64,000 nucleotides of DNA from Acidimicrobiia bacterium (lineage in GTDB: Bacteria > Actinomycetota > Acidimicrobiia > Spongiisociales > UBA11373). The DNA is taken from positions 1,391,628 through 1,455,627 of the forward strand of contig CP129495.1 of the NCBI GenBank assembly GCA_030584185.1, given 5' to 3'. Made by a program: the position numbers and the translations under genes. Below are positions 1 through 64,000 of the stretch, in pieces. Position 1 is the stretch's first letter; each line of letters opens with the position of its first letter. The notes below the pieces were generated by a model. That model saw only the letters and a program-made list of their open reading frames with translations, was not told the DNA's origin and searched no databases.

Positions 1-357
1 GAGGGCGCCCAGGGCGAACCCGGCGACGCTGCCCATGACGAACCCGACCGCCGCCCGATGGAAGGTGGTCAGGGCGTTCTTGAGGAGCAGCCATCCGAGG
101 ATGTCGGCGTTGCGGCCCCGGCTCACCGGGCGGAACAGGGCGGCGAAGATGTCCTTGACGTGGGGCATCGAGGTGTCGTCGGTGCGCACCGGCAGCCGCA
201 CGTCGGTGAAGGGGATGGTTCCGCCGGTGGCCTGGCCCAGTGCCTTGTAGCCCTCCCACATGAGGATCAGGGAGGCCAGGATCGCCAGGAACGATCCCAG
301 CCGCAGCAGCCACCGTGGGATGGCGCGAGGGCGGGGGAGTTCGATGGCGGCCGTCAC
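1..357 (-). CDS. ABC transporter permease, SsuC/TauC-like (3' end outside window)
   Basis: The reverse strand encodes 119 codons from a GTG at 357 that run off the left edge. The N-terminus has basic residues, then a hydrophobic segment (LGSFLAILASLILMWEGY), then a loop. Near the end comes LLLKNALTTFHRAAVGFVMG, which resembles the start of the inner-membrane core of SsuC/TauC/ThiX-type permeases (binding-protein-dependent transport family). It begins 10 nt after the stop of ctaA and may be cotranscribed with it. No clear Shine-Dalgarno is visible. The substrate cannot be told from this fragment; nitrate/sulfonate/thiamine-precursor type systems are the usual relatives. Confidence 0.6.
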   Translation of the reverse strand, partial: MTAAIELPRPRAIPRWLLRLGSFLAILASLILMWEGYKALGQATGGTIPFTDVRLPVRTDDTSMPHVKDIFAALFRPVSRGRNADILGWLLLKNALTTFHRAAVGFVMGSVAGFALGAL

Positions 358-367
358 CGGCGGGATG

Positions 368-1255
368 CTACGCCTCGACGGGTCGGGTCGCCCACCCGGC
401 GGCGATCACCGTGGCGCCCACGAGGGCCGCCCAGGCGATCGCCGCCAGCAGGATGTGGGCAGAGACGATCGCCGCCGATGTCACCTCGGTCACCACGTGC
501 GCACCACCGAGGGCGACGTTCCCGGTGAAGGCGACCGCCCCGGTCGTAAGCCAGTGGCGCTCCGGCAGCCCTCGTCGCCCGGCCCGCCAGGCGGCGACGC
601 TCACCATCGCCCATCCCGCTCCCGCCGTGAGGCGATGCGCCCAGTGCAGCGCCACCTGGCGGTCGACGAACTCGGGGAACACCCTCCCCGACACCAGCGG
701 CCATCCCTCGAAGAACTGGTTGTGCACCGACGATCCGAGGAGCATCGCCCCGTAGGCGAGCATCGCCAGCAGGCCGGCGGTCCAGGCGCGCGCCGCCGAT
801 GGAACCATCTCCTGGCGAGGGCTTCGGGTGGCCACCACCAGCAGCACCAGCACCGCCACCAGGAGGAACGAGACCGCCAGATGGACCATCACCAGGTCGC
901 GGTCGAGGTCACCCTTCACCACCATCCGCCCCAGCCAGGCCTGCACGGTCACCACGGCCAGGGCCGTAGAGGCTCCGGCCACCAGCACCGTGCGGCGGCG
1001 GCTTTCCCGCCAGGCGGCGATGAGCAGCGCGACGATGAGAAGCCCGACGACGACGGCCAGCCACCGGTGGGACCACTCGATGACCATGTGGTACTCCCAG
1101 CGGGGCAGCAGACCGCCGAGCACCCCTCCCTCGCACAGCGGCCACCGGTCGGCACAGCCGTACCCGCTGCCGCTTCCCCGGGTGAAGCCGCCCAGGGCGA
1201 CCAGGGTCACGGTGGCGAAGAGGGTCCAGCGCGACAGGGTCCGGGTGGTGGGCAC
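368..1255 (-). CDS. ctaA: Haem A synthase (CtaA/COX15 family)
   Basis: This 295-residue polytopic membrane protein should convert haem O to haem A for aa3-type cytochrome c oxidase. The family's paired histidine motifs are visible: EWSHRW (about residue 60), VHLAVS (about 124), HWAHRL (about 188) and SAHILLA (about 252), each at the edge of a transmembrane helix. The cysteines in the first extracytoplasmic loop (YGCADRWPLC) match the actinobacterial/Bacillus-type CtaA disulfide pair. Length and about eight hydrophobic segments fit the family. The ATG start is followed directly by a basic N-terminus and the first helix. The downstream permease fragment is only 10 nt away. Confidence 0.93.
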   Translation of the reverse strand: MPTTRTLSRWTLFATVTLVALGGFTRGSGSGYGCADRWPLCEGGVLGGLLPRWEYHMVIEWSHRWLAVVVGLLIVALLIAAWRESRRRTVLVAGASTALAVVTVQAWLGRMVVKGDLDRDLVMVHLAVSFLLVAVLVLLVVATRSPRQEMVPSAARAWTAGLLAMLAYGAMLLGSSVHNQFFEGWPLVSGRVFPEFVDRQVALHWAHRLTAGAGWAMVSVAAWRAGRRGLPERHWLTTGAVAFTGNVALGGAHVVTEVTSAAIVSAHILLAAIAWAALVGATVIAAGWATRPVEA

Positions 1256-1317
1256 GCCCGGAGGGTAGACCCGGTCGGCGCCGGTGACGGGGCCTGCCCG
1301 CCGGCGCTAGAGTCGCC

Positions 1318-1450
1318 GTGCCGGTGAAGAGCCGGTGATGTCACGGCCAGCGAAGTCCGGTGAGAATCCGGCGCTGTCCCGCAACCGTGAAGCCCCCTCG
1401 AGGGGACGAGTCGGGTCGCCTGCCGTGTCGTCGGATTGGACACCTTCGGA
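1318..1450 (+). promoter_or_regulatory. Cobalamin (B12) riboswitch aptamer
   Basis: The leader of the btuFCD operon contains the conserved cobalamin aptamer blocks: a GGTGAGAATCCGGCGCTG segment near 1360, CCCGCAACCGTGA just after it, and GTCGGGTCGCCTGCCG near 1410. These are known signatures of AdoCbl/MeCbl riboswitches. It lies directly upstream of a cobalamin-type binding protein gene, so B12 repression of uptake is the expected logic. The ends given are approximate. Confidence 0.9.
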
Positions 1451-1487
1451 GGAAGGGTTGCCAGCCAGCAACGGCGCGACAACACCT

Positions 1488-1513
1488 CCTCCTCGGAATC
1501 GAGGAGGTTTTTT
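1488..1513 (+). terminator. Riboswitch expression platform: terminator-like hairpin containing the Shine-Dalgarno
   Basis: CCTCCTCG (1488-1495) and CGAGGAGG (1500-1507) form a perfect 8-bp stem with a GAAT loop, followed by six T residues (1508-1513). The 3' arm is itself the ribosome binding site (GAGGAGG) of the gene starting at 1515. The hairpin could therefore end transcription and also hide the Shine-Dalgarno. An upstream ACCTCCTC at 1484-1491 offers an alternative register. Confidence 0.75.
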
Positions 1514-1514
1514 C

Positions 1515-2405
1515 ATGAGGAGGACCGCAGCGCTGCTGCTCGCCCTCGTACTGCTCGCCTGCGGCGACGACGCCGCGGTGACCACCACCGCACCAGCCGG
1601 GTTCTCGGTGGAGATCGCCGGGATCACCCTGGATGCTCCACCGCAGCGGATCATCTCCGGCTCCCCGACCCACACCGAGATCCTGTTCGCCATCGGCGCC
1701 GGGGACCAGGTGATCGCCGTCGACGCCTTCTCCGACTTCCCGGCCGAGGCCGCAGCACTTCCCCGGCTCGACGCCTTCAACCCGAGCGTCGAAGGGTTCG
1801 CCGCTCTCGATCCCGATCTGGTGGTGCTCACCTTCGACCCCGGCGAAGTGGTCGAGGGTCTGGCCGCTCTCGGGGTCCCGGCGCTGGTGCTCGACGCGCC
1901 GGTCACCGTCGAGGACGTCTACGTCCAGATCCTCCAACTGGGGGATCTCACCGACAACAGGGCGGGTGCCGAGGCGGTGACCGGGTCGATGCGGTCCGAC
2001 ATCGCCGCCCTGCTCGAGACCCTGCCCGAGGCGACCGAGCCGCTCACCTACTACCACGAGCTCGATCCCACCTACTACTCGGTCGGCTCCGACACCTTCC
2101 TCGGCTCCCTGTACGGGATGCTCGGGATGTCCAGCATCGCCGACGCCGCCGGCGGCGGCTGGCCCCAGCTCTCGGCCGAGTTCATCGTCGAGGCCGACCC
2201 CGACTTCGTGTTCCTCGCCGACACCCTCTGCTGCGGTGTCACCCCGGAGGCGGTGGCGGAGCGGCCCGGGTGGGAGACGATGACTGCCGTGCGCCAGGGT
2301 CGGGTGATACCGGTGGACGAGTCGCTGGCATCTCGCTGGGGCCCGCGCCTCGTCGAGTTCCTGGAGAAGGTGGCGGTCGCCGTGCACGCCGGGAGCGACG
2401 CCTGA
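1515..2405 (+). CDS. btuF: Cobalamin ABC transporter substrate-binding lipoprotein (BtuF-like)
   Basis: The 296-residue product starts with a lipoprotein signal (basic start, hydrophobic core, LLAC lipobox around residue 16) followed by a Thr-rich linker. It then has the type III periplasmic-binding fold typical of BtuF/FhuD proteins: QRIISGSPTHTEILFAIGAG near residue 53, and a long-helix two-lobe layout ending near 296. The ATG at 1515 is 7 nt after a GAGGAGG Shine-Dalgarno that is part of the riboswitch hairpin. Assignment to cobalamin rather than iron siderophore rests on the upstream B12 riboswitch. It is translationally linked to the permease gene. Confidence 0.88.
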   Translation: MRRTAALLLALVLLACGDDAAVTTTAPAGFSVEIAGITLDAPPQRIISGSPTHTEILFAIGAGDQVIAVDAFSDFPAEAAALPRLDAFNPSVEGFAALDPDLVVLTFDPGEVVEGLAALGVPALVLDAPVTVEDVYVQILQLGDLTDNRAGAEAVTGSMRSDIAALLETLPEATEPLTYYHELDPTYYSVGSDTFLGSLYGMLGMSSIADAAGGGWPQLSAEFIVEADPDFVFLADTLCCGVTPEAVAERPGWETMTAVRQGRVIPVDESLASRWGPRLVEFLEKVAVAVHAGSDA

Positions 2406-3430
2406 CCCGGCGTCGCATTCCGGGCGTCACCCTGATCTCGGTCGGGGTGGTCGCCTTCGTCGCCGTCGTGCTCGGGATCCTCGTCGGGCCGGCGTCGCTC
2501 TCGCCGGGAGGCGTGCTGATGGAGTTGGTCGACCGGCTGCCCCTGGTCTCGGTCGACTCCGGTCTCGACGACCGGCAGGCGGCGATCCTGTGGGAGCTGC
2601 GCGTGCCCCGGGTGGCGCTCGGGTTCCTGGTCGGGGCGACCCTGTCTCTGGCCGGGGGGGCCTACCAGGGAGTGTTCCGCAACCCCCTGGCCGACCCCTA
2701 CCTGCTGGGGGTGGCGGCCGGGGCCGGTCTCGGCGCCACCCTGGTGATCGTCGTCGCCGGGTCCGTGTCGGCCCTGGTGCCGGTGGCCGCCTTCGCCGGG
2801 GCGGTGGCGGCGGTGGCCGCCGCCTACGTCCTGGGAGCCGCCTCCGGAGGCAGACGCAGTGGCGTGACCCTGATCCTCGCCGGAGTGGCGGTGGCGGCGT
2901 TCCTCACCGCAGCCCAGACATTCGTGCAGCAGCAGAACGCCGACACGATCCGCGAGGTGTACTCGTGGATCCTGGGCCGCCTGGGAACGGTCGGGTGGTC
3001 GGAGGTGGTGATGATGGCTCCGTACGCAGTCGTTTCGGCGGCGGTGATCCTCTCCCACCGCCGTCTCCTCGACGTACTCTCCGTCGGCGAGGAGGAGGCC
3101 CGCACCCTGGGGGTGAGGCCCGACCGGGTGCGGCTGGTCGTGGTTCTGGCCGCCACCTTGGGAACCGCCGGGGCGGTGGCTGTCAGCGGCCTGATCGGGT
3201 TCGTCGGGATCGTCGTGCCCCATGCCGTGCGCTTGCTGGCCGGTGGGGCGTTGCGGGTGGTGCTGCCTCTGAGCGTGCTCGCCGGAGGCGCCTTCCTGGT
3301 GCTGGCCGATCTGCTCGCCCGAACCGTCTCCAGCCCGGCCGAGGTCCCCATCGGCGTCATCACCGCATTCTTCGGAGGGCCCTTCTTCCTCCTGGTCCTG
3401 CGCAACTCGCAGCGGGATGCGCCGAGATGA
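2402..3430 (+). CDS. btuC: Cobalamin ABC transporter permease (BtuC, FecCD family)
   Basis: This FecCD-type membrane permease of about 342 residues carries the family blocks LRVPRVALGFLVGATLSLAG, GVFRNPLADPYLLGVAAGAG and GLIGFVGIVVPHAVRLL. The start is unusual. The first transmembrane segment begins almost at the btuF stop, and no ATG/GTG/TTG precedes it in frame, so a CTG at 2402 (CTGA overlap with the btuF stop, GGGAG about 9 nt upstream) is the best candidate. A GTG at 2447 would cut into the first helix. The gene ends in an ATGA overlap with the ATPase gene. Confidence 0.87.
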   Translation: MTRRRIPGVTLISVGVVAFVAVVLGILVGPASLSPGGVLMELVDRLPLVSVDSGLDDRQAAILWELRVPRVALGFLVGATLSLAGGAYQGVFRNPLADPYLLGVAAGAGLGATLVIVVAGSVSALVPVAAFAGAVAAVAAAYVLGAASGGRRSGVTLILAGVAVAAFLTAAQTFVQQQNADTIREVYSWILGRLGTVGWSEVVMMAPYAVVSAAVILSHRRLLDVLSVGEEEARTLGVRPDRVRLVVVLAATLGTAGAVAVSGLIGFVGIVVPHAVRLLAGGALRVVLPLSVLAGGAFLVLADLLARTVSSPAEVPIGVITAFFGGPFFLLVLRNSQRDAPR

Positions 3431-4215
3431 GCGGTGTCGTGCTCAGAGATGCCGGCGTGGCCTTCGGAGGCAGGCCCGTGGTGTCGGGGGTGTCGACCGC
3501 GGTGGAGCCAGGAGGCTGGCTGGCCGTGATCGGGCCCAACGGCGCCGGCAAGACCTCACTGCTGCGTGCCATCGCCGGCACCGTGCGCTACGCGGGGTCG
3601 ATCCGGGTGGCCGGTGCGGAGGTGTCGGGTCTCGACGCCAGGCGTGCCGCCCGCCTGGTGGCGGTGGTGCCCCAGCACCCGGTCCTTCCCGACGAAATGG
3701 AGGTGGGCGACTACGTGCTCCTGGGGAGGACCCCGCACACCGGGTACTTCGGGCTGGAGTCGGCAGCCGACCGGGAGGCCGCGGCCTCCGCCCTGGAGCG
3801 TCTCGACGCCGCCCCACTCGCCGGAAGACGCCTGGGAACGCTCTCGGGTGGAGAGCGCCAGCGGGTGGTGCTGGCCCGGGCTCTCGCCCAGGATGCAGGC
3901 GTGCTCCTCCTCGACGAGCCTACGGCGGCGCTCGACATCGGCCACGGGCAACAGGTGCTCGACCTGGTGGACGGGTTGCGGGCCGCCTCCGGGATGGCGG
4001 TGGTGTCGGCCATCCACGACCTCACCCTCGCCGCCCAGTACGCCGATCGGGCCCTGCTGCTGGTCGACGGGAGCGTCGTCACCGAGGGCACGCCCGCCCA
4101 GGTGCTCACCGAGGAGTCGATCGCCCTCTTCCCCGGAGCCAGGGTGACCGTGCTGCGCGGTCCCGGCGGCGAGCCGGTGATCCTGCCCCGGCGAGCCGCG
4201 ATGGGGCCCGGCTGA
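3427..4215 (+). CDS. btuD: Cobalamin ABC transporter ATP-binding protein (BtuD-like)
   Basis: A 262-residue ABC ATPase of the FecE/BtuD subgroup. The Walker A is GPNGAGKTS (about residue 37), the Q-loop is VVPQHPVLPDEM (about 80), the signature is LSGGERQRV (about 139), Walker B is VLLLDEPTAALD (about 158), and the switch histidine is in AIHDLTLAAQYADR. The ATG overlaps the permease stop (ATGA), so the three transporter genes form one translationally coupled operon under the cobalamin riboswitch. Confidence 0.92.
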   Translation: MSGVVLRDAGVAFGGRPVVSGVSTAVEPGGWLAVIGPNGAGKTSLLRAIAGTVRYAGSIRVAGAEVSGLDARRAARLVAVVPQHPVLPDEMEVGDYVLLGRTPHTGYFGLESAADREAAASALERLDAAPLAGRRLGTLSGGERQRVVLARALAQDAGVLLLDEPTAALDIGHGQQVLDLVDGLRAASGMAVVSAIHDLTLAAQYADRALLLVDGSVVTEGTPAQVLTEESIALFPGARVTVLRGPGGEPVILPRRAAMGPG

Positions 4216-4262
4216 CCGGGGCGGGACCGGAGAGCGCCTCACCATCTAGGCTCCGTCGTTCG

Positions 4263-5156
4263 ATGTTGCGCCCCGTGTCGATCGCCTTGATGGTCCTCCT
4301 CGCTGTGGTGACCGCCCTCCCCGCCGGTGCGGGCGACGAGGCGACCCTCGAGGACCTGCTGGCGACGGTCGAGTCCAGGATCGAGCGGGTGCGGGAGGTT
4401 GATCGCCTCGCTCGCTTCGGCGAGGCGGTCGACTCCGGGTTCGAGGACCTCGACCTCCTGTTCGGGACGGTGCGCTCCACCGCCGCCAGGCGTCTGAAGG
4501 ATGCGCTCGGATCGGAGACGGCCGCACAGGTCCTCGACCTGTCGGCGGGATGGCAGGTCGAGCTCGACGGTGCCGAGCCGATCGGATCCGGCCTCGATCC
4601 TGCGTCCGCCCGGGAGGCGGAGCGCTTGGCCGGCGAGTGGGCGGGGCTCCGCCGGGCGCTGTTGGAGCTCCGGGTGGTGGCGGCGGCCAGGGGGCCGGAG
4701 CGAGCGTGTCCGGTGGTGGGCGACGAGTACTGGTTCGTCGACGACTGGGCCGACGCGCGCCCGGGCGGCCGTTCCCACAAGGGCACCGACCTGATCGCCC
4801 CGATGCGCACCCCGGTGCAGGCCATCGAGGACGGGGTGGTGGTGCAGGCCAGCTGGCACCGATCCGGGGGACGCCAGATCTACATCCGGGCCGACTCGAC
4901 CGGAGACGTCTACTACTACGCCCATCTCGATTACTGGGAGAAGTGGATCTGGACGGGGACCCGGGTGCGCGCTGGCGACGTCATCGGCCTCCTCGGGCGA
5001 TCCGGCAACACCGACTCGCCCCATCTCCACTTCGGCTGGATGCCCGGGTCGCGACGGGTCGACCTGGAGAACCTGCAGAACCCGTACCCGTTGCTGCTGG
5101 AGATCTGCCCGGACAACTTCGTCCCGGAGTGGATCCCGGCATCAGACGGCGGCTGA
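4263..5156 (+). CDS. Secreted M23-family metallopeptidase
   Basis: A 297-residue secreted protein with a signal peptide (residues 1-22, ending ALPAGAGDE). A helical segment of about 130 residues follows, then a LytM/peptidase M23 domain from about 150. Zinc-site motifs are SHKGTDLIAP (HxxxD) and HLHFGW (HxH) near 255. Such enzymes cut peptidoglycan cross-bridges. The active domain also includes YYYAHLDYWEKW, as usual in M23. A TAGGCT element lies 10 nt before the ATG and no Shine-Dalgarno is seen, so the mRNA may be leaderless and separate from the btu operon. Confidence 0.85.
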   Translation: MLRPVSIALMVLLAVVTALPAGAGDEATLEDLLATVESRIERVREVDRLARFGEAVDSGFEDLDLLFGTVRSTAARRLKDALGSETAAQVLDLSAGWQVELDGAEPIGSGLDPASAREAERLAGEWAGLRRALLELRVVAAARGPERACPVVGDEYWFVDDWADARPGGRSHKGTDLIAPMRTPVQAIEDGVVVQASWHRSGGRQIYIRADSTGDVYYYAHLDYWEKWIWTGTRVRAGDVIGLLGRSGNTDSPHLHFGWMPGSRRVDLENLQNPYPLLLEICPDNFVPEWIPASDGG

Positions 5157-5165
5157 TCGCCCGGG

Positions 5166-5954
5166 TCAGGAGCCGGCCAGCGCCTCGAGGACCCCGTTGC
5201 TGGCCGGGCCGTTGCCGGCGCCCCTGATGGCGGTGACCGAGATCACGCCCTCGCGTGCGGCCTCGACGTCGGTTCCGTCCAGCCCGTCGGGGCCGGTGAC
5301 CAGGTCCCCGTAGGCATGGGTGTATACGCCCGGGCTCTGCTCGGCGAACAGCCGGGCGTACCCGACCTCGGCCACGCGGGTGATGCGTCGCTCGGTCGCG
5401 TCGTCGGCGTCGTCGGGGATGCCGACGTTGAGCACCTCCCCGGGGACCATGTGGGGGAAGGCCTCGATGGCGATGCCGGCGGCGATGATGGAGACCCGCT
5501 CCCACACCGGCATGGCCTCCGGGGTGAGGATCCATCGCTTCCACTCGGCCCACGGCATTCCGCTCGACCCGGTGGAGAAGGCGATGGCCGGCACCCTGGC
5601 GATCCCCGCCTCCAGCGCCGCCCCTGCGGTTCCGCTGGACTGCAGGTAGGCGGCCCCGCAGTTGTATCCGATGTTCACTCCGGAGAGCACGAGTTCGGGC
5701 CGCTCCGGCAGGACTCCGTTGAGGCCCAACTGCACGCAGTCGGCCGGGTACCCGGTGCAGGCGAACACCGTGATGCCGTCCACGGTGCGCTCCGCGACGT
5801 GCACCGGGTCGAAGCGGGTGATCGCCTTGCCCACCCAGGAGCGCTCCCGGTCGGGGACGACCACCGCCACCTCGCCGATCCCGCTCAGGGCTCTGGCAAA
5901 CGGGAGCAGGCCGGGGGCGTCGATGCCGTCGTCGTTGGTGAGGAGGATTCGCAC
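5166..5954 (-). CDS. surE: 5'/3'-nucleotidase SurE
   Basis: A 262-residue SurE family phosphatase acting on nucleoside monophosphates. The metal-binding start RILLTNDDGIDAPG is at the N-terminus, and SGVNIGYNCG (about residue 87) and SSGTAGAALEA (about 104) are the other catalytic-loop motifs. The GTG at 5954 is chosen because the family begins with this beta strand and a TAGCGT -10 element lies 7 nt upstream, suggesting a leaderless transcript. It is convergent with the peptidase gene (9 nt apart) and divergent from the beta-propeller gene. Confidence 0.93.
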   Translation of the reverse strand: MRILLTNDDGIDAPGLLPFARALSGIGEVAVVVPDRERSWVGKAITRFDPVHVAERTVDGITVFACTGYPADCVQLGLNGVLPERPELVLSGVNIGYNCGAAYLQSSGTAGAALEAGIARVPAIAFSTGSSGMPWAEWKRWILTPEAMPVWERVSIIAAGIAIEAFPHMVPGEVLNVGIPDDADDATERRITRVAEVGYARLFAEQSPGVYTHAYGDLVTGPDGLDGTDVEAAREGVISVTAIRGAGNGPASNGVLEALAGS

Positions 5955-6029
5955 GGATGCCACGCTACCGGGAACCGCTCCGGCGTCGGATATCGTCAAA
6001 GCGGCGACGTTCCACGGGAGGACCCTGAC

Positions 6030-8237
6030 ATGCGCCGGATCTCTACTCTGCTGGTTGCCATGGGGCTGCTGCTCGCCGCCTGTGGCGATGACGCCTCATC
6101 CACCACCACGACCGGCGGCACCATCTCTGCCGCAGGCTCCTCGTTCAACCCGCGCAACCTGACCTTCACCGCTCGCCTCACTCCGTTCGACGCCTGTGAC
6201 GCCGTCCTCGCCCACTTCAAGGCCGAGGCGCTGGAGCGGGTCGGACCCTACGGGCTGAGCGGCGGTCCCATGTGGTACGGACCGGTGTTCGCCGAGGATG
6301 CCGCCCGGGAAGGAGCCGTGGAGACGACCGCGGCCGCCTCCCTGCCCACCGCAGGCGGCCAGGAGGGCGTCGACTACTCGGGCACCAACGTGCAGGTGGC
6401 CGGGGTGGACGAGCCGGACATCGTCAAGACCGACGGCACCCGGATCGTCTCCATCATCGACGGGGTGATCCGCTACGTGGACGTCTCCGGCGACACCCCG
6501 CGGCTCGTCGACGAGCTGACCCTCGAGTCGGGGTGGGGTCACCGCTTCTTCCTCAGCGGCGAGCGCGCCATCGTGTTCTCCGCCGGCGACCTGTGGGGGA
6601 TCCCCATGTTCGCCGAAGACGCCGCTCGCATCGCACCCGGAGGATGGGGCCGTCCCGTGTCTGTGGTCCAGGAGATCGACATGAGCGACCCGTCCAACCT
6701 GCAGGTGGTGCGCACCGTCCGCCTCGACGGCACCTATCTGAGTGCCCGCAAGGTGGGCGACACGGTGCGGATGGTCCTCACCTCGTACCCGCACGACCTG
6801 CCGTTCGTGTATCCCTCCAACGAGTCGGCCGAGGACATCGCCCTCGAGGCCAACCGCAGGATCATCGAGCAGTCGACGATCGAGACCTGGCTCCCCGGCT
6901 ACACCGCCTACGACGCCGACGGCCGGGAGACCGGCTCCGGCCTGGTGGTCGACTGCAACCGGATGAACCGCCCCGCCGAGTTCGCCGGGTTCGACACCCT
7001 GTCGATCACGACCCTGGACATGAACTCGTCGCTGCAGGTGGGCGGCGGGACCGGGGTCATAGCCGAGGGTCAGACCGTGTACGCCTCCACCGAGAGCCTG
7101 TACGTGGCCACCAACGTGTGGATTCCCGAGGACGCCTGGGAACGGTTCGGCACGGAGATGGATGACCTCGAGGAGACCTACCGGACCGCCATCCACAAGT
7201 TCGACATCGCCGGTGAGGGGCCGGCCGACTACCGGGCCAGCGGCTCGGTGGAGGGGCACCTGCTCAACCAGTTCGCCATGGACGAGCACGAGGGGTTCCT
7301 GCGGGTGGCCACCACCCTGGGCACGCCCTGGGGCAGCGACGACTCCGAGTCGCAGGTGGTGGTCCTGGGAGAACGCGACGGCGAGCTGGCCGCTGTCGGC
7401 TCCGTGGGGAACATGGGCGAGGGTGAGCAGATCTACTCGGTGCGTTTCATCGGCGACACCGGGTATGTGGTCACCTTCCGCCAGGTGGATCCGCTGTACG
7501 TGCTCGACCTGAGCGACCCTGAGAACCCGTCGGTGAGCGGCGAGCTGAAGATCCCCGGCTACTCGGCGTACCTGCATCCGCTGGGCGAGGGTCGCCTGCT
7601 CGGTGTTGGCCAGGACGCCGACTCGGAGGGCCGGGTGCGGGGCGCCAAGGTGTCGGTGTTCGACGTCTCCGACCCGGCCAACCCACGCGAGATCGACTCC
7701 TACTCGCTGAAGGACTCCTACACCGAGGCCGAGTGGGACCACCTGGCGTTCCTCTACTGGGAGCCGTCCGACATGGTGGTGCTTCCCCTGTCGGTGTGGG
7801 CCGACCAGTTCTTCGGGGCGCTGGTGCTCAAGACCGACGACGGGCTGCGCGAGTTCGGGCGGGTGAACCACCACCGGGACACCGCCGACATGCCCGAGTC
7901 CGATTGCGAGCAGGTGGAGGGTGCCGAGGGCTACCTGGGTGATGCCGTCATCCAGGTGTGCGGCGAGGACGACAAGGGCGGCTACCGGGGTCGATCGTGC
8001 GAGATCATCCCGCTCGAGGAGGCCCGTGGCTGGCTGGAGGAAGAGGCCGGTATCGATCTGAGCGGCCTGGGTGAGGATGAGCGCCTCGAGCTCTGCTGGC
8101 CCGACTACGAGAACCAGGACCCACAGATCGTGCGCTCGCTGGTGATCGGCGACACCCTGTGGACCCTGTCGTGGCGGAGCCTGCAGGCCAACGACCTGTC
8201 CACCCTCGAGGTGGAGACCACCATCTGGTTCAAGTAG
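6030..8237 (+). CDS. Lipoprotein with beta-propeller domain (PF09826-like)
   Basis: A 735-residue exported lipoprotein with lipobox LLAAC near residue 18 and a Thr-rich linker. The motif NVQVAGVDEPDIVKTDGTRI (about residue 120) is diagnostic of the secreted 'beta-propeller domain' family, whose role is unknown. Repeated blades follow (VDVSGDTPRLVDELTL, VLDLSDPENPSVSGELKIPG, VFDVSDPANPREIDSYSL), as in LVIVD-type propellers. The start has a clear GGGAGGA Shine-Dalgarno. Cysteines near the C-terminus (VCGEDDK, SCEII, LCWPD) may form disulfides. No enzymatic motif is evident. Confidence 0.85.
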   Translation: MRRISTLLVAMGLLLAACGDDASSTTTTGGTISAAGSSFNPRNLTFTARLTPFDACDAVLAHFKAEALERVGPYGLSGGPMWYGPVFAEDAAREGAVETTAAASLPTAGGQEGVDYSGTNVQVAGVDEPDIVKTDGTRIVSIIDGVIRYVDVSGDTPRLVDELTLESGWGHRFFLSGERAIVFSAGDLWGIPMFAEDAARIAPGGWGRPVSVVQEIDMSDPSNLQVVRTVRLDGTYLSARKVGDTVRMVLTSYPHDLPFVYPSNESAEDIALEANRRIIEQSTIETWLPGYTAYDADGRETGSGLVVDCNRMNRPAEFAGFDTLSITTLDMNSSLQVGGGTGVIAEGQTVYASTESLYVATNVWIPEDAWERFGTEMDDLEETYRTAIHKFDIAGEGPADYRASGSVEGHLLNQFAMDEHEGFLRVATTLGTPWGSDDSESQVVVLGERDGELAAVGSVGNMGEGEQIYSVRFIGDTGYVVTFRQVDPLYVLDLSDPENPSVSGELKIPGYSAYLHPLGEGRLLGVGQDADSEGRVRGAKVSVFDVSDPANPREIDSYSLKDSYTEAEWDHLAFLYWEPSDMVVLPLSVWADQFFGALVLKTDDGLREFGRVNHHRDTADMPESDCEQVEGAEGYLGDAVIQVCGEDDKGGYRGRSCEIIPLEEARGWLEEEAGIDLSGLGEDERLELCWPDYENQDPQIVRSLVIGDTLWTLSWRSLQANDLSTLEVETTIWFK

Positions 8238-8239
8238 GC

Positions 8240-8455
8240 GGTTCGTTCCCTCCCCCTTTGGGTGAGTAGCCCGGGGGGGAGTCCGGCGAAGCCGGGGGTG
8301 CCGGTGTTTCTTCCCCCCGCAGGGGGGAGTCCGGCGAAGCCGGGAGGGGGCAGAAGCAACACGGATCGTGGCCCGGTCTTGCTGTAGCACCGGTCGGGTG
8401 TTGCCCCCTCCGGCCCTTCCGGCCACCTCCCCGGGGGAGAGACCGCCGCCAGACC
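8240..8455. repeat. Dispersed hairpin-rich repeat, copy 1
   Basis: This intergenic stretch holds a module that recurs twice near 62 kb. It begins with GGTGTTTC, continues with a C-run/G-run hairpin (TTCCCCCCGCAGGGGGGAG), then a GGCGAAGCCGGGAGGGGGCAGAAGCAAC block, and ends with GCCCCCTCCGGCCCTTCCGGCC plus a CTCCCCGGGGGAG hairpin (about 8300-8442). A partial extra copy of the C-run/GGCGAAGCCGG piece lies at 8262-8300. There is no coding potential that matches a family. Confidence 0.8.
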
Positions 8456-8498
8456 ATGTGGGCGGCCACGCCACCGCTCACCCCATACACTCCTCAGG

Positions 8499-9641
8499 GT
8501 GTTCGCCCCGATCCGCAGCATGCTCGCCACCCGCCGGGGCGCCCCGGTGGCCCTGCTGGTGGCGGCGTCCTCGGTCTCCCTCCTCTTCGCCGCCACACCG
8601 TTCTTGATCCCCGAGGTGGCGGAGCGCTACGGGGTCGCCCTCGGCACCGCCGGGCTGATCTCGGCACTTCAGGTTGGAGGCTTTGCCGTGGTGACCTTCG
8701 TAGCCGGCAGGTGGTGGCGTGCCCGCCGGTCGCTCCTGGTGGTCGCCGCCGTGGTCGGGGGACTCGCCGACCTCGCCAGTGCCGCCGGCAGCCACTTCGG
8801 TCTGCTCCTGGTGCTGCGTTTCGTCGCCGGGGCCGCCGCCGGGGTGATGACCTGGCTGGCCTGGGCGGAGGCGATGCGTAGCGGACCGTCCATGCGCGAC
8901 GTGGCCGCCGTCGGCCCCGTGTCGGCATTGCTGGCCGCACCGCTCCTCGGCTGGCTGGCGGCGTGGGGTGGCGACCGTGCGGTGTACCTGCTCCTCGGCG
9001 CCGCCACGCTGCCGGTGACCCTGCTGCCGGTGCGGATCCAGCCCAGCGAACGCCGCCGGGGCGCAGCCATGAGCCCGTCGCGGTCCAACCTGGTGCTCAT
9101 CGCGGGGCTGGGGGTGCTCACGATGGCGGGATCCTCCCTGTTCGTATTCGTCGGAGCCCTCGCCGATCGGGAGATCGCCATGGAGGCGGTGGCCGTCTCC
9201 CTCGGATACAGCCTCAACGCCCTCACCGGTCTCATCGGGGCGCGCCGCCTCCCTCGCCCGGCGCGATCGTGGCCGTGGATGGTGGTGATCGTGGCCTCCG
9301 CCGGGACCCTGGTGGCGGTGCCCAACCCGGTGGTCTTCTACCTGAGCATGGCGGCCTGGGGTTTCGCCTTCTGGATGGCGGTGCCCGGGGTGCTCGGTGC
9401 CATCGCCGACTGGTCCTTGGTGGCCGACGAACGCACCGGCGATGCCCAGGCGGTGATGGCCCTGGGGCGGGCGGTGGGTCCGGCGGTGGGCGGAATCCTG
9501 GTTGGCGCGGGGCGGTTCGGCCCCTTGGGTGTGTTCGCCGCCCTCGGGATGGCGGTGGCTGCGGGAATGGTCGGTTTCGTGGAGCGCTACCGGACGGATA
9601 GGGCCGGTCCCGTCGGCTCGTCCGGCCTCACCGCTGCCTGA
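8499..9641 (+). CDS. Major facilitator superfamily transporter
   Basis: A 380-residue integral membrane protein with about 12 hydrophobic segments and the MFS layout of two six-helix halves separated by a basic cytoplasmic loop (QPSERRRGAAMSPSRSN, about residue 185). The short loop AGRWWRARRS between helices 2 and 3 is the MFS A-motif position in degenerate form. The GTG at 8499 follows a TACACT -10 element by 7 nt, indicating a leaderless start. The substrate is not identifiable. The 3' end overlaps the convergent PGPGW gene by 14 nt. Confidence 0.8.
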   Translation: MFAPIRSMLATRRGAPVALLVAASSVSLLFAATPFLIPEVAERYGVALGTAGLISALQVGGFAVVTFVAGRWWRARRSLLVVAAVVGGLADLASAAGSHFGLLLVLRFVAGAAAGVMTWLAWAEAMRSGPSMRDVAAVGPVSALLAAPLLGWLAAWGGDRAVYLLLGAATLPVTLLPVRIQPSERRRGAAMSPSRSNLVLIAGLGVLTMAGSSLFVFVGALADREIAMEAVAVSLGYSLNALTGLIGARRLPRPARSWPWMVVIVASAGTLVAVPNPVVFYLSMAAWGFAFWMAVPGVLGAIADWSLVADERTGDAQAVMALGRAVGPAVGGILVGAGRFGPLGVFAALGMAVAAGMVGFVERYRTDRAGPVGSSGLTAA

Positions 9642-9903
9642 GCGCCGACCGCCTTGCCCTGTCCACCGTCTGGCGGGCGGCCTGGCGGGTCCGCAGGGCG
9701 GCACGGGCCGCCCGGGGGAACTCCCGCCCGAGGATGGTGAGACCTCCCAGGATCACCAGCGTCCCCGGCCCCGGGAGGGGCAGCAGCACGATGCCGAGAG
9801 CCACCGTCGACCCGCCGATCACAGCCACCGAGGCGCGCCTGGTCTGGCGCCGCAGGCGCCTGGAGAGGTTGGCCTGGGTGATGAGATCCTCGTCTTGATC
9901 CAC
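9628..9903 (-). CDS. Small PGPGW-family membrane protein
   Basis: A 91-residue protein with a hydrophobic hairpin (SVAVIGGSTVALGIVLLPLP, then GPGTLVILGGLTILG) flanked by basic residues. The LLPLPGPGTLVILGGL core matches the PGPGW (putative transmembrane, PF09656-like) family of unknown function. The GTG at 9903 is the best start because no other initiation codon lies just upstream; a GGAG is about 12 nt before it. It diverges from the DUF3179 gene. Confidence 0.6.
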   Translation of the reverse strand: MDQDEDLITQANLSRRLRRQTRRASVAVIGGSTVALGIVLLPLPGPGTLVILGGLTILGREFPRAARAALRTRQAARQTVDRARRSALRQR

Positions 9904-10024
9904 GCCCGGTTCGACTCCGCGGGGGATGTGGTGGTTCCCGGAATCATTCCCGCAGAGCGGCCGCGAAGCGGGCCCCGACCTGACCGACGGGAAGGCATCC
10001 ACCTCCCGGACGGTTGCAGCCTCC

Positions 10025-11257
10025 ATGACCAGACCGTCCTTCGCCCTGGCTGCCCTTGCGCTGTTCGCCTCCGCCTGCACCGGCACGTCCGGCGAGGATC
10101 CCACCGTCACCACCAGTGAGGCGGCCACCACCATCCCGCAAGGCCCGGTGCTCGAGGGGCTTCCGCTCGGCTCGCTTCCCGAGGGCCCTTCCGCCCTGAG
10201 CGATCGCAACGCCCCCGAGTTCCCGCCGCCACTGGTCGATGTGTCGGACATCCGCTCCGGGGGCCCGCCTCCCGACGGGATTCCGCCCATCGACGATCCG
10301 CAGTTCATCTCGGTGAGCGAGGCTGACGCCTGGCTCGCCGACACCGAGGCGGTGGTGGTGATCGAGATCGACGGCGACGCCCGCGCCTACCCGGCACAGA
10401 TACTGATCTGGCACGAGATCGTCAACGACGTGGTCGGCGGCGTGCCGGTGGCGGTGACCTACTGCCCGCTGTGCAACAGCGCCGTCGCCTATGGGTGGAC
10501 CATCAACGGGGTGGTGACCACCTTCGGGACCTCGGGCAGCCTGTACAGCTCGGCCCTTGTCATGTACGACCGGGCAACCGAGAGCCTGTGGACCCATTAC
10601 GACGGTACCGCCGTGGTGGGCATGCTCGCCGGGACCGTCCTGAAGGCGATCCCCTCGCCCCTGCTCTCCTGGGCCGAATTCAAGGCCACCTTCCCCGACG
10701 GCCTGGTGCTCGACCGTGACGCCACCGGGTTCACCCGCGACTACGGTCGCAACCCCTACGACGGGTACGACGACGTCGACAACCAGCCCTTCCTCTTCGA
10801 CGGGACCGTGGACGACAGGGCGGCGGCGATGCGCCGTGTGGTGGGCGTCACCCTGGGCGAGGAATCGGTCGCCTGGGCTCTCGACGCGCTCGTCGCCGAC
10901 TCGGCCAGCGCCACGAGTGCCGAAGTGGGCGGGGTCCCGATCGTGATCTTCTGGAAGGCGGGACAGTCCAGTGCCCTCGACGACGTCGCCATCTCGACGG
11001 GGCAGGATGTGGGTTCGGTCGGAGTGTTCGTCCGGGTGGTGGAGCGGACCGTCATGGAGTTCGAGGTGGGTGAGGACGGCGAATTCGTGGACGCCTCCAC
11101 CGGGACGTCCTGGGACATCACCGGGCGCGCCGTCGCCGGCGCGCTCGAAGGCTCCCGCCTGGAGAGGGTCGTGCACCTGGACACCTTCTGGTTCGCCTGG
11201 TCCACCTACCGGCCGGGCACCCGGTTGGTAACGGATCGAACCCCGATCAGCGACTGA
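10025..11257 (+). CDS. DUF3179 domain lipoprotein
   Basis: A 410-residue protein with a lipoprotein signal (FASAC around residue 17). From about residue 80 the DUF3179 domain begins: ARAYPAQILIWHEIVNDVVG, followed by the family's cysteine motif VTYCPLCNSAVAY and by FGTSGSLYSSALVMYDR. DUF3179 proteins are exported and uncharacterised; the CPLC pair may bind metal or be redox active. The gene is convergent with the DoxX gene and overlaps its end by 11 nt. Confidence 0.88.
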   Translation: MTRPSFALAALALFASACTGTSGEDPTVTTSEAATTIPQGPVLEGLPLGSLPEGPSALSDRNAPEFPPPLVDVSDIRSGGPPPDGIPPIDDPQFISVSEADAWLADTEAVVVIEIDGDARAYPAQILIWHEIVNDVVGGVPVAVTYCPLCNSAVAYGWTINGVVTTFGTSGSLYSSALVMYDRATESLWTHYDGTAVVGMLAGTVLKAIPSPLLSWAEFKATFPDGLVLDRDATGFTRDYGRNPYDGYDDVDNQPFLFDGTVDDRAAAMRRVVGVTLGEESVAWALDALVADSASATSAEVGGVPIVIFWKAGQSSALDDVAISTGQDVGSVGVFVRVVERTVMEFEVGEDGEFVDASTGTSWDITGRAVAGALEGSRLERVVHLDTFWFAWSTYRPGTRLVTDRTPISD

Positions 11258-11744
11258 GGCGACCGGGCCGGAAGAAGGCGAGCAGTTGGGCGGCTGCGGC
11301 CCCCACCCCCGCCCCGACGATGGCGAGCCCGACTTCGCCGTCGAGGTCGTCGGCGATCTCCAGGGCGTGGTCGATCGACCACTCGCCCGGTCCGAGGAGG
11401 GCGATGGCGACCGCCGCCGCGGCGAGCACGAACACGTACTCCCATCCCTCATCTGGCCGAGCGGTGATCCAGAATCCGGCGTGACGGTGGACCGTCCAGA
11501 AGGCGACCGCCATCAGCGACACCAGGCCGGCGGCACCGAGGGAGGTGAGCAGCCCGAAGGCCAGCGACAGTCCGACGCCGATCTCGGCGAACGCCATGAA
11601 GAACCATTGGATGTTCGGGCTCTCGAACCCGATCGCTGCCGTCCAGGCGATCGTCTTCTGGCGGTTGCGAAGGTGCTTCACCCCGTGGGCGAGCAGCACC
11701 AGGCCGAGGGCCAGGCGCAGGATGAGAAGGGCCAGGTCGGGCAT
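11247..11744 (-). CDS. DoxX family membrane protein
   Basis: A 165-residue protein with four hydrophobic helices and the DoxX signature LRLALGLVLLAHGVKHL at the N-terminus, plus FFMAFAEIGVGLSLAFG (about residue 50). An AAAGGAC Shine-Dalgarno lies upstream of the ATG. It follows merA on the same strand with a 68-nt gap and may be in that operon, though no role in mercury handling is established for this family. Confidence 0.85.
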   Translation of the reverse strand: MPDLALLILRLALGLVLLAHGVKHLRNRQKTIAWTAAIGFESPNIQWFFMAFAEIGVGLSLAFGLLTSLGAAGLVSLMAVAFWTVHRHAGFWITARPDEGWEYVFVLAAAAVAIALLGPGEWSIDHALEIADDLDGEVGLAIVGAGVGAAAAQLLAFFRPGRLSR

Positions 11745-11812
11745 GCCGGTGTCCTTTCGGGGTGTTCCCGGAAACGCCGCGGCACCGCAAGATGTTCCGC
11801 TCGCCGCCGGCC

Positions 11813-13447
11813 TCAGGCGGCGCAGCAGGAGAGGGTGGCGACGTCCTTGCCGAACCCCTGGGCGGCGAGCTTGAGGGCCTCGGCAATGGTGAGGTAGGGG
11901 TGGAAGGTGGTGGCGATCTCGTCGATCGTCGCCCGGTACCTGAGCGCCATCACCGCCGCCTGGATGACATCGCCGGCGTCGTTTGCGATCACGTGGGCAC
12001 CGAGCAGGTGGCCCGACGCCTCGTCGGCGACCAGCTTCACCAGGCCTTCGGTGTCCCCGTCGACGATCGCCCGCGGCACCACCGACATCGGCAGGATCGA
12101 GGTGATCACCCGCTTCCCCCCCTCCCGGGCCTGGGCCTCGGTGAGCCCCACCGATGCGACCTGCGGGGAGGTGAAGGTGACCCGGGGCATGGTGGTGAGG
12201 TCGATCTTGCGGGTGGTGCCCCGCAGGGCGTTCTCGGCGGCGACGTTCCCCGCCAGGGCGGCCACGTAGACGAACTGGGGGAGGTCGGTGACGTCACCTG
12301 CGGCGTAGATCCGTTCGTTGGTGGTGCGCAGGTCGGCGTCGACCACCACCTGGCCCCGCTGGTCGGTCTCCACCCCGGCGGCCTCGAGCCCGAGCCCGGC
12401 GGTGCGGGCCCGGCGCCCGGTGGCCATCAGGATACGGTCGGCCTCCAGGCGGACCGGGCCCTTCGGCGAAGACAGGTCCAGCCACGACCGCGACCCAGCC
12501 CTTCCGGCGGCGACGATCCGGGCGCCGATGTGGACGGTGGCGCCCTGCGCCTCGAGCCGCCGGGCGATCACCTCGGAGATCTCCGGCTCCTCGAAGGGGG
12601 CCACCCGGTCGAGGGCCTCGACGAAGGTGACCCGCGACCCGAGGTGGGTGAACAGCTGGCCCAGTTCGAGCCCGATGGCGTTGGCGCCGACCACGATCAG
12701 GCTGGCCGGGACCTCGTCGAGCTCCAGGGCCGTGGTGGAGGTGAGGTGGTCGACGGTGTCGAGCCCCTCGATGGGTGGAATCCACGGTGCGGCGCCGGTG
12801 GCGATCAGGAAGCGGAACCCCTTCACCAGGTGCCCGTCCACGGCGATGGTGTCGCCGTCGACGAAGGCGGCGGTCCCGCGGATCAGGTCGATCCCGTGAT
12901 GGGGGAGCAGGTCCTGGTACTTGTCGGTTCGCATCTTCGCCACCAGGGCGTCCTTCTGCGCCACCATGGCCCGGAGGTCGACGCCCCCTGCCATGGTCTC
13001 GGCCCCGGCGAACGGCCCGTGCCCGGCCTTCCAGTAGGCCTCGGCGGCGCGCAGCATCGCCTTCGAGGGGACGCATCCCACGTTGACGCAGGTGCCGCCG
13101 ATCTCGCTGCTCTCGACGATCGCCACGGTGGCTCCCAGGTCGCGTGCCTTGATGGCGGCGGCGAAGGAGGCCGACCCGGAGCCGATGATCACCAGGTCGT
13201 AGCCGGCGCCGGTGGCGTCCGGGGCGGGGTCGGGCGTCGGGGCGATGACCAGGCCGTACCCGACGGCGCTCACCTCCCTGGTGGCGGTCGACATCTCGAA
13301 GGCGGCGGTGGGGATGCCGGTGGCGGTTCCCCGCCGCCAGTCGACGGCGACGTCGCCGAGGCCGGCCCGGCCGAGGGCGTCGCCCACGGTGGTCTCGCAC
13401 CCGTCACAGTGCATCCCCTCTACCTGGAGCTCGATCCGCTCGTTCAT
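11813..13447 (-). CDS. merA: Mercuric reductase with N-terminal HMA domain
   Basis: A 544-residue flavoprotein that should reduce Hg(II) to Hg(0) with NADPH. It has an N-terminal heavy-metal-associated domain (VEGMHCDGCETTV, residues 8-20). Next come an FAD-binding GSGSASFAAAIKA, the redox disulfide GGTCVNVGCVPSK (about 132), an NADPH-binding VVGANAIGLELGQ and a FAD-contact YAAGDVTDLPQFVYVAA. The C-terminus ends in the vicinal cysteines SCCAA that deliver Hg(II) to the active site. The ATG overlaps the merR stop (ATGA), so regulator and reductase are cotranscribed. Confidence 0.95.
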   Translation of the reverse strand: MNERIELQVEGMHCDGCETTVGDALGRAGLGDVAVDWRRGTATGIPTAAFEMSTATREVSAVGYGLVIAPTPDPAPDATGAGYDLVIIGSGSASFAAAIKARDLGATVAIVESSEIGGTCVNVGCVPSKAMLRAAEAYWKAGHGPFAGAETMAGGVDLRAMVAQKDALVAKMRTDKYQDLLPHHGIDLIRGTAAFVDGDTIAVDGHLVKGFRFLIATGAAPWIPPIEGLDTVDHLTSTTALELDEVPASLIVVGANAIGLELGQLFTHLGSRVTFVEALDRVAPFEEPEISEVIARRLEAQGATVHIGARIVAAGRAGSRSWLDLSSPKGPVRLEADRILMATGRRARTAGLGLEAAGVETDQRGQVVVDADLRTTNERIYAAGDVTDLPQFVYVAALAGNVAAENALRGTTRKIDLTTMPRVTFTSPQVASVGLTEAQAREGGKRVITSILPMSVVPRAIVDGDTEGLVKLVADEASGHLLGAHVIANDAGDVIQAAVMALRYRATIDEIATTFHPYLTIAEALKLAAQGFGKDVATLSCCAA

Positions 13448-13875
13448 CTCGGCGCCTTCCGTTTCGTGACCGGTGGGTTCTCGCCTTCGACGATGTGGCA
13501 CACGCAGGAGCCGGAGGGCCAGTCGTCGGCGAGGCGGTCGGCTTGCTCCTGCAGCCGGAGCAGCTCCTGGCGCAGCGCCTGGAGCTCGCCGATGCGGGTG
13601 TCGATCATCTCCGCCTCCCGGGCCATCGCATGGCGCACGACGGCGCATGGCGCCTCGCCCCGGACCCGAAGGGCGACGATCTCCTTGACGTCGTCGAGGG
13701 GGACGCCCAGCCGCCGTGCCCCCCGCACCAGGCGGAGGAGGGCGACGTCGTCGGCGTCGTACCGGCGGTACCCCGCTTCGGTGCGCGCAGGCCGCGGCAG
13801 GACTCCCTGCTTCTCGTAGAAGCGGATGGCGGATGGCTCCAGGCCGGCCGCAGCGGCGGCTTCACCGATCTTCAC
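13444..13875 (-). CDS. merR: MerR-family mercury-responsive regulator
   Basis: A 143-residue MerR regulator with an N-terminal winged helix (MKIGEAAAAAGLEPSAIRFY, then GYRRYDADDVALLRLV) and a long dimerisation helix around 80-118. Candidate metal ligands are C77 (EAPCAVV) and a C-terminal SCVCH cluster near 122-126, comparable in layout to the three cysteines of MerR. It is autoregulated through the operator just upstream and is coupled to merA by an ATGA overlap. Confidence 0.9.
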   Translation of the reverse strand: MKIGEAAAAAGLEPSAIRFYEKQGVLPRPARTEAGYRRYDADDVALLRLVRGARRLGVPLDDVKEIVALRVRGEAPCAVVRHAMAREAEMIDTRIGELQALRQELLRLQEQADRLADDWPSGSCVCHIVEGENPPVTKRKAPR

Positions 13876-13902
13876 GGGGGTCCTTCCCTGCCTCTCGACA
13901 AC

Positions 13903-13933
13903 ACCGTAGACCTTGGAGTTACTCCAAGGTCAA
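13903..13933 (-). promoter_or_regulatory. MerR-type operator/promoter with 19-bp spacer
   Basis: On the minus strand TTGACC (13933-13928) and TACGGT (13908-13903) are separated by exactly 19 bp, the over-long spacing typical of MerR-activated promoters. The spacer is filled by an inverted repeat with 11-bp perfect arms (GACCTTGGAGT and its complement, 13909-13931) around one central base. It drives merR-merA. Confidence 0.9.
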
Positions 13934-14093
13934 GGAGTTTTCGGGATCCCGCGCAATGTCGCCTGACCATGAGGCGGCCGCCTGACGCACCTTCGGCCCG
14001 GGGTACTCCGCCGGGATGGTCGACCCGACGGCGGTTCCGAGCGCCTCGGCCGTGGCGCGCCGGGATGAATGCTGGTGGCGATCACCGCCGAGG

Positions 14094-14498
14094 TCAGGGT
14101 GTGTCGAGTTGGTCGACGTGTTCGGCCGTAGGTGATGCGGCGGCGAGGCCGGAGTCGACCGTGACGATCGGCGCCTCGATCCGATCGGCGAGTTCGACGT
14201 ACAGGGCGTCGACGAGGCGGAGGTTGTGCCTCCGCTGCCAGGCGCCCGTCAGCAGCGGGGCGAGGGGGTGCCGCTCGAAGGGGGCGGCGGCGAGGCGTTC
14301 GATCCGTTCGGCCGCGTCGGCGGCCTCCAGGTGGCCGGATCGCTCCAGCCGGCCGAGCGCGGAGAGGACCTCGGCGTCGAAGTGGGCGGGTACGTGCAGC
14401 TCGTGTCCGCGAAGTCGAGCGTGGATGGCCTGCGCCCGCCCGCTTCCGAGGAGGATTTCGATCATCGCCGAGGCGTCGACGATGAGCCGCTCAGGCAC
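14094..14498 (-). CDS. vapC: PIN-domain toxin VapC
   Basis: A 134-residue PIN-domain ribonuclease of VapC type. The acidic residues are visible as IVDASAMIEILLG (residues 5-17, first Asp), the FDAEVLSAL region (about 42), LVDALYVELA (about 98) and IVTVDSGLA (about 113). It starts 8 nt inside the antitoxin gene, the usual vapB-vapC order, and would cleave tRNA or rRNA when freed from VapB. Confidence 0.9.
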   Translation of the reverse strand: MPERLIVDASAMIEILLGSGRAQAIHARLRGHELHVPAHFDAEVLSALGRLERSGHLEAADAAERIERLAAAPFERHPLAPLLTGAWQRRHNLRLVDALYVELADRIEAPIVTVDSGLAAASPTAEHVDQLDTP

Positions 14499-14718
14499 GG
14501 CCCGCCAACTCCTCCTTGGCTGCGGACAAGGCGACGGCGACTGCGTCCCGATCGACGTCGAGTGGGGTGAGACCGGCGACGTCGTCGAGCCAGTCGTCGA
14601 GGCGACGAGCGGCGAGCGTCGAGCGGATCGCCTCCTGGGTGAGGCCGGAGAGGTTCAGGCCCGCCGCCTTCGCCTCAGCGGCGAGCTCGTCGGGCAGGTA
14701 GACGTTGACCCGCGACAT
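14491..14718 (-). CDS. vapB: Ribbon-helix-helix antitoxin VapB
   Basis: A 75-residue antitoxin. The N-terminus MSRVNVYLPDELAAEAKAAG is a ribbon-helix-helix DNA-binding segment, and the acidic C-terminal tail should wrap the toxin. The ATG at 14718 is preferred over one at 14724 because a TATGTT -10 element ends 6 nt upstream, consistent with a leaderless mRNA. It overlaps vapC by 8 nt. Confidence 0.85.
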   Translation of the reverse strand: MSRVNVYLPDELAAEAKAAGLNLSGLTQEAIRSTLAARRLDDWLDDVAGLTPLDVDRDAVAVALSAAKEELAGRA

Positions 14719-14812
14719 GCGCATAACATACACACCCAACCCGGTATGGGGAAGCCCTTCGCTCTTGCGGCCGGCGGTTCCCCACCCCAGGCCGTCGACG
14801 GGTGCCGTCCCT

Positions 14813-15613
14813 CTACGAGGGCAGGAGGTCCTTCATCTGCTTGGTGATGAGGTGGGCGGCACGCCGGGGCGCCAGCCGGGTGAGCAGGTTCATCATCCGG
14901 GAGTCGCGCCCCACGAAGATGTGCAGGCGGCCCTTCTCGATCCCGTCGAGGATGATCCGGGCGGCGTCCTCGGCGGAGGTGGTGCGGTACTCCTTGCCCG
15001 AGTCCGCCGCCACCGGCACCTCGACCCCCGAGTTGGCGGTGATGTCGGTGGCGATCGCCCCCGGCAGGATCACCGAGACGCCCACCTCGGTGCCCAGCAT
15101 CTCGGCGTACAGTCCCTCGCTGAGCAGCTTCACCCCGGCCTTGGCGGCCCCGTACACGGTCTGTCCCGGCACCGGGAGGAACCCGCCCATGCTGGACACG
15201 TTGGCGATGTGCGCCTCGGGCCGGGCGAGCAGGTGGGGGATGAAGGCCCGTGCCATGTGGATCGTCCCGTACAGGTTGACGTCGATCACCCGGTCGATGG
15301 TGGCCCGGTCGAGGTCCTTGAGCCGCACGAACGGCTGGATGATCCCGGCGTTGGAGATGTAGCCGTCGACGGTTCCGAGGGCGGCGATCACCTTGTCGGG
15401 GAGCCCGGCCACGGCGCCGGCGTCGGTGACGTCGACCACGAAGGTGGCGAGGCGGGTTCCGGCGCCGGCGAGGGAGGCGGTCTCCTCCAGGTTCTCGGAG
15501 CGGATGTCCACCGCCGCCACCTTGGCCCCCCGGGCGAGCAGGGCGAGCACCAGCTGCCGGCCGATGCCACTGCCGCCGCCGGTGACCACGATCACCTTGC
15601 CGTCGAAGTTCAT
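14813..15613 (-). CDS. Short-chain dehydrogenase/reductase
   Basis: A 266-residue classical SDR with the NAD(P)-binding TGGGSGIGRQL (residues 11-21), the NAG motif (YISNAGII, about 87), catalytic Ser in NVSSMGG (about 137) and the YGAAK active-site Tyr/Lys (about 151). Asp at the end of beta-2 (AAVDIRSEN) favours NAD(H). An AAGGAGG Shine-Dalgarno lies 6 nt before the ATG. The substrate is unknown. Confidence 0.9.
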   Translation of the reverse strand: MNFDGKVIVVTGGGSGIGRQLVLALLARGAKVAAVDIRSENLEETASLAGAGTRLATFVVDVTDAGAVAGLPDKVIAALGTVDGYISNAGIIQPFVRLKDLDRATIDRVIDVNLYGTIHMARAFIPHLLARPEAHIANVSSMGGFLPVPGQTVYGAAKAGVKLLSEGLYAEMLGTEVGVSVILPGAIATDITANSGVEVPVAADSGKEYRTTSAEDAARIILDGIEKGRLHIFVGRDSRMMNLLTRLAPRRAAHLITKQMKDLLPS

Positions 15614-15763
15614 GAGGAGCCTCCTTCTTCGGGACGATTCAACCGTATCGAATCAGGAGCGGCAGGGGCAGTGCCGGGCGTCCCGAGCGACGGGGTCCTT
15701 TGGCACCGGGGGTCTCGGCCCGTCCTGACCCCAGGTGAGGCGGTTTCCGACGGTGCCACCCCT

Positions 15764-15939
15764 TATCATCGGGATCGCATCTAGAGCGGCCCGCATCCGG
15801 CGGGCCCGGCAACCTGGGACGGACACCCAAGGTGCCTTCGCCGTCAGGCGGATGTGGCCCGAGAGGGCAACCAAGGTCCGTGTCGCCGCCACCCGACCGG
15901 GCGTGAGGCGCCGGTGTCCGTCCCGCGAGAGGAGCGGAC
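15764..15939 (+). promoter_or_regulatory. S-box-like structured RNA leader (copy A) with promoter and expression platform
   Basis: A TATCAT -10 (15764-15769) precedes a compact RNA. P1 pairs GCATC (15777-15781) with GATGT (15851-15855), enclosing TAGAGCGG, a CCCGC/GCGGG hairpin, CCCGGCAACC, and AAGGTGCC. The last two blocks are hallmarks of the SAM-I riboswitch superfamily. The core segment GGGACGGACACC (15816-15827) is perfectly complementary to 15913-15924. The adjacent GTCCG/CGGAC pair (15916-15920 with 15935-15939) would enclose the GAGAGGAG ribosome binding site of the gene at 15940. This looks like a translational switch; the ligand is inferred only from sequence likeness. Confidence 0.6.
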
Positions 15940-16374
15940 ATGCCATCGACCTCACAGAGAACCCACCACGTGGGCGGAATGAGCTACACCGGCGGTCACG
16001 CCCCGCACTTCATCCCGGCGACCAAGCATCACCGCGACCCGGGCCGGTACCCGGTGCGGCTGGTGGCGATCGAGGGCCGCTGGATACTGGCGGCAACGGC
16101 GAATGGCGCACACGAGTGGATGTGGTCGGCACTGGCATCGGAGGCGGCAGAGGAGATCGACGCCAGGTGCGGTGGCCTCGAGGGGCTCCCCGAGTCGTAC
16201 CGGGCACCCTCCTGGAAGGTGCTCTACGTGCCGATGGGTTCCGGTTGCGCCATCGTGGTCATGGTCACCGACGAGCCCGCCTACTGCCTCGACTGCCCTC
16301 CGCGGTGGCGGGCCGCCGATCGCGCCGTGCGTGCCTCGACCGTGCTCCCGGCGCGTCGCCGCCTGGAGAGGTAG
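15940..16374 (+). CDS. Uncharacterised protein under S-box-like leader
   Basis: This 144-residue soluble protein is not recognised. The start is well supported by GAGAGGAG 5 nt upstream. The N-terminus is His-rich (THHVGG, HAPHF, TKHHRD) and the C-terminal third has two closely spaced Cys (YCLDCPPRW) plus RCGG in the middle, which could bind metal. It lies between the structured RNA leader and the MerB-like gene on the same strand with a 29-nt gap, so the two may be cotranscribed. Confidence 0.7.
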   Translation: MPSTSQRTHHVGGMSYTGGHAPHFIPATKHHRDPGRYPVRLVAIEGRWILAATANGAHEWMWSALASEAAEEIDARCGGLEGLPESYRAPSWKVLYVPMGSGCAIVVMVTDEPAYCLDCPPRWRAADRAVRASTVLPARRRLER

Positions 16375-16403
16375 CCTCGCCGTGACCGCGGCTTCCCCGG
16401 GGG

Positions 16404-16880
16404 GTGTCGATGTCGACCGACCTGCTGCAGCAGACCTACACCACCATCCTCGACCACATGGTGACCCACCGTCGTGCCCCCCACTACACCGAGCTGGCCG
16501 AGGTGCTGGGGGTGCCGATAGAGGAGGCCCGCATCCTGCAGCGGGAGGCGGCGGAGGCGGCCCCGGCGGCCACCTGCTGGATGAGCCACGACACCGACTA
16601 CGTGGAGGCGTGGGGCCCGTTCTCCAACGTGCCCACCCACGTGCGCATCTCCATCGACGGGGACCACGGCTGGTTCGGGTTGTGAGGGATGGAGTCGCTG
16701 GCGGTGCGCTGGCTGGTCCCGGGCAAGGAGGTGGTGGCCGAGATGCCCTGCCTCGACTGCGGCGAGCAGATCCGGGTGGTGATGGGCGACGGCGGGGTGC
16801 GGGTAGACCCGGAGACGGTGGTGGGGTATCAGATCTCGCCGTTCGTGCAGTGGCGGGAGGGTTCCGGGGCGTTCAACTGA
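16404..16880 (+). CDS. MerB-like (alkylmercury lyase family) protein with two in-frame TGA codons, putative selenoprotein, N-terminal and middle parts
   Basis: One reading frame runs from GTG 16404 (or ATG 16410) through TGA at 16683-16685 and TGA at 16878-16880, and on into the next entry. The N-terminal 90 residues resemble the MerB helical domain, including HRRAPHYTELAEVLGVPIEE. WFGL-(TGA)-GMESL aligns with YAWC-ALDTL of MerB, placing TGA at catalytic Cys96. GSGAFN-(TGA)-SRMNLF aligns with the QSFC-CHVHFF region, placing the second TGA at Cys159. CLDCGEQIRVV between them matches the MerB Cys117 region. The best reading is selenocysteine at both active-site positions; two nonsense mutations are the alternative. 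merA lies 3 kb away. Confidence 0.7.
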
Positions 16881-16886
16881 AGCCGC

Positions 16887-17960
16887 ATGAACCTCTTCCG
16901 GTCGGAAGAGCACGTCAGGAGATGGGAGCTGTACTCGCAGGCCAGCGAGGACTACATACTGCCGGTTGCCACCTGGGCGGAGATCTTCAGCGGCCCGCTG
17001 TTCACCCAACGCCTGGCACCCGATTACCTGGAGCGGGGCGAGGAGTACGTGGAGGCGTACCACGACGCCCTGCGTGAAGCGGGGAAGGCCAGCCCCTACT
17101 GGCAGTACCCGCTGATCGCGGCGATGGACGAGGTGCGGCTCTCCCGGTATCAGGTGGTCGGCGCCTACACGCGGTACGAGACCCGGGTGCTCAACGACCT
17201 GAAGGACGCCCGGGTGCGGATCGTCGCCGGGTTGGAGGAGCGCTCCGGGCGGCGGGAGAACCATCTGGTGTGGGCGGCGCCGGGGAGCGGCAAGACCTTC
17301 TTCGTGGAGCAGGTCGCCGCCGGGATGGGGGGTGCGGTCCGCTACGTGGAGCTGAACCTGGCTCGCCTGGACGAGGAGGGATTCCGGGCCGGGCTGGAGG
17401 GGCTGGCCGGGTTGGAGCCGCCGGTGCTGTGCCTGATCGACGAGGCCGACGCCCACGCCGGCGAGCCCTGGCCGTACGAGGTGCTGATGCCGCACCTGGA
17501 TGTGAACCTTGGGGGTGGCCATGTGGCGTTCGTGCTCGCCGGGTCTTCGGGGTTCAGCCTGGAGGGGATGAAGCAGCGGATCGGGGGGCGTCCCAAGGGG
17601 AGCGACGTGCTGAGCCGGATCCCGGTGGTCAACCAGTTCGTGATCCCGGCGATGTCGTTCGGGGATCGGGTGCTGATCACGCTGCGCCAGTTCGTGGAGG
17701 CGGGGAGGCGCCTGGGTCATGAGATCGGCCAGGTGGAGAAGCTGGGGCTGTACTACGTGGCGGTGAACGGGCGGCTGGCCAACGCCAGGCAGCTGCAGGA
17801 GTTCGCGGCTCGCAGCGTGGAGCGGATCCCGAGGGGGGACGACCGCATCAAGTACGACCACCTCTTCGTGCCCGGCGACCCGGAGAACAAGCGGTTCTGG
17901 ATGGAGGTCGGCGGCGTAGCCCGTGATCTGGTGAACTCCTTCGTGACCATCGAGGGGTGA
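16887..17960 (+). CDS. MerB-like C-terminal part fused to an AAA-type ATPase domain
   Basis: The frame is continuous with the MerB-like entry; if both TGAs are decoded, the whole is about 516-518 residues. From ATG 16887, residues 1-75 (MNLFRSEEHVRRW, then a segment ending ASPYWQYP) resemble the C-terminus of alkylmercury lyase family proteins. An ATPase follows: Walker A APGSGKTFF (about 132), Walker B PVLCLIDEADAH (about 182), and a sensor-like AFVLAGSSGFSLEGMKQRIG. An ATG at 17124 could start the ATPase alone, but no stop separates the parts. The last 40 codons are duplicated at 20537-20670. Confidence 0.7.
   Translation: MNLFRSEEHVRRWELYSQASEDYILPVATWAEIFSGPLFTQRLAPDYLERGEEYVEAYHDALREAGKASPYWQYPLIAAMDEVRLSRYQVVGAYTRYETRVLNDLKDARVRIVAGLEERSGRRENHLVWAAPGSGKTFFVEQVAAGMGGAVRYVELNLARLDEEGFRAGLEGLAGLEPPVLCLIDEADAHAGEPWPYEVLMPHLDVNLGGGHVAFVLAGSSGFSLEGMKQRIGGRPKGSDVLSRIPVVNQFVIPAMSFGDRVLITLRQFVEAGRRLGHEIGQVEKLGLYYVAVNGRLANARQLQEFAARSVERIPRGDDRIKYDHLFVPGDPENKRFWMEVGGVARDLVNSFVTIEG
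16893..16910 (+). promoter_or_regulatory. Candidate bacterial SECIS hairpin
   Basis: CTCTTCC (16893-16899) and GGAAGAG (16904-16910) form a perfect 7-bp stem closed by a GGTC loop. The stem begins 12 nt after the TGA at 16878-16880 and the loop about 20 nt after it. Spacing and a GGU-type apical loop agree with known bacterial SECIS elements recognised by SelB. It lies inside coding sequence, as bacterial SECIS elements do. Confidence 0.65.
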
Positions 17961-17967
17961 GGGGGGG
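17834..17967. repeat. Direct repeat A, left copy (3' end of ATPase gene)
   Basis: These 134 bp cover the last 42 codons of the ATPase gene plus 7 nt past its stop. They recur at 20537-20670 in the same orientation with four mismatches, three of them synonymous. The 2.57 kb between the copies is a gene cassette. Confidence 0.95.
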
Positions 17968-18146
17968 TGCGGCGGAAGCGGATGCGACACCCTTTTCACG
18001 TGTTCGCGGTTGGCCGTCCGCCGTGGTCCGGCCGACTCGCCAGGGGTGCTCGCTCGGGTGTGACGTACGCTGGGGTCACCTGACGTCGTGGCAGACCGGC
18101 GCCGTTCGTTCCGAAGTGCTGAGAGCACGAGTGTGGGAGGTCGAGC

Positions 18147-18686
18147 ATGAGGATCACGATTCTCGGGTGGGGCTCTCTTGTTTGGAATCCAGGCAGTTTG
18201 CCCATAGACGGACCCTGGCAGGGGACCGGCCCGGTGCTTCCCCTCGAGTTCTCCAGGGTTTCCCGCGATGGCAGGCTCACACTCGTGATCGACCGGGAGC
18301 ATGGTGATCCATGCCAGACCTACTCCGTCCTGAGCCAGCAGGTCCATCTTGGCGACGCGATCGGGGACCTTTGCCGGCGAGAGGAGACCGAGGAGTCGCG
18401 GATCGGCTTTGTCGACCTGGAGAGTGGCGACTGCCGCGGACGGGATGACCTTGCAGTGAAGGCCATCAAGGCGTGGGCCGAGGCCGGCGACATCGACGGG
18501 GTCGTCTGGACCGACCTCGAACCGAACTTCGAGATGAAGAGCGGTGCAGCCTTCAGCGTCACTTCGGCTATTCGTTACATCGACGGGCTCCCCGCGACGA
18601 ACAGGGCGAAGGCCATCGAGTACATCGCTAGGGCACCGGCGAATGTATCCACACCGTTCCGGCGCGCGTGGGCGATCGATGCCTAG
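18147..18686 (+). CDS. Uncharacterised protein with gamma-glutamylcyclotransferase-like start
   Basis: A 179-residue soluble protein beginning RITILGWGSLVWNPG, which resembles the substrate loop (YGSL) at the N-terminus of the gamma-glutamylcyclotransferase/AIG2 fold. The rest is not recognised, so the assignment is tentative. GGGAGG lies 6 nt before the ATG. It is the first gene of the cassette bounded by direct repeat A. Confidence 0.6.
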   Translation: MRITILGWGSLVWNPGSLPIDGPWQGTGPVLPLEFSRVSRDGRLTLVIDREHGDPCQTYSVLSQQVHLGDAIGDLCRREETEESRIGFVDLESGDCRGRDDLAVKAIKAWAEAGDIDGVVWTDLEPNFEMKSGAAFSVTSAIRYIDGLPATNRAKAIEYIARAPANVSTPFRRAWAIDA

Positions 18687-18764
18687 AAGCGAAGCCCTCG
18701 GAATCGTGGACGGCGTACGCGACGTCATCGGCCCAGTCCATGGCTGCACCGGCCTGACTTGCCT

Positions 18765-19694
18765 TCACATGTTCCGGAGCAAGCTAGAGAATGCCTCCCT
18801 CTCAGCGGCAAGGTCGACGTGGCGGTTGCCAAGGGTATTGAAGAACTCAGATTGTTGCCATGTGATCAGACTTCGGTACCGGGCTGAGAAAACGCCGAGC
18901 TCTGAGATCTCGTATCTATTGGTGAAATCCATGAGGGTGTACCCCGCGAGCTGCAGGACCGTCTGCTTGTCGAGGGTTGGCCTATGCATCCCGTCCTTTC
19001 CCTTGCGGCCAAGCGATGTCTTCACCTCAAGGAGTAACCCTGCTGCGATCAGATCGGCATCGCCGGACAGGAAGTGTGACCCATCGAAAGTAGGCCCAAG
19101 ATCCCATCGCCCTTTCCGTCGTGCCAGGGTAGGGAGTAGCACCGATTCGGTCACCGCCCGAAGTTCGTCCAACTGCGTGATTGCGGCGTCAGGCGCCAAG
19201 CCGAGTAGCGTCTCGCCTCGGACCCCGCGAGAACTGGGATAGCGTAGGGGCGATCCGGGCTTTACTCCTACCCGGACCACCTCGGTGAAAAGGGCGAGCA
19301 CCCAGCATCCCCTTGCAAGAACATCGTGGTCCAGCGACGATCCTCGCACTGGCCCCTGGAAGCTGGCAGTGCCACCCCTACCGAAACCCAGTGACGCCGT
19401 AAGCTCGCTGAATGCACCCCGTAATCCAGGAAGTCGAGAGAGCATCGCGCCCTGGACGGCGAGGCGTAGGTCAGGTTCAGGGTGTACCAGGAAGCGGACC
19501 ATCCAGTCGAATGCTCCGCCGAGTGTTCCGAGGTTGAGGTCACCATCACACTTTCGGACAATCAGGGGTCCGACTTGATCCCTATAGGCTTGTTGAAGGT
19601 CGCCCACATTCGGAAAGCGATGATCCATGAAGTGACGTACCGGAGAGTTCAGATCCTTCAATGCCGACGTAAGAGATGGCCAGGTATTCCTCAT
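18765..19694 (-). CDS. Uncharacterised protein with PD-(D/E)XK-like motif
   Basis: A 309-residue protein. The segment SGDADLIAAGLLLEVKTSLG (about residues 210-230) has the D-x(n)-E-x-K arrangement of PD-(D/E)XK nucleases. The N-terminal half is helical and not recognised. ATG 19694 is chosen; a TTG at 19706 is possible. It lies in the repeat-A cassette. A nuclease role is inferred from the motif alone. Confidence 0.6.
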   Translation of the reverse strand: MRNTWPSLTSALKDLNSPVRHFMDHRFPNVGDLQQAYRDQVGPLIVRKCDGDLNLGTLGGAFDWMVRFLVHPEPDLRLAVQGAMLSRLPGLRGAFSELTASLGFGRGGTASFQGPVRGSSLDHDVLARGCWVLALFTEVVRVGVKPGSPLRYPSSRGVRGETLLGLAPDAAITQLDELRAVTESVLLPTLARRKGRWDLGPTFDGSHFLSGDADLIAAGLLLEVKTSLGRKGKDGMHRPTLDKQTVLQLAGYTLMDFTNRYEISELGVFSARYRSLITWQQSEFFNTLGNRHVDLAAEREAFSSLLRNM

Positions 19695-19867
19695 GCGAAT
19701 ACCCAAACGGCCGGTTTCCGTGCCGTGGTCGTTCGACCAGGGAGAAAAGTCAAGGCTCGTGGTGTTGCGGAGGCGTGGCGTCTACTGGAGTCCTCGTGAC
19801 GCAGGAGTAACACACAGCTACTGGACAGCGTCCTCACTTACGTCTCTCGTCATGACGTAGAAGAGTT

Positions 19868-19885
19868 GTTGACTCTTGAGTCAAC
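19868..19885. promoter_or_regulatory. Perfect palindrome, possible operator
   Basis: GTTGACTC and GAGTCAAC form a perfect 8-bp inverted repeat with a TT centre, in the 380-bp gene-free stretch 19695-20074 between two minus-strand genes. It lies about 170 bp upstream of the nuclease-like gene at 19694. No other feature is visible in this stretch. Confidence 0.4.
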
Positions 19886-20074
19886 CCCAGCCATGTGAAG
19901 CGGATCCTAGCAATCATCGTGTATCCTCCGGGGGTTATCGATGACTGTTGCGCAGCGGCGGTAGGCTCACGTTGTCTAGTAATCTGGTGATTGTCGGGTT
20001 GTTGAATCCTGGCAAGTACGATGATGGCGAGTAGGTGTCTGGCATCTCAGACAGAGGCAATGTGGCCCACTACC

Positions 20075-20497
20075 TCAACGGTACGGACAGATAAGTGTCA
20101 TTGCAGTCCAGTATTGGACGGCAGCAATCACGGCCATCGAATCGCGTGTCCAACCGGCGGCTTCTGCTGCTGCCCGCGCTTGAGAATCGGACCGATCCCA
20201 TGCCGCCAATGCCGACGAAACGAAATCCGATTCGGAAAGAGGACTGAGACTGTGAGAGTCACACATGAGGTATGCGCTAGCGACGAGGCCCGCTCTGTCG
20301 AACTGGGCAATGGGGAGACCCAACGACTGCGCTTCGTCGACGACAATCTGATAGAGCTGTGCCTCACGCTGGGCCTGACCCATCGGTTTGAGGGTGCCCG
20401 TATCCAGGGTTTGGCCAGAGTCCTGGCCTGAGCATGCCGGAGCCGTCAGTCCAAGCAATAGGGCAGCAGTCGAGACTGCGAGAGGTAGTCGACCCAT
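20075..20497 (-). CDS. Small lipoprotein, DUF732-like
   Basis: A 140-residue exported protein with a lipoprotein signal (LTAPAC around residue 18). The C-terminal region FDRAGLVASAYLMCDS and AAVQYWTAMTLICPYR, with paired cysteines and an aromatic Y-W spacing, is like DUF732 proteins of actinobacteria. TACACT lies 6 nt upstream of the ATG, indicating a leaderless mRNA. It is the last gene of the repeat-A cassette; its promoter abuts the right repeat. Confidence 0.65.
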   Translation of the reverse strand: MGRLPLAVSTAALLLGLTAPACSGQDSGQTLDTGTLKPMGQAQREAQLYQIVVDEAQSLGLPIAQFDRAGLVASAYLMCDSHSLSPLSESDFVSSALAAWDRSDSQARAAAEAAGWTRDSMAVIAAVQYWTAMTLICPYR

Positions 20498-20536
20498 GCA
20501 GTCAGTGTAGAAGAGCGGCTGGGAGTCGATCGTCTT

Positions 20537-20670
20537 GGGGGACGACCGGATCAAGTACGACCACCTCTTCGTGCCCGGCGACCCGGAGAACAAGCGGTTC
20601 TGGATGGAGGTCGGCGGCGTCGCCCGTGACCTGGCGAACTCCTTCGTGACCATCGAGGGGTGAGGGGGGG
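20537..20670. repeat. Direct repeat A, right copy
   Basis: This second copy of the ATPase gene 3' end has no upstream coding part and is therefore a fragment. Its differences from the left copy are mostly synonymous, which suggests it came from another functional allele and not from local decay. Confidence 0.95.
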
Positions 20671-20757
20671 CCCGGGTCACGGCCAAGGGTGTCGGGCTCA
20701 ACCCGCGTCCGCTGGGCTGCACTTCGTCTATCACCCCACATTGGGGCGATCACAGGT

Positions 20758-22062
20758 CTATTCGTCTTCGTTCTGGGGTTCGGACTCGGACACGAGACGT
20801 TGGGGCGTGGGTGGCTGCCACTCTCGAATCTCTTGGACGACCGTGTCGTAGAAGGTATCGATTAGCCCGAGTACCGATTCGATGAAGGAGCTTTTCCGGC
20901 CTGACTTGCGTCCTGAACCCATCGGCGTTCTGGCCACCACCCGAAAGCGACATGGGTCGCGGCGGAGGTCATCGAGGAGTGCTCGCTTGTCTTCGATGAT
21001 CTCACCAAGTGGGGCTACGGCCGGGGTCTTCACGTTCTTCGGGTAGCTCTCCACCAAGAGATCGGGTGAAGCACCCCCCACCTGGTTCAGGAGCCATGTG
21101 ACCCGCGCGCGAGCACCGCGATCCTGGGGTGCCCGTACGCTGATCGCGGCGGTGAGCTGGCCCGCTCTGAGGTCCGCCTCCAGCTCCAGATCCCCCGCCG
21201 TCTTGGGGATGCGAAGGGTGGCGTCGAGGACTCCGCGTTCGCACAGAGCTGACTTGAGGGCGCGGGACCGGTTCTTACGTTCATCGCCAGCCAGTACGAG
21301 TCGCACGTCCTCGCCGACCGCCGAAGAAAGCCTGAGCGCCGCAAACCCGATGAGTCGCTCCCAGGCGGTGACGACTTCTTCAGTCCCCAGGGATCGAGAG
21401 TTGAGGGTCTTCGTGGCCGCTGCCTCGCGCACAGCGACCCAGTGTGGGCCCATGTCGTCGAAGGTGAGCGCTCCAGAGTTGGGGTGCTCCAGGTAACGGA
21501 TCAGCTCATTGAGCAGCCATGACTGTTCGGGATCGTCGATCGGTGTGTGGTCCTTGATCCTCCGGGCTGTGAGGAGAACCTCCGACCAGGAGAGGTGGTG
21601 CACCCTGACGGGTGACTTGGCAGTGACTTTGAGACCTGGGGTGGGGTGGCTGCCGTGTTCCGCGGGGATCTCATTCGAGATGGTGATCACAGCGTTCATC
21701 CGTTCGGTCCGAGCAATGTCCCAGTAGCGGTTGATCTGGTCGGCGTCGAGGGTGCCCGACCCCGTCTTCACTTCGACCAGGGCCCTCCACTGGGTCTTGC
21801 CATATGTGACCACGATCAAGCCATCCGGCCGATCCCTCTTCGAAGCGCCACCGAAGTACACCTCAGTGAACGCCTCGACTCTCGAGCGCTTCGCGCCTGG
21901 CGCGCCCATGGGACCCAGTAACGCGGTCGCGAGATCGTTGACGATCGACAGAACGGCGAGGGTGGCGGAGGTTGCCCTCTGCTCCGCTTCAACCTCACTA
22001 CCGATCCCCGTAACCGGGATGATCCGGGCCACCTTCATCGCCGGAGCTGAACGCCGAGTCAT
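20758..22062 (-). CDS. Uncharacterised protein with nuclease-like N-terminal domain
   Basis: A 434-residue protein. Around residues 65-105, RPDGLIVVTYGKTQWRALVE followed by VKTGSG gives a D-x(n)-E-x-K signature of restriction-endonuclease-like folds. The rest (including LLNQVGGASPDLLVESYPKN) is not recognised. The C-terminus is basic then acidic (GSGRKSGRKS, SESEPQNEDE). ATG 22062 is chosen; MKVARIIPVTG at 22038 is an alternative. It is next to a toxin-antitoxin pair in an accessory block. Confidence 0.6.
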   Translation of the reverse strand: MTRRSAPAMKVARIIPVTGIGSEVEAEQRATSATLAVLSIVNDLATALLGPMGAPGAKRSRVEAFTEVYFGGASKRDRPDGLIVVTYGKTQWRALVEVKTGSGTLDADQINRYWDIARTERMNAVITISNEIPAEHGSHPTPGLKVTAKSPVRVHHLSWSEVLLTARRIKDHTPIDDPEQSWLLNELIRYLEHPNSGALTFDDMGPHWVAVREAAATKTLNSRSLGTEEVVTAWERLIGFAALRLSSAVGEDVRLVLAGDERKNRSRALKSALCERGVLDATLRIPKTAGDLELEADLRAGQLTAAISVRAPQDRGARARVTWLLNQVGGASPDLLVESYPKNVKTPAVAPLGEIIEDKRALLDDLRRDPCRFRVVARTPMGSGRKSGRKSSFIESVLGLIDTFYDTVVQEIREWQPPTPQRLVSESEPQNEDE

Positions 22063-22436
22063 CGATTGTCCGCCCTCTGGGCGCCCATCTGTGCCAAGTG
22101 TCGGGTTTCTCTGGCAGAGAGGGGTTTGCCATTCGCGAACGCGGCGTGTCCTGAGTCCCCGGCCAGCGGAATCTTGAAAAGGATCGGCTCTTCTCCACAA
22201 CGGAGGGGGTCACCGTCGCTACCTGAGCAGGTGCGCATGGCTACGAAGGTAGCAAATTGACACTGGAGCGGTGCGATACCCGACCCGTCACCCGTCTCCG
22301 TGGAAACAGTGCAGTGGTCGCGACGGCAGTCCAGCCCACTCTCGCGGCGGTCTCTGCCGCTGCGGCGACCTCCCCGGCCACGGGCCGCTGCCCCTGCGCC
22401 GTGATTCGTCGCTCGAGTGGCGGGTGGGACGAGTGC
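22063..22436. other. Gene-free stretch
   Basis: Between the nuclease-like gene and the HigBA-like pair no gene, RNA or repeat could be supported. The minus-strand frame upstream of 22062 stays open to about 22200 but shows no family likeness. Confidence 0.4.
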
Positions 22437-22745
22437 TCAGTGAGGGTCAGGCGTTTGTGGGTGGCGTTCGGCCGTCGCCAGCGCTGTGGGCGACGTCACG
22501 GTGATCTCCGCCCGACCGTCGAGGGCGTGGAGGATCTCGGCGAGGGTGCGCAGGGTCATGTTGCGGTCGCCGTTGAGTACCTGCGACACATGCCCCCGCG
22601 TGCGACCGAGCCGATCCGCCAGCACGGCGCGCGTGACTCCCTGCTCCTCCATGATGCCGAGGATCATCTCGGTGGTGGCGAGGATCAACCGCTCGGCCTC
22701 GAAGGCGGGTGTGGTGGCACCGAGAAGACTTGGGAGCGACCTCAT
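22437..22745 (-). CDS. XRE-family antitoxin (HigA-like)
   Basis: A 102-residue protein with a helix-turn-helix at residues 37-75 (VTRAVLADRLGRTRGHVSQV, then LNGDRNMTLRTLAEIL), typical of HigA/XRE antitoxins. The ATG overlaps the toxin stop (ATGA), giving the toxin-first order of HigBA modules. It would neutralise the RelE-like toxin and repress the operon. Confidence 0.85.
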   Translation of the reverse strand: MRSLPSLLGATTPAFEAERLILATTEMILGIMEEQGVTRAVLADRLGRTRGHVSQVLNGDRNMTLRTLAEILHALDGRAEITVTSPTALATAERHPQTPDPH

Positions 22746-23131
22746 GACGATGCCTTGTAGGTGCTCATGATCAGACGGGCTGCGTTGACGTGCTCGGGTC
22801 GATGGGCACGGCGCTTCTTGGTGACACCGCTCAGCAGGGCCACGGTGCGCTGGGTGCCGGGTGTGGTTCCGTAGCACCAGAAGAGACGAGTGTCGCCGGA
22901 CTTCATCTCGAACAGCCCGTCACCGAGCGGCCGGATCCGCTGGGTGTTGCGGATCCCCTGGGGCCCCACCTGGGCCACCCGGTGGAGCAGCGCCTGGACC
23001 TTGGCGAACTCCTCCGGGCGGCGTCGTGCCAGGTCGAGCGGGTACGCCTCCGCCCGGTAGCGACCGGCGGTGTCGGGTGCGATCACGATCCGTGCTCCTG
23101 GTCCTTCGAGGATCACCCGGTCTGGCGGCAT
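22742..23131 (-). CDS. RelE/HigB-like toxin (phage Gp49-like)
   Basis: A 129-residue basic protein. The core IRPLGDGLFEMKSGDTRLFW followed by CYGTTPGTQRTVALLSGVTKK is characteristic of the Gp49/HigB/RelE family of ribosome-dependent mRNA endonucleases. ATG 23131 is preferred because the protein family begins close to this point and upstream sequence is low-complexity. It is coupled to the antitoxin by an ATGA overlap. Confidence 0.8.
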   Translation of the reverse strand: MPPDRVILEGPGARIVIAPDTAGRYRAEAYPLDLARRRPEEFAKVQALLHRVAQVGPQGIRNTQRIRPLGDGLFEMKSGDTRLFWCYGTTPGTQRTVALLSGVTKKRRAHRPEHVNAARLIMSTYKASS

Positions 23132-23305
23132 GGTACCCGGTTTAGGTAGATATATACGAGTCCGCCGCGCCGCGGCCATCGTCTCGCAACGGACAGCCGG
23201 GGACCAGCCCCTCGCCACAGGGCCGCCGGGCGCCCACGATGGTCACATCGCCCGGATCCGACCCGCCGCGGGCCCCGGACCGAGCCGACCCGGAAACGCC
23301 CTCGC

Positions 23306-23545
23306 TCACCCGCCGGCGTACTTCACGGTCACCGTGGTGCCCGACTCGGTGCGGGATTCGGTGACGGTCGTCGATCCCATGGTCCCGGTCTGGCTGGTCG
23401 CCTCGACGAGGAACTCCCGGCCGGCCTCGGTGCCGCCGACCTCCGAGATCGTGATGGGTCCGATGGGTCGGCCCACGCGCCTCCTCGGGTCCAGGTCCAG
23501 GCGGGGGCGGACCTCGATTGGCCGCTGGCCCGACCTCGGGCTCAC
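23306..23545 (-). CDS. Small uncharacterised protein coupled to NYN nuclease
   Basis: A 79-residue product starting at GTG 23545, which overlaps the stop of the NYN gene (GTGA). The C-terminal half is beta-rich and Thr-rich (SQTGTMGSTTVTESRTESGT). It is not recognised. The overlap supports translation after the nuclease, but the small size leaves doubt. Confidence 0.45.
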   Translation of the reverse strand: MSPRSGQRPIEVRPRLDLDPRRRVGRPIGPITISEVGGTEAGREFLVEATSQTGTMGSTTVTESRTESGTTVTVKYAGG

Positions 23546-24171
23546 CAGCCTCTTGGCTTGCGAATCGGATGGCCAGTTCGATCCAGTACCGGGTCGGGAA
23601 ACTGTGACTGCAGGATCGAATTGACCCGGATGGGCATCGAGCATGCCGGGTGGACGTTCTCGAGCGCCCCTGCAATCGACTTGGATGGGTGGGCGATGAT
23701 GATGTCCATGTTGAGTTCGTGCTGGACGAGACGGATCGGTTCCGCGAGGTCGGAGTCGTTGGTGATCACGAGTGCTCGGTCGTACTTGCAGCGTGCACCG
23801 TCGAGAACGAGGTGTGCGGCGAGGTTCACGTCGGAACCCTTCTCCTCAGGAATCCAGACCCTGACGAAGGTGGTGCCGTCATCGAGCGGATCGACGAGCT
23901 TCCGCCTTCTGGCACCGATCCGGAACGACCCTTCGATGATGTCGAGATGGGGGATGGTCCTGAGTGCCTGGAGGTACACGTCCTGCCGCTGATGAGCGCC
24001 TGATCCGTCGAAGTCGCGCACCCGGGCCGTGAAGTACTTGATCTTCGCGATCGTGGTGCCAGGTAGCAGCCGAGCCGACAACGCCACGGGGTCGAGCCAT
24101 CGGCGATTCGCCTTCCCGCGAAGCAGGCCGTAGTAGAGGTTGAAGCCGTCGATGTAGACGGAAGTCGCCAT
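23542..24171 (-). CDS. NYN-domain (PIN-like) nuclease, copy 1
   Basis: A 209-residue NYN/LabA-type protein. Acidic residues expected for metal-dependent RNA cleavage are visible: SVYIDGFNLYYG (residues 4-15), EEKGSDVNLAAHLVLD (about 110) and ALVITNDSDLAEPI (about 133). The ATG is followed directly by the first beta strand. A small RNA with a strong promoter is divergently encoded 30 bp upstream. A broken relative of this gene lies near 38.7 kb and a distant one near 53 kb. Confidence 0.88.
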   Translation of the reverse strand: MATSVYIDGFNLYYGLLRGKANRRWLDPVALSARLLPGTTIAKIKYFTARVRDFDGSGAHQRQDVYLQALRTIPHLDIIEGSFRIGARRRKLVDPLDDGTTFVRVWIPEEKGSDVNLAAHLVLDGARCKYDRALVITNDSDLAEPIRLVQHELNMDIIIAHPSKSIAGALENVHPACSMPIRVNSILQSQFPDPVLDRTGHPIRKPRGW

Positions 24172-24199
24172 CCCGCAAAGGTAAGTGCAGGGTCATCCC

Positions 24200-24294
24200 T
24201 TGACTAGCCCGTCGGACGCCCCGATAATGAACGGCAACCCACCCGCGTCACTTCGGTGGCCGGGACCGCTTGGCCCGCCGCAAGGCGGGCCTTT
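24200..24294 (+). ncRNA. Small RNA 1 with sigma70-type promoter and terminator
   Basis: TTGACT (24200-24205) and GATAAT (24223-24228) are separated by exactly 17 bp. A transcript from about 24235 would hold a UUCG-capped hairpin (GTCAC-TTCG-GTGGC) and end in an 8-bp GC hairpin (GGCCCGCC-GCAA-GGCGGGCC, 24272-24291) followed by TTT. The layout is repeated near 38.4 kb. No start codon or Shine-Dalgarno is evident, so a noncoding RNA of about 60 nt is proposed. Confidence 0.65.
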
Positions 24295-24359
24295 GCGCGT
24301 CGGGGACAATCTCCGGCCCCTGACACCCCCCTTGCTGCCCCGGTACCCTCCCCGTACCG

Positions 24360-26294
24360 ATGCACCTCTACTCCGGCCCCACCCCGCAGTTCGTCGAGGA
24401 TGCCACCCTCAACGCCATCGGCGACAAGATCGCGGCATCGTTCTTCGAGCAGTACCGGTATCGGGCGCCGCAGTCCGAGGTGGCGGCATGGCAGAACTCC
24501 CTGCGGGCCATGGGCAACGTGGTGCAGCACGCCGGGCTCGACGATCACGGGGTGGTGGTCGAGTGGCAGCTCCCGCTCAGCTCGCGGCGCCTCGATGTGA
24601 TGCTCACCGGCAACGACGGCTCGGGCCAGCCGCACGGGGTGATCGTCGAGCTGAAGCAGTGGTCGGCGACCGAGCCGACCCATGTGGAGGAGTGCGTCGT
24701 CACCTTCGTCGGCGGGCGCAAGCGCGAGGTGCTGCATCCGTCGGCCCAGGTGCTCGGCTACCGCCAGTACCTGGCCGACACCCACTCGGCGTTCACATCG
24801 CAGGAGATCGCCCTCAGCACCTGCTCCTTCCTGCACAACATGACGTTCGACGCCGAGTCGGAGCTGTTCGCAAGCCGTCATCTCGACCTGCTGCAGGCGG
24901 CCCCGATCTTCACCGGGGATCGGTCGACCGACCTCGCCGGGTACCTGCGGCTGCACCTGGGAAACGGTGGCGGCATCCCGATCCTGGAGACCGTGCTGCG
25001 CGGCCGGTACGCCCCGCACAAGCGACTGCTCGACCACACGGCGAAGATGATCGAGGGAGAGCCCACCTACACCCTGCTCGACGAGCAGCGGGTGGTGTTC
25101 AACTCGGTGCTGGCCCGGGTGGCCGAGAGGCACGCCACCGGCGAGAAGGCGGTGTTCGTGATCAACGGCGGGCCCGGCACCGGCAAGTCGGTGATCGCCC
25201 TGAACCTGGTGGCCGAACTGTCCCGCGCCGGGTACACCACCCACCACGCCACCGGGTCCAAGGCGTTCACCGAGAACGTCCGCAGGGTGGTGGGGCGGCG
25301 GGCCGGCGCCATCTTCAAGTACTTCAACTCGTATCTGAACGAGGATCCGGAGATCCTCGACGTGATCATCTGCGACGAGGCCCACCGGATCCGCCAGACC
25401 AGCCACAACCGGTTCACCAGGAAGGCGGATCGCACCGATCGCCCCCAGGTGGACGAGCTGATCGACGTTGCCCGGGTGTCGGTGTTCTTCCTCGACGACC
25501 TTCAGGTGGTGCGGCCCTTCGAAACCGGGAGTGCCGCCTTGATCCGCGACGCAGCGCGTCGCCGGGGGGTCGAGGTGCTCGACTACGAGCTCGAGGCCCA
25601 GTTCCGCTGCGGGGGATCTGACGGGTTCGTGCAATGGGTGGACAACACGCTCGACATCCGCAGGACCCCGCACGTGCTGTTCGGGTCCGAGGATCGGTTC
25701 GAGTTCGACGTGGTCGACTCGCCCCGGGAACTGCAGGCACTGATCAATCAGAAGGCGGCGCAGGGTCACACCGCGCGGCTGGTCGCCGGGTTCTGCTGGC
25801 CGTGGTCGAATCCCAGCGACGATGGCACCCTGGTCCCCGACGTGAAGGTGGACGACTGGGAGATGCCCTGGAACGCCAGGGCGGAGGCGGCCCGTCTGGC
25901 CCCCGGGATCCCCAAGTCGAACTTCTGGGCGTCGGACCCGGGAGGGCTCGACCAGGTGGGCTGCGTGTACACCGCCCAGGGGTTCGAGTTCGACTACGTG
26001 GGTGTGGTGTTCGGGAGGGATCTCGTGTACCGGCAGCGGCAGGGTTGGGTCGGCCAGTCCGAGTTCTCCAAGGACTCGGTGGTGCGCCGGGCGGCGAGGG
26101 ATTCGCAGGAGGCCTTCACCGCCCTGGTGAAGCAGACCTACCGGGTGCTGCTGACCAGGGGACTGAAGGGCTGCTTCGTGTACTTCGAGGACGAGTCCAC
26201 CCGGGACTTCGTGCTCAGCAGGTTGGAGCTGCCGCCGGCGGGGCAGGAGCCTGCAGCCGTCACCGCCGACGAGCCGGTGCGGGAGGACGCATGA
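24360..26294 (+). CDS. DUF2075 helicase with N-terminal nuclease-like domain
   Basis: A 644-residue protein. Residues 75-105 (SRRLDVMLTG, HGVIVELKQW) show a D-x(n)-E-x-K nuclease-like core. From about 245 a DUF2075/Schlafen-type P-loop domain follows: Walker A INGGPGTGKSVIAL (about 262), Walker B DVIICDEAHR (about 335), a sensor FFLDDLQVV, and the late motifs VYTAQGFEFDYVGVVFG and VLLTRGLKGCFVY. It starts 10 nt after a TACCCT element, perhaps leaderless. Such proteins occur in phage-defence islands; the activity is inferred. Confidence 0.85.
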   Translation: MHLYSGPTPQFVEDATLNAIGDKIAASFFEQYRYRAPQSEVAAWQNSLRAMGNVVQHAGLDDHGVVVEWQLPLSSRRLDVMLTGNDGSGQPHGVIVELKQWSATEPTHVEECVVTFVGGRKREVLHPSAQVLGYRQYLADTHSAFTSQEIALSTCSFLHNMTFDAESELFASRHLDLLQAAPIFTGDRSTDLAGYLRLHLGNGGGIPILETVLRGRYAPHKRLLDHTAKMIEGEPTYTLLDEQRVVFNSVLARVAERHATGEKAVFVINGGPGTGKSVIALNLVAELSRAGYTTHHATGSKAFTENVRRVVGRRAGAIFKYFNSYLNEDPEILDVIICDEAHRIRQTSHNRFTRKADRTDRPQVDELIDVARVSVFFLDDLQVVRPFETGSAALIRDAARRRGVEVLDYELEAQFRCGGSDGFVQWVDNTLDIRRTPHVLFGSEDRFEFDVVDSPRELQALINQKAAQGHTARLVAGFCWPWSNPSDDGTLVPDVKVDDWEMPWNARAEAARLAPGIPKSNFWASDPGGLDQVGCVYTAQGFEFDYVGVVFGRDLVYRQRQGWVGQSEFSKDSVVRRAARDSQEAFTALVKQTYRVLLTRGLKGCFVYFEDESTRDFVLSRLELPPAGQEPAAVTADEPVREDA

Positions 26295-26635
26295 GCGAAC
26301 TAGACCTGGGGGAGTTGCGGGAGTACCTGCACCGGTTTGCCGCCGACCGGGACTGGGAGCAATTCCACAGCCCGAAGAACCTGGCGATGGCCCTGGCCGC
26401 AGAGGCCGGGGAGCTGCTCGAGGTGTTCCAGTGGCTCACCCCGGACGAGTCGGCGGCCCTCACCGATGACCAACGCCGGGCCGCCGCCGACGAGATCGCC
26501 GACGTCCTGCAGTACCTGGTCAGGCTGGCGGACGTGCTTGGCGTGGACCTGGGTGTGGAGGTGTGGAGGAAGCTTCGTGAGAACCAGGAGCGGTACGAGG
26601 CGGGCGAGGTGCGAGGGAGCGCGGGGAAGAGGTGA
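26291..26635 (+). CDS. MazG-like nucleotide pyrophosphohydrolase
   Basis: A 114-residue all-helical protein of the MazG/dCTPase (RS21-C6-like) type. The motifs FHSPKNLAMALAAEAGELLE (residues 24-43) and DEIADVLQYLVRLADVLG (about 70-87) carry the Glu/Asp residues that bind magnesium. The ATG overlaps the helicase stop (ATGA). It would hydrolyse dNTPs or modified nucleotides. Confidence 0.88.
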   Translation: MSELDLGELREYLHRFAADRDWEQFHSPKNLAMALAAEAGELLEVFQWLTPDESAALTDDQRRAAADEIADVLQYLVRLADVLGVDLGVEVWRKLRENQERYEAGEVRGSAGKR

Positions 26636-26735
26636 CCGGCAAGATGTCGCGGTGCCTGTCCCTGGCGCTCTCCGCTGGCCTTGCTCGGTATCGTGAAGCC
26701 GACGGCGGCTTGGACGAAGAACGTGGAGGAACAGA

Positions 26736-28490
26736 GTGATACCTAGATCCGAGCTGATTGAGCCCGTCGTCCCGTACGCGAGATCAGTCAGCCTGCTCTT
26801 GAGTGATATGGATGACTACCAGCTCGCTTTGCCAGATTTCCAGCGTGACTTCGTTTGGGATCCGGCGGATGTTCAGTCGTTGATTGCCTCAATCATGATG
26901 GGATACCCGTGTGGCGCGCTGCTTTTCCTCCAGCAGTCGGGGGCAAGGGGCATCTTTCGTGAGCGGTGGTTCCAGGGTGTACCGCCCGGGAAGCCCCAAA
27001 GTCCGCCGAAGCTCGTCCTGGACGGACAGCAACGCCTGACGGCGTTGTACCAGGCTCTTCGAGGGGTTGGAGACACGATCTACTACCTTGACCTCAAGGC
27101 CCTGAAAGACTCGCCGACCTCTGACGATGTGGAGAAGTCGGTCTTGGCTCGATCACGCCGCGGACGAAGTCCCCGCACTCGAGCGGTAACCAAGGTCGAC
27201 GACCAGGCTCGTCAAGAGCTGTTGCCGGTAGCGAAGATCGTCGATGGGCTTGATGATTGGCTAGAAGCCGTTGACGGACACCGCAACAAGAGGGGTGATC
27301 CCGCGGCACGGAAGGCGTTCCGGGAATTTGTAAAGAGCTGGGTAGATCCGGTGAAGCATTACCAGTTTCCAGTCGTGAGCCTGCCGGAAAAGACGAGCCT
27401 TGACGCAGTGTGCAAGATTTTCGAGACGCTGAACCTGCGCGGCGTCTCACTCACGGTCTTTGAGCTTCTGACGGCGAGGTTCTGGCCCGATGGCGTCGAT
27501 CTCCGCGCACATTGGGATAACGCCCAGGCAGAATACCCTCTCCTTAAGGAGTTTGGTGTTGACCCGTACTCGCTGCTGCAGGCGGTTTCCGTGCGTACGA
27601 CTCGGGCCAGGGTCCCGGCCGGTGAAAAGCCATCTGCATCGGCTCAACGATCGGATGTGCTCAAGTTGACTGCTACCGACTTCACCGCCTATTGGGAGTC
27701 TGTTACGAAGGGAGCCGATGCTGCCGTTCGCATGCTCCGCGACGAATGTGGCGTGCTGGACAAGGCGTGGATGCCCTACGCGACCATGCTTGTCCCGCTT
27801 TCTGCTATCTGGCACAAGATTTCGGCTGGTAAAGGCCCGGAGCGTGGCAGGCTCGTAGGCCTTGTTGAGCGCTACTTCTGGTGCACGGTCTTCATGAGGA
27901 ACTACGACCAAGGCGGCAACTCCCAGGCGGGTCGTGACTACGTGGATCTTGAGTCATGGTTTGAAGGCGGGACCCCACCTGAAGCTGTCGCGGGGTTCAC
28001 GTTTGACATGGAGATTCTTAAGTCAGCGCGTACGAATCTCAAGGCGCTCTATCGGGGGATTGTCGCGATGACGCTGAACAACAAGTGCCGGGACTTCCAC
28101 AAAGGAATGCCGGTCACTCCAGATTCGATGAGGGAGCTGCAGGTCGAATCCCATCACATATTCCCCCAGGCATGGCTCGCCAAGCACAAGAAGGGTGCTG
28201 AGTCGGATCTCATTGTCAATCGAGCCATGATTGACAATGAGACGAACAAGCGAATCGGTGCTCGGCCGCCGAGTGAGTACTTGAGCGAGATTCGCGATGT
28301 GCTTCAGGGGATGAAGTGCGATGTCGAAGCTGTGCTCCAGTCCCATGTCCTTCCGCCGATGAGCAGCGACGTCTACTCGGCAGACGCCTACGACGAGTTT
28401 GTTCTCGCCCGAGCAGCGCTCTTGCACCGGATGATCAAGGAGCTAGCGACGGGCAGGGCGCGCCAGGCCGCGACCACACGGACCAAGTAG
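26736..28490 (+). CDS. GmrSD-like type IV restriction protein (DUF262 + DUF1524-like)
   Basis: A 584-residue protein. The N-terminal DUF262 domain has LPDFQRDFVWDPADVQSLI (residue 32 on) and LVLDGQQRLTALYQAL (about 90), the ParB/sulfiredoxin-like DGQQR motif. The C-terminal part has ESHHIFPQAWLAKH (about 472) and a later Asn, as in the HNH-like DUF1524 nuclease. GmrSD enzymes cut DNA with modified cytosines. The GTG at 26736 follows GGAGGA by 5 nt. Codon use looks less GC-biased than the neighbours, a sign of acquisition. Confidence 0.85.
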   Translation: MIPRSELIEPVVPYARSVSLLLSDMDDYQLALPDFQRDFVWDPADVQSLIASIMMGYPCGALLFLQQSGARGIFRERWFQGVPPGKPQSPPKLVLDGQQRLTALYQALRGVGDTIYYLDLKALKDSPTSDDVEKSVLARSRRGRSPRTRAVTKVDDQARQELLPVAKIVDGLDDWLEAVDGHRNKRGDPAARKAFREFVKSWVDPVKHYQFPVVSLPEKTSLDAVCKIFETLNLRGVSLTVFELLTARFWPDGVDLRAHWDNAQAEYPLLKEFGVDPYSLLQAVSVRTTRARVPAGEKPSASAQRSDVLKLTATDFTAYWESVTKGADAAVRMLRDECGVLDKAWMPYATMLVPLSAIWHKISAGKGPERGRLVGLVERYFWCTVFMRNYDQGGNSQAGRDYVDLESWFEGGTPPEAVAGFTFDMEILKSARTNLKALYRGIVAMTLNNKCRDFHKGMPVTPDSMRELQVESHHIFPQAWLAKHKKGAESDLIVNRAMIDNETNKRIGARPPSEYLSEIRDVLQGMKCDVEAVLQSHVLPPMSSDVYSADAYDEFVLARAALLHRMIKELATGRARQAATTRTK

Positions 28491-28711
28491 TGTCTTCCTC
28501 CGCCCGATTCTGTGTCGGATTGATCCCCTGCTACCCCGCGGGGGGAGGGGGGCACTCGGTGGCCGGAACGAATAGGTGCGACTCTCCAGGTGGCTGGGAG
28601 ACACCATTGGACACCGGCGACTAGGACTTCTATCTTCTGCCAGAAGCGAGGAGGACAGCTCTGTCTGAGGTTCTGTGGGAGTGGGAGAAGACCGATGCGG
28701 GCCGTCCTGGG

Positions 28712-30571
28712 ATGTCCGGCGACCTGGCCAAGATCTTCCGTCATGAAGAGCCCAAGGCACCCGGCATTCTGGCGGTCGGCGATCCCCCGGCGTCTGCCAC
28801 GTTGCTCGCCCGGGAGGTCATTCAGAATTCCTGGGACGCGGGCATCGAACTCAGCCGGGAGCTCGGCGCCGACGCCCCGGATTTCGCCATGGAGTTTCGA
28901 TTCCTCGAGCTCACCGGCTCGGATCGCCAAGCCATCGTGGAAGCGATGGACCTCGCTGGTCTCGCTTCTCGCGCAAGTCGGATCGATCGTGCCAAGGTAG
29001 GTCTCGCCGGGTCTGACGCCCTTGACTCGATCGGCGACGAAGGCACGCCACTGCGCGTCCTGAGAGTCATCGAACACGGCGCGTCTGGCATGCATGGGCC
29101 GTGGGACCAGAACAAGTCCCACATGTTCATGGCCCTTATGAGCATCGGATTCACCGAGAAGGCAAGCGGCGCCGGCGGCTCGTACGGGTACGGCAAGGCA
29201 GGTCTCATCAACGGCTCACGCATCCGGTCGGTGCTCGCCTACTCGTGCTTCCGAGAGCGGGCCGACGATCCTGGTGTTTCGCGCCGGCTGCTCGGTGTGA
29301 CGTATTGGGGACCACACGACCTCGAAGGTGTCAACCATCCCGGCATCGGCACCTTGAGCAGCGGCGCCGCCGGGCGTATCCAACCCTTCGAGAACGAGGA
29401 GGCAGACAAGCTGGCTGCTGGGGCCGGATTGCCGGTTCGTGATCCCACGGTATCCGAGCAGCTGGGAACTACTTTCCTTCTCGTCGATCCGTCGGTCGAG
29501 CCCGCTGACCTGATCCGGGCGGTGGAGCGGTCTTGGTGGCCCGCGATCCACATGAACGACTTCACGGTGACCGTCGTCGACTACGACGGTGTGACGCTCC
29601 ACCCACGTCCGATGCAGGACCCCGTGCTCCACTCATTCATCGAGTCGTGGGAGGTCGCCCTCGGTCGGAGTAAGCCGGACAAGGACGGCTGGTACGCCCA
29701 GCTGAACGGGCCACAGACCCCGCAGGTGGGCGGCAAACCGCGGTACCCGAATGTGGGGTCGATCGGGTTGGTCGCCGATCTCAGCGGTTGGTCGTATGCC
29801 GACACGGTCGCCGACGACGATGATGCAGTAGCGCACCGAAGCCTCGTCGCGCTGACGAGAGGCCCTCGGATGGTCGTCGAATACTTCCAGGTCGGCTCTT
29901 CTACGCCGTTCATCAGGGGCTCCTTCGTGGCCGATGAATCGATCGATGAGCTGCTTCGGCAGACCGAGCCGAAGGCACACGACTCATGGCGCGCCAAGGC
30001 CGACGACGGCGAGGTGAGCGGTGAGGCCCTGGCCATGGCAGACCACGTCTTGAAGCGCATCAAGCAGACGGTCAACAACCACCGAACCCGCTTGAAGCCG
30101 CCGGTCCCCCCGCCTGAGGACATCGACCTGCCCTTCTTCAGCGCGATCGTGCGCAAGCTCATGTCTGGTGGCGGGAAGGGTCCGCACCCTCCACCACCGG
30201 ACAACCGACCCGTGTCCATCGCCCTGCAGCAGGCACCCCAGGCAACCGAAGCCGGCAAGATCGAGGTAGTCGGCAGCGCCTCGTTCGGACTCACAGATCA
30301 CGCCGAGACGTCACAAGCCCTGGTTCGCATCTCGATCAGTTACCGGTTCCTCGAGGACGATCGCGTCGGTGAGACGGCGGTCCTGCACGTCACCGCTCCG
30401 ACTGGATTCGAACTGGAGGACGTCGGGGTCTGGGTGGGTCGACTCGAACGCGGCACTGACGCCGCCTTCTCCTTCCGATCCGAGTCGTACGACCCGCTGT
30501 GGACCGGAAGGCTCATCGCGGACGGCGTCGTCATCGAGGTACTGCACGATGCAGATGGGGACGATCGATGA
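28712..30571 (+). CDS. MutL/MORC-type GHKL ATPase of a restriction-modification-like operon
   Basis: A protein of about 619 residues with Bergerat-fold motifs: N-box LAREVIQNSWDAG (about residue 32) and the glycine-rich lid GAGGSYGYGKAGLI (about 153). MutL/MORC-like ATPases next to cytosine methylase and Vsr genes are a described class of restriction-modification system. Upstream, GAGGAGG (28648-28654) sits 6 nt before an in-frame CTG at 28661, which would add 17 residues (SEVLWEWEKTDAGRPG); that start may be the true one. It is coupled to the next gene by an ATGA overlap. Confidence 0.8.
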   Translation: MSGDLAKIFRHEEPKAPGILAVGDPPASATLLAREVIQNSWDAGIELSRELGADAPDFAMEFRFLELTGSDRQAIVEAMDLAGLASRASRIDRAKVGLAGSDALDSIGDEGTPLRVLRVIEHGASGMHGPWDQNKSHMFMALMSIGFTEKASGAGGSYGYGKAGLINGSRIRSVLAYSCFRERADDPGVSRRLLGVTYWGPHDLEGVNHPGIGTLSSGAAGRIQPFENEEADKLAAGAGLPVRDPTVSEQLGTTFLLVDPSVEPADLIRAVERSWWPAIHMNDFTVTVVDYDGVTLHPRPMQDPVLHSFIESWEVALGRSKPDKDGWYAQLNGPQTPQVGGKPRYPNVGSIGLVADLSGWSYADTVADDDDAVAHRSLVALTRGPRMVVEYFQVGSSTPFIRGSFVADESIDELLRQTEPKAHDSWRAKADDGEVSGEALAMADHVLKRIKQTVNNHRTRLKPPVPPPEDIDLPFFSAIVRKLMSGGGKGPHPPPPDNRPVSIALQQAPQATEAGKIEVVGSASFGLTDHAETSQALVRISISYRFLEDDRVGETAVLHVTAPTGFELEDVGVWVGRLERGTDAAFSFRSESYDPLWTGRLIADGVVIEVLHDADGDDR

Positions 30572-31560
30572 GCCGCGAGACGCGCACGGTCCGTCCTTTC
30601 GTCGGCTTGGACAGCCTGAAGCAGGTGCTCGAGGAGACTCGGCTTCTGTTTGGCAAACATGTGTGTCCGGCCGGCGATGGGATCGTGGCCGAGTTCTCGC
30701 CGGAGGCATTCGTATCCCTGCCCGTGTCCCTCGAGTGGTCCCAGACCGATGGCGGCTTCTCCGAGTTCGTCGAGAACCTCCTCGAGGCATCTGGCAAGGG
30801 CGGGTTCGGCCCGGACGACCTTCACCTGATGGTGATCGCGTCGAGTCCATATCTGAAGATCGCCGACACCCTGATCGATGTCCCGGTCGGACGCGTGTCG
30901 GAGCTAGGCCGCGTCACCTCGCTCACGGACCTCCGGCGATCGCCGGCCTTCCGGACTCCGTTTTCCGGATTCGCGCTCGAAGCAAGCGTGATTCTTGCCC
31001 ACGACCTTGAGCCGCAGCCGCTTCGCCCCTACTTGAAGGGAACCTGGGTCACCAGGGCGAGGTATCGGGTCGAGACCTCCGCAGGGCCAGCGATCATGAC
31101 GCCGACCCCTCTCACCGACGACACCCGCAAGGAACTCAGCCTCCCGCCCCGGGCCATTCGCTTCGTCTCCTTTGGGGAGCACAACGTGTTCGAGCCGTTC
31201 GCTCAGCAGGAGGCCCCCGTGTTCTACGTCGACGAGAAGCTTCTGGCGCAACTCAACGCCAGGCGCAGATCGGCGGCCAGCCGGGCTGTCCAGCTGCAGA
31301 TGGCGTACGACTTCGTTGGCGCGGTGATCAGAAGGGCGGCGGTGGCGGAGGCGGATGAATTCGGCTCGTACGACGAGTTGCGCTTGAGCCTGGTCGGCAG
31401 TGTGGTGAGATTGGTCGCTGGGCCTGGTGCTGCCCCGGCGACGCGTGACCGTCTGGTCGAGATGGTCCGAGAATCGCCCGAGAAGGTGATTGCCGGGGCC
31501 GAGCACGCGATCGACTTGCTCGCTGGGTTTGCTGATCTTCTCGAGGACGGTGACTCGTGA
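30568..31560 (+). CDS. Uncharacterised protein of the GHKL/methylase operon
   Basis: A 330-residue soluble protein, not recognised. Visible segments include FVGLDSLKQVLEETRLLFG near the N-terminus and a helical C-terminus rich in Arg and Ala. It overlaps both neighbours (ATGA at the start, GTGA at the end), so it must work with the ATPase and methylase. It may be a DNA-binding or restriction subunit; this is inference from position. Confidence 0.75.
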   Translation: MSRETRTVRPFVGLDSLKQVLEETRLLFGKHVCPAGDGIVAEFSPEAFVSLPVSLEWSQTDGGFSEFVENLLEASGKGGFGPDDLHLMVIASSPYLKIADTLIDVPVGRVSELGRVTSLTDLRRSPAFRTPFSGFALEASVILAHDLEPQPLRPYLKGTWVTRARYRVETSAGPAIMTPTPLTDDTRKELSLPPRAIRFVSFGEHNVFEPFAQQEAPVFYVDEKLLAQLNARRRSAASRAVQLQMAYDFVGAVIRRAAVAEADEFGSYDELRLSLVGSVVRLVAGPGAAPATRDRLVEMVRESPEKVIAGAEHAIDLLAGFADLLEDGDS

Positions 31561-32252
31561 GATACCCGGTCCTCACCAGATCGAAGTGCCAGACATTGGC
31601 AGTACAGATGGCCCAGGGTCACCGCCCCGCCGTTGCACCGTTCGCCGACTGGCTCGGTACCGGCGATGACATCGACCTGCGCCCGATCGAGCAGGCTGCG
31701 AAGGCGATCGAAGGCGAGATGGCGACCTGGACAGACAAGGACCGCGACCGGCTCGAAGGGGTCGCTGCGATCCTGATCCACGGTGCACTGAGCTCGATTC
31801 CGATCGAGGTCCTCGACGACCGAGGGTTTTGGAGGTACTTGGCCCTCCGATACTTCTGGGACTTCATCGCCTGGCGTGAAGTCGGACCATTCGAGAGAGG
31901 TCACCATGACAAGTACGTGGACGCGAGGTCCAACACCGAGTCGGTGCTGACCCGGATGTTCCTTCGGGCACAAGCCGTTGGTGGTCCTGACCACGCCGAG
32001 CTGGCGTCCGCGGTGCGGATGGGCACCGACTTCTGGCGAAGCCATGTGATCCGTGTTCGTACCGGATCGGCACCCGCTGTGACCAGGGCGCTCGCCCGGC
32101 GACAGGTCGAAGACCGACTGAAGACCGACGCGCTCCGGGCCGCTGCTCGGCGGCTCAATCGTACGTGGACGAACATCGTGCTCCACACTTACGACGATCT
32201 GGAGGCGGCACAGATCGTGGACTCGATCTGGGATGATGGGGCAGATGCATGA
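31557..32252 (+). CDS. Uncharacterised protein (DUF6339-like) of the GHKL/methylase operon
   Basis: A 231-residue helical protein. RGFWRYLALRYFWDFIAWRE (about residue 88) recalls DUF6339 proteins, which I remember as neighbours of GHKL ATPases and methylases; the match is from memory. The GTG start overlaps the previous stop (GTGA), and the end overlaps the methylase start. Confidence 0.7.
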   Translation: MRYPVLTRSKCQTLAVQMAQGHRPAVAPFADWLGTGDDIDLRPIEQAAKAIEGEMATWTDKDRDRLEGVAAILIHGALSSIPIEVLDDRGFWRYLALRYFWDFIAWREVGPFERGHHDKYVDARSNTESVLTRMFLRAQAVGGPDHAELASAVRMGTDFWRSHVIRVRTGSAPAVTRALARRQVEDRLKTDALRAAARRLNRTWTNIVLHTYDDLEAAQIVDSIWDDGADA

Positions 32253-33555
32253 GATCGCCCCGCCACTCACCAGGGGTTCGACCCGCGAGGTCTTTGAGGT
32301 ACATCAACGCACTGTGAGGCACCGGCTCCGATTGGGTGGGCTGGCCGTCGACGCGTCGATTGCAGTCGCCGATCAAGCGCCGATCGATCCGAAGGGAGCG
32401 TGGTGGAGGGCATACCTCGAGGGTCGGCATCCTGAACCTGCGCATGCCCTTGGCGGGACCCTGAGGACGGTCGATTTGTTCTGCGGACCGGGTGGGTTGG
32501 CAAACGGCGTACAGCTCCTCGCGCAGGAGCTCGGTGTCGAGGCCGTCTCGGAGCTCATCGCCGATCAGGACGAGGAGGCGACGATCATCTACGCGGCCAA
32601 CCACGCGAGCCGTCGGCGAACGACCGTGCCTGTCAACAACCTGATCGACTACCGATTCGCTGACTCCGGCGGTGGGGCCAGGTTCTCGTACAGGCCCGAG
32701 ATCATCGTCGACGACGTTCGGCGTGTCGCCGATGGCGTAGACCTGATCTTGGCCGGTCCGCCCTGCCAGGGGCATTCGAACCTCAACAACCGCACGCGCC
32801 GGTCGGATCCGCGCAACAGCTTGTATCTGACCGTGCCGGCGTTTGCGGTAGCGGCCGGCGCACCGATGTGCATCATCGAGAACGTGCCAGCGGTGCTCAA
32901 CGACACCGAAGGCGTGGTCGACACCGCGAGAGCACTATTCAGAAGTGAGGGCTACACCGTGGTCGACGGGATGCTGTCGGCGTCGGCACTCGGCTGGCCT
33001 CAGACTCGTACCAGGCACTTCTTGATCGCACGTCGTGATCGTGCGCCACTGCCGTTGACCGACGTGGCCGCGACGCTCAAAGATGAGCCCCGATCTATCT
33101 GGTGGGCGATCGCAGATCTCGAGGACAGGGTCGACGGCGACCCCATGACCCAGGTCACCGAAGTGAGCCCCGAGAATCAGGCACGGATCGACTGGCTCTT
33201 CGACAACGAGGAGCACGACCTAGCGCTCGAGGTGCGGCCAAAGAGCCATCGCGAGGGCACGTCGTACACCGCTGTATACGGGAGACTTCATCGCGATCGT
33301 CCCAGTCCGACGATCACGACGGGATTCATGACACCAGGCCGGGGCCGCTACACCCATCCGACGAGGCGTCGGGTACTCACGCCGCGTGAGGCCGCTCGGC
33401 TCCAGGGCTTTCCGGACACCTATGTGTTCGCGCCTGATCCGACGACGCCACCGGTTCGTTCTCAGTTGGCGAAGTGGATCGGTGATGCAGTTCCCATGCC
33501 GCTCGGTTACGCCGCTGCGCTTTCGGCGCTGGCTGAGGGGCTTCCAGGTGCGTAA
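32245..33555 (+). CDS. DNA (cytosine-5) methyltransferase
   Basis: A 436-residue C5-methylase with motif I VDLFCGPGGLANG (about residue 77), motif IV AGPPCQGHSNLN with the catalytic Cys (about 175), motif VI CIIENVPA, motif VIII QTRTRHFLIA and the late motifs PTITTGFMTPGRG and REAARLQGFPDTY. It should protect host DNA in the operon's restriction-modification system. An alternative start is ATG 32233. It overlaps the neighbouring genes on both sides. Confidence 0.93.
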   Translation: MHEIAPPLTRGSTREVFEVHQRTVRHRLRLGGLAVDASIAVADQAPIDPKGAWWRAYLEGRHPEPAHALGGTLRTVDLFCGPGGLANGVQLLAQELGVEAVSELIADQDEEATIIYAANHASRRRTTVPVNNLIDYRFADSGGGARFSYRPEIIVDDVRRVADGVDLILAGPPCQGHSNLNNRTRRSDPRNSLYLTVPAFAVAAGAPMCIIENVPAVLNDTEGVVDTARALFRSEGYTVVDGMLSASALGWPQTRTRHFLIARRDRAPLPLTDVAATLKDEPRSIWWAIADLEDRVDGDPMTQVTEVSPENQARIDWLFDNEEHDLALEVRPKSHREGTSYTAVYGRLHRDRPSPTITTGFMTPGRGRYTHPTRRRVLTPREAARLQGFPDTYVFAPDPTTPPVRSQLAKWIGDAVPMPLGYAAALSALAEGLPGA

Positions 33556-33862
33556 GGCGTGGTCCGACGCCGAGATCCGTGTCGCAGTGGACTCGTACTT
33601 CGTGATGCTGATGTGCGAACTGGCGGGAGCGAGTGTTACCAAAGCCGAACACAGGCGTCGGGCGCAACGCCTGCTGCCCGGACGAACTGCCAAGGCAGTG
33701 GAGTACAAATGGTGCAATGTGAGCGCGGTGCTGTCCGAGGCGTCGCTCCCTTGGATCGGAGGCTTCAAGCCGTTGTCGAACTACCAAGGCCGGCTGCGGG
33801 AGCTCGTGGGGGCCTGGCTTCTCGAGCACCCGTATAGTCGAGATCTGCTCGCGAGCCCGTGA
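33548..33862 (+). CDS. Small stand-alone domain protein in restriction operon
   Basis: A 104-residue protein from GTG 33548 (8-nt overlap with the methylase). WSDAEIRVAVDSYFVMLMCE, then RTAKAVEYKWCNVSAVL and GFKPLSNYQ, resembles a domain usually found at the N-terminus of HNH-type restriction endonucleases, where it precedes the nuclease. Here it stands alone and is followed by vsr (GTGA overlap). It may be a DNA-binding subunit. Confidence 0.65.
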   Translation: MRKAWSDAEIRVAVDSYFVMLMCELAGASVTKAEHRRRAQRLLPGRTAKAVEYKWCNVSAVLSEASLPWIGGFKPLSNYQGRLRELVGAWLLEHPYSRDLLASP

Positions 33863-34287
33863 CACCAGGGCCACCCGCAGTCAGTTCCGAGGTGCGCGAC
33901 CGTATGCGAGCGACGCTTCGGCAAGATACGCCGGCGGAGCTGGCACTACGGTCTGCCCTCCATCGTCGGGGTCTGCGGTTCCGAGTGCAGCGGGCCATCG
34001 CCGGGCTTCCCAGGGTCCGGCCCGACATCGTCTTCGTGTCGGCGAGGCTCGTCGTGTTCGTGGACGGCTGCTTCTGGCATCGCTGTCCCGACCATGGCAC
34101 CGACCCGAAGGCGAACGCCGAATGGTGGCGTGCCAAGCTCGATCGCAACGCGGAGCGGGACCGTCAAGTCGCTCAGCGACTTGAGGATCTGGGTTGGCAG
34201 GTGATCAGAGTCTGGGCGCACGAGAATCCGCTCGAAGCTGCCGACCGGGTCGCGAGGATCGTCAGGTCGCAGGAGCAACGCGCGTGA
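33859..34287 (+). CDS. Very short patch repair (Vsr) endonuclease
   Basis: A 142-residue Vsr-family nuclease. RGLRFRVQRAIAGLPRVRPD, followed by IVFVSARLVVFVDGCFWHRC, includes the metal-binding Asp and the FxDGxFWHxC zinc-site segment; WWRAKLDRNAERDR and VIRVWAHE complete the family pattern. Vsr enzymes nick T:G mismatches from methylcytosine deamination; in MutL/MORC-associated operons a restriction role has been proposed. The start is in a GTGA overlap. Confidence 0.93.
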   Translation: MTPGPPAVSSEVRDRMRATLRQDTPAELALRSALHRRGLRFRVQRAIAGLPRVRPDIVFVSARLVVFVDGCFWHRCPDHGTDPKANAEWWRAKLDRNAERDRQVAQRLEDLGWQVIRVWAHENPLEAADRVARIVRSQEQRA

Positions 34288-34601
34288 GCACACTCGCTCA
34301 TCTGATCGCAGCGGCAACTCCAGATCCGGCGCATCACAGCCCCATTGCTTGCAGCGAAGTCGGCGGCGTTTTCCTTGATGCAGATTCCTATCGCAGAGTG
34401 ATCGGCATTCTCGCAGTGTCGCGCTACCAGCACTATCGGGAGGTCGCGGCGGCCGCCCCGACCCTTGAGGATTCGCAGCGGATCATCGGCGCCGCGCGCC
34501 GAACCACCATTGACGCTCGATCCGCCAATGATTGGGTCGGCGGCCTCGGCCTTGAGTATCTTCTGGCAATGAGAAGTGGAGGTGGGTCGGGAGATGGCTG
34601 A
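34284..34601 (+). CDS. Small uncharacterised protein between vsr and NERD kinase
   Basis: A 105-residue protein starting at a GTG overlapping the vsr stop (GTGA) and ending inside the start of the kinase gene. It is not recognised. Visible are HSPIACSEVGGVFLDADSYR and a Ser/Gly-rich tail. Tight overlaps on both sides argue that it is real and part of the operon. Confidence 0.6.
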   Translation: MSTLAHLIAAATPDPAHHSPIACSEVGGVFLDADSYRRVIGILAVSRYQHYREVAAAAPTLEDSQRIIGAARRTTIDARSANDWVGGLGLEYLLAMRSGGGSGDG

Positions 34602-37410
34602 GCTGCTCTGGTTGCCGGGGGCGCAGCCTCCCCAGAACGACGGCGAACGCCGCGTGGTCGAGTACCTGGCCAAAGAGTTGCCGGGCGACGTGCTGCTGGT
34701 GCCGGGGATCCAGATGGTGCATCGCGACCGGATCGATGATGTCGACCTGTTCGTGTTGACCCCATGGGGTGCGGTGGTGGTGGAGATCAAGGACCTGGCG
34801 GGGCAGGTGCTGATCTCTCAGGACGAGATGGTTGTGGATCGCCAGTACCGTGCGAATCCGGTGTTGGCCACCAACGCAAAGGCCAGGAGGGTCAAGAGCC
34901 GGTTGGCTTCGGCGGACGCGACGCTGAAGACGGTGTCTGTGGATTCCCTGGTGGTGTTGGCCCGCAACCCACAGTTCCTGCAGATCCACCCCTCACACCG
35001 CGAGCGCGTGGTGCTGTTGGAGCGGGCGGTCGAGATGCTGAGTGATGCCCGGCTGATGGCCCCGATCGCCGATCCCCGTCCTATCGCTGGCGAGACCCGC
35101 ACTCGCATCCGAGAGCAGCTGGGGCTCGTGGCCCGCCCGATCGAGCCGGGGGAGCGGTTCGGCATCTACCAGACCACCGGGTTGCTGAGATCCGACGACT
35201 TCGAACGCATTTGGTCGGGGGTGAACACCTTCACGGGTGAAGAGGTCGAGTTGAGGCACATCGGGTACGCCCGGTTCGTGGACGAGGCGCGCCGAGAGAG
35301 GAGGCTGCGCCGAGCCCGGGACGAGGTGCAGGCGATGGCACGACTTCAACCGGATGCGAATCTCGCCGAAATGCGTGATCCTGTGGAGCTCGACGACGGG
35401 TCGATCGTGCTGGTGTCCGAGACCCAGGTCGGCCCGAGCCTCGCCGACGCCCTCGAGGGGGATGCCGAGATCCCGCGGCGGGAGATCGTGATGGGTCTCA
35501 CCCGGGTGCTCGCCAAGGCCCACGACAACGGCATCGTCCACGGGCGACTGGCGCCCAGGTGGATCGAGCTCCGGCCCGACCACGGTGTGGTACTGCGGGG
35601 GTTCTCGATCACCGGGGGTGAAGCGGGCGACCCGGCGGTTACGACGATGCTCCCAGAGGACTCCGGATTCCTGGCACCGGAAGTGCTCGGCGGTCCGGCT
35701 GGCCCGCACTCCGACCTGTTCGGGCTGGGGAAGGTGATCGAAGCGCTCTGGGACGGTCTCGACACTCCCGACGCCCGCCTGATGCGCAAGATCGCTACCA
35801 AGCTCACCGGTGAACGGGTTCCTCGCGCTGCCTACCTCCTCGAAGCGCTACTCGGCGGCCCCGCGGCCACTGACACCCCGGTCGTCGAGGAAATCGAGTA
35901 CGACGCCGAGGGTCACCTCGAAGCCGGTTCCAAGATCGGCCGCTACGCCGTTCTGGGTTTCATTGGGGCCGGGTCGACCGCTGCCCTGTATCGGGCCTAC
36001 GACCCCGTGCTGGGCCGCGATGTTGCGGTCAAGCTGTTTCGCTCACCCGGTTCCGAGGAGATCGCACGCCGCGAGTTCAAGGTGCTCCATGGGATCGACC
36101 ATCCCAACGTCGTCGACGCGCTCGCCATCGACCGCCATCCTGAACTGGGCTGGCACGTCGCGTACGAGTACCTCGACGGGGAACCGCTCAGTTCACTGAT
36201 CGACGCCGGTGCCCTCGAAGAGGCCGAGGCGATCCACCTCGGCATCGACATCCTCAACGCCCTTTCGGTGATCCACACCTCGGGGTCCGACACGATCGTG
36301 CACCGCGATGTCAAACCCGAGAACGTCGTCGTGGTCGCTCGCAGGGGGGCGGTCCTCACCGACTTTGGAGCTTCGGCGAACAATCCCGATGGCCCTGCCG
36401 CCGGCACCGCGGAGTACCGGCCACCCGGCCTGTCCCTCGATGCCATCGACGTCGACGTGGACTTGTTCGCCGCCGGGATCGTCATCCATGAGCTCGCCGC
36501 CGGCGTGCACCCCTTCGCCGGTCGGGATCCCCGCAGCGGGAGCCTCGACATCGGAAACGTCGGCAGCGGCCTCGCTGCGGTGCTGGGGCAGGCGCTGCAA
36601 CCGAACCGCAGTGCTCGGTTCGACTCTGCCGCCGAGATGCGTGGCGCGCTCCTCGCTCTCGTCCCCGACGGTTCTGAGCCTTCGTCGACGCCGCCACAGA
36701 GGCCGACGCGGGCGCTGCATCGACGGATAGAGGAACTCGTCGAAGCCGGGCGCCTCGATGAAGCCGACGCGTTGTGCCCGCCGGAATGGTCGCGAATGCG
36801 GCTCATCATCCAGGCCCGACGCGACCGCATGCGGATCCGTTCCGGCGAGACGGGCGACATACCCACCGACTCCGGAGTCATCATCCGCCGCCTCAGGGAG
36901 AAACGGGTCACCTTCGGCTGGACGCCGGCCCGGGCCACCGGCATTTCGGGGGTCGAGACCACCTATGAGATCAGCGGCGGTCACGTGCTCATCGACGTCG
37001 TGCTGCGCCGCGCCGACAACGGCGAGACGTGGGTCGGAGCCAGCGAGGCCTATGACTCTCATCCAGTCCTGAAGCGGCTCACCCACGGTCTCACCATTGG
37101 CTTCCATTCGGTCGGTCGCGGCCGTCTGCTGGGTCGGCTCACCGAGGCCTATCCCAAAGGCGACCGCTGGGCCGGTTGGCGGAAGCAGTCGGTCGAAGGC
37201 CTCTCCGATCTCGCTGGAGTCGATGTCGACGCCGAGCTCAAGGCCGTCGGTGCTCTAGGTATCGGCACCAGGGAACTGCTGATCGGGGACACCAGCAGGG
37301 AGCGGTCTCAAAGCGCCGTGGTGTTCCCCTACGACAACTACGAGGTCCCGGTCCTCGCCTATGTGCTTACGCGAGTCGTGCCGTTGGCGCGGGCCGTCGA
37401 CGTTCTGTAG
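34594..37410 (+). CDS. NERD-pseudokinase-serine/threonine kinase fusion (PglW-like)
   Basis: A 938-residue multidomain protein. A NERD nuclease-related domain lies at about 20-130 (DDVDLFVLTPWGAVVVEIKD). A degenerate kinase follows at about 205-430, with HGRLAPRWIEL in place of the HRD loop. A canonical Ser/Thr kinase lies at about 445-690: IGAGSTAALYRAYD, DVAVKLF, IVHRDVKPENVVV, LTDFGAS. The unknown C-terminal domain is about 230 residues. The domain order recalls PglW of the Pgl/BREX systems, though shorter. It is the last gene of the operon, overlapping the preceding gene by 8 nt. Confidence 0.85.
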   Translation: MAELLWLPGAQPPQNDGERRVVEYLAKELPGDVLLVPGIQMVHRDRIDDVDLFVLTPWGAVVVEIKDLAGQVLISQDEMVVDRQYRANPVLATNAKARRVKSRLASADATLKTVSVDSLVVLARNPQFLQIHPSHRERVVLLERAVEMLSDARLMAPIADPRPIAGETRTRIREQLGLVARPIEPGERFGIYQTTGLLRSDDFERIWSGVNTFTGEEVELRHIGYARFVDEARRERRLRRARDEVQAMARLQPDANLAEMRDPVELDDGSIVLVSETQVGPSLADALEGDAEIPRREIVMGLTRVLAKAHDNGIVHGRLAPRWIELRPDHGVVLRGFSITGGEAGDPAVTTMLPEDSGFLAPEVLGGPAGPHSDLFGLGKVIEALWDGLDTPDARLMRKIATKLTGERVPRAAYLLEALLGGPAATDTPVVEEIEYDAEGHLEAGSKIGRYAVLGFIGAGSTAALYRAYDPVLGRDVAVKLFRSPGSEEIARREFKVLHGIDHPNVVDALAIDRHPELGWHVAYEYLDGEPLSSLIDAGALEEAEAIHLGIDILNALSVIHTSGSDTIVHRDVKPENVVVVARRGAVLTDFGASANNPDGPAAGTAEYRPPGLSLDAIDVDVDLFAAGIVIHELAAGVHPFAGRDPRSGSLDIGNVGSGLAAVLGQALQPNRSARFDSAAEMRGALLALVPDGSEPSSTPPQRPTRALHRRIEELVEAGRLDEADALCPPEWSRMRLIIQARRDRMRIRSGETGDIPTDSGVIIRRLREKRVTFGWTPARATGISGVETTYEISGGHVLIDVVLRRADNGETWVGASEAYDSHPVLKRLTHGLTIGFHSVGRGRLLGRLTEAYPKGDRWAGWRKQSVEGLSDLAGVDVDAELKAVGALGIGTRELLIGDTSRERSQSAVVFPYDNYEVPVLAYVLTRVVPLARAVDVL

Positions 37411-37683
37411 GGGGTCGAGTTCACGAGACCGAACTCGTCGGTGACCACGGACCCTGGCACGGCTGCGACGCTCTTGGATTCGACGCCCAGCTCGGGGTCG
37501 ACCCGTGGGGCCACCGTCGGCTCACGGGTACCGCCACCCCGACGGGGACGGAGACCACCTACCACCGCGAAACCCGAGGGACCCCAAAGTCGCCACCGAA
37601 CCAGGGGAGGCTCACAGACGAGATCATCAGGACGAACGACATCGGGGTTCACGAGACTCGAACGACTCACGTACGCTTGAGGC

Positions 37684-37956
37684 ATGCCGATCGACCCGGA
37701 CACCGTGTGGCGGCGCATCGTTCACCACTCGGGGCAGGAGTGCCGCCAGATCCGGGGAAAGCCCTTCACGTACCGGGCGCGTGGTCGCACCATCTACCTG
37801 GACACCACCAACCGGATGATCAGCCGCACCGCGATCGAGAAGGCGCTGACTCGGGTTCCACTGCGATCGACGTCGGATGTCCAGGACCTCTCGGCTCCGT
37901 CCTACATCTACGCCATCCTGATGGACAAGCGCATCAGGCAGAGCGACTGGGCATGA
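37684..37956 (+). CDS. Small uncharacterised protein, first of a two-gene unit
   Basis: A 90-residue basic protein with no recognised domain. RIVHHSGQECRQIRGKPFTY and GRTIYLDTTNRMISRTAIEKAL are its main segments. TACGCT lies 6 nt before the ATG, indicating a leaderless start. It overlaps the following HTH gene (ATGA). Size and pairing suggest a toxin-antitoxin-like unit, which is inference. Confidence 0.7.
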   Translation: MPIDPDTVWRRIVHHSGQECRQIRGKPFTYRARGRTIYLDTTNRMISRTAIEKALTRVPLRSTSDVQDLSAPSYIYAILMDKRIRQSDWA

Positions 37957-38195
37957 CCCGCGCCCGCTCCCTCGAGGCCTGGGCCGATCGGGTGGATGCC
38001 GCCGATCTGGTTCCGGCCGATGCCTCAACGATGGAGACCATCGCCGAACTCGTCGGGGAGCGGATCCGGATCGAGGACGATCTGCTCGATGCGGTGCGTC
38101 GGGCCCGCCGCCTGGGACGCTCGTGGGCACAGATCGGGGCGATGCTCGGTGTCTCCAAGCAGGCGGCGCAGCGCAAGTACGCCGATCGGGTGTAG
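37953..38195 (+). CDS. Small helix-turn-helix protein, second of a two-gene unit
   Basis: An 80-residue helical protein with a C-terminal sigma-region-4-like helix-turn-helix (GRSWAQIGAMLGVSKQAAQR, residues 54-73). Its N-terminal half is acidic. It is translationally coupled to the preceding small gene and may repress the pair. Confidence 0.75.
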   Translation: MTRARSLEAWADRVDAADLVPADASTMETIAELVGERIRIEDDLLDAVRRARRLGRSWAQIGAMLGVSKQAAQRKYADRV

Positions 38196-38222
38196 CCCCC
38201 CTTCCCCGTCACCCCCACCCCC

Positions 38223-38314
38223 TACACTTCCCCCCGTACATCAAGAGCGGCTCCTCCGGGAGCCCGGCAACCTGGGACGGACACCAAGGTGCCTCGCCGC
38301 AAGGCAGATGTGAC
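38223..38314 (+). ncRNA. S-box-like structured RNA (copy B)
   Basis: A TACACT element (38223-38228) precedes an RNA with the core of the copy at 15.8 kb. P1 is TACATC (38237-38242) with GATGTG (38307-38312); inside are AAGAGCGG, a CTCC/GGGAG hairpin, CCCGGCAACC, GGGACGGACACC and AAGGTGCC. Unlike copy A, no complement to GGGACGGACACC follows and no gene is encoded directly downstream, so it may be an orphaned leader or a free RNA. Confidence 0.6.
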
Positions 38315-38373
38315 CCGGTCCTGACCGCAAGGTGGCGTCTCGGCATCGCGGCTTCGCCCATCCCAAGATCGGG

Positions 38374-38470
38374 TTGACTACGCACGAGACCCTCCCGATA
38401 ATGAATGCATCCCCTCAGCCGCTTCGGTGGCTGGGTGCGAGACCCGCCGCGAGGCGGGTCTCTGCGTTTG
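38374..38470 (+). ncRNA. Small RNA 2 with sigma70-type promoter and terminator
   Basis: TTGACT (38374-38379) and GATAAT (38397-38402) are again spaced by 17 bp. The transcript would hold a CAGCCGC-TTCG-GTGGCTG hairpin (38416-38433) and end in a 10-bp hairpin with a GCGA loop (38439-38462). Sequence after GATAAT aligns along its length with small RNA 1 near 24.2 kb. Its 3' end abuts the broken NYN gene, which is convergent. Confidence 0.65.
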
Positions 38471-38474
38471 TGGG

Positions 38475-38965
38475 GGCGTTCATGAGGCGGGTGGCCCCAG
38501 GCCGGTGGGCGATTGAAGGCGCCTTGGTCGTCCACCAACGTCTCCGGGAACTGGCAGCCGGCAAGCGTCCCTCGTCGAAGCTGCTTGTAGAACGCAGCAA
38601 CCCTGCGCAAGTCCCTGCTGGCCTTCACGGGTGGATGCGGATTGACGATCCCGACTGGATAGCCCTGCCGACCGAGAAGATCGATCGGGAGAGTCAGATC
38701 CGAGTCGTTCGACATGACGATCGAGGTCTCGCAAGCCCCGGTGAGCGCATCGTGGATGAGGTACGTCGCTAGGTTGACGTCGGAACCCTTCTCCTCCGTG
38801 ATCAGCACCTCGACTGTTGCAGGGCCACCGCGACGCGGGTGGGCTAGTCGCCTTCTTCTGATGTCCTCCCGAAAGTGGCCCTCATGAATCGATAGGTGCG
38901 GGATGGTGCGGAGCGCCCGAAGGTACGTCTCTTGGCGTTGCGGAGTGCCAGGGTCTCCCTCGCGG
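38475..38965 (-). pseudogene. Broken NYN-domain nuclease, copy 2
   Basis: The minus-strand frame matches NYN copy 1 from QRQETYLRALRTIPHLSIHE through EEKGSDVNLATYLIHD and SIVMSNDSDLTLPIDLL, ending near NRPPAW. The first 65 or so residues, including the first catalytic Asp strand, are missing. Homology stops about 30 bp from a tRNA-Ile 3'-end fragment. The natural stop is also lost, and the frame reads on through the small RNA. This looks like truncation by an insertion at a tRNA-type site. Confidence 0.75.
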
Positions 38966-38990
38966 CCCTGCTCTCCGTTGATCGACAGGG

Positions 38991-39020
38991 TCGGTGGGCC
39001 CGGGTGGACTCGAACCACCG
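38991..39020. repeat. Copy of tRNA-Ile 3' end (attachment-site-like)
   Basis: Thirty bp identical to 44652-44681, which is the T-arm/acceptor 3' end of the intact tRNA-Ile plus 4 nt beyond it. Weaker likeness (ATCAGGGA) continues into the anticodon region. The orientation is the same as the intact gene, as expected for the far attachment site of an element integrated in the tRNA 3' end. Confidence 0.75.
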
Positions 39021-39259
39021 GCCTCCTTCCCCAGATCAGGGAGTGTGGCCAAGGCTCCACTTCGGATTGGCCATGGAGCGCTCGGTCGACCCGGCAGCAG
39101 TCAAGGCCCGACGCCTGCGCGGCTTGATCAGGCTGGGAATCTCCGCAGATTCAAGACAGAAGAGGTTGGTGCCTTGGTGGGCCCCGGCAAGGACCTGTCA
39201 TACTATGGGTGTCAACTTTGCGTTACGCGGTACCGCCACAATGCGTTAAGATCTCGACC

Positions 39260-39937
39260 ATGAAGCCCACCAGCGTCTCCGCGGACATTCGGGGGAGGAT
39301 CCTTAGCTCACGCGACCGCTTCTGGCGTCCCGAGGATTTCGCGGGCTCGCCCGAGGCGGTCGCCAAGGCGCTGTCGCGTCTTGCCCGTTCGGGTGAGCTA
39401 CGCCGTGTTCGTCGGGGCCTCTACTGGAGGGGGACCCCCACGCCACTCGGGATGGCGCCCCCGCCCGCCGAGCGCTTGGTCGACGAGGTCGTGGGCCAGC
39501 CCGGCATCGGGCCAGCCGGCCCCAGCGCCGCTCTGGCGCTCGGGCTCACCACACAAGTTCCCCGCCTCGACACGATCGCGGTGCCGGGGCGAACGCCGAG
39601 ACCCGCCCGAGGCGTCCGGTTCGTCAGCCGCAGTGCCAGCACGCGCCGTCGCGACGAACGGCTCCGATCTGCGGAAGTTGCGCTGCTCGAGACCCTGCGC
39701 GACTGGGAACGTCTCGTGGAGAGCCCTCTTCCGGAAGCACTGGGACGCATCCAGACTCTCGTCATGACCGGGTCGATCCGACTGGATCGCGTCGTCCGTG
39801 CCTCGGCGACCGAGCCGCCTCGCGTCCGTGAGCGCCTCCGCCGGCTGCTCACGGCCCTCGACCGCCCGGACGAGGCGAAGCGAGTCCCCCCGGCGCGCGG
39901 CGAGCTCGGCGGCCAGAACCTGGTCCCAGCCACGTGA
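39260..39937 (+). CDS. AbiEi/DUF6088-like antitoxin
   Basis: A 225-residue protein with an N-terminal winged helix (RFWRPEDFAGSPEAVAKALS, then RLARSGELRRVRRGLYWRG), typical of AbiEi-type antitoxins, and a C-terminal domain with AALALGLTTQVP and RLDTIAVPGR. Two TGCGTTA direct repeats lie in the 50 bp upstream and could be its binding sites. It overlaps a truncated AbiEii gene (GTGA). Confidence 0.8.
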   Translation: MKPTSVSADIRGRILSSRDRFWRPEDFAGSPEAVAKALSRLARSGELRRVRRGLYWRGTPTPLGMAPPPAERLVDEVVGQPGIGPAGPSAALALGLTTQVPRLDTIAVPGRTPRPARGVRFVSRSASTRRRDERLRSAEVALLETLRDWERLVESPLPEALGRIQTLVMTGSIRLDRVVRASATEPPRVRERLRRLLTALDRPDEAKRVPPARGELGGQNLVPAT

Positions 39938-40168
39938 GCGTGCCCGTTCCGTCGCGGTTCCGGGACCGAGCCGAGTTCGGTCTCACAATCGACGCCGCCG
40001 GGGAATGGCTCGGAATCAGCGCCACCGCCGTCGAGAAGGACTACTGGGTCAGCGAGGTCCTCCGCGTGATGGCGTCCGAGTTCGCCGGCGACTTCATCCT
40101 CAAGGGCGGGACAAGCCTCTCCAAGGGGTACCGGCTCGTTCGGAGGGTCTCCGAGGACTCCGGAGGAT
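39934..40168 (+). pseudogene. Truncated AbiEii nucleotidyltransferase toxin
   Basis: From GTG 39934 the protein matches the AbiEii start (GISATAVEKDYWVSEVLRVM, then FILKGGTSLSKGYRLVRRVS), with the KGGTSL nucleotidyltransferase motif. After about 77 codons family likeness stops where a tRNA-like fragment begins, and the frame closes at 40218. Full AbiEii proteins are about 250-300 residues, so the toxin is lost while its antitoxin remains. Confidence 0.75.
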
Positions 40169-40169
40169 G

Positions 40170-40196
40170 GTGGGTGGGCCTAACAGGACTCGAACC
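40170..40196 (-). other. tRNA 3'-end-like fragment
   Basis: The minus strand reads GGTTCGAGTCCTGTTAGGCC then CACC, with the T-loop consensus TTCGAGT and a plausible acceptor 3' strand. The 5' part of a tRNA is missing and the T-stem is imperfect. It sits exactly where the AbiEii gene is cut, so it probably marks an integration boundary. Confidence 0.5.
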
Positions 40197-40287
40197 GTCT
40201 TGCCGCCGGGCTCGGTGATCCCAGTGCATGATCCGACTCAGGCGGGTGGGTTCCCAGTCCGGTGATTACGTATTACGATATTGAGAT

Positions 40288-40551
40288 GTGGAGATCCACA
40301 GTTCCGCCAACAGGCACGGCATCGACGACGACGCCATCATGCATGCCATTGCCCATGCCGTCACCTTCGTCAATCTGGAGCCAGACGCCGATCCGCCAAA
40401 GGGATTGGCGATCGGCCCCGATCAGGCGGGCAACCTGCTGGAGGTGGTCTGGTTGGAGATCTCCGACGACGTGCAGCTCGTGATCCACGCCATGGCGTTG
40501 CGGCCGACCTTCTACAACCTGCTCCCACCGGCTGGGGAGGAACACCCATGA
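40288..40551 (+). CDS. Small toxin-like protein of a toxin-antitoxin pair
   Basis: An 87-residue protein beginning IHSSANRHGIDDDAIMHAI and containing GLAIGPDQAGNLLEVVWLEI and VIHAMALRPTFYNLL. This is a common small family encoded just before ribbon-helix-helix antitoxins and loosely like BrnT/DUF4258. TACGAT precedes the GTG by 8 nt. It is coupled to the next gene (ATGA). Confidence 0.75.
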   Translation: MEIHSSANRHGIDDDAIMHAIAHAVTFVNLEPDADPPKGLAIGPDQAGNLLEVVWLEISDDVQLVIHAMALRPTFYNLLPPAGEEHP

Positions 40552-40832
40552 ATGAGCCGAAGGCGCGGCGCACCCGCACCGGCCGCACGTTGACCGACGA
40601 GGTGATCGAACAGCTGGCGACAGATGTCGTCGAGACCGAGTACGACGTCGAGGAGCTCAAGACCAGGCGCCGCCCCGGACGACCGCTCATGGGTGTGGGA
40701 CCGGCCGAAGTATTCCCGGTCCGGATCGATCCCGAACTCCGGGCCGCCATCGAAGCCCGGGCCGCGAAAGACCACACAACCGCAAGCGATGTGATCCGCG
40801 AGGCGATTCGCAGGTTCCTCGGCGTCGCCTAG
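40548..40832 (+). CDS. Ribbon-helix-helix antitoxin
   Basis: A 94-residue protein with a C-terminal ribbon-helix-helix domain (VFPVRIDPELRAAIEARAAK and ASDVIREAIRRFLG). Its N-terminal region (DEVIEQLATDVVETEYD) should bind the toxin. A GGGGAGG lies about 10 nt before the ATG. It would repress the pair. Confidence 0.82.
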   Translation: MNEPKARRTRTGRTLTDEVIEQLATDVVETEYDVEELKTRRRPGRPLMGVGPAEVFPVRIDPELRAAIEARAAKDHTTASDVIREAIRRFLGVA

Positions 40833-40903
40833 CAGCTGGTCCCGGGTGAGAACGCCCGCGTAGCTCAGTGCCGCCGGAGGTGGGGGTCGATCCACCTCCA
40901 TCT

Positions 40904-41803
40904 CTAAGGGCTGACAACCCATCGTCTCTCGCCTGGATCCCAATCGGATTGTTCCATCTGTGATCCGAAGAGAGGGTCTGCGAATGCGATGACCAGTGCG
41001 AGTACCTCGGCGAAGCTCGCTGGGAGGCGATCCTCCAGCTCTTGGCGGCTTCGCCACGCCGTCCATCTGGCCTGGGCCAGCTCCGCGTATCCCCTCAGCA
41101 CCTCCGAAAGCAGCGGCAGAGCAAAGCTTCGACTTTCGGCGACAGTTCGGATCGCCTTCCGGGCCTCATCGCTGTCGAGGGGCTGTTGACCGGTCAGGAG
41201 ATAGACGTCGGCGAAATCCCTCCAACGAGTGTTGGCTGTGCCCCTTTGTGCGGCCGTCACAAGCTTCTCGGCGAAGACCATGGACAGGGGGTAGCCATTG
41301 ATAGGCGGGAGCTGCCCGCCGAGGAGGCGAGGTAGCCGGATGAGTTCCGGCTCCGGCCAGACCGCATCTCCGACATTGACGTCGACCGTCAGCCTGATCT
41401 GAGCTGTGTGGAGGCTGCAGCCGACCGCGACGCGCACTCCGGAGTACTCGTCCTCATCGCGGATGGTCTCCGCCCGGAGATCCGCGAGGTCGAACTGGAG
41501 ACCATCGCTGGCATCGATCCGGAGGATGTCGCTGACGACGTCGGCGATGGTGGCCAGATCGTTGCTGAGGGAGTCGGAATGGATATCGATGTCACGAGTT
41601 GGGCGACGCGCATCGAACCTGGCGAGGAGCATCCCTCCTTTGAGGACCAGGTTGTCTCGGTGATCCGATAGCGCGAGACGCTCGAGAAACCCCTCCATCG
41701 CGTAGATGACCAGGAACTCCTGGGTATTGCGGCCAGCCTCCCGTGCCGCGTGCTGAAGCTTCCCGTACTGCGAGTGCCCGCGGTTCCCCTGGTCGTCCGT
41801 CAC
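40904..41803 (-). CDS. AbiEii-type nucleotidyltransferase toxin
   Basis: A 299-residue AbiEii/AbiGii family protein. NLVLKGGMLLARFDARRPTR followed by DIDIHSD carries the KGG and the double-Asp nucleotidyltransferase motif (residues 51-78). FAEKLVTAAQRGTANTRWRD, then FADVYLL, is the second conserved block. Related toxins transfer nucleotides to tRNA acceptor ends. The start overlaps the AbiEi stop by 4 nt. Confidence 0.88.
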   Translation of the reverse strand: MTDDQGNRGHSQYGKLQHAAREAGRNTQEFLVIYAMEGFLERLALSDHRDNLVLKGGMLLARFDARRPTRDIDIHSDSLSNDLATIADVVSDILRIDASDGLQFDLADLRAETIRDEDEYSGVRVAVGCSLHTAQIRLTVDVNVGDAVWPEPELIRLPRLLGGQLPPINGYPLSMVFAEKLVTAAQRGTANTRWRDFADVYLLTGQQPLDSDEARKAIRTVAESRSFALPLLSEVLRGYAELAQARWTAWRSRQELEDRLPASFAEVLALVIAFADPLFGSQMEQSDWDPGERRWVVSP

Positions 41804-42408
41804 AGAAGGACCTGGAGGTCATGACGCAGCAAGCCCTCGGCCTTGGGAAACGACTGTGAGAGCCGGAGGAGATCGGAAGGCTGTGAGGTTCCACGACGAA
41901 GCCACCGCTTGAGGGCCTCTCGCCCCAGGTCGTCACCCTCGTTGTGTCGTAGCCGGTAGGCGTCGATGATCGAACGCTCAGGGGAGTAGATGCCGATGGT
42001 GAGTTCCGACTCGAGGAGGAGCGTCGAGCGACCGAGCTCGAAGGTATCCGTGCCGAACGAGTGCCAACGAATCCGGATGGGAAGGCGCGGGTGCCAGGTC
42101 CCCCGTGGCAGGGCGATGTCGTATCGCGACGGGATCTGGTCTGTCAGGTCGTGATGTGCCAATGCAGACAGGAGACAGAGGGTGGCTCTTGGCGCTGCTG
42201 CCGCTATCTCCATCAGGTCGGTATCGGTTGTCTCCCATCCGGCCTTCTTGTAGAGACCATGTCCGATGCGCTCGATATCGCCGCGATCGAGCATCCTGTA
42301 GAGGCGCGGGTTGGTGAGCCCGGCATCGCGGGCATCTGACCAGCGGAAGATCGGCCCCAGCTGATCGAGGGGTTCGGTGTCTGAGCGTGCGGATGGCATG
42401 GCGTACAT
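41800..42408 (-). CDS. AbiEi-type antitoxin
   Basis: A 202-residue protein with an N-terminal winged helix (FRWSDARDAGLTNPRLYRML and RGDIERIGHGLYKK) and the AbiEi C-terminal domain (TLCLLSALAHHDLTDQIP, DIALPRGTWHP, ERSIIDAYRLRHNEGDD). ATG 42408 is chosen among close alternatives (GTG 42420, ATG 42399). The operator-like inverted repeat just upstream overlaps the promoter, consistent with autorepression. Confidence 0.88.
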   Translation of the reverse strand: MYAMPSARSDTEPLDQLGPIFRWSDARDAGLTNPRLYRMLDRGDIERIGHGLYKKAGWETTDTDLMEIAAAAPRATLCLLSALAHHDLTDQIPSRYDIALPRGTWHPRLPIRIRWHSFGTDTFELGRSTLLLESELTIGIYSPERSIIDAYRLRHNEGDDLGREALKRWLRRGTSQPSDLLRLSQSFPKAEGLLRHDLQVLL

Positions 42409-42412
42409 AATC

Positions 42413-42439
42413 CTATACACATATCGGTCATCTGTATAG
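42413..42439. promoter_or_regulatory. Inverted repeat upstream of abiEi-abiEii
   Basis: CTATACA (42413-42419) and TGTATAG (42433-42439) are perfect arms around 13 bp. They lie just before the antitoxin start in an AT-rich patch. AbiEi proteins are known to repress their own operon through inverted repeats. Confidence 0.6.
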
Positions 42440-42468
42440 ACAACTGTACGGTCAGGTGGGGGGCGTCA

Positions 42469-43635
42469 TCAGCTTGGGAACGGCTCGCCTGGTGGCCAGT
42501 TGTCTCCGAGTCCGAGCGTATCCCTGAACAGGTTCCCACCGGCTGACTCCGAGAGCTCCCCCGTTGCGGTGTCGGCGGTTCTTTGAGTAACGCCGAAGGA
42601 GAGAGGTGTCTGGCCGGTCCACGGGTTCGTCCAGAGGACTGGTGTTCGGGAAGCCAGGTACCACGGGCCGAGATTGTCTGCCGCGAGGACGGCGGCTACA
42701 TGCTCGTCTCGTACTCCCTTGCGCGTGAGCCAGAGCCCTTCTGGCACGTTGCGCCACGAAGGGTTGATTTGGCCGTCGCGAATCATCTCAGGGTGCTCCC
42801 ACCCGACGCCAAGGAGAGCAAGCGGCCAGGTCTCACTCGAGGCTGTCCAACGAAGGTTCAGGCATGCCAGGATCAGTGGCTCATGGAGTAGGGAGTACCG
42901 CTTCGCCTTCTTGTGAAGGGAGCTGGCGATGTCGGCGTGATCGCTCACGAACCGGCCCCGCGCCGGCCCCATGCCGATCCCCTTCCGTGGGCCGAAGCGA
43001 GATGGTCTACGCGGAACGAGTTCCAGCGCAATCGACCAGTCAGAGTCATCGAAGGTCCGGTTGTGTCGAGGCGGTTCAACGGCCGGCGGCGCACTGGTCT
43101 CGACCTCTGTGATCCAGGCCTCCATCGAGCTTCGCAAGCGGTTGAGCGACGGAGCGGTGCTCGAATCGATCACCGAGACGACATGAAGGATGTGATATTG
43201 CGTCTCGAGGCCGGAGTGCATCTCGAGCACTGGTGCCTGTCGCGCATCTGCTGAGCGATCTTGGCGGGGCTCGTTCAGGACCGTGGCCTCGACGATCGCG
43301 GACCGGACTCCATCTGAGATCCGGAAGTCGGGTGTCAGGGTGGTCCCGCCGGCCTGAACTTCGGGGTCCACCGTCGGATTGAGGCCGAGGTGGAGGAAGG
43401 CCGAATGCAGGGCGAGCTCCCAGTAGGCCCCCCAGTAGTCGTCGGGCCGACCCCGAAGCCGAGTAAGGAGCCTTTGCCGATGGTCTTGCGGGTACTCGGC
43501 GAACATCGACTCGAGTACGCCTCGGATCTCGTCCCAGAACGGACCGGCCACCCGATCGAGAAACTGGTAGTGGGTCTCGGTGTATGCGGCCGGCGAACTG
43601 TCGGTCCGGTGAGACGTGCTGAAGATCTGATCCAT
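42469..43635 (-). CDS. Uncharacterised protein with nuclease-like core
   Basis: A 388-residue protein. YWELALHSAFLHLGLNPTVD, then TLTPDFRISDGVRSAIVEAT, resembles the P-D-x(n)-E-A-T variant of PD-(D/E)XK folds (residues 70-122). The rest is not recognised. A TCACAGT/ACTGTGA inverted repeat precedes the gene. It lies in the block between the tRNA-Ile fragments. Confidence 0.6.
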   Translation of the reverse strand: MDQIFSTSHRTDSSPAAYTETHYQFLDRVAGPFWDEIRGVLESMFAEYPQDHRQRLLTRLRGRPDDYWGAYWELALHSAFLHLGLNPTVDPEVQAGGTTLTPDFRISDGVRSAIVEATVLNEPRQDRSADARQAPVLEMHSGLETQYHILHVVSVIDSSTAPSLNRLRSSMEAWITEVETSAPPAVEPPRHNRTFDDSDWSIALELVPRRPSRFGPRKGIGMGPARGRFVSDHADIASSLHKKAKRYSLLHEPLILACLNLRWTASSETWPLALLGVGWEHPEMIRDGQINPSWRNVPEGLWLTRKGVRDEHVAAVLAADNLGPWYLASRTPVLWTNPWTGQTPLSFGVTQRTADTATGELSESAGGNLFRDTLGLGDNWPPGEPFPS

Positions 43636-43650
43636 CACCTGCTCGCGAGG

Positions 43651-43674
43651 TCACAGTATGGATGGGAACTGTGA
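43651..43674. promoter_or_regulatory. Inverted repeat upstream of nuclease-like gene
   Basis: TCACAGT (43651-43657) and ACTGTGA (43668-43674) are perfect 7-bp arms spaced by 10 bp, starting 15 bp before the gene start at 43635. This is a possible operator; no regulator is known. Confidence 0.4.
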
Positions 43675-43904
43675 CAGGGCGCGCCGCGGAGGCGTGCGCT
43701 CTTTGATAGAGCAACGACGATTGAGCTCGCGCAGGGTGGCGGGAACGGAGAATGCCCAAGTCAGAGCTCGAAACAGGTTGCCACGAAGACCGGCGCCGCC
43801 CCCCGCCACAGCGGCACACCCCGGGCGGTTGCCACGAGCCCCACGCCTTTCGCGGCAACCTCAAACCGCCGCGACTCCCCCTTGCCCCGCCTCCACTCGC
43901 CTCG

Positions 43905-44203
43905 ACGCGTCGGCGAGTGTGATCGATGAGGGCTTTCGCGGAGGCAAGGAAGTTCACGAGGAGCCATTCAGCTTCCTGGAGCGTTCGATCAAGACTCGAC
44001 CCGTCCCTGATGTCGAACATCGGGAGCGCGATGTCGGGATCCCTGAGGCTGTCCAGGAATCCCCTGTGGCTCCGCCAGTTCCCCTCGAAGACCCGATAGA
44101 CACGCTTGAGGGCGGTCACTCGGTGCGCAGCATCTCGAAGAAGGGGCCCCTGGAGCCGCCGGACTATCCCGCAAGCTCTTGATTCCTTGGGTCGGTCACC
44201 CAT
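43905..44203 (-). pseudogene. Probably truncated gene of unknown family
   Basis: From ATG 44203 about 95 residues look protein-like (ALKRVYRVFEGNWRSHRGFL, then EAEWLLVNFLASAKALIDH). After that the frame turns into Arg/Gly-rich sequence typical of an out-of-frame read. The helical LVNFLASAKALIDHTRR segment suggests a cut HEPN-like or similar protein, but no family is recognised. Confidence 0.35.
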
Positions 44204-44263
44204 CCATTCTGGCGAGGCACGGTGACGCGAAACTCGAAGGCCATGTCGACACGGAGTTGGTGT

Positions 44264-44491
44264 TCAGTCCAGTGAAGCCGTCAGCACGAGGAGGGCGACG
44301 GTCAGCCCCACCAGCACGGAGGTGAGCACGACGAGCGTCCATGTCAGGCACTTGATCGACCGGCTGCTCGCCCGCATTGCTTCAGCATGTCGCCGCGTGA
44401 GTTCAGCGAGCGCACCGGCGCCAGCCGCCCCAGCGTGCCCCGCTGCATAGTCGACGAGCTCCGGCTCGCTCATCTCGGTATAGATACTCAT
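44264..44491 (-). CDS. Small single-pass membrane protein
   Basis: A 75-residue protein with an acidic N-terminus, an Ala/Gly stretch and a C-terminal transmembrane helix (about residues 48-72, rich in Leu/Val). TAGTCT lies 9 nt before the ATG. The function is unknown. Confidence 0.6.
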   Translation of the reverse strand: MSIYTEMSEPELVDYAAGHAGAAGAGALAELTRRHAEAMRASSRSIKCLTWTLVVLTSVLVGLTVALLVLTASLD

Positions 44492-44655
44492 AGGCCAGTG
44501 AGACTATCCAAGGACCGCGATCGGCACCCGCGCGATTGCTGAGCGTGACAAGAGTGTGCCACAAGACGCGTCATCTCGTGTCATGTCGTGTCACGCGGAT
44601 CGGCGCGAAGTCGAGTCTTGGACTCACTGTGTCGTTGAAAACCCAGTGTCTTCGG

Positions 44656-44730
44656 TGGGCCCGGGTGGACTCGAACCACCGACCTCATCCTTATCAGGGA
44701 TGCGCTCTAACCGGGCTGAGCTACGGGCCC
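44656..44730 (-). tRNA. tRNA-Ile (GAT)
   Basis: The minus strand folds as a full cloverleaf with acceptor GGGCCCG, D-arm AGCTCAGCCCGGTTAGAGC, anticodon loop CTGATAA (anticodon GAT), and T-arm GGTGGTTCGAGTCCACC. The 3' end faces the accessory island, and its last 26 nt recur at 38995-39020. Confidence 0.95.
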
Positions 44731-44803
44731 TCGGGGAACCGGGAGTGTACCAACCCGGGAACTGCCCGATCCCCTCCCGGGGTTCGTAACATGGGTGCCT
44801 CAA

Positions 44804-44877
44804 GGGGATGTAGCTCAGTCCGGCAGAGCACCTGGTTTGCATCCAGGGGGTCAGGGGTTCGAATCCCCTCATCTCCA
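44804..44877 (+). tRNA. tRNA-Ala (TGC)
   Basis: Cloverleaf with acceptor GGGGATG/CATCTCC, D-arm AGCTCAGTCCGGCAGAGC, anticodon loop TTTGCAT (anticodon TGC) and T-arm AGGGGTTCGAATCCCCT. It is divergent from tRNA-Ile. Confidence 0.95.
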
Positions 44878-44950
44878 CGCCATCGCCCCCACGGGGGGTG
44901 CGGGCGGGCCCCTGCCCGCCACGGTGTCGTCGGCCGAGAGGAGACCAGTC

Positions 44951-46099
44951 ATGCGCAACGCAGTCATCGTCGATGCGGTCCGCACCCCGGTGGGGCGCCG
45001 CAACGGGGGCCTCAGGGACATCCACCCGGTCGATCTCGCCTCCATCCCCCTCTCCGCCCTGATCGAGCGCACCGGCATCGACCCGGCGCTGGTCGACGAC
45101 GTCATCCTCGGATGCGTCTCCCAGACCGGGGAGCAGGCCTTCAACGTGGCCCGCAACGCCGTGCTCGCCGCCGGTTTCCCCGAGGAGGTGCCCGGCACCA
45201 CCGTCGACCGCCAGTGCGGCTCCGGCCAGCAGGCGGTCCACTTCGCCGCCCAGGGGATCATGGCCGGCGCCTACGACGTGGCCATCGCCGGCGGGGTCGA
45301 ATCCATGTCCCGCATCCCCATGGGGGTCACCGCCGAACAGGGCCCCGGGTTCCCCTTCGGCCCCAAGATGCTGGCCCGCTACGCCCAAGGCCTGGTCCCC
45401 CAGGGCCTGAGCGCCGAGATGATGGCCGACAAGTGGGGGCTCTCCCGTGAGTACCTCGACTCGATCGCCCTCGACTCCCACACCCGGGCCGCCCTGGCAG
45501 CCGACGAGGGCCGGTTCGACTCGCAGATCGTCCCCGTGGAGACCCCCGGCGGCCTCATCACCAGGGACGAGGGGATCCGCCGTGAGACCTCGGCCGAGGC
45601 ACTGGCCTCCCTGAAGCCGGCGTTCAAGGCGGACGGGAGGATCACCGCCGGCAACTCCAGCCAGATCTCCGACGGCGCCGCCGCCCTCCTGGTCATGGGC
45701 GAGGACGTCGCCGAGCGCCTCGGCCTCACCCCCCTGGTCCGGTTCCGCTCCTTCGCCGTCGCCGGTGCCGACCCGGTGATCATGCTCAGCGCCCCCATCC
45801 CCGCCACCTTCAAGGCGGTGGAGCGGGCCGGGATCGCCCTCGAAGACGTCGACCTCTTCGAGGTCAACGAGGCGTTCGCCTCCGTCCCCGGGGCCTGGCT
45901 GGCCGAGACCGGCGTCCCCTGGGAGAAGGTCAACGTCAACGGCGGGGCCATCGCCCTGGGCCACCCCCTCGGCTGCTCCGGAGCCCGGGTGATGACCACC
46001 CTCATCCACGAGATGCGCCGCACCGGCGCGCGTTACGGCCTGCAGGCCATCTGTGAGGGCGGGGGCATGGCCAACGCCACCCTGCTCGAAGCCGTCTGA
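44951..46099 (+). CDS. Acetyl-CoA acetyltransferase (thiolase)
   Basis: A 382-residue thiolase. The nucleophile Cys is in VDRQCGSGQQAVHFA (about residue 87), followed by GGVESMSRIPMG, NEAFASVPGAWL, the catalytic His in GGAIALGHPLGCSGAR (about 338), and a C-terminal CEGGGMANATL whose cysteine at the usual CxG site is shifted before GGGM. It would act in beta-oxidation or acetoacetyl-CoA formation. GAGAGGAG lies upstream of the ATG. Confidence 0.9.
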   Translation: MRNAVIVDAVRTPVGRRNGGLRDIHPVDLASIPLSALIERTGIDPALVDDVILGCVSQTGEQAFNVARNAVLAAGFPEEVPGTTVDRQCGSGQQAVHFAAQGIMAGAYDVAIAGGVESMSRIPMGVTAEQGPGFPFGPKMLARYAQGLVPQGLSAEMMADKWGLSREYLDSIALDSHTRAALAADEGRFDSQIVPVETPGGLITRDEGIRRETSAEALASLKPAFKADGRITAGNSSQISDGAAALLVMGEDVAERLGLTPLVRFRSFAVAGADPVIMLSAPIPATFKAVERAGIALEDVDLFEVNEAFASVPGAWLAETGVPWEKVNVNGGAIALGHPLGCSGARVMTTLIHEMRRTGARYGLQAICEGGGMANATLLEAV

Positions 46100-46101
46100 C
46101 C

Positions 46102-46344
46102 GTGGATCAGGTGATCCCGGTCGCGATCGCCGTCGCCATCGGCCTTCTGGTGTGGCGCACCGGGCGGTGGGGGGTGCGCCTCCTCGCCCGGCCCGGCCCC
46201 GATGAGCCGGACCCCGATGCCGTGGTCGAGGTGGAGGCCGCATTCCGCTGCACCGTGTGCGGGCTGCGCCTCACCGTCACCCACGCCCAGGGGGACGAGA
46301 TCGCCGCCCCCCGTCACTGTCGCGAGGAGATGGAACCGGCGTAG
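46102..46344 (+). CDS. Small membrane protein with CxxC motif
   Basis: An 80-residue protein with an N-terminal transmembrane helix (IPVAIAVAIGLLVW) and a soluble tail with CTVCGLRL and a later HCREE, a possible zinc site. The GTG start lies 2 nt after the thiolase stop, so it is probably cotranscribed. Its function is unknown. Confidence 0.65.
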   Translation: MDQVIPVAIAVAIGLLVWRTGRWGVRLLARPGPDEPDPDAVVEVEAAFRCTVCGLRLTVTHAQGDEIAAPRHCREEMEPA

Positions 46345-46410
46345 TCCTGTTCACACCTGTGGACCGTGCTGGGGAGAACTACACCGATGTGATTCGACCG
46401 CTCGGTGGTG
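46345..46410. repeat. 66-bp direct repeat, copy 1
   Basis: It begins immediately after the stop of the small CxxC gene and recurs at 47732-47797 immediately after the stop of the propeller lipoprotein gene. It has a palindromic core (ACACCTGTGGACC) and a shared GGGGAGAACTACAC block. About eight positions differ. Confidence 0.8.
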
Positions 46411-46483
46411 GTCGAGGTTCGTGGCGGCGGAGGATGGCCGGCGGGCCGGTACGCTGCCGCACCCTTTTCGCCCTGGAGGTGGC

Positions 46484-47731
46484 ATGTCGCATCGTCTGGT
46501 CGTCGGTGTCTGCCTGCTCCTGGTCCTAGCCGCATGCGGCGAGGACGCCGAATCCACGACCACCACGGCCGTGTCGACGACCACCACCGTCACCACCGCC
46601 GCCGGCGTCGGGACCTCCTGGGAACGAGCGCCCGACGAACAGGAGGCCTTCGGTGGCACCGCCTATCAGGAGATGATGGCGGTGACCGAGGGCGGTCCGG
46701 GCCTGGTCGCCGTCGGCTGGCAGGAGACCGACAGCCAGAAGGACGCCGCGGTGTGGACCTCCGAGGACGGCTCCAACTGGCTGCGTGTCCCCTTCGACGA
46801 GACGACCTTCGGCGGCGCCTTCGAGCAGATGATGACTTCGGTGGTCGCCGCAGGCCCGGGTCTGGTGGCGGTCGGCTGGACCTCATCGGAGGTCGACGTC
46901 GACGCCGGCGTGTGGACCTCTGCCGACGGGCTCACCTGGTCGCCGGTTCCGGCGGACCCGGTGGCACTGGGCGGTCCCGACTGGCAGGGGATGAACTCCG
47001 TTACCGTGGGCGGACCCGGCCTGGTGGCTGTCGGGTTCGAGTGGTCGGAAGGCGAGAGGCATGCCGCGGTGTGGACCTCGGTGGACGGTCTCGCCTGGAC
47101 ACGGGTTCCCCACGACGAGGCGGTCTTCGATGGTCCCGGCGAGCAGATGATGAACGCGGTGACGGCCGGCGGGCCCGGCCTGGTGGCGGTCGGCCTCGAG
47201 TCGTCCTACTACGACGCCGCTGCCGCGGTGTGGACCTCTGCCGACGGGCTCGTCTGGACACGGGTTCCCCACGACGAGGCGGTGTTCGGCGGCCCCTCCG
47301 ATCAGACCATGAGATCCGTTACCACCTCCTGGTCCGGCCTGGTGGCCGCCGGCGGGGACGAGTCCGGGGTCGACATGGCCGCCGCGGTGTGGACCTCTCC
47401 CGACGGGCTCGTCTGGACGAGGGTCCCCCACGACGAGGCGGTTTTCGGCGGACCCGACTGGCAGCGGATCAACTCGGTGGTGGCGTCGGGAACCCTCGTG
47501 GTGGCGGTCGGGTTCGACTGGTCAGGAGGCGACCTCGACGGGGCCGCCTGGGCCTCGTCGGACGGGGTCATCTGGTGGCGGGTTCCCCACGACGAGGCGG
47601 CCTTCGGCGGCACCGAGGATCAGCGGATCGAGTACGCGGTGGCCTGGGGCTCCGGTGTGGTCGCCGTGGGCTGGACCGGGTCCGCTGCCGGCCACCGCCC
47701 TGCGGTGTGGCTGGCCCGCCCTGCCGACTGA
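46484..47731 (+). CDS. Lipoprotein with seven-repeat beta-propeller
   Basis: A 415-residue exported lipoprotein (LVLAAC lipobox near residue 17, Thr-rich linker). The rest consists of seven repeats of about 53 residues with consensus W-RVPHDEAVFGG-Q-M-SV then GPGLVAVG then AAVWTS-DGL. That copy number fits a closed seven-bladed propeller. GGAGG precedes the ATG. The gene lies exactly between two 66-bp direct repeats, suggesting a moveable unit. The ligand is unknown. Confidence 0.85.
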   Translation: MSHRLVVGVCLLLVLAACGEDAESTTTTAVSTTTTVTTAAGVGTSWERAPDEQEAFGGTAYQEMMAVTEGGPGLVAVGWQETDSQKDAAVWTSEDGSNWLRVPFDETTFGGAFEQMMTSVVAAGPGLVAVGWTSSEVDVDAGVWTSADGLTWSPVPADPVALGGPDWQGMNSVTVGGPGLVAVGFEWSEGERHAAVWTSVDGLAWTRVPHDEAVFDGPGEQMMNAVTAGGPGLVAVGLESSYYDAAAAVWTSADGLVWTRVPHDEAVFGGPSDQTMRSVTTSWSGLVAAGGDESGVDMAAAVWTSPDGLVWTRVPHDEAVFGGPDWQRINSVVASGTLVVAVGFDWSGGDLDGAAWASSDGVIWWRVPHDEAAFGGTEDQRIEYAVAWGSGVVAVGWTGSAAGHRPAVWLARPAD

Positions 47732-47797
47732 TCCTGTCCACACCTGTGGACCGCTCTGGGGAGAACTACACGCGTGTGATTCGACCGCTCAGTGGTA
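47732..47797. repeat. 66-bp direct repeat, copy 2
   Basis: This copy starts with TCCTGTCCACACCTGTGGAC, a near-perfect palindrome, directly after the stop codon at 47729-47731 and overlaps the end of the convergent crgA gene by a few bases. Confidence 0.8.
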
Positions 47798-48031
47798 GTT
47801 GAGGGTCATCATGAAGCCGACGGCGATCGACGCCAGCCCGGTGTAGAGGAACATGCTGCGCTGCCCCCCCGGCATCACGTCGACGTAGTTGAGGATGATC
47901 ACCAGCACCCCCACCGCCATCAGCGAGAACATCAGCACCACGTACCAGGTGGGCGAGACCTTGCTCTCCTTGCGCACCGGCGGCGGCGTGATGGCCCGGC
48001 TCGGCCTGCGGCGTCCCTTCGACTTCGGCAT
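47789..48031 (-). CDS. crgA: Cell division protein CrgA
   Basis: An 80-residue two-helix membrane protein: basic N-terminus (PKSKGRRRPSR), first helix SPTWYVVLMFSLMAVGVLVI, the conserved NYVDVMPGG loop, second helix LYTGLASIAVGFMMTLNY. This is the CrgA/UPF0233 pattern of actinobacteria, a divisome component. TAGCCT lies 8 nt before the ATG. Confidence 0.93.
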   Translation of the reverse strand: MPKSKGRRRPSRAITPPPVRKESKVSPTWYVVLMFSLMAVGVLVIILNYVDVMPGGQRSMFLYTGLASIAVGFMMTLNYH

Positions 48032-48061
48032 GGTGCGCAAGGCTAGCGGCCCGGCGGCGGG

Positions 48062-48832
48062 CTACTCGCCGCAGCCGTACCCGCCGTTGACGTACTCGAT
48101 GGTGTCGGCGCCGCTGGTGCCGGTGAGGGTCCCCCCGAGGTACTGGAACCCGGCGTCGGGCCTGATCCAGAAGGCGTCGCCGAACAACGGGTCGTCGCTC
48201 TCGATGTTCATCGTCGGCCAGATGGCCAACATCTCGGCCACCGTCACCCCCAGGTCGATGCTGTCCGGCGGGCCGGCGGTGAGGCGGGTCATCGCCGGCG
48301 AGTAGTAGCCGTACCAGACGAACTTGGGGGCGGTCCCGGCGACGAACGCCTCCACGTCGGAGAACATCAGGGTCAGGGCGTCGCCCAGGAACATCACCTG
48401 GCGCACCTGCGTGCCGGGACAGACGCCCAACGAGCCGGAGGAAGTGGGCATCCACCCGGTGTCACCGCTGGGCGGTCCCCAGAGGATCTCGGCGAGGCCG
48501 AGGACCGTCTCCGGGTCGGTGCCGAAGTCGGCGAACCCGATTCCCCACGGCTGGAAGAGGGGGGTGGGCACCGGGGGCGGTCCCAGAGTGGGTTCCGGGG
48601 CGGTGGTGCCCGGCGCCGCCGTGGTGGCAGGGGCAGACGTGGTGCTCGGCGCCGCCGTGGTGGCAGGGGCGGCGGTGGTGGCAGGCGCCTCGGTGGTCGC
48701 CGCCGGCTCGCTGCTGGTGGTGGCGCCTTCGGCCGTCGTCGTGGTCGAGCCGAACGGCAGCCCGCCTTCGTCGTCGCCGCAGGCGGCGGCCAGCAGCACC
48801 AGAACGAGCGAGATCGGGATGAAGCGGCGCAT
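48062..48832 (-). CDS. Lipoprotein with TTAAP-rich linker, paralogue 1
   Basis: A 256-residue lipoprotein (LLAAAC lipobox). A low-complexity Thr/Ala/Pro linker (TTAAPATTAAP repeats, about residues 40-80) leads to a globular domain beginning GPPPVPTPLFQPWGIGFADF. It is about half identical by eye to the next gene. Paired cysteines occur at GVCPGTQ and at the C-terminal YGCGE. The function is unknown. Confidence 0.75.
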   Translation of the reverse strand: MRRFIPISLVLVLLAAACGDDEGGLPFGSTTTTAEGATTSSEPAATTEAPATTAAPATTAAPSTTSAPATTAAPGTTAPEPTLGPPPVPTPLFQPWGIGFADFGTDPETVLGLAEILWGPPSGDTGWMPTSSGSLGVCPGTQVRQVMFLGDALTLMFSDVEAFVAGTAPKFVWYGYYSPAMTRLTAGPPDSIDLGVTVAEMLAIWPTMNIESDDPLFGDAFWIRPDAGFQYLGGTLTGTSGADTIEYVNGGYGCGE

Positions 48833-48895
48833 GATCCTCCTGTTCGTGCCTGGGGAGCCTATCCGCAGAGCCCGGTCGGCGCGGCTACCGGCGGG

Positions 48896-49693
48896 CTACT
48901 CCCAGCCGCACCCCTGGCCGCCGTCGACGTCGATCAGGGCATGGGCGCCGGTGAGCCCGGTCACGCGCCCGGAGAGACGGTCCTGACCTTTGAACCCGCC
49001 GGGGATGTACCAGAACCGCATCGAGCCGTCGAGCTCCGACTGGGACACGGTGGAGCCGGGCCACATCGCCAGGGCGTCGGCGACGCTGGTGCCCACATCG
49101 ATGCTGAACGGCGGTCCCGAGGTGAGCGGGGTGGTGCCGGTGTACCCGTACCAGATGAAGTTCTCCACTCCGCCGGCAGCGTAGAAATCGCTGTCGGTGA
49201 ACATCAGCGTGATGGTGTTCCCCAGGTAGGAGACCCGCCGGGCCCGGGTTCCGTAGCAGTACCCGAACCCGAGTGATCCGGAATCGAACACCCCTGAGGT
49301 GAAGGGGCCGCTGAACCAGCCGGTGTCGTTCGACGGGGCGCCCCAGATGAGGCCGGCGGTGTTCAGCACTGAGGCCATGTCGTCGCCGAAGTCGGCGAAC
49401 CCGATCCCCCAGGGCAGGAACTGTGGCAGCGGTACCGGGGGCGGTCCCAGGGTGCCGATCGGATACACCGCAGTGGTGGTGGTCGCCGGAGCGACGGTGG
49501 TCGCCGGGGCCTCGGTGGTGGCCGGGGCGGCCGTCGTCGCCGGTGCGGCCGTCGTGGCGGGGGCCTCGGTGGTGGCCGGGGCGGCGGTGGCGGCGATGGT
49601 GCTCGTGGCCCCCAGCGGGAGCCCTCCCGAGTCGTCGCCGCAGGCGGCGGCCAGCAGGAGCATCGTCAGAGCGGCGGCGCCGAGACTTCGCAT
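48896..49693 (-). CDS. Lipoprotein with TTAAP-rich linker, paralogue 2
   Basis: A 265-residue paralogue of the downstream gene: lipobox LLAAAC, TTAAP/TTEAP repeats, then GPPPVPLPQFLPWGIGFADF and FIWYGYTGTTPLTSGPP. Cysteines at GYCYGTR and QGCGWE are shared with the paralogue. The two genes are a tandem duplication downstream of pknB. Confidence 0.75.
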   Translation of the reverse strand: MRSLGAAALTMLLLAAACGDDSGGLPLGATSTIAATAAPATTEAPATTAAPATTAAPATTEAPATTVAPATTTTAVYPIGTLGPPPVPLPQFLPWGIGFADFGDDMASVLNTAGLIWGAPSNDTGWFSGPFTSGVFDSGSLGFGYCYGTRARRVSYLGNTITLMFTDSDFYAAGGVENFIWYGYTGTTPLTSGPPFSIDVGTSVADALAMWPGSTVSQSELDGSMRFWYIPGGFKGQDRLSGRVTGLTGAHALIDVDGGQGCGWE

Positions 49694-49731
49694 CTTCCTC
49701 CACTTCGCAGGTGCGGCGAAAGATACTCCGC

Positions 49732-52359
<2,628 letters not shown>

Positions 52360-52397
52360 GGCGGGGAATGGTAACCCCAGGTGGTGGAACCCATCGG

Positions 52398-52522
52398 ATG
52401 CCGCTCAGCCGGGCGGGCTGGGCACCAGGGTCGACTCGTCGAGCACCCGCACCGGCATCGGCTGGCCGAACCCCTCGCACAGGGCCTCCTCGCCGTCCCC
52501 GCACCACACCAGACGCCCGCCG
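52398..52522. repeat. Direct repeat B, left copy (fragment of amidohydrolase 3' end)
   Basis: These 125 bp equal 54227-54351 with one synonymous mismatch. On the minus strand they encode the last 38 residues of the amidohydrolase (from LVWCGDGEEALCEGFGQP to the stop) plus 7 nt beyond. There is no upstream gene part. They bound a 1.7-kb cassette. Confidence 0.95.
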
Positions 52523-52564
52523 GAAATGGTCGATCGTGGTGTGGTCGAGGTCCCCCGTGACTGG

Positions 52565-52620
52565 TAGGCTGACCGCCAATCATCCCCGCCGTTCGTCTTC
52601 GGGCGAACAGGCGGGGTTTT
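52565..52620 (+). ncRNA. Short transcript unit 3: -10 element plus strong terminator hairpin
   Basis: A TAGGCT element (52565-52570) precedes a hairpin of 12 bp (CCCCGCC and GTTCG arms, 52584-52595 with 52604-52616) capped by a UUCG-type loop and followed by TTTT. No plus-strand gene lies upstream, so it would end a transcript of about 45 nt. It abuts the 3' end of NYN copy 3, as small RNA 2 abuts NYN copy 2. The -35 is weak. Confidence 0.45.
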
Positions 52621-52624
52621 CAAT

Positions 52625-53239
52625 TCACTGGCGGATGTTGTAGTCGCGAGCGTCTTCGGACGACTGGTAGTCGTCCCGGTCGAGCCAGTGGCATCTCAGG
52701 TCAGCCCCACCGACGCGAAGACGGTTGCGACTTCCGGCCGGGCCGCGCCACGAAGCCACCTCCGGCCGCGGGCCGCCTCGAGCGTGGATCTCGAGGGCCG
52801 CCTCCAATGCGGGCACCAAATCGGTGTCGTTGGAGAACATGACTCCGACCTCGAACTCGCGCTTGATGCATCCCTGAATGAAATCCACGGCCAGCTGGAC
52901 GTCCACACCCTTCTGGATCGGCACACCGTTGCGGTAGCGGAGTGTTCGATGCCGCACGACGGCACCGTTCCTCTCCAGCGTTGCGCATTGGCGCATGTGT
53001 GCAGCGTATGTACGCGGATCTCGGCTGTTGCTCGGGCGGCCCATGTACAGGCGTGCCTCACCAAAGACGCGGGGAATGCGAGACACACGCCTCGCCGCAA
53101 TCCGGTGCCCTAGGGCGATGGGGTCGATTTGGCCCCTGGGTCGAGGATCTGCGTCTGTGAAGAACGCCTCCCGAGCGCCTTCGTAGACGTTCTGCCAGTC
53201 GTAGAAGACCACGAGGCGGTCGGCCACCTTGCTGGTCAA
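52625..53239 (-). CDS. NYN-domain (PIN-like) nuclease, copy 3
   Basis: A 204-residue NYN protein, diverged from copies 1 and 2. Motifs are LVVFYDWQNVYEGAREAF (residues 8-25), IQKGVDVQLAVDFIQGCI (about 112) and VGVMFSNDTDLVPALEAALE (about 131), with the acidic metal ligands. The start is a TTG at 53239 or GTG at 53227; neither has a clear Shine-Dalgarno. It lies in the cassette bounded by direct repeat B, convergent with a short RNA unit. Confidence 0.83.
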   Translation of the reverse strand: MTSKVADRLVVFYDWQNVYEGAREAFFTDADPRPRGQIDPIALGHRIAARRVSRIPRVFGEARLYMGRPSNSRDPRTYAAHMRQCATLERNGAVVRHRTLRYRNGVPIQKGVDVQLAVDFIQGCIKREFEVGVMFSNDTDLVPALEAALEIHARGGPRPEVASWRGPAGSRNRLRVGGADLRCHWLDRDDYQSSEDARDYNIRQ

Positions 53240-53392
53240 CCAGGCTCGGCTCGAACCATGTCTTCACGAACAGCCGTCTCGAGCCTCCCGAGCACATCCC
53301 GGTTGGATCACACCGGGATGGCATTGCGCGTCTCCGCCGTCCGGGTCTCGGTCTCAGCAGTCTCGAATTCGCCGTGCGCCTTCTTGTCCTTC

Positions 53393-54166
53393 ATGAGTAG
53401 TGCCAACCATGCCATCGGCCTGTGGCGAGGGGTAGACCTCAAGCTCTACAGGGCGAAACAGCATCTGAACGACCTGATGAACCTTGTCGCGCGTGTCGCG
53501 GCACGTGGTGAGTTCTACGACATCACCCGACATCCCGTGGAGGATGCGCGACGCGAGATGTTCCGGTTCGACGTCCGCAAGCCGATACCTGACGATGTTC
53601 CCCTCATCCTGGGTGATCTCTTGCACAACTGCCGATCTGCGCTCGATCACATGATTCATGCACTGTGGCTGAAGAATCGGCGAAAAGTGACGTCACGCGA
53701 GTTGCGTTTGCTCGGGTTCCCCATCGCCGCGAGCCTCAGCGAGTTCAACCCTGCTGAGAAGGTCGGCGGTGTATCCGCCGAAGCCTTCGCAGTCATCCAG
53801 AGGGTGCAGCCCTACAACCGATCTAGACCGGGACGCGACCCCCTCGCCCGGCTCCGTGAGCTGTCGAACGCCGACAAGCACCGCAACCTGAATCTCGCCT
53901 TCTGGCAGTTCCAATCGGTCGGGTGGATGGGTGAACCCGACGGGAAGTGGGAGTTCGTGACAGCCGACCGCCGGCTCGAAGACGGCACAGAGATCGCGGC
54001 GTTCTGCTGGCGTTCCGAGCCGAACCCGAACATCGACTTCGTCTTCTCCTGCGAGGTGGTGATCAGCGAAGGCCCTCAACCCTTCAATCGGGTCGGGATC
54101 GTCGCAGGGAAGATCTGCAAGGCAGTCTGTGATGTCCGCGACTCCCTCGAACCGTTGTTGAGCTAG
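53393..54166 (+). CDS. Uncharacterised protein of cassette B
   Basis: A 257-residue soluble protein. LILGDLLHNCRSALDHMIHA (about residue 78) and LRELSNADKHRNLNLAFWQF (about 160) form a pattern found in many uncharacterised bacterial proteins, all-helical in the first half and possibly HEPN-like. No catalytic site is certain. It may pair with the NYN nuclease in the same cassette, which is divergently oriented. Confidence 0.7.
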   Translation: MSSANHAIGLWRGVDLKLYRAKQHLNDLMNLVARVAARGEFYDITRHPVEDARREMFRFDVRKPIPDDVPLILGDLLHNCRSALDHMIHALWLKNRRKVTSRELRLLGFPIAASLSEFNPAEKVGGVSAEAFAVIQRVQPYNRSRPGRDPLARLRELSNADKHRNLNLAFWQFQSVGWMGEPDGKWEFVTADRRLEDGTEIAAFCWRSEPNPNIDFVFSCEVVISEGPQPFNRVGIVAGKICKAVCDVRDSLEPLLS

Positions 54167-54226
54167 TCGCAGGTCGCCGTCGCTTGCGACCCTCGCACGG
54201 AGCTTGGATGGTTCCGATCCCATGAA

Positions 54227-54351
54227 ATGCCGCTCAGCCGGGCGGGCTGGGCACCAGGGTCGACTCGTCGAGCACCCGCACCGGCATCGGCTGGCCGAAC
54301 CCCTCGCACAGGGCCTCCTCACCGTCCCCGCACCACACCAGACGCCCGCCG
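54227..54351. repeat. Direct repeat B, right copy (within amidohydrolase 3' end)
   Basis: The intact copy inside the amidohydrolase gene and 7 nt past its stop. It is 99% identical to 52398-52522. Confidence 0.95.
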
Positions 54352-55703
54352 AGCAGGGTCGCCGCCGTCGTGATCCCGAGCAGGCCCTCGGGATCCTCCC
54401 CGAACCCAAGCGGGTCGGCGGAGAACACCACCAGGTCGGCCAGCAGCCCCGGCTGGATGCTCCCCCGCACGCCCTCGTCGGAGGTGATCCAGGCGGCGGT
54501 GGCGGTGAGCGAACGGATCGCCTCTTCGATGGTGAGCAGCTGCGCCTCCCGTCCCTCCCAGGGCTCGGCACCCGACTCCGACCACCCGGTGACCGCCCCG
54601 TACACCATCCGCATCGGCGACTTGGAGGTGGGGCCGAGCACGAACCCCGGTGGCGGGACGTCGACGCTCCCCACGAGCGTGATCCCGGCCTCGATCATGT
54701 CCCGCCACCGCCACACGGTCTCCAGCCCGGTGTCGGCGATCATCTCCCAGAAGGGCGGGTCGAACGGGAACTCGGCCTCTATCCCGCCGAGTTGCACGGA
54801 GGCGGTGATCCCCAGGGCGACCAGCCTCTCCAGCTGATCGTCGCGCACCTCAACGGCGTGCTCGATGCGATGGCGATGGGGCCTGGGGTCGGCGGCGATC
54901 GCCGCCTCCAGGGCGTGGAGCATCTGGTCCATCGTGTCGTCGTCGACCACGTGGGCGGCGATCTGCCAGCCCGCCGAGTGCATCTCGGCCACCACGGCGT
55001 CGAGCTCCTCCTGCGAGTACTTGTCGATCGACCCCCAGGCCTCGTCGACGTACAGCTTCACCCCGACGATCCGCAGGTGGTCGCCGATCATGGTCCCGGG
55101 GGTCAACCCCAGCCCGCGGAACCACTCGAGGTACTTCTCCTCGCCCTGCGGGGCGTTGAGCGCCATGTAGCCGTCGACCCGGGCCCCCATCTCGCCGACC
55201 TCGGCCGCCGCCACCACGCCGTCCCACCAGTAGGGGTCGAGTGCCATCTCGGTGGTGCCGGTCCACCCCCGGGCGAAGAGCGCCTGGGTCACCTCGGGAG
55301 CACCGTGCAGGCCCACCCAGGCGCCGCCCCACACGTACCAGTGGGAGTGGGCGTCGATGAACCCGGGGTAGAGGGCGCGGCCCCCCAGGTCGACGACGCT
55401 GGTGGCGGAACCTGCCAGGGCCATGACCTCCGCCTCGGTGCCCACGGCGACGATGCTGTCGCCGGTGACCGCCACCGCCTCGGCCAGCGGAGGGTCGGCC
55501 ATGGTGACGATCGGCCCACCTCTCAGGATCAGGTCCACCCCCGGCGGGAGCGAAGTGGTGGTGGTCGTGGCCGCCTTCGTCGTGGTGGTCGCCGGCGTCG
55601 TGGTGGCGGCCAGGGTGGTGGCCGGATCGGCCGAACCGCCGGAGCAGGCGGCGGCGACCAGGCACAGGGCGGCAAGCGCGCCAAGGTACCGGCGCCGGAT
55701 CAC
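54234..55703 (-). CDS. Exported amidohydrolase (amidohydrolase 3 family) lipoprotein
   Basis: A 489-residue protein with a lipobox (VAAAC near 20) and a Thr-rich linker. The TIM-barrel amidohydrolase has PGFIDAHSHWYVWG (HxH metal site, about 114), VGVKLYVDEAWG with the bridging Lys position, WQIAAHVVDDDT (about 250), RHRIEHAVEVRDDQLERL (about 280), and DVPPPGF with the late Asp. YtcJ-like enzymes have this layout. The GTG overlaps the PP2C stop (GTGA). Its 3' end is duplicated at 52.4 kb. Confidence 0.85.
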   Translation of the reverse strand: MIRRRYLGALAALCLVAAACSGGSADPATTLAATTTPATTTTKAATTTTTSLPPGVDLILRGGPIVTMADPPLAEAVAVTGDSIVAVGTEAEVMALAGSATSVVDLGGRALYPGFIDAHSHWYVWGGAWVGLHGAPEVTQALFARGWTGTTEMALDPYWWDGVVAAAEVGEMGARVDGYMALNAPQGEEKYLEWFRGLGLTPGTMIGDHLRIVGVKLYVDEAWGSIDKYSQEELDAVVAEMHSAGWQIAAHVVDDDTMDQMLHALEAAIAADPRPHRHRIEHAVEVRDDQLERLVALGITASVQLGGIEAEFPFDPPFWEMIADTGLETVWRWRDMIEAGITLVGSVDVPPPGFVLGPTSKSPMRMVYGAVTGWSESGAEPWEGREAQLLTIEEAIRSLTATAAWITSDEGVRGSIQPGLLADLVVFSADPLGFGEDPEGLLGITTAATLLGGRLVWCGDGEEALCEGFGQPMPVRVLDESTLVPSPPG

Positions 55704-56446
55704 TTCTCTTCCGAACCCGCCGGCGTGGCGTCCACCACCGCCACGGTCACGTTGTCGATGCCGCCGGCGGCGTTGGCCGCCGCCACCAGGGCGTCGGCGG
55801 CACCCTCCGGGTCGTCGTGCTCGGTCAGGATGCGGAGGATCTCCTCGTCTTCGAGCAGGGCGGTGACCCCGTCGGAGCAGATCAGCACCCGGTCGCCCGC
55901 GGCAAGTTCGTGTTCGAAGACGTCCACCTCCACGGTGTGCTCCAGGCCGACCGCCCGGGTGAGCACGCTGCGGTAGGGATGGGCCTCGGCCTCGGCCTGT
56001 GTCATCCGCCCGGCGGCCATCATCTCGGCGACGAAGGAGTGGTCGGCGGTGATCCTGGTCAGCGAGCCATCGTGGAGCAGGTAGGCCCGGCTGTCGCCGA
56101 CGTGGCCCACCTCCACGGTTCCGTCGCCGTCGAAGATGGCGAGGGTGAGGGTGGTCCCCATGCCGCTGAGGCGAGGGCGCTGTGCCGCCGCCTCCTGGAC
56201 CGCCAGGTTGGCGGCGTTGACGCGGATGGTCGCCGGCCCGGACACGGTGGCAACCGCTTCGATGGCGGCCGCCGAGGCGATCTCACCGCCGGCGTGCCCG
56301 CCCATTCCGTCGGCCACCGCCGCCACCAGGTGTTCCGCCTCGCCTGCGGTCCCGGGGTCGGGGAACACCGCATCCTCGTTCTGGTCGCGCACCAGCCCGG
56401 TGTCGGTCCGGGTCGCCCAGCGAAACCGCAGCGGGGCGGCACTCAT
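55700..56446 (-). CDS. PP2C-type serine/threonine phosphatase
   Basis: A 248-residue PPM phosphatase. Metal-site motifs are VRDQNEDAVF (about residue 19), AVADGMGGHAGG (about 44), VGHVGDSRAYLL (about 112), ICSDGVTALL (about 190) and GGIDNVTVAVV (about 228). It counteracts PknB-type kinases in relatives. It lies between fhaA (ATGA overlap) and the amidohydrolase (GTGA overlap). Confidence 0.93.
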   Translation of the reverse strand: MSAAPLRFRWATRTDTGLVRDQNEDAVFPDPGTAGEAEHLVAAVADGMGGHAGGEIASAAAIEAVATVSGPATIRVNAANLAVQEAAAQRPRLSGMGTTLTLAIFDGDGTVEVGHVGDSRAYLLHDGSLTRITADHSFVAEMMAAGRMTQAEAEAHPYRSVLTRAVGLEHTVEVDVFEHELAAGDRVLICSDGVTALLEDEEILRILTEHDDPEGAADALVAAANAAGGIDNVTVAVVDATPAGSEEK

Positions 56447-57105
56447 CGGGGGACGCCGAGCTCGTAGCGGACCCCACCGAACGAGATCACGTCTCCAAGG
56501 ACGAGCGGTGTCGGTCCCTCCACCGGGCTCCCGTCGACGGCGGTGCCGTTGGAGGACCCCAGGTCGCCTATCCAGGTGGTGCCGGACTCGCGCCAGATGA
56601 CGGCGTGGGTGCGGGAGACCTCCTCGTGGGGGATGTGGAGGTCGCTGGCGGTCGACCGGCCGGCGACGGCCCGGTTCACCCGGATCTCCAGTGAGGCGGC
56701 ATCCGGATCGAGGGGATGCAGCGCCGCCCACGCCGGGCGGGTGCCCCTGCGGTTGGAGGCGGCCACCTGGATCTCCGAGCCGCGCTGCCCCGGGTCGATG
56801 GTCACCTCCACCTCGACCGGGCCCTCCAGCCGCCAGCCCCGCTCGGTGGCGGTCTCCTCGATGAAGGCGCACAGCTCGTCCTCCACCGCGGCCAGCGCCT
56901 CGGAGTCCACCGGTTCGCCCCCCATCGACACCTGATAGCGGTTGGGGATCGCCCATCCCCCGGTCACCTCGCGGATCTGCTCCTCGGCCCGGCGCAGGAT
57001 CAGGGCGCCCAGCTCAACGGGATGGATGCGGCCGTGGAACAGCCGGGCCGCCAGGCCGTCCACCAGCCGCTCCAGGCGGCGCTCGATTTCCTTTGCCACA
57101 CCCAT
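56443..57105 (-). CDS. FHA-domain protein FhaA (DUF3662 + FHA)
   Basis: A 220-residue protein. The N-terminal DUF3662 domain (EIERRLERLVDGLAARLFHG, then IHPVELGALILRRAEEQI) is the FhaA signature. The C-terminal FHA domain (residues 140-215) has HEEVSRTHAVIWRE and DLGSSNGTAVDG, the phosphothreonine-binding Ser/His and Asn-Gly motifs. TAGCCT is 7 nt before the ATG. FhaA couples PknB signalling to cell-wall synthesis in mycobacteria. Confidence 0.92.
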   Translation of the reverse strand: MGVAKEIERRLERLVDGLAARLFHGRIHPVELGALILRRAEEQIREVTGGWAIPNRYQVSMGGEPVDSEALAAVEDELCAFIEETATERGWRLEGPVEVEVTIDPGQRGSEIQVAASNRRGTRPAWAALHPLDPDAASLEIRVNRAVAGRSTASDLHIPHEEVSRTHAVIWRESGTTWIGDLGSSNGTAVDGSPVEGPTPLVLGDVISFGGVRYELGVPR

Positions 57106-57169
57106 CCCGGGAAGGCTAACGGCGCCCGGGGCGCTCCGACCGGCCCGTGGTACGATTCCCGGCCCTCGG

Positions 57170-57253
<84 letters not shown>

Positions 57254-57257
57254 CCCC

Positions 57258-58250
57258 GTGTCATACAGCCCTGCCGTCCGGAAGAAGCGGCGGCGCCGCC
57301 TTCTGGCCACACTCGCCCTGGTCGGGTCGTTCCTGGGTATCGCCTACGGCGTCACCCGGGCACAGAGCGACCAGGAGCTGGGGCGCGCCTACCTCGATCG
57401 TGCATTCGCCGTGGCCACCACCGCCTCCGACGTGTCGGAGCGCCTCACCGAACTGGTCACCGACGTCGAGTCGCTCAACCGGGCCACACTGCTGGAGAGG
57501 CTGGAGTCGATGGAGGCCGACGTGGAGGAGATGGTCGCCCTTCTCGACGATGCCGAGCCTCCCGGTTCGATGCTCGAGGCCAGCCTGTTCCTCAGGATCG
57601 CCGCCACCTCCTGGCGGTCAGGGATCAGCGACGCCCGCCAGGGGATACTCGCCCTCTCCTCCAACCCCCTCGACGAGCAGGGGGTGCAGTCGCTCACCCG
57701 GGGCCTCACCGACCTGCGGGTCGGCGACCGTGCCTACAGCGGTTTCCGCGGCGCCCTGGGCGACGTCGACACCACCCTCCAGGGCGGGCCGTTGCCATCG
57801 GTGGCGTTCGTCCCCACCGCCGACGACTCCCTGTTCGACCCGCGCGACCTGGCGCGGCGGATGTTCGTCGCCGGGACCATCACCCCGGTGAACGACCTGG
57901 CGGTCGCCGACCTCAAGCTGGAGCCGGGAGCGGTGGGGGAGTCGGGTGGACTGCCGGTGCTGGCGGTCACCGCCGATCAGAAGGCCGAGGTGACGGTCAC
58001 CAACCGTGGCAACGTGCCGGCAACGGGGATCGTGGTCCGGCTCTCCCTCCTCTCCAATCAGGGCGGCCTCTACCAGGCGGAACAGGAAGTCCCGAGCCTG
58101 GATCCGGGCACCGGGGTCTCGCTGGTGTACTCGGACCTTCCGGTGGTCAAGGGGGACACATACCAGCTGACCGTCTCCTTGCCCGCCGGGGACGACGAAG
58201 AGGACAATGACCTGGTGACGTTCCGCTTCCTGGTCAACCCGGACGGCTGA
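57258..58250 (+). CDS. Uncharacterised membrane-anchored protein with CARDB-like domain
   Basis: A 330-residue protein. The basic N-terminus (RKKRRRR) and one transmembrane helix (LLATLALVGSFLGIAYGV) anchor a helical extracytoplasmic region (to about 180). A C-terminal Ig-like CARDB-type domain follows (AEVTVTNRGNVPATGIVVRL, YQLTVSLPAGDDEEDNDLVT). GTG 57258 is only 4 nt after tRNA-Leu, so its transcript probably begins in or before the tRNA. Confidence 0.65.
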   Translation: MSYSPAVRKKRRRRLLATLALVGSFLGIAYGVTRAQSDQELGRAYLDRAFAVATTASDVSERLTELVTDVESLNRATLLERLESMEADVEEMVALLDDAEPPGSMLEASLFLRIAATSWRSGISDARQGILALSSNPLDEQGVQSLTRGLTDLRVGDRAYSGFRGALGDVDTTLQGGPLPSVAFVPTADDSLFDPRDLARRMFVAGTITPVNDLAVADLKLEPGAVGESGGLPVLAVTADQKAEVTVTNRGNVPATGIVVRLSLLSNQGGLYQAEQEVPSLDPGTGVSLVYSDLPVVKGDTYQLTVSLPAGDDEEDNDLVTFRFLVNPDG

Positions 58251-58251
58251 T

Positions 58252-58695
58252 ATGGCGGCCCTGATCGTCGCCCTGGTCGCCCTCGCCGTCGGCGCCGTCG
58301 CCCTGGTGGTGACCCTGCAGGAACGCCGGCGGTTCGCCAACCTCCCCCGGGACGCCAACCTGCTCGACCAGATTCGCCGCCTCGACGAGGATCTGGCCAT
58401 GGTGGAGGCTGCGGTGGCCCGGATGCAGCCGGTGCTCAAGTCGCTGGTGGACCGGATGCCGGGGGCGATCCGCTACGCCGCCGTGGTCACCTTCGACGCC
58501 AACGACGAGCGCACCGGGCACCTCTCCCGGGCGATCGCCCTGCTCAACGAGCGCAAGGACGGCCTGGTGATCACGCTGCTCCATGGCCCCCGCCAGTCGT
58601 TGTTCTTCACCAAGATGGTCGTCGAAGGCGCCGGCGTGGAGCCACTCTCCATCGAGGAGGAGACCGCCGTGCGCCGGGCCCTCGGCGCCGAGTAG
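58252..58695 (+). CDS. DUF4446 family protein
   Basis: A 147-residue protein with an N-terminal transmembrane helix (ALIVALVALAVGAVALVVTL) and a soluble domain containing IRYAAVVTFDANDERTGHLS, then RAIALLNERKDGLVITLLHG. This matches the uncharacterised DUF4446 family often encoded near serS or oriC-proximal genes. The ATG follows the preceding stop by 1 nt. Confidence 0.85.
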   Translation: MAALIVALVALAVGAVALVVTLQERRRFANLPRDANLLDQIRRLDEDLAMVEAAVARMQPVLKSLVDRMPGAIRYAAVVTFDANDERTGHLSRAIALLNERKDGLVITLLHGPRQSLFFTKMVVEGAGVEPLSIEEETAVRRALGAE

Positions 58696-58735
58696 CCGGG
58701 CCGCCCGCCTCCCGCCGCCGACCTACCATCCCCCC

Positions 58736-60019
58736 GTGATCGACGTCACCCTGCTGCGCACCGACCCCGAGGCCCTGGCCCGCTCCTTCACCCATCGCGG
58801 CCTGGAGGTGGACGTCGCCGCCCTGGTCGCCCTCGACGAGGAGCGACGCAAGGCGCGGGTGGCCGCCGAGGAGATCCGGGCCGAGCAGAACCGGGCGGGG
58901 AAGGAGATCTCCCGCCTCTCCGGGGAGGAGAAGCAGGCCGCCATCGCCGCTGCCGCCGACCTCGCCGACCGCTACCGGGAGGCCCTCGCCTTCGCCGACG
59001 AGCTCGACGCCCGCTTCGACGAGGTGTGGGTCCCGCTGCCCAACCCGCCCCATGGGTCGGTCCCCAGGGGTGGCGGCGAGGAGGACAACGTCGAGGTGAA
59101 GCGGTGGGGCGATCCGCCGGCATTCGGGTTCACCGCGCTCGACCACGTCGACCTGGGCGAGCGGCTGGGCATCCTCGATGTGGATCGCGGGGTCAAGGTG
59201 TCGGGATCCCGGTTCGCCTTCCTCAAGGGGCAGGCGGTCCTGCTCGAGTTCGCCCTGGTCCGCTGGGCGCTGGACCGTCTCGGAGCCGAGGGTTTCACCC
59301 CGGTGGTGCCCCCGGTGCTGGTGCGCGACCAGGCACTGTTCGGGACCGGGTTCTTCCCCGGGGCCCGGGAGCAGGTGTACGCCGTCGGGGTGTCACAGGA
59401 GGATGGGAGCGTCCAGGCCGACGACCTGTTCCTGGTGGGCACCGCCGAGGTGCCGCTGGCGGCGATGCACGCCGACGAGATCCTCCCCGGCGGCGACCTT
59501 CCCCTGCGCTACGCCGGGTTCTCCACCTGCTTCCGGCGCGAGGCGGGGACCTACGGCAAAGACACCCGGGGGATCTTCCGGGTTCACCAGTTCGACAAGG
59601 TGGAGATGTTCTCCTTCGCCCGCTCCGAGCGGTCGTGGGAGGAGCACGAGGCGCTGCTCGCCGTCGAGGAGTCGCTGATCCAGGCGCTGGGGATCCCCTA
59701 CCGGGTGGTGAACGTGTGCAGCGGCGACCTGGGCGACTCGGCCGCCAAGAAGTACGACATCGAGGCCTGGTTCCCCGGCCAGGGCGGGTACCGGGAGATC
59801 ACCTCCTGCTCCAACACCACCGACTACCAGGCGCGTCGCCTGAAGATCCGCTACCGCGACGAGGGCGGCGACCCGACGGTGGCCCACACCATCAACGGCA
59901 CGGCGGTGGCGGTGGGCCGCACCCTGATCGCCCTGCTGGAGAACGGCCAGCAGGAGGACGGGTCGGTGCTGCTCCCCGAGGTGCTCCACCCCTACACCGG
60001 CTTCGAGCGGCTGTCGTGA
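58736..60019 (+). CDS. serS: Seryl-tRNA synthetase
   Basis: A 427-residue class II synthetase. The N-terminal coiled-coil arm spans about residues 30-100. Class II motifs are visible as VVPPVLVRDQALFGTGFFPG (motif 1), FSTCFRREAGTYGKDTRGIF with RVHQFDKVE (motif 2) and TINGTAVAVGRTLIALLEN (motif 3). TACCAT ends 6 nt before the GTG, so the mRNA is probably leaderless. Four serine tRNA genes lie within 2.7 kb downstream. Confidence 0.96.
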   Translation: MIDVTLLRTDPEALARSFTHRGLEVDVAALVALDEERRKARVAAEEIRAEQNRAGKEISRLSGEEKQAAIAAAADLADRYREALAFADELDARFDEVWVPLPNPPHGSVPRGGGEEDNVEVKRWGDPPAFGFTALDHVDLGERLGILDVDRGVKVSGSRFAFLKGQAVLLEFALVRWALDRLGAEGFTPVVPPVLVRDQALFGTGFFPGAREQVYAVGVSQEDGSVQADDLFLVGTAEVPLAAMHADEILPGGDLPLRYAGFSTCFRREAGTYGKDTRGIFRVHQFDKVEMFSFARSERSWEEHEALLAVEESLIQALGIPYRVVNVCSGDLGDSAAKKYDIEAWFPGQGGYREITSCSNTTDYQARRLKIRYRDEGGDPTVAHTINGTAVAVGRTLIALLENGQQEDGSVLLPEVLHPYTGFERLS

Positions 60020-60648
60020 GCGGTCGGGAGGTGTTCTCCCGGATCGCCCGGCGCTACGACCGGCTCAACCGGATCCTGTCGCTGGGTCGGGACGACGATT
60101 GGCGCCGCACCGCCATCGCCCACCTTCCCCCGGGGCGGGTGCTCGACCTGGGGGCGGGGACCGGGGCGGCCAATTCCGACTTCGGCGACCGGGAGGTGGT
60201 GGCGCTCGACCCGGCGCCGGGGATGCTCGCCCTCAATCAGGCTCCGCTGCGCGTGGTGGGAAAGGGGGAGCGCCTCCCCTTCCCCGACGGGTCGTTCGAC
60301 GGGGTGTTCTCCGCCTACGTGGTGCGCAACCTGGACTCCCTGCCCGAGACCCTGGCCGAGGTGGCGCGGGTGCTGCGACCGGGCGGCGTGGCTGCGATCG
60401 TCGACCTGGGGCGTCCGGAGCGGGCGTGGAAGCGGCGGTTGCACCGGGCGGGGACGGCGGTGGTGCTGCCCCTCGCCGGTCTGGCGGTGGGGGCGTTACG
60501 GGAGTATCGATACCTGCATCGCAGCCTGGACCGGCTGCCGCCGCCGCAGGTCCTCTACGCCGGGGGGCCGCTGCCGGTGGAGCGAGTCTGGAGGATGGGC
60601 CCACTCGGGTTCGTCTACGGGGTCGTGCTGCGCAAGCCGGGCGGATGA
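60016..60648 (+). CDS. UbiE/MenG-like methyltransferase
   Basis: A 210-residue class I SAM-dependent methyltransferase: FSRIARRYDRLNRILSLG at the start (typical of UbiE/MenG), motif I VLDLGAGTGAAN (about residue 42), FPDGSFDGVFSAYVVRNLDS (about 92) and EVARVLRPGGVAAIVD. The likely role is demethylmenaquinone methylation. The GTG overlaps the serS stop (GTGA). Glycine motif I is followed by a short loop, giving a smaller protein than E. coli UbiE. Confidence 0.8.
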   Translation: MSGREVFSRIARRYDRLNRILSLGRDDDWRRTAIAHLPPGRVLDLGAGTGAANSDFGDREVVALDPAPGMLALNQAPLRVVGKGERLPFPDGSFDGVFSAYVVRNLDSLPETLAEVARVLRPGGVAAIVDLGRPERAWKRRLHRAGTAVVLPLAGLAVGALREYRYLHRSLDRLPPPQVLYAGGPLPVERVWRMGPLGFVYGVVLRKPGG

Positions 60649-60665
60649 GGAGCGGAGGGCCGTGG

Positions 60666-60756
60666 CGGAGGGAGGGGGATTCGAACCCCCGTGGCGACTT
60701 TCACCGCCAACACGCTTTCCAGGCGTGCGCACTAGGCCAGACTATGCGATCCCTCC
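60666..60756 (-). tRNA. tRNA-Ser (GGA)
   Basis: Class II tRNA on the minus strand: acceptor GGAGGGA/TCCCTCC, anticodon stem CACGC/GCGTG with loop CTGGAAA (anticodon GGA), long variable arm, and T-arm GGGGGTTCGAATCCCCC. Confidence 0.95.
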
Positions 60757-60783
60757 GGAATGGCCGCGAGTGTAGGAGAGGGC

Positions 60784-61254
60784 ATGGACGTCGAACCATA
60801 TGAGGCGGCGATGCGGCTGGCACTCGAAGAGGCGCGCTCAGCCGTCGAACACGGTGACGTGCCGGTGGGTGCGGTGCTCCTCGACTCGTCCGGGGTGGTG
60901 GTGGCCCGGGATCACAATCGCAAGGAGGAGCGGGCCGATCCGACCGCCCACGCCGAGATCCTGGTCCTCTCCGCCGCCGCCCGCGCCGCGGGGGACTGGA
61001 GGCTGACCGGCCACACGCTGGTGGTGACGCTCGAGCCGTGCGCCATGTGCGCCATGGCGGCCGTGTGGGGCCGGGTGGAGCGGATCGTGTATGGGGCGCC
61101 CGATCTGAAGGCGGGGGCGGCTTGGAGCCTGTACAACGTCCCCCAAGACGAGCGGCTCAACCATCGATGCGACCTGGTGGCCGGGGTGCTCGCCGAGGAG
61201 GCGGGGAACCTGCTCGAGGCGTTCTTCGAGGGGCAGCGGGGTCGACCCGGCTGA
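60784..61254 (+). CDS. tadA: tRNA adenosine(34) deaminase TadA
   Basis: A 156-residue deaminase. The zinc site is HAEILVLSAA (His/Glu, about residue 59) and PCAMCAMAAVWGRV (about 89). GDVPVGAVLLDSSG and GAAWSLYNVPQDERLNHRCD are family blocks. It makes inosine at the wobble position of tRNA-Arg(ACG). AGGAGA lies 6 nt before the ATG. It sits among serine tRNA genes, a common bacterial context. Confidence 0.95.
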   Translation: MDVEPYEAAMRLALEEARSAVEHGDVPVGAVLLDSSGVVVARDHNRKEERADPTAHAEILVLSAAARAAGDWRLTGHTLVVTLEPCAMCAMAAVWGRVERIVYGAPDLKAGAAWSLYNVPQDERLNHRCDLVAGVLAEEAGNLLEAFFEGQRGRPG

Positions 61255-61312
61255 GCGCCCCTACACTTTCGGCGGCCGGAGCCGATCCCGCATGAGGGGG
61301 CGTCGGTCGAGT

Positions 61313-61401
61313 GGAGGGGTGGCCGAGCGGTCGAAGGCGGCAGTCTCGAAAACTGTTGGGCCGGGTTACCGGTCCCGTGGGTTCAAATCCCACCCCCTCC
61401 G
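61313..61401 (+). tRNA. tRNA-Ser (CGA)
   Basis: Class II tRNA: acceptor GGAGGGG/CCCCTCC, anticodon loop CTCGAAA (anticodon CGA), long variable arm, T-arm GTGGGTTCAAATCCCAC. The genomic sequence continues CCA after the discriminator G. Confidence 0.95.
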
Positions 61402-61442
61402 CCAGTACGGCTGCCGCCCCAAGGTCTGCGATGATTCCCCGT

Positions 61443-61529
61443 GGAGGGATGGCCGAGCGGACTAAGGCGGCAGTCTTGAAAACTGCTGGGCCTTTCGGGG
61501 TCCCGTGGGTTCGAATCCCACTCCCTCCG
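61443..61529 (+). tRNA. tRNA-Ser (TGA)
   Basis: Class II tRNA: acceptor GGAGGGA/TCCCTCC, anticodon loop CTTGAAA (anticodon TGA, reading UCN codons), T-arm GTGGGTTCGAATCCCAC. It is not a selenocysteine tRNA, which would have anticodon TCA. Confidence 0.95.
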
Positions 61530-61554
61530 CGATCCGTCCCGGAGGGGGCGGCAT

Positions 61555-61644
61555 GGAGAGATGGCCGAGTGGTCGAAGGCGCTCGCCTGCTAAGCGAGTA
61601 AGGGGTGTAAAGCCCCTTCGAGGGTTCAAATCCCTCTCTCTCCG
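61555..61644 (+). tRNA. tRNA-Ser (GCT)
   Basis: Class II tRNA: acceptor GGAGAGA/TCTCTCC, anticodon stem CTCGC/GCGAG with loop CTGCTAA (anticodon GCT), T-arm AGGGTTCAAATCCCT. Confidence 0.95.
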
Positions 61645-61739
61645 CAACTCCTGGGGGTCCGGTCGTGGGTCCGTTTCCCCCTGCATGGGGCGGGGTTTCC
61701 TCCCCTTCGCAGTGGGGTGAATCCGTCGCGGCGACGGCC

Positions 61740-61887
61740 CGGTGTTTCCTCCCCCCGCAGGGGGGAGTACGGCGAAGCCGGGCGGGGGGCAGGAGCAACG
61801 GTGATCGGGACCCGGCCTTGCCGTGGGTGATGTCGCGTGGTGCCCCCTCCGGCCCTTCGGGCCACCTCCCCCTTCGGGGGAGGGAAC
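61740..61887. repeat. Dispersed hairpin-rich repeat, copy 2 (left of DUF559)
   Basis: This is the same module as at 8.3 kb and 62.4 kb: GGTGTTTCC, a CTCCCCCC/GGGGGGAG hairpin, GGCGAAGCCGGG, GGGACCCGGCCTTGCCGTGG, GCCCCCTCCGGCCCTTCGGG and a final CTCCCCCTTCGGGGGAG hairpin. It lies 30 bp before the DUF559 start. Confidence 0.88.
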
Positions 61888-61916
61888 CTCTGCGCCAGCC
61901 CTTCTGACCTTGGCCA

Positions 61917-62351
61917 GTGTTCGCGCACGATGACGACCGTCTTCCACCAAGGCCGCCAGCGACTCATCATCATCGTGTGCCCAGACCTGCCCACTCGCTT
62001 CGCGCCGCCGCTCGGGCCAGGAGCCTGCGACGCGAGCAGACGGTTTCGGAGGCGAACCTCTGGGGAGGGATCGCGCGCAGACAGGCCGGTGCCAGGTTTC
62101 GTCGCCAGGTGCCGATGGGCGAGTGGATAGTCGACTTCGCCTGCTTCGACCCGAAGCTCGTGATCGAGGTCGACGACCCCTCGCATGACTGGAGGGACGA
62201 GGCGGCGCGTACCGCGTACATCGAGTCGCTCGGCTTCATGATCCTGCGATTCGACAACGCCGAGATTGCCGACGACGCAGCGGCCGCCATCAACACGGTG
62301 GCCGGCTGGGTCGAGGCACTGCGCCGCGGGGAGGATCCGAGGCTCGACTGA
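61917..62351 (+). CDS. DUF559 endonuclease-domain protein
   Basis: A 144-residue protein from GTG 61917. REQTVSEANLWGGIARRQAG, then ARFRRQVPMGEWIVDFACFD, then PKLVIEVDDPSHDWRDEAAR is the DUF559 (Vsr/PD-(D/E)XK-like) pattern with the catalytic D-E-D/H residues. The first 35 residues are His/Arg/Pro-rich and may not belong to the protein. Direct copies of a hairpin-rich repeat flank it at 61740-61887 and 62400-62552. Confidence 0.8.
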   Translation: MFAHDDDRLPPRPPATHHHRVPRPAHSLRAAARARSLRREQTVSEANLWGGIARRQAGARFRRQVPMGEWIVDFACFDPKLVIEVDDPSHDWRDEAARTAYIESLGFMILRFDNAEIADDAAAAINTVAGWVEALRRGEDPRLD

Positions 62352-62399
62352 GTAGACGACACTCCCTGCCCACGGTCGGAGTGGTACTCCGACGTGGCG

Positions 62400-62552
62400 A
62401 CGGCTCGGTGTTTCCTCCCCCCGCAGGGGGGAGTACGGCGAAGCCGGGAGGGGGGCAGAAGCAACGGTGGTTGGGACCCGGCCTTGCCGTGGGTGATGTC
62501 GCGTAGTGCCCCCTCCGGCCCTTCGGGCCACCTCCCCCTTCGGGGGAGGGAA
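62400..62552. repeat. Dispersed hairpin-rich repeat, copy 3 (right of DUF559)
   Basis: Nearly identical to copy 2 over about 150 bp and in the same orientation. Its right end continues into a tandem array of the terminal hairpin segment. Confidence 0.88.
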
Positions 62553-62845
62553 TCTCGCCGGACCTGTGTTTCGCCTTGCCCCCTCCGGCCCTTCGGGCCA
62601 CCTCCCCCTTCGGGGGAGGGAATCTCGCCGGACCTGTGTTTCGCCTTGCCCCCTCCGGCCCTTCGGGCCACTTTCCGGGGGAGGGAATCTCGCCGGCCCT
62701 GTGTTTCGCCTTGCCCCCTCCGGCCCTTCGGGCCACTTCCCGGGGGAGGGAATCTCGCCGGCCCTGTGTTTCGCCTTGCCCCCTCCGGCCCTTCGGGCCA
62801 CCTCCCGGGGGAGGGAACGTCGCCGCCGGCCCTTCGGATCTCCGA
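62508..62845. repeat. Tandem array of five 65-70 bp units
   Basis: Units start with GCCCCCTCCGGCCCTTCGGG at about 62508, 62578, 62648, 62713 and 62778. Each contains a GGCCCTTCGGGCC hairpin, a C-run/G-run hairpin, and AATCTCGCCGG plus CCTGTGTTTCGCCTT. Spacing is 70, 70, 65 and 65 bp. The last two to three units have a shorter second hairpin. There are no unique spacers. Confidence 0.9.
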
Positions 62846-62949
62846 TCTGATCGCCAGTGGGGAAGGGAGGCTCACGGTTTCCTCCCCTTCGCATGGGCCA
62901 GAAACACAGCAGTGATCGAGCCCCCGCCGATCGCTACCCTTCCCTGCGA

Positions 62950-63190
62950 TCGTGCTAGGCGGGGCGCTAGGGGTGCCCTGAACCCGAAACCCTCTATACG
63001 CGGGGCCGAATCCCCGCCCGAGGGTCGTCCATGGTCGGGTCAGCGCCGGACACGTGGTGTTGAAGGCCGGGTCCCACGCGGCGGGGCGCCGTGAAACGGG
63101 TCAGGTCCGGAAGGAAGCAGCCCTAAGCGGTCAGCCCTGGGTGCCGTGGGTGCGCCTGGTCCGAGCCGTCGGTCCGGAACGCGCCGGTTG
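62950..63190 (+). ncRNA. ffs: Signal recognition particle RNA (4.5S-like) with actinobacterial 5' extension
   Basis: The SRP apical domain is clear at 63099-63131: GGTCAGGTCCGGAAGGAAGC followed by AGCCCTAAGCG, with the GGAA tetraloop and asymmetric loop that bind Ffh. CCCACG...GC upstream pairs with GCCGTGGG downstream. From about 62950, CGTGCTAGGCGGGG and later GGGGCCGAATCCCCGCCCGA match the conserved segment found upstream of ffs in mycobacteria and streptomycetes. Exact ends are uncertain. Confidence 0.85.
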
Positions 63191-63322
63191 TGGCGATTCG
63201 AAGGCGGGGTGCACGATCCCTTCAGACGCTTCGGCGCGCCGGTTCTCATCGCATCTTCATCTTGCGGTGGGAACCTTGGGCCGGGGCCGAGCGTCCTCAT
63301 CGACAGCGAACCAGGAGACACC

Positions 63323-64000
63323 ATGGCTGCAAAGAAGAAGGATGCGGAGGCCACCACGGCGGAGACGGCCCCTGCGCCAGAACCGGCGGAACCGGCCGCT
63401 ACCCCCGCCGATCCGAAGCAGGACCGCACGATGGTTTGGGCCATGACCTTCCTCGTCGCCGTTGCCGTGTTCGCCGGCGGGTTCGTCATGGGTCGCACCA
63501 CGGCCGAAGAGAACTCGACGGCGCTTCCTTTCCCGTTCGACGACCTCCCTGGAGAGTTCCCCGGCGACGGCCCGTTCGGCGGGGACGGCCCGTTCGGCGG
63601 GGACGGCCCGTTCGGCGGGGACGGCCCGTTCGGCGGGGACGGCCCGTTCGGCGGGGACGGCCCGTTCGGCGGTGACGGCCCGTTCGGCGGATGGGAGCAC
63701 GGGTTCACCTGCGTGCCGCTTCCGGCACCTGGTGACGGTTCCGGCGACGAGGCGCCTCCGGTCGTGATCGACGCCGGCGGCTACCTCGGAATCGGCGGGG
63801 TCGACAGGCGCGCATCGGTCCAGGTGGTGGAGGTCGCCCCGGGCTCTCCCGCCGACGAGGCCGGGATCGAGCCGGGGGATCGCATCATCTCGTTCGACGG
63901 TACCGCGGTCGAGTCGATGGACCACCTGGCCCGGATGGTTCGCTCCACACATCCCGGAACCGAGGTGGAGGTCGTGCTCGGTGGCGGTGGCGGTCCCCGC
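63323..64000 (+). CDS. Membrane-anchored PDZ-domain protein (3' end outside window)
   Basis: An open frame of at least 226 residues. It has an Ala/Pro/Lys-rich cytoplasmic start, a transmembrane helix (VWAMTFLVAVAVFAGGFVMG, about residues 38-57), seven copies of a DGPFGG hexapeptide (about 81-122), and then a PDZ domain (GYLGIGGVDRRASVQVVEVA, then SPADEAGIEPGDRIISFDGT) up to the edge. HtrA-like or PDZ scaffold proteins share this layout; no protease domain is seen within the window. GGAGACA lies before the ATG. Confidence 0.82.
   Translation, partial: MAAKKKDAEATTAETAPAPEPAEPAATPADPKQDRTMVWAMTFLVAVAVFAGGFVMGRTTAEENSTALPFPFDDLPGEFPGDGPFGGDGPFGGDGPFGGDGPFGGDGPFGGDGPFGGDGPFGGWEHGFTCVPLPAPGDGSGDEAPPVVIDAGGYLGIGGVDRRASVQVVEVAPGSPADEAGIEPGDRIISFDGTAVESMDHLARMVRSTHPGTEVEVVLGGGGGPR
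63560..63692. repeat. In-frame 18-bp tandem repeat, about seven units
   Basis: The unit GGGGACGGCCCGTTCGGC is repeated with hardly any change, encoding GDGPFG. Near-identity at wobble positions suggests recent expansion and likely length variation between strains. Confidence 0.9.

Follow-up and report, generated by a model that had tools for sequence, protein, structure and literature searches.

A predicted double-selenocysteine MerB-like domain fused to interchangeable AAA+ ATPase or nucleotidyl cyclase domains, a candidate sensor of soft metals

Background

In the classical organomercurial lyase MerB (PF03243; structures 3f2g and 5c17), release of cysteine from mercury has been computed to be the rate-determining step, which requires thiol exchange (PMC4525700). 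A single MerB-like selenoprotein, SaoL (NF040728), is listed in a 2026 selenoproteome review, which gives it one selenocysteine (Sec) in a CU motif (PMC13188914). Class III nucleotidyl cyclases of Actinobacteria combine diverse input domains with the cyclase output domain (PMC2447327).

Here we describe a MerB-related gene from an Acidimicrobiia bacterium (contig CP129495.1), located in a stretch of 64,000 nucleotides that is hereinafter called the window. The product shares with MerB the fold, the pocket positions 96 and 159, Cys117 and the HTH-like N-terminal helices, but differs in that both catalytic positions are predicted to be Sec, Asp99 is replaced by Glu, an AAA+ domain is fused to the MerB domain and the scores fall far below the NCBIfam cut-offs for MerB. 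It resembles SaoL in being a MerB-related predicted selenoprotein; however, SaoL has a single Sec, located in a CU motif of adjacent residues (PMC13188914), whereas the window protein has two putative Sec residues 65 residues apart along with the AAA+ domain, and scores 19.9 bits against the SaoL model, with the cut-off at 140. The cyclase-bearing relatives described below share the input-output organization of the actinobacterial cyclases but have the double-Sec MerB domain as the input. None of the NCBIfam models (June 2026) recognizes the single-Sec or double-Sec proteins that were tested, and full-text searches of the open-access literature found no double-Sec MerB, MerB-cyclase or MerB-AAA fusion.

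The gene and its MerB-like pocket

The gene, its elements and a remnant copy of its 3' end are all on the plus strand:

16410..17960, +, complete gene, two in-frame UGA codons within a MerB-fold domain that is fused to an AAA+ ATPase (dN/dS about 0.1 in all segments)
16620..16979, +, MerB domain, PF03243 (Pfam 2.1e-13, 50.8 bits, cut-off 27; PDB profile matches to MerB2 5c17 and MerB 3f2g)
16683..16685, +, UGA 1, predicted Sec at the MerB Cys96 position (alignment to 5c17/3f2g; TGA in 16 loci, Cys in the rest)
16697..16713, +, SECIS-like hairpin 1, GCUGGC-GGUGC-GCUGGC (loop 17 nt past UGA 1, 6 bp, -16.4)
16878..16880, +, UGA 2, predicted Sec at the MerB Cys159 position (alignment to 5c17/3f2g; TGA in about 50 loci)
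16893..16910, +, SECIS-like hairpin 2, CUCUUCC-GGUC-GGAAGAG (loop 19 nt past UGA 2, 7 bp, -12.5)
17124..17957, +, AAA+ ATPase domain (PF00004, 22.9 bits, cut-off 21.2; Walker A AAPGSGKT, Walker B LCLIDEAD, arginine-finger-like LSRIP)
20515..20675, +, remnant second copy of the 3' end of the gene (161 bp, 90%)

The two internal TGA codons are the sole interruptions of the frame 16404-17960, which ends with a TGA stop codon (17958-17960), and each of them is flanked on both sides by MerB-like sequence. This agrees with the preliminary description, in which a single frame with MerB-like sequence was seen to run through two TGAs; the end of the gene, however, had been placed at 17123, whereas the frame continues free of stops to 17960 as the AAA+ domain. 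The preferred start is the ATG at 16410, with GGGGGG upstream of it, and the alternative is the GTG at 16404; with TGA read as Sec, translation from the ATG yields a protein of about 517 residues, with no further stop in 517 codons. The remnant 3' copy forms a direct repeat with 17812-17972 and is located 2.7 kb downstream, with unclassified ORFs (18147-18686 and 18765-19706) in between.

Comparison with the PDB, using as the query a profile of four homologues, identifies MerB2 (5c17, 2.2e-8) and MerB (3f2g, a C160S mutant). The profile alignment places the first TGA at Cys96, as initially proposed, and the second TGA, for which Cys159 and Cys160 had both been considered, at Cys159 and not at Cys160. 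The position of Asp99, three residues past UGA 1, is taken by Glu in all proteins of the double-Sec type, whereas the equivalent of Cys117 is invariant. At the positions of Cys96, Asp99 and Cys159 of MerB, the window protein has predicted Sec, Glu and predicted Sec. For this protein, no NCBIfam MerB model is reported at E values up to 1, and two related double-Sec proteins (L003 and L058) score 26-31 bits, against the MerB cut-offs of 193-200. In a Foldseek search with an AlphaFold model, the top matches are MerB structures, several of these with bound Hg, followed by AAA+ motors; the model itself is weak (pLDDT 64 from 4 sequences, poorest near the second Sec) and, for this reason, the pocket geometry is left out of the argument. 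A classical all-Cys MerB is encoded elsewhere in the same genome.

Predicted decoding of the two UGA codons

Examination of the genome for the Sec machinery identifies selB (336.6 bits including the neighbour in its frame, cut-off 242), the adjoining selA (395.6 bits, cut-off 268), selD (385.4 bits, cut-off 125), which itself contains an in-frame TGA in GAGUACK, and a tRNA-Sec with the anticodon TCA. A WhiB-like gene also adjoins selB, pointing to an actinobacterial host. Among the carriers of the gene family that were tested, selA is absent only from two MAGs with completeness of 68-73%; across the phylum, selA is present in 236 of 396 genomes, so that the association is significant but modest (Fisher p=0.0065). 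Genome-wide reassignment of UGA to Cys or Trp is ruled out: the stop codon of the gene is itself TGA, as is that of the related locus L003, the stop codon of L004 is TAA, and the tRNA-Sec is present.

Homologues were searched for in the phylum of the window (396 genomes), in Chloroflexota (400) and in the order of the window (138). TGA is found at both sites in 16 loci from 13 genomes of two phyla (Actinomycetota-like and Chloroflexota), about 35 further loci combine a Cys codon at site 1 with TGA at site 2, and other homologues, including classical MerB, carry Cys at both sites. Hence the stops are not scattered among the relatives. When the window gene is compared with its two closest relatives, dN/dS is 0.09-0.19 in each of four segments, i.e., before UGA 1, between the UGAs, after UGA 2 and in the AAA domain, and therefore the downstream parts appear to be translated in frame with the upstream part.

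The stem of hairpin 1, GCURGC-nGUnn-GCYGGC, is retained in 14 of the 14 double-UGA loci tested, with one pair being A-U, G-U or G-C, and lies outside the MFE fold in some homologues. After UGA 2, a stem with a GGUC loop is formed in all loci by the sequence (N)C TTC CGG TCG GAR or a close variant of it. The Arg and Ser of this block are encoded by CGG and TCG in 50 of 50 loci, whereas in these genes as a whole CGG accounts for 26% of Arg codons and TCG for 35% of Ser codons, and neighbouring Arg codons are variable, which implies that the RNA, and not the protein alone, is conserved. The corresponding protein motif FRSEEH is absent from all-Cys homologues and is probably a by-product of the conservation of hairpin 2. 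The stability at both hairpin sites exceeds that of synonymous shuffles, which is not the case for Cys-bearing homologues (p=0.002 and 0.009; site 1 p=0.002), and for the site-2 pattern of UGA with hairpin, 0 matches are expected in shuffled windows. The 7-bp hairpin with a GGTC loop, noticed at the outset 12 nt past the second TGA as SECIS-like, is confirmed at 16893-16910, and both hairpins fit the bSECIS model quoted in PMC13188914.

Taken as a whole, the comparative evidence makes it nearly certain that both UGAs encode Sec, with SelB and tRNA-Sec presumably reading each codon by means of its own coding-region SECIS hairpin. The original proposal that both catalytic thiols are selenols is strongly supported by the presence of the Sec machinery, the TGAs at the same sites in relatives and Cys in homologues. 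Two in-frame stops within one gene and a remnant 3' copy close by are what a pseudogene or a sequencing error with two nonsense mutations could produce, but this explanation deserves hardly any credence and is refuted by the comparative data: the identical two TGAs recur across the 16 loci, dN/dS is low downstream of both, there is no other stop, and the SECIS-like elements are conserved. A subtler alternative is that the UGAs mostly serve as true stops, so that a short product would be made without selenium, and the complete fusion only when Sec is available. Termination indeed competes with recoding of UGA to Sec (PMC4513850), and the ATG at 16887 (Met-Asn-Leu-Phe), immediately past UGA 2, could re-initiate translation of the AAA+ part; nevertheless, such a selenium-controlled switch appears improbable given that this Met lies inside a MerB motif and is also present in stand-alone forms, so that it need not be a start, and that a truncated MerB would miss one or both metal ligands.

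Phylogeny of the Sec-bearing proteins

In trees built with both Sec columns masked, all Sec-bearing proteins form one clade (99/97) separate from classical MerB, and the double-Sec proteins cluster with a few single-Sec proteins. A single gain of the second Sec, followed by a few losses, is the probable history. All-Cys subclades inside the Sec-bearing clade (L068, L070, L071, L085, L043 and L074) likely represent Sec-to-Cys reversions.

The combination of Cys at site 1 with predicted Sec at site 2 characterizes a large stand-alone MerB-like family (L032-L042, L061-L067, L069, L073, L075, L084, L086, L138 and others) that is hosted by Actinomycetota-like and Chloroflexota genomes and is apparently uncatalogued. 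These proteins (about 35 loci; no NCBIfam model) share Sec-159 and hairpin 2 with the window protein, but differ in having Cys at site 1 (NCxWDA) and no output domain in the examined members, and form a sister clade.

Output domains fused to the double-Sec domain

The AAA+ domain (PF00004) is fused to the double-Sec MerB domain in six loci, i.e., the window protein and five others, and the Walker A, Walker B and arginine-finger-like motifs are retained in all six fusions. Among 370 Chloroflexota genomes, this AAA domain is found only within the MerB fusion. In four relatives from the order of the window (L130, L131, L132 and L137, the last one cut at site 1), the domain found at the same place is instead a nucleotidyl cyclase of class III (PF00211, 1e-11 to 1e-14). 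The fused proteins (n=10) form one clade (100/98), in which the cyclase group (100/99) is nested within the AAA group; thus, the output domain has been swapped while the double-Sec domain has been kept. Class III cyclases usually have a catalytic Asn; in these fusions, the corresponding position is occupied by His (VHIGAR), so that the predicted cyclase activity is uncertain. An output domain is missing from at least six of the double-Sec relatives, and therefore a stand-alone function, such as catalysis, must also exist.

Genomic neighbourhood

Two genes on the opposite strand of the window are relevant to mercury:

11813..13648, -, MerA, mercury(II) reductase (TIGR02053, 541 bits, cut-off 454)
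13444..13875, -, MerR-family regulator (passes no MerR-specific cut-off)

The preliminary description had reported a merR-merA operon upstream of the gene; the MerA is genuine, but the genes are on the opposite strand, the regulator falls below the MerR-specific cut-offs, and neither gene recurs near the other loci of the family that were checked. Membership in a mer operon is accordingly unsupported, with merA and merR absent at the loci checked, and no conserved neighbour, operon or regulator of any kind is found at the loci examined. The putative ligand is therefore assigned by homology. Between merA and the selenoprotein gene, a PIN-domain (VapBC-like) toxin-antitoxin pair is located at 14094-14739, and farther away, at 9926-11257, the window encodes a DUF3179 protein in its Cys form, a family with known Sec members.

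Proposed function

Homology to MerB suggests that the selenocysteines at the Cys96 and Cys159 positions, in a pocket that retains Cys117 and has Glu substituted for Asp99, form a diselenolate site for Hg(II) or an organomercurial. Hg(II) or R-Hg would then be coordinated by both selenolates along with a carboxylate. Binding or cleavage of the organometal could then alter the pocket and switch the ATPase or cyclase output. Judging from the sequences, a soft metal or an organomercurial is the probable ligand, and Hg(II) or an organomercurial a likely one. As an explanation of the whole, a double-Sec MerB pocket that acts as the input (sensor) domain and drives the ATPase or the cyclase is the best available and is favoured with some confidence. 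The more specific formulation, a family of one-component sensors whose pocket would recognize organomercury (or some other soft metal) and control an interchangeable AAA+ or cAMP/cGMP-type cyclase output, has about an even chance of being correct.

A role as a sensor or switch seems somewhat preferable to that of a pure detoxifying enzyme, mainly because the output domain was exchanged without loss of the double-Sec domain, which is how sensor modules evolve. Compared with the cysteines of MerB, selenolates should bind Hg tighter still; such binding would suit a sensor or else demand energy-driven release, a purpose that the AAA+ motor could serve. The latter possibility is the essence of the main competing interpretation, under which the protein is a double-selenolate organomercurial lyase, the tight Se-Hg product is removed by the AAA+ motor, and the cyclase fusions are added alarm outputs. 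The retained MerB pocket, in which position 99 is still acidic and Cys117 is preserved, the stand-alone double-Sec forms, the MerA in the same genome and the slow cysteine-Hg release in classical MerB (PMC4525700), the very step that selenolates should worsen, are all compatible with such a lyase, but the exchange of AAA+ for cyclase, the lack of a conserved merA or other mer partner and the presence of a second, all-Cys classical MerB in the genome make it a rather unlikely candidate.

Slightly less likely still is that the architecture and the Sec decoding are as described but the ligand is not mercury, being instead another organometal, a soft metal or a reactive electrophile. The replacement of Asp99 by Glu and the non-conserved mercury gene context would fit such a ligand, as would the assignment of SaoL relatives to a broader organometallic system (PMC13188914); conversely, mercury lyases are the nearest solved structures by both sequence and fold, and both metal-holding positions and Cys117 are retained.

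In a MerB-family protein with Sec in place of both catalytic Cys residues, the contribution of selenium to Hg-C chemistry and to Hg binding would become directly testable. That an ATPase output could be exchanged for a cyclase suggests that a mercury-detoxifying fold was recruited as a signalling input and, if the sensor hypothesis holds, the family would represent a metal receptor that relies on selenium and descends from a detoxification enzyme. Annotation of UGA as a stop fragments these genes, so that a family spanning two phyla is easily overlooked, and environmental surveys of merB may have missed it.

Relatives in phage-like contexts

The double-Sec MerB-AAA gene of one genome (L088 of G221) is surrounded by phage-like genes, namely those for a terminase small subunit-like protein, an HK97 capsid-like protein and a tyrosine recombinase. 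Horizontal transfer of the gene is likely, given that it crosses phyla and sits amid phage-like genes in this genome; no relatives were found in plasmid or phage records. An N-truncated single-Sec MerB remnant is present on the viral contig IMGVR_UViG_3300025289_000094 (L108, 14611-14641), at the edge of the fetched stretch. This contig resembles tailed phages, with large-terminase-like, portal-like and capsid-like ORFs, and the remnant possibly marks an insertion site.
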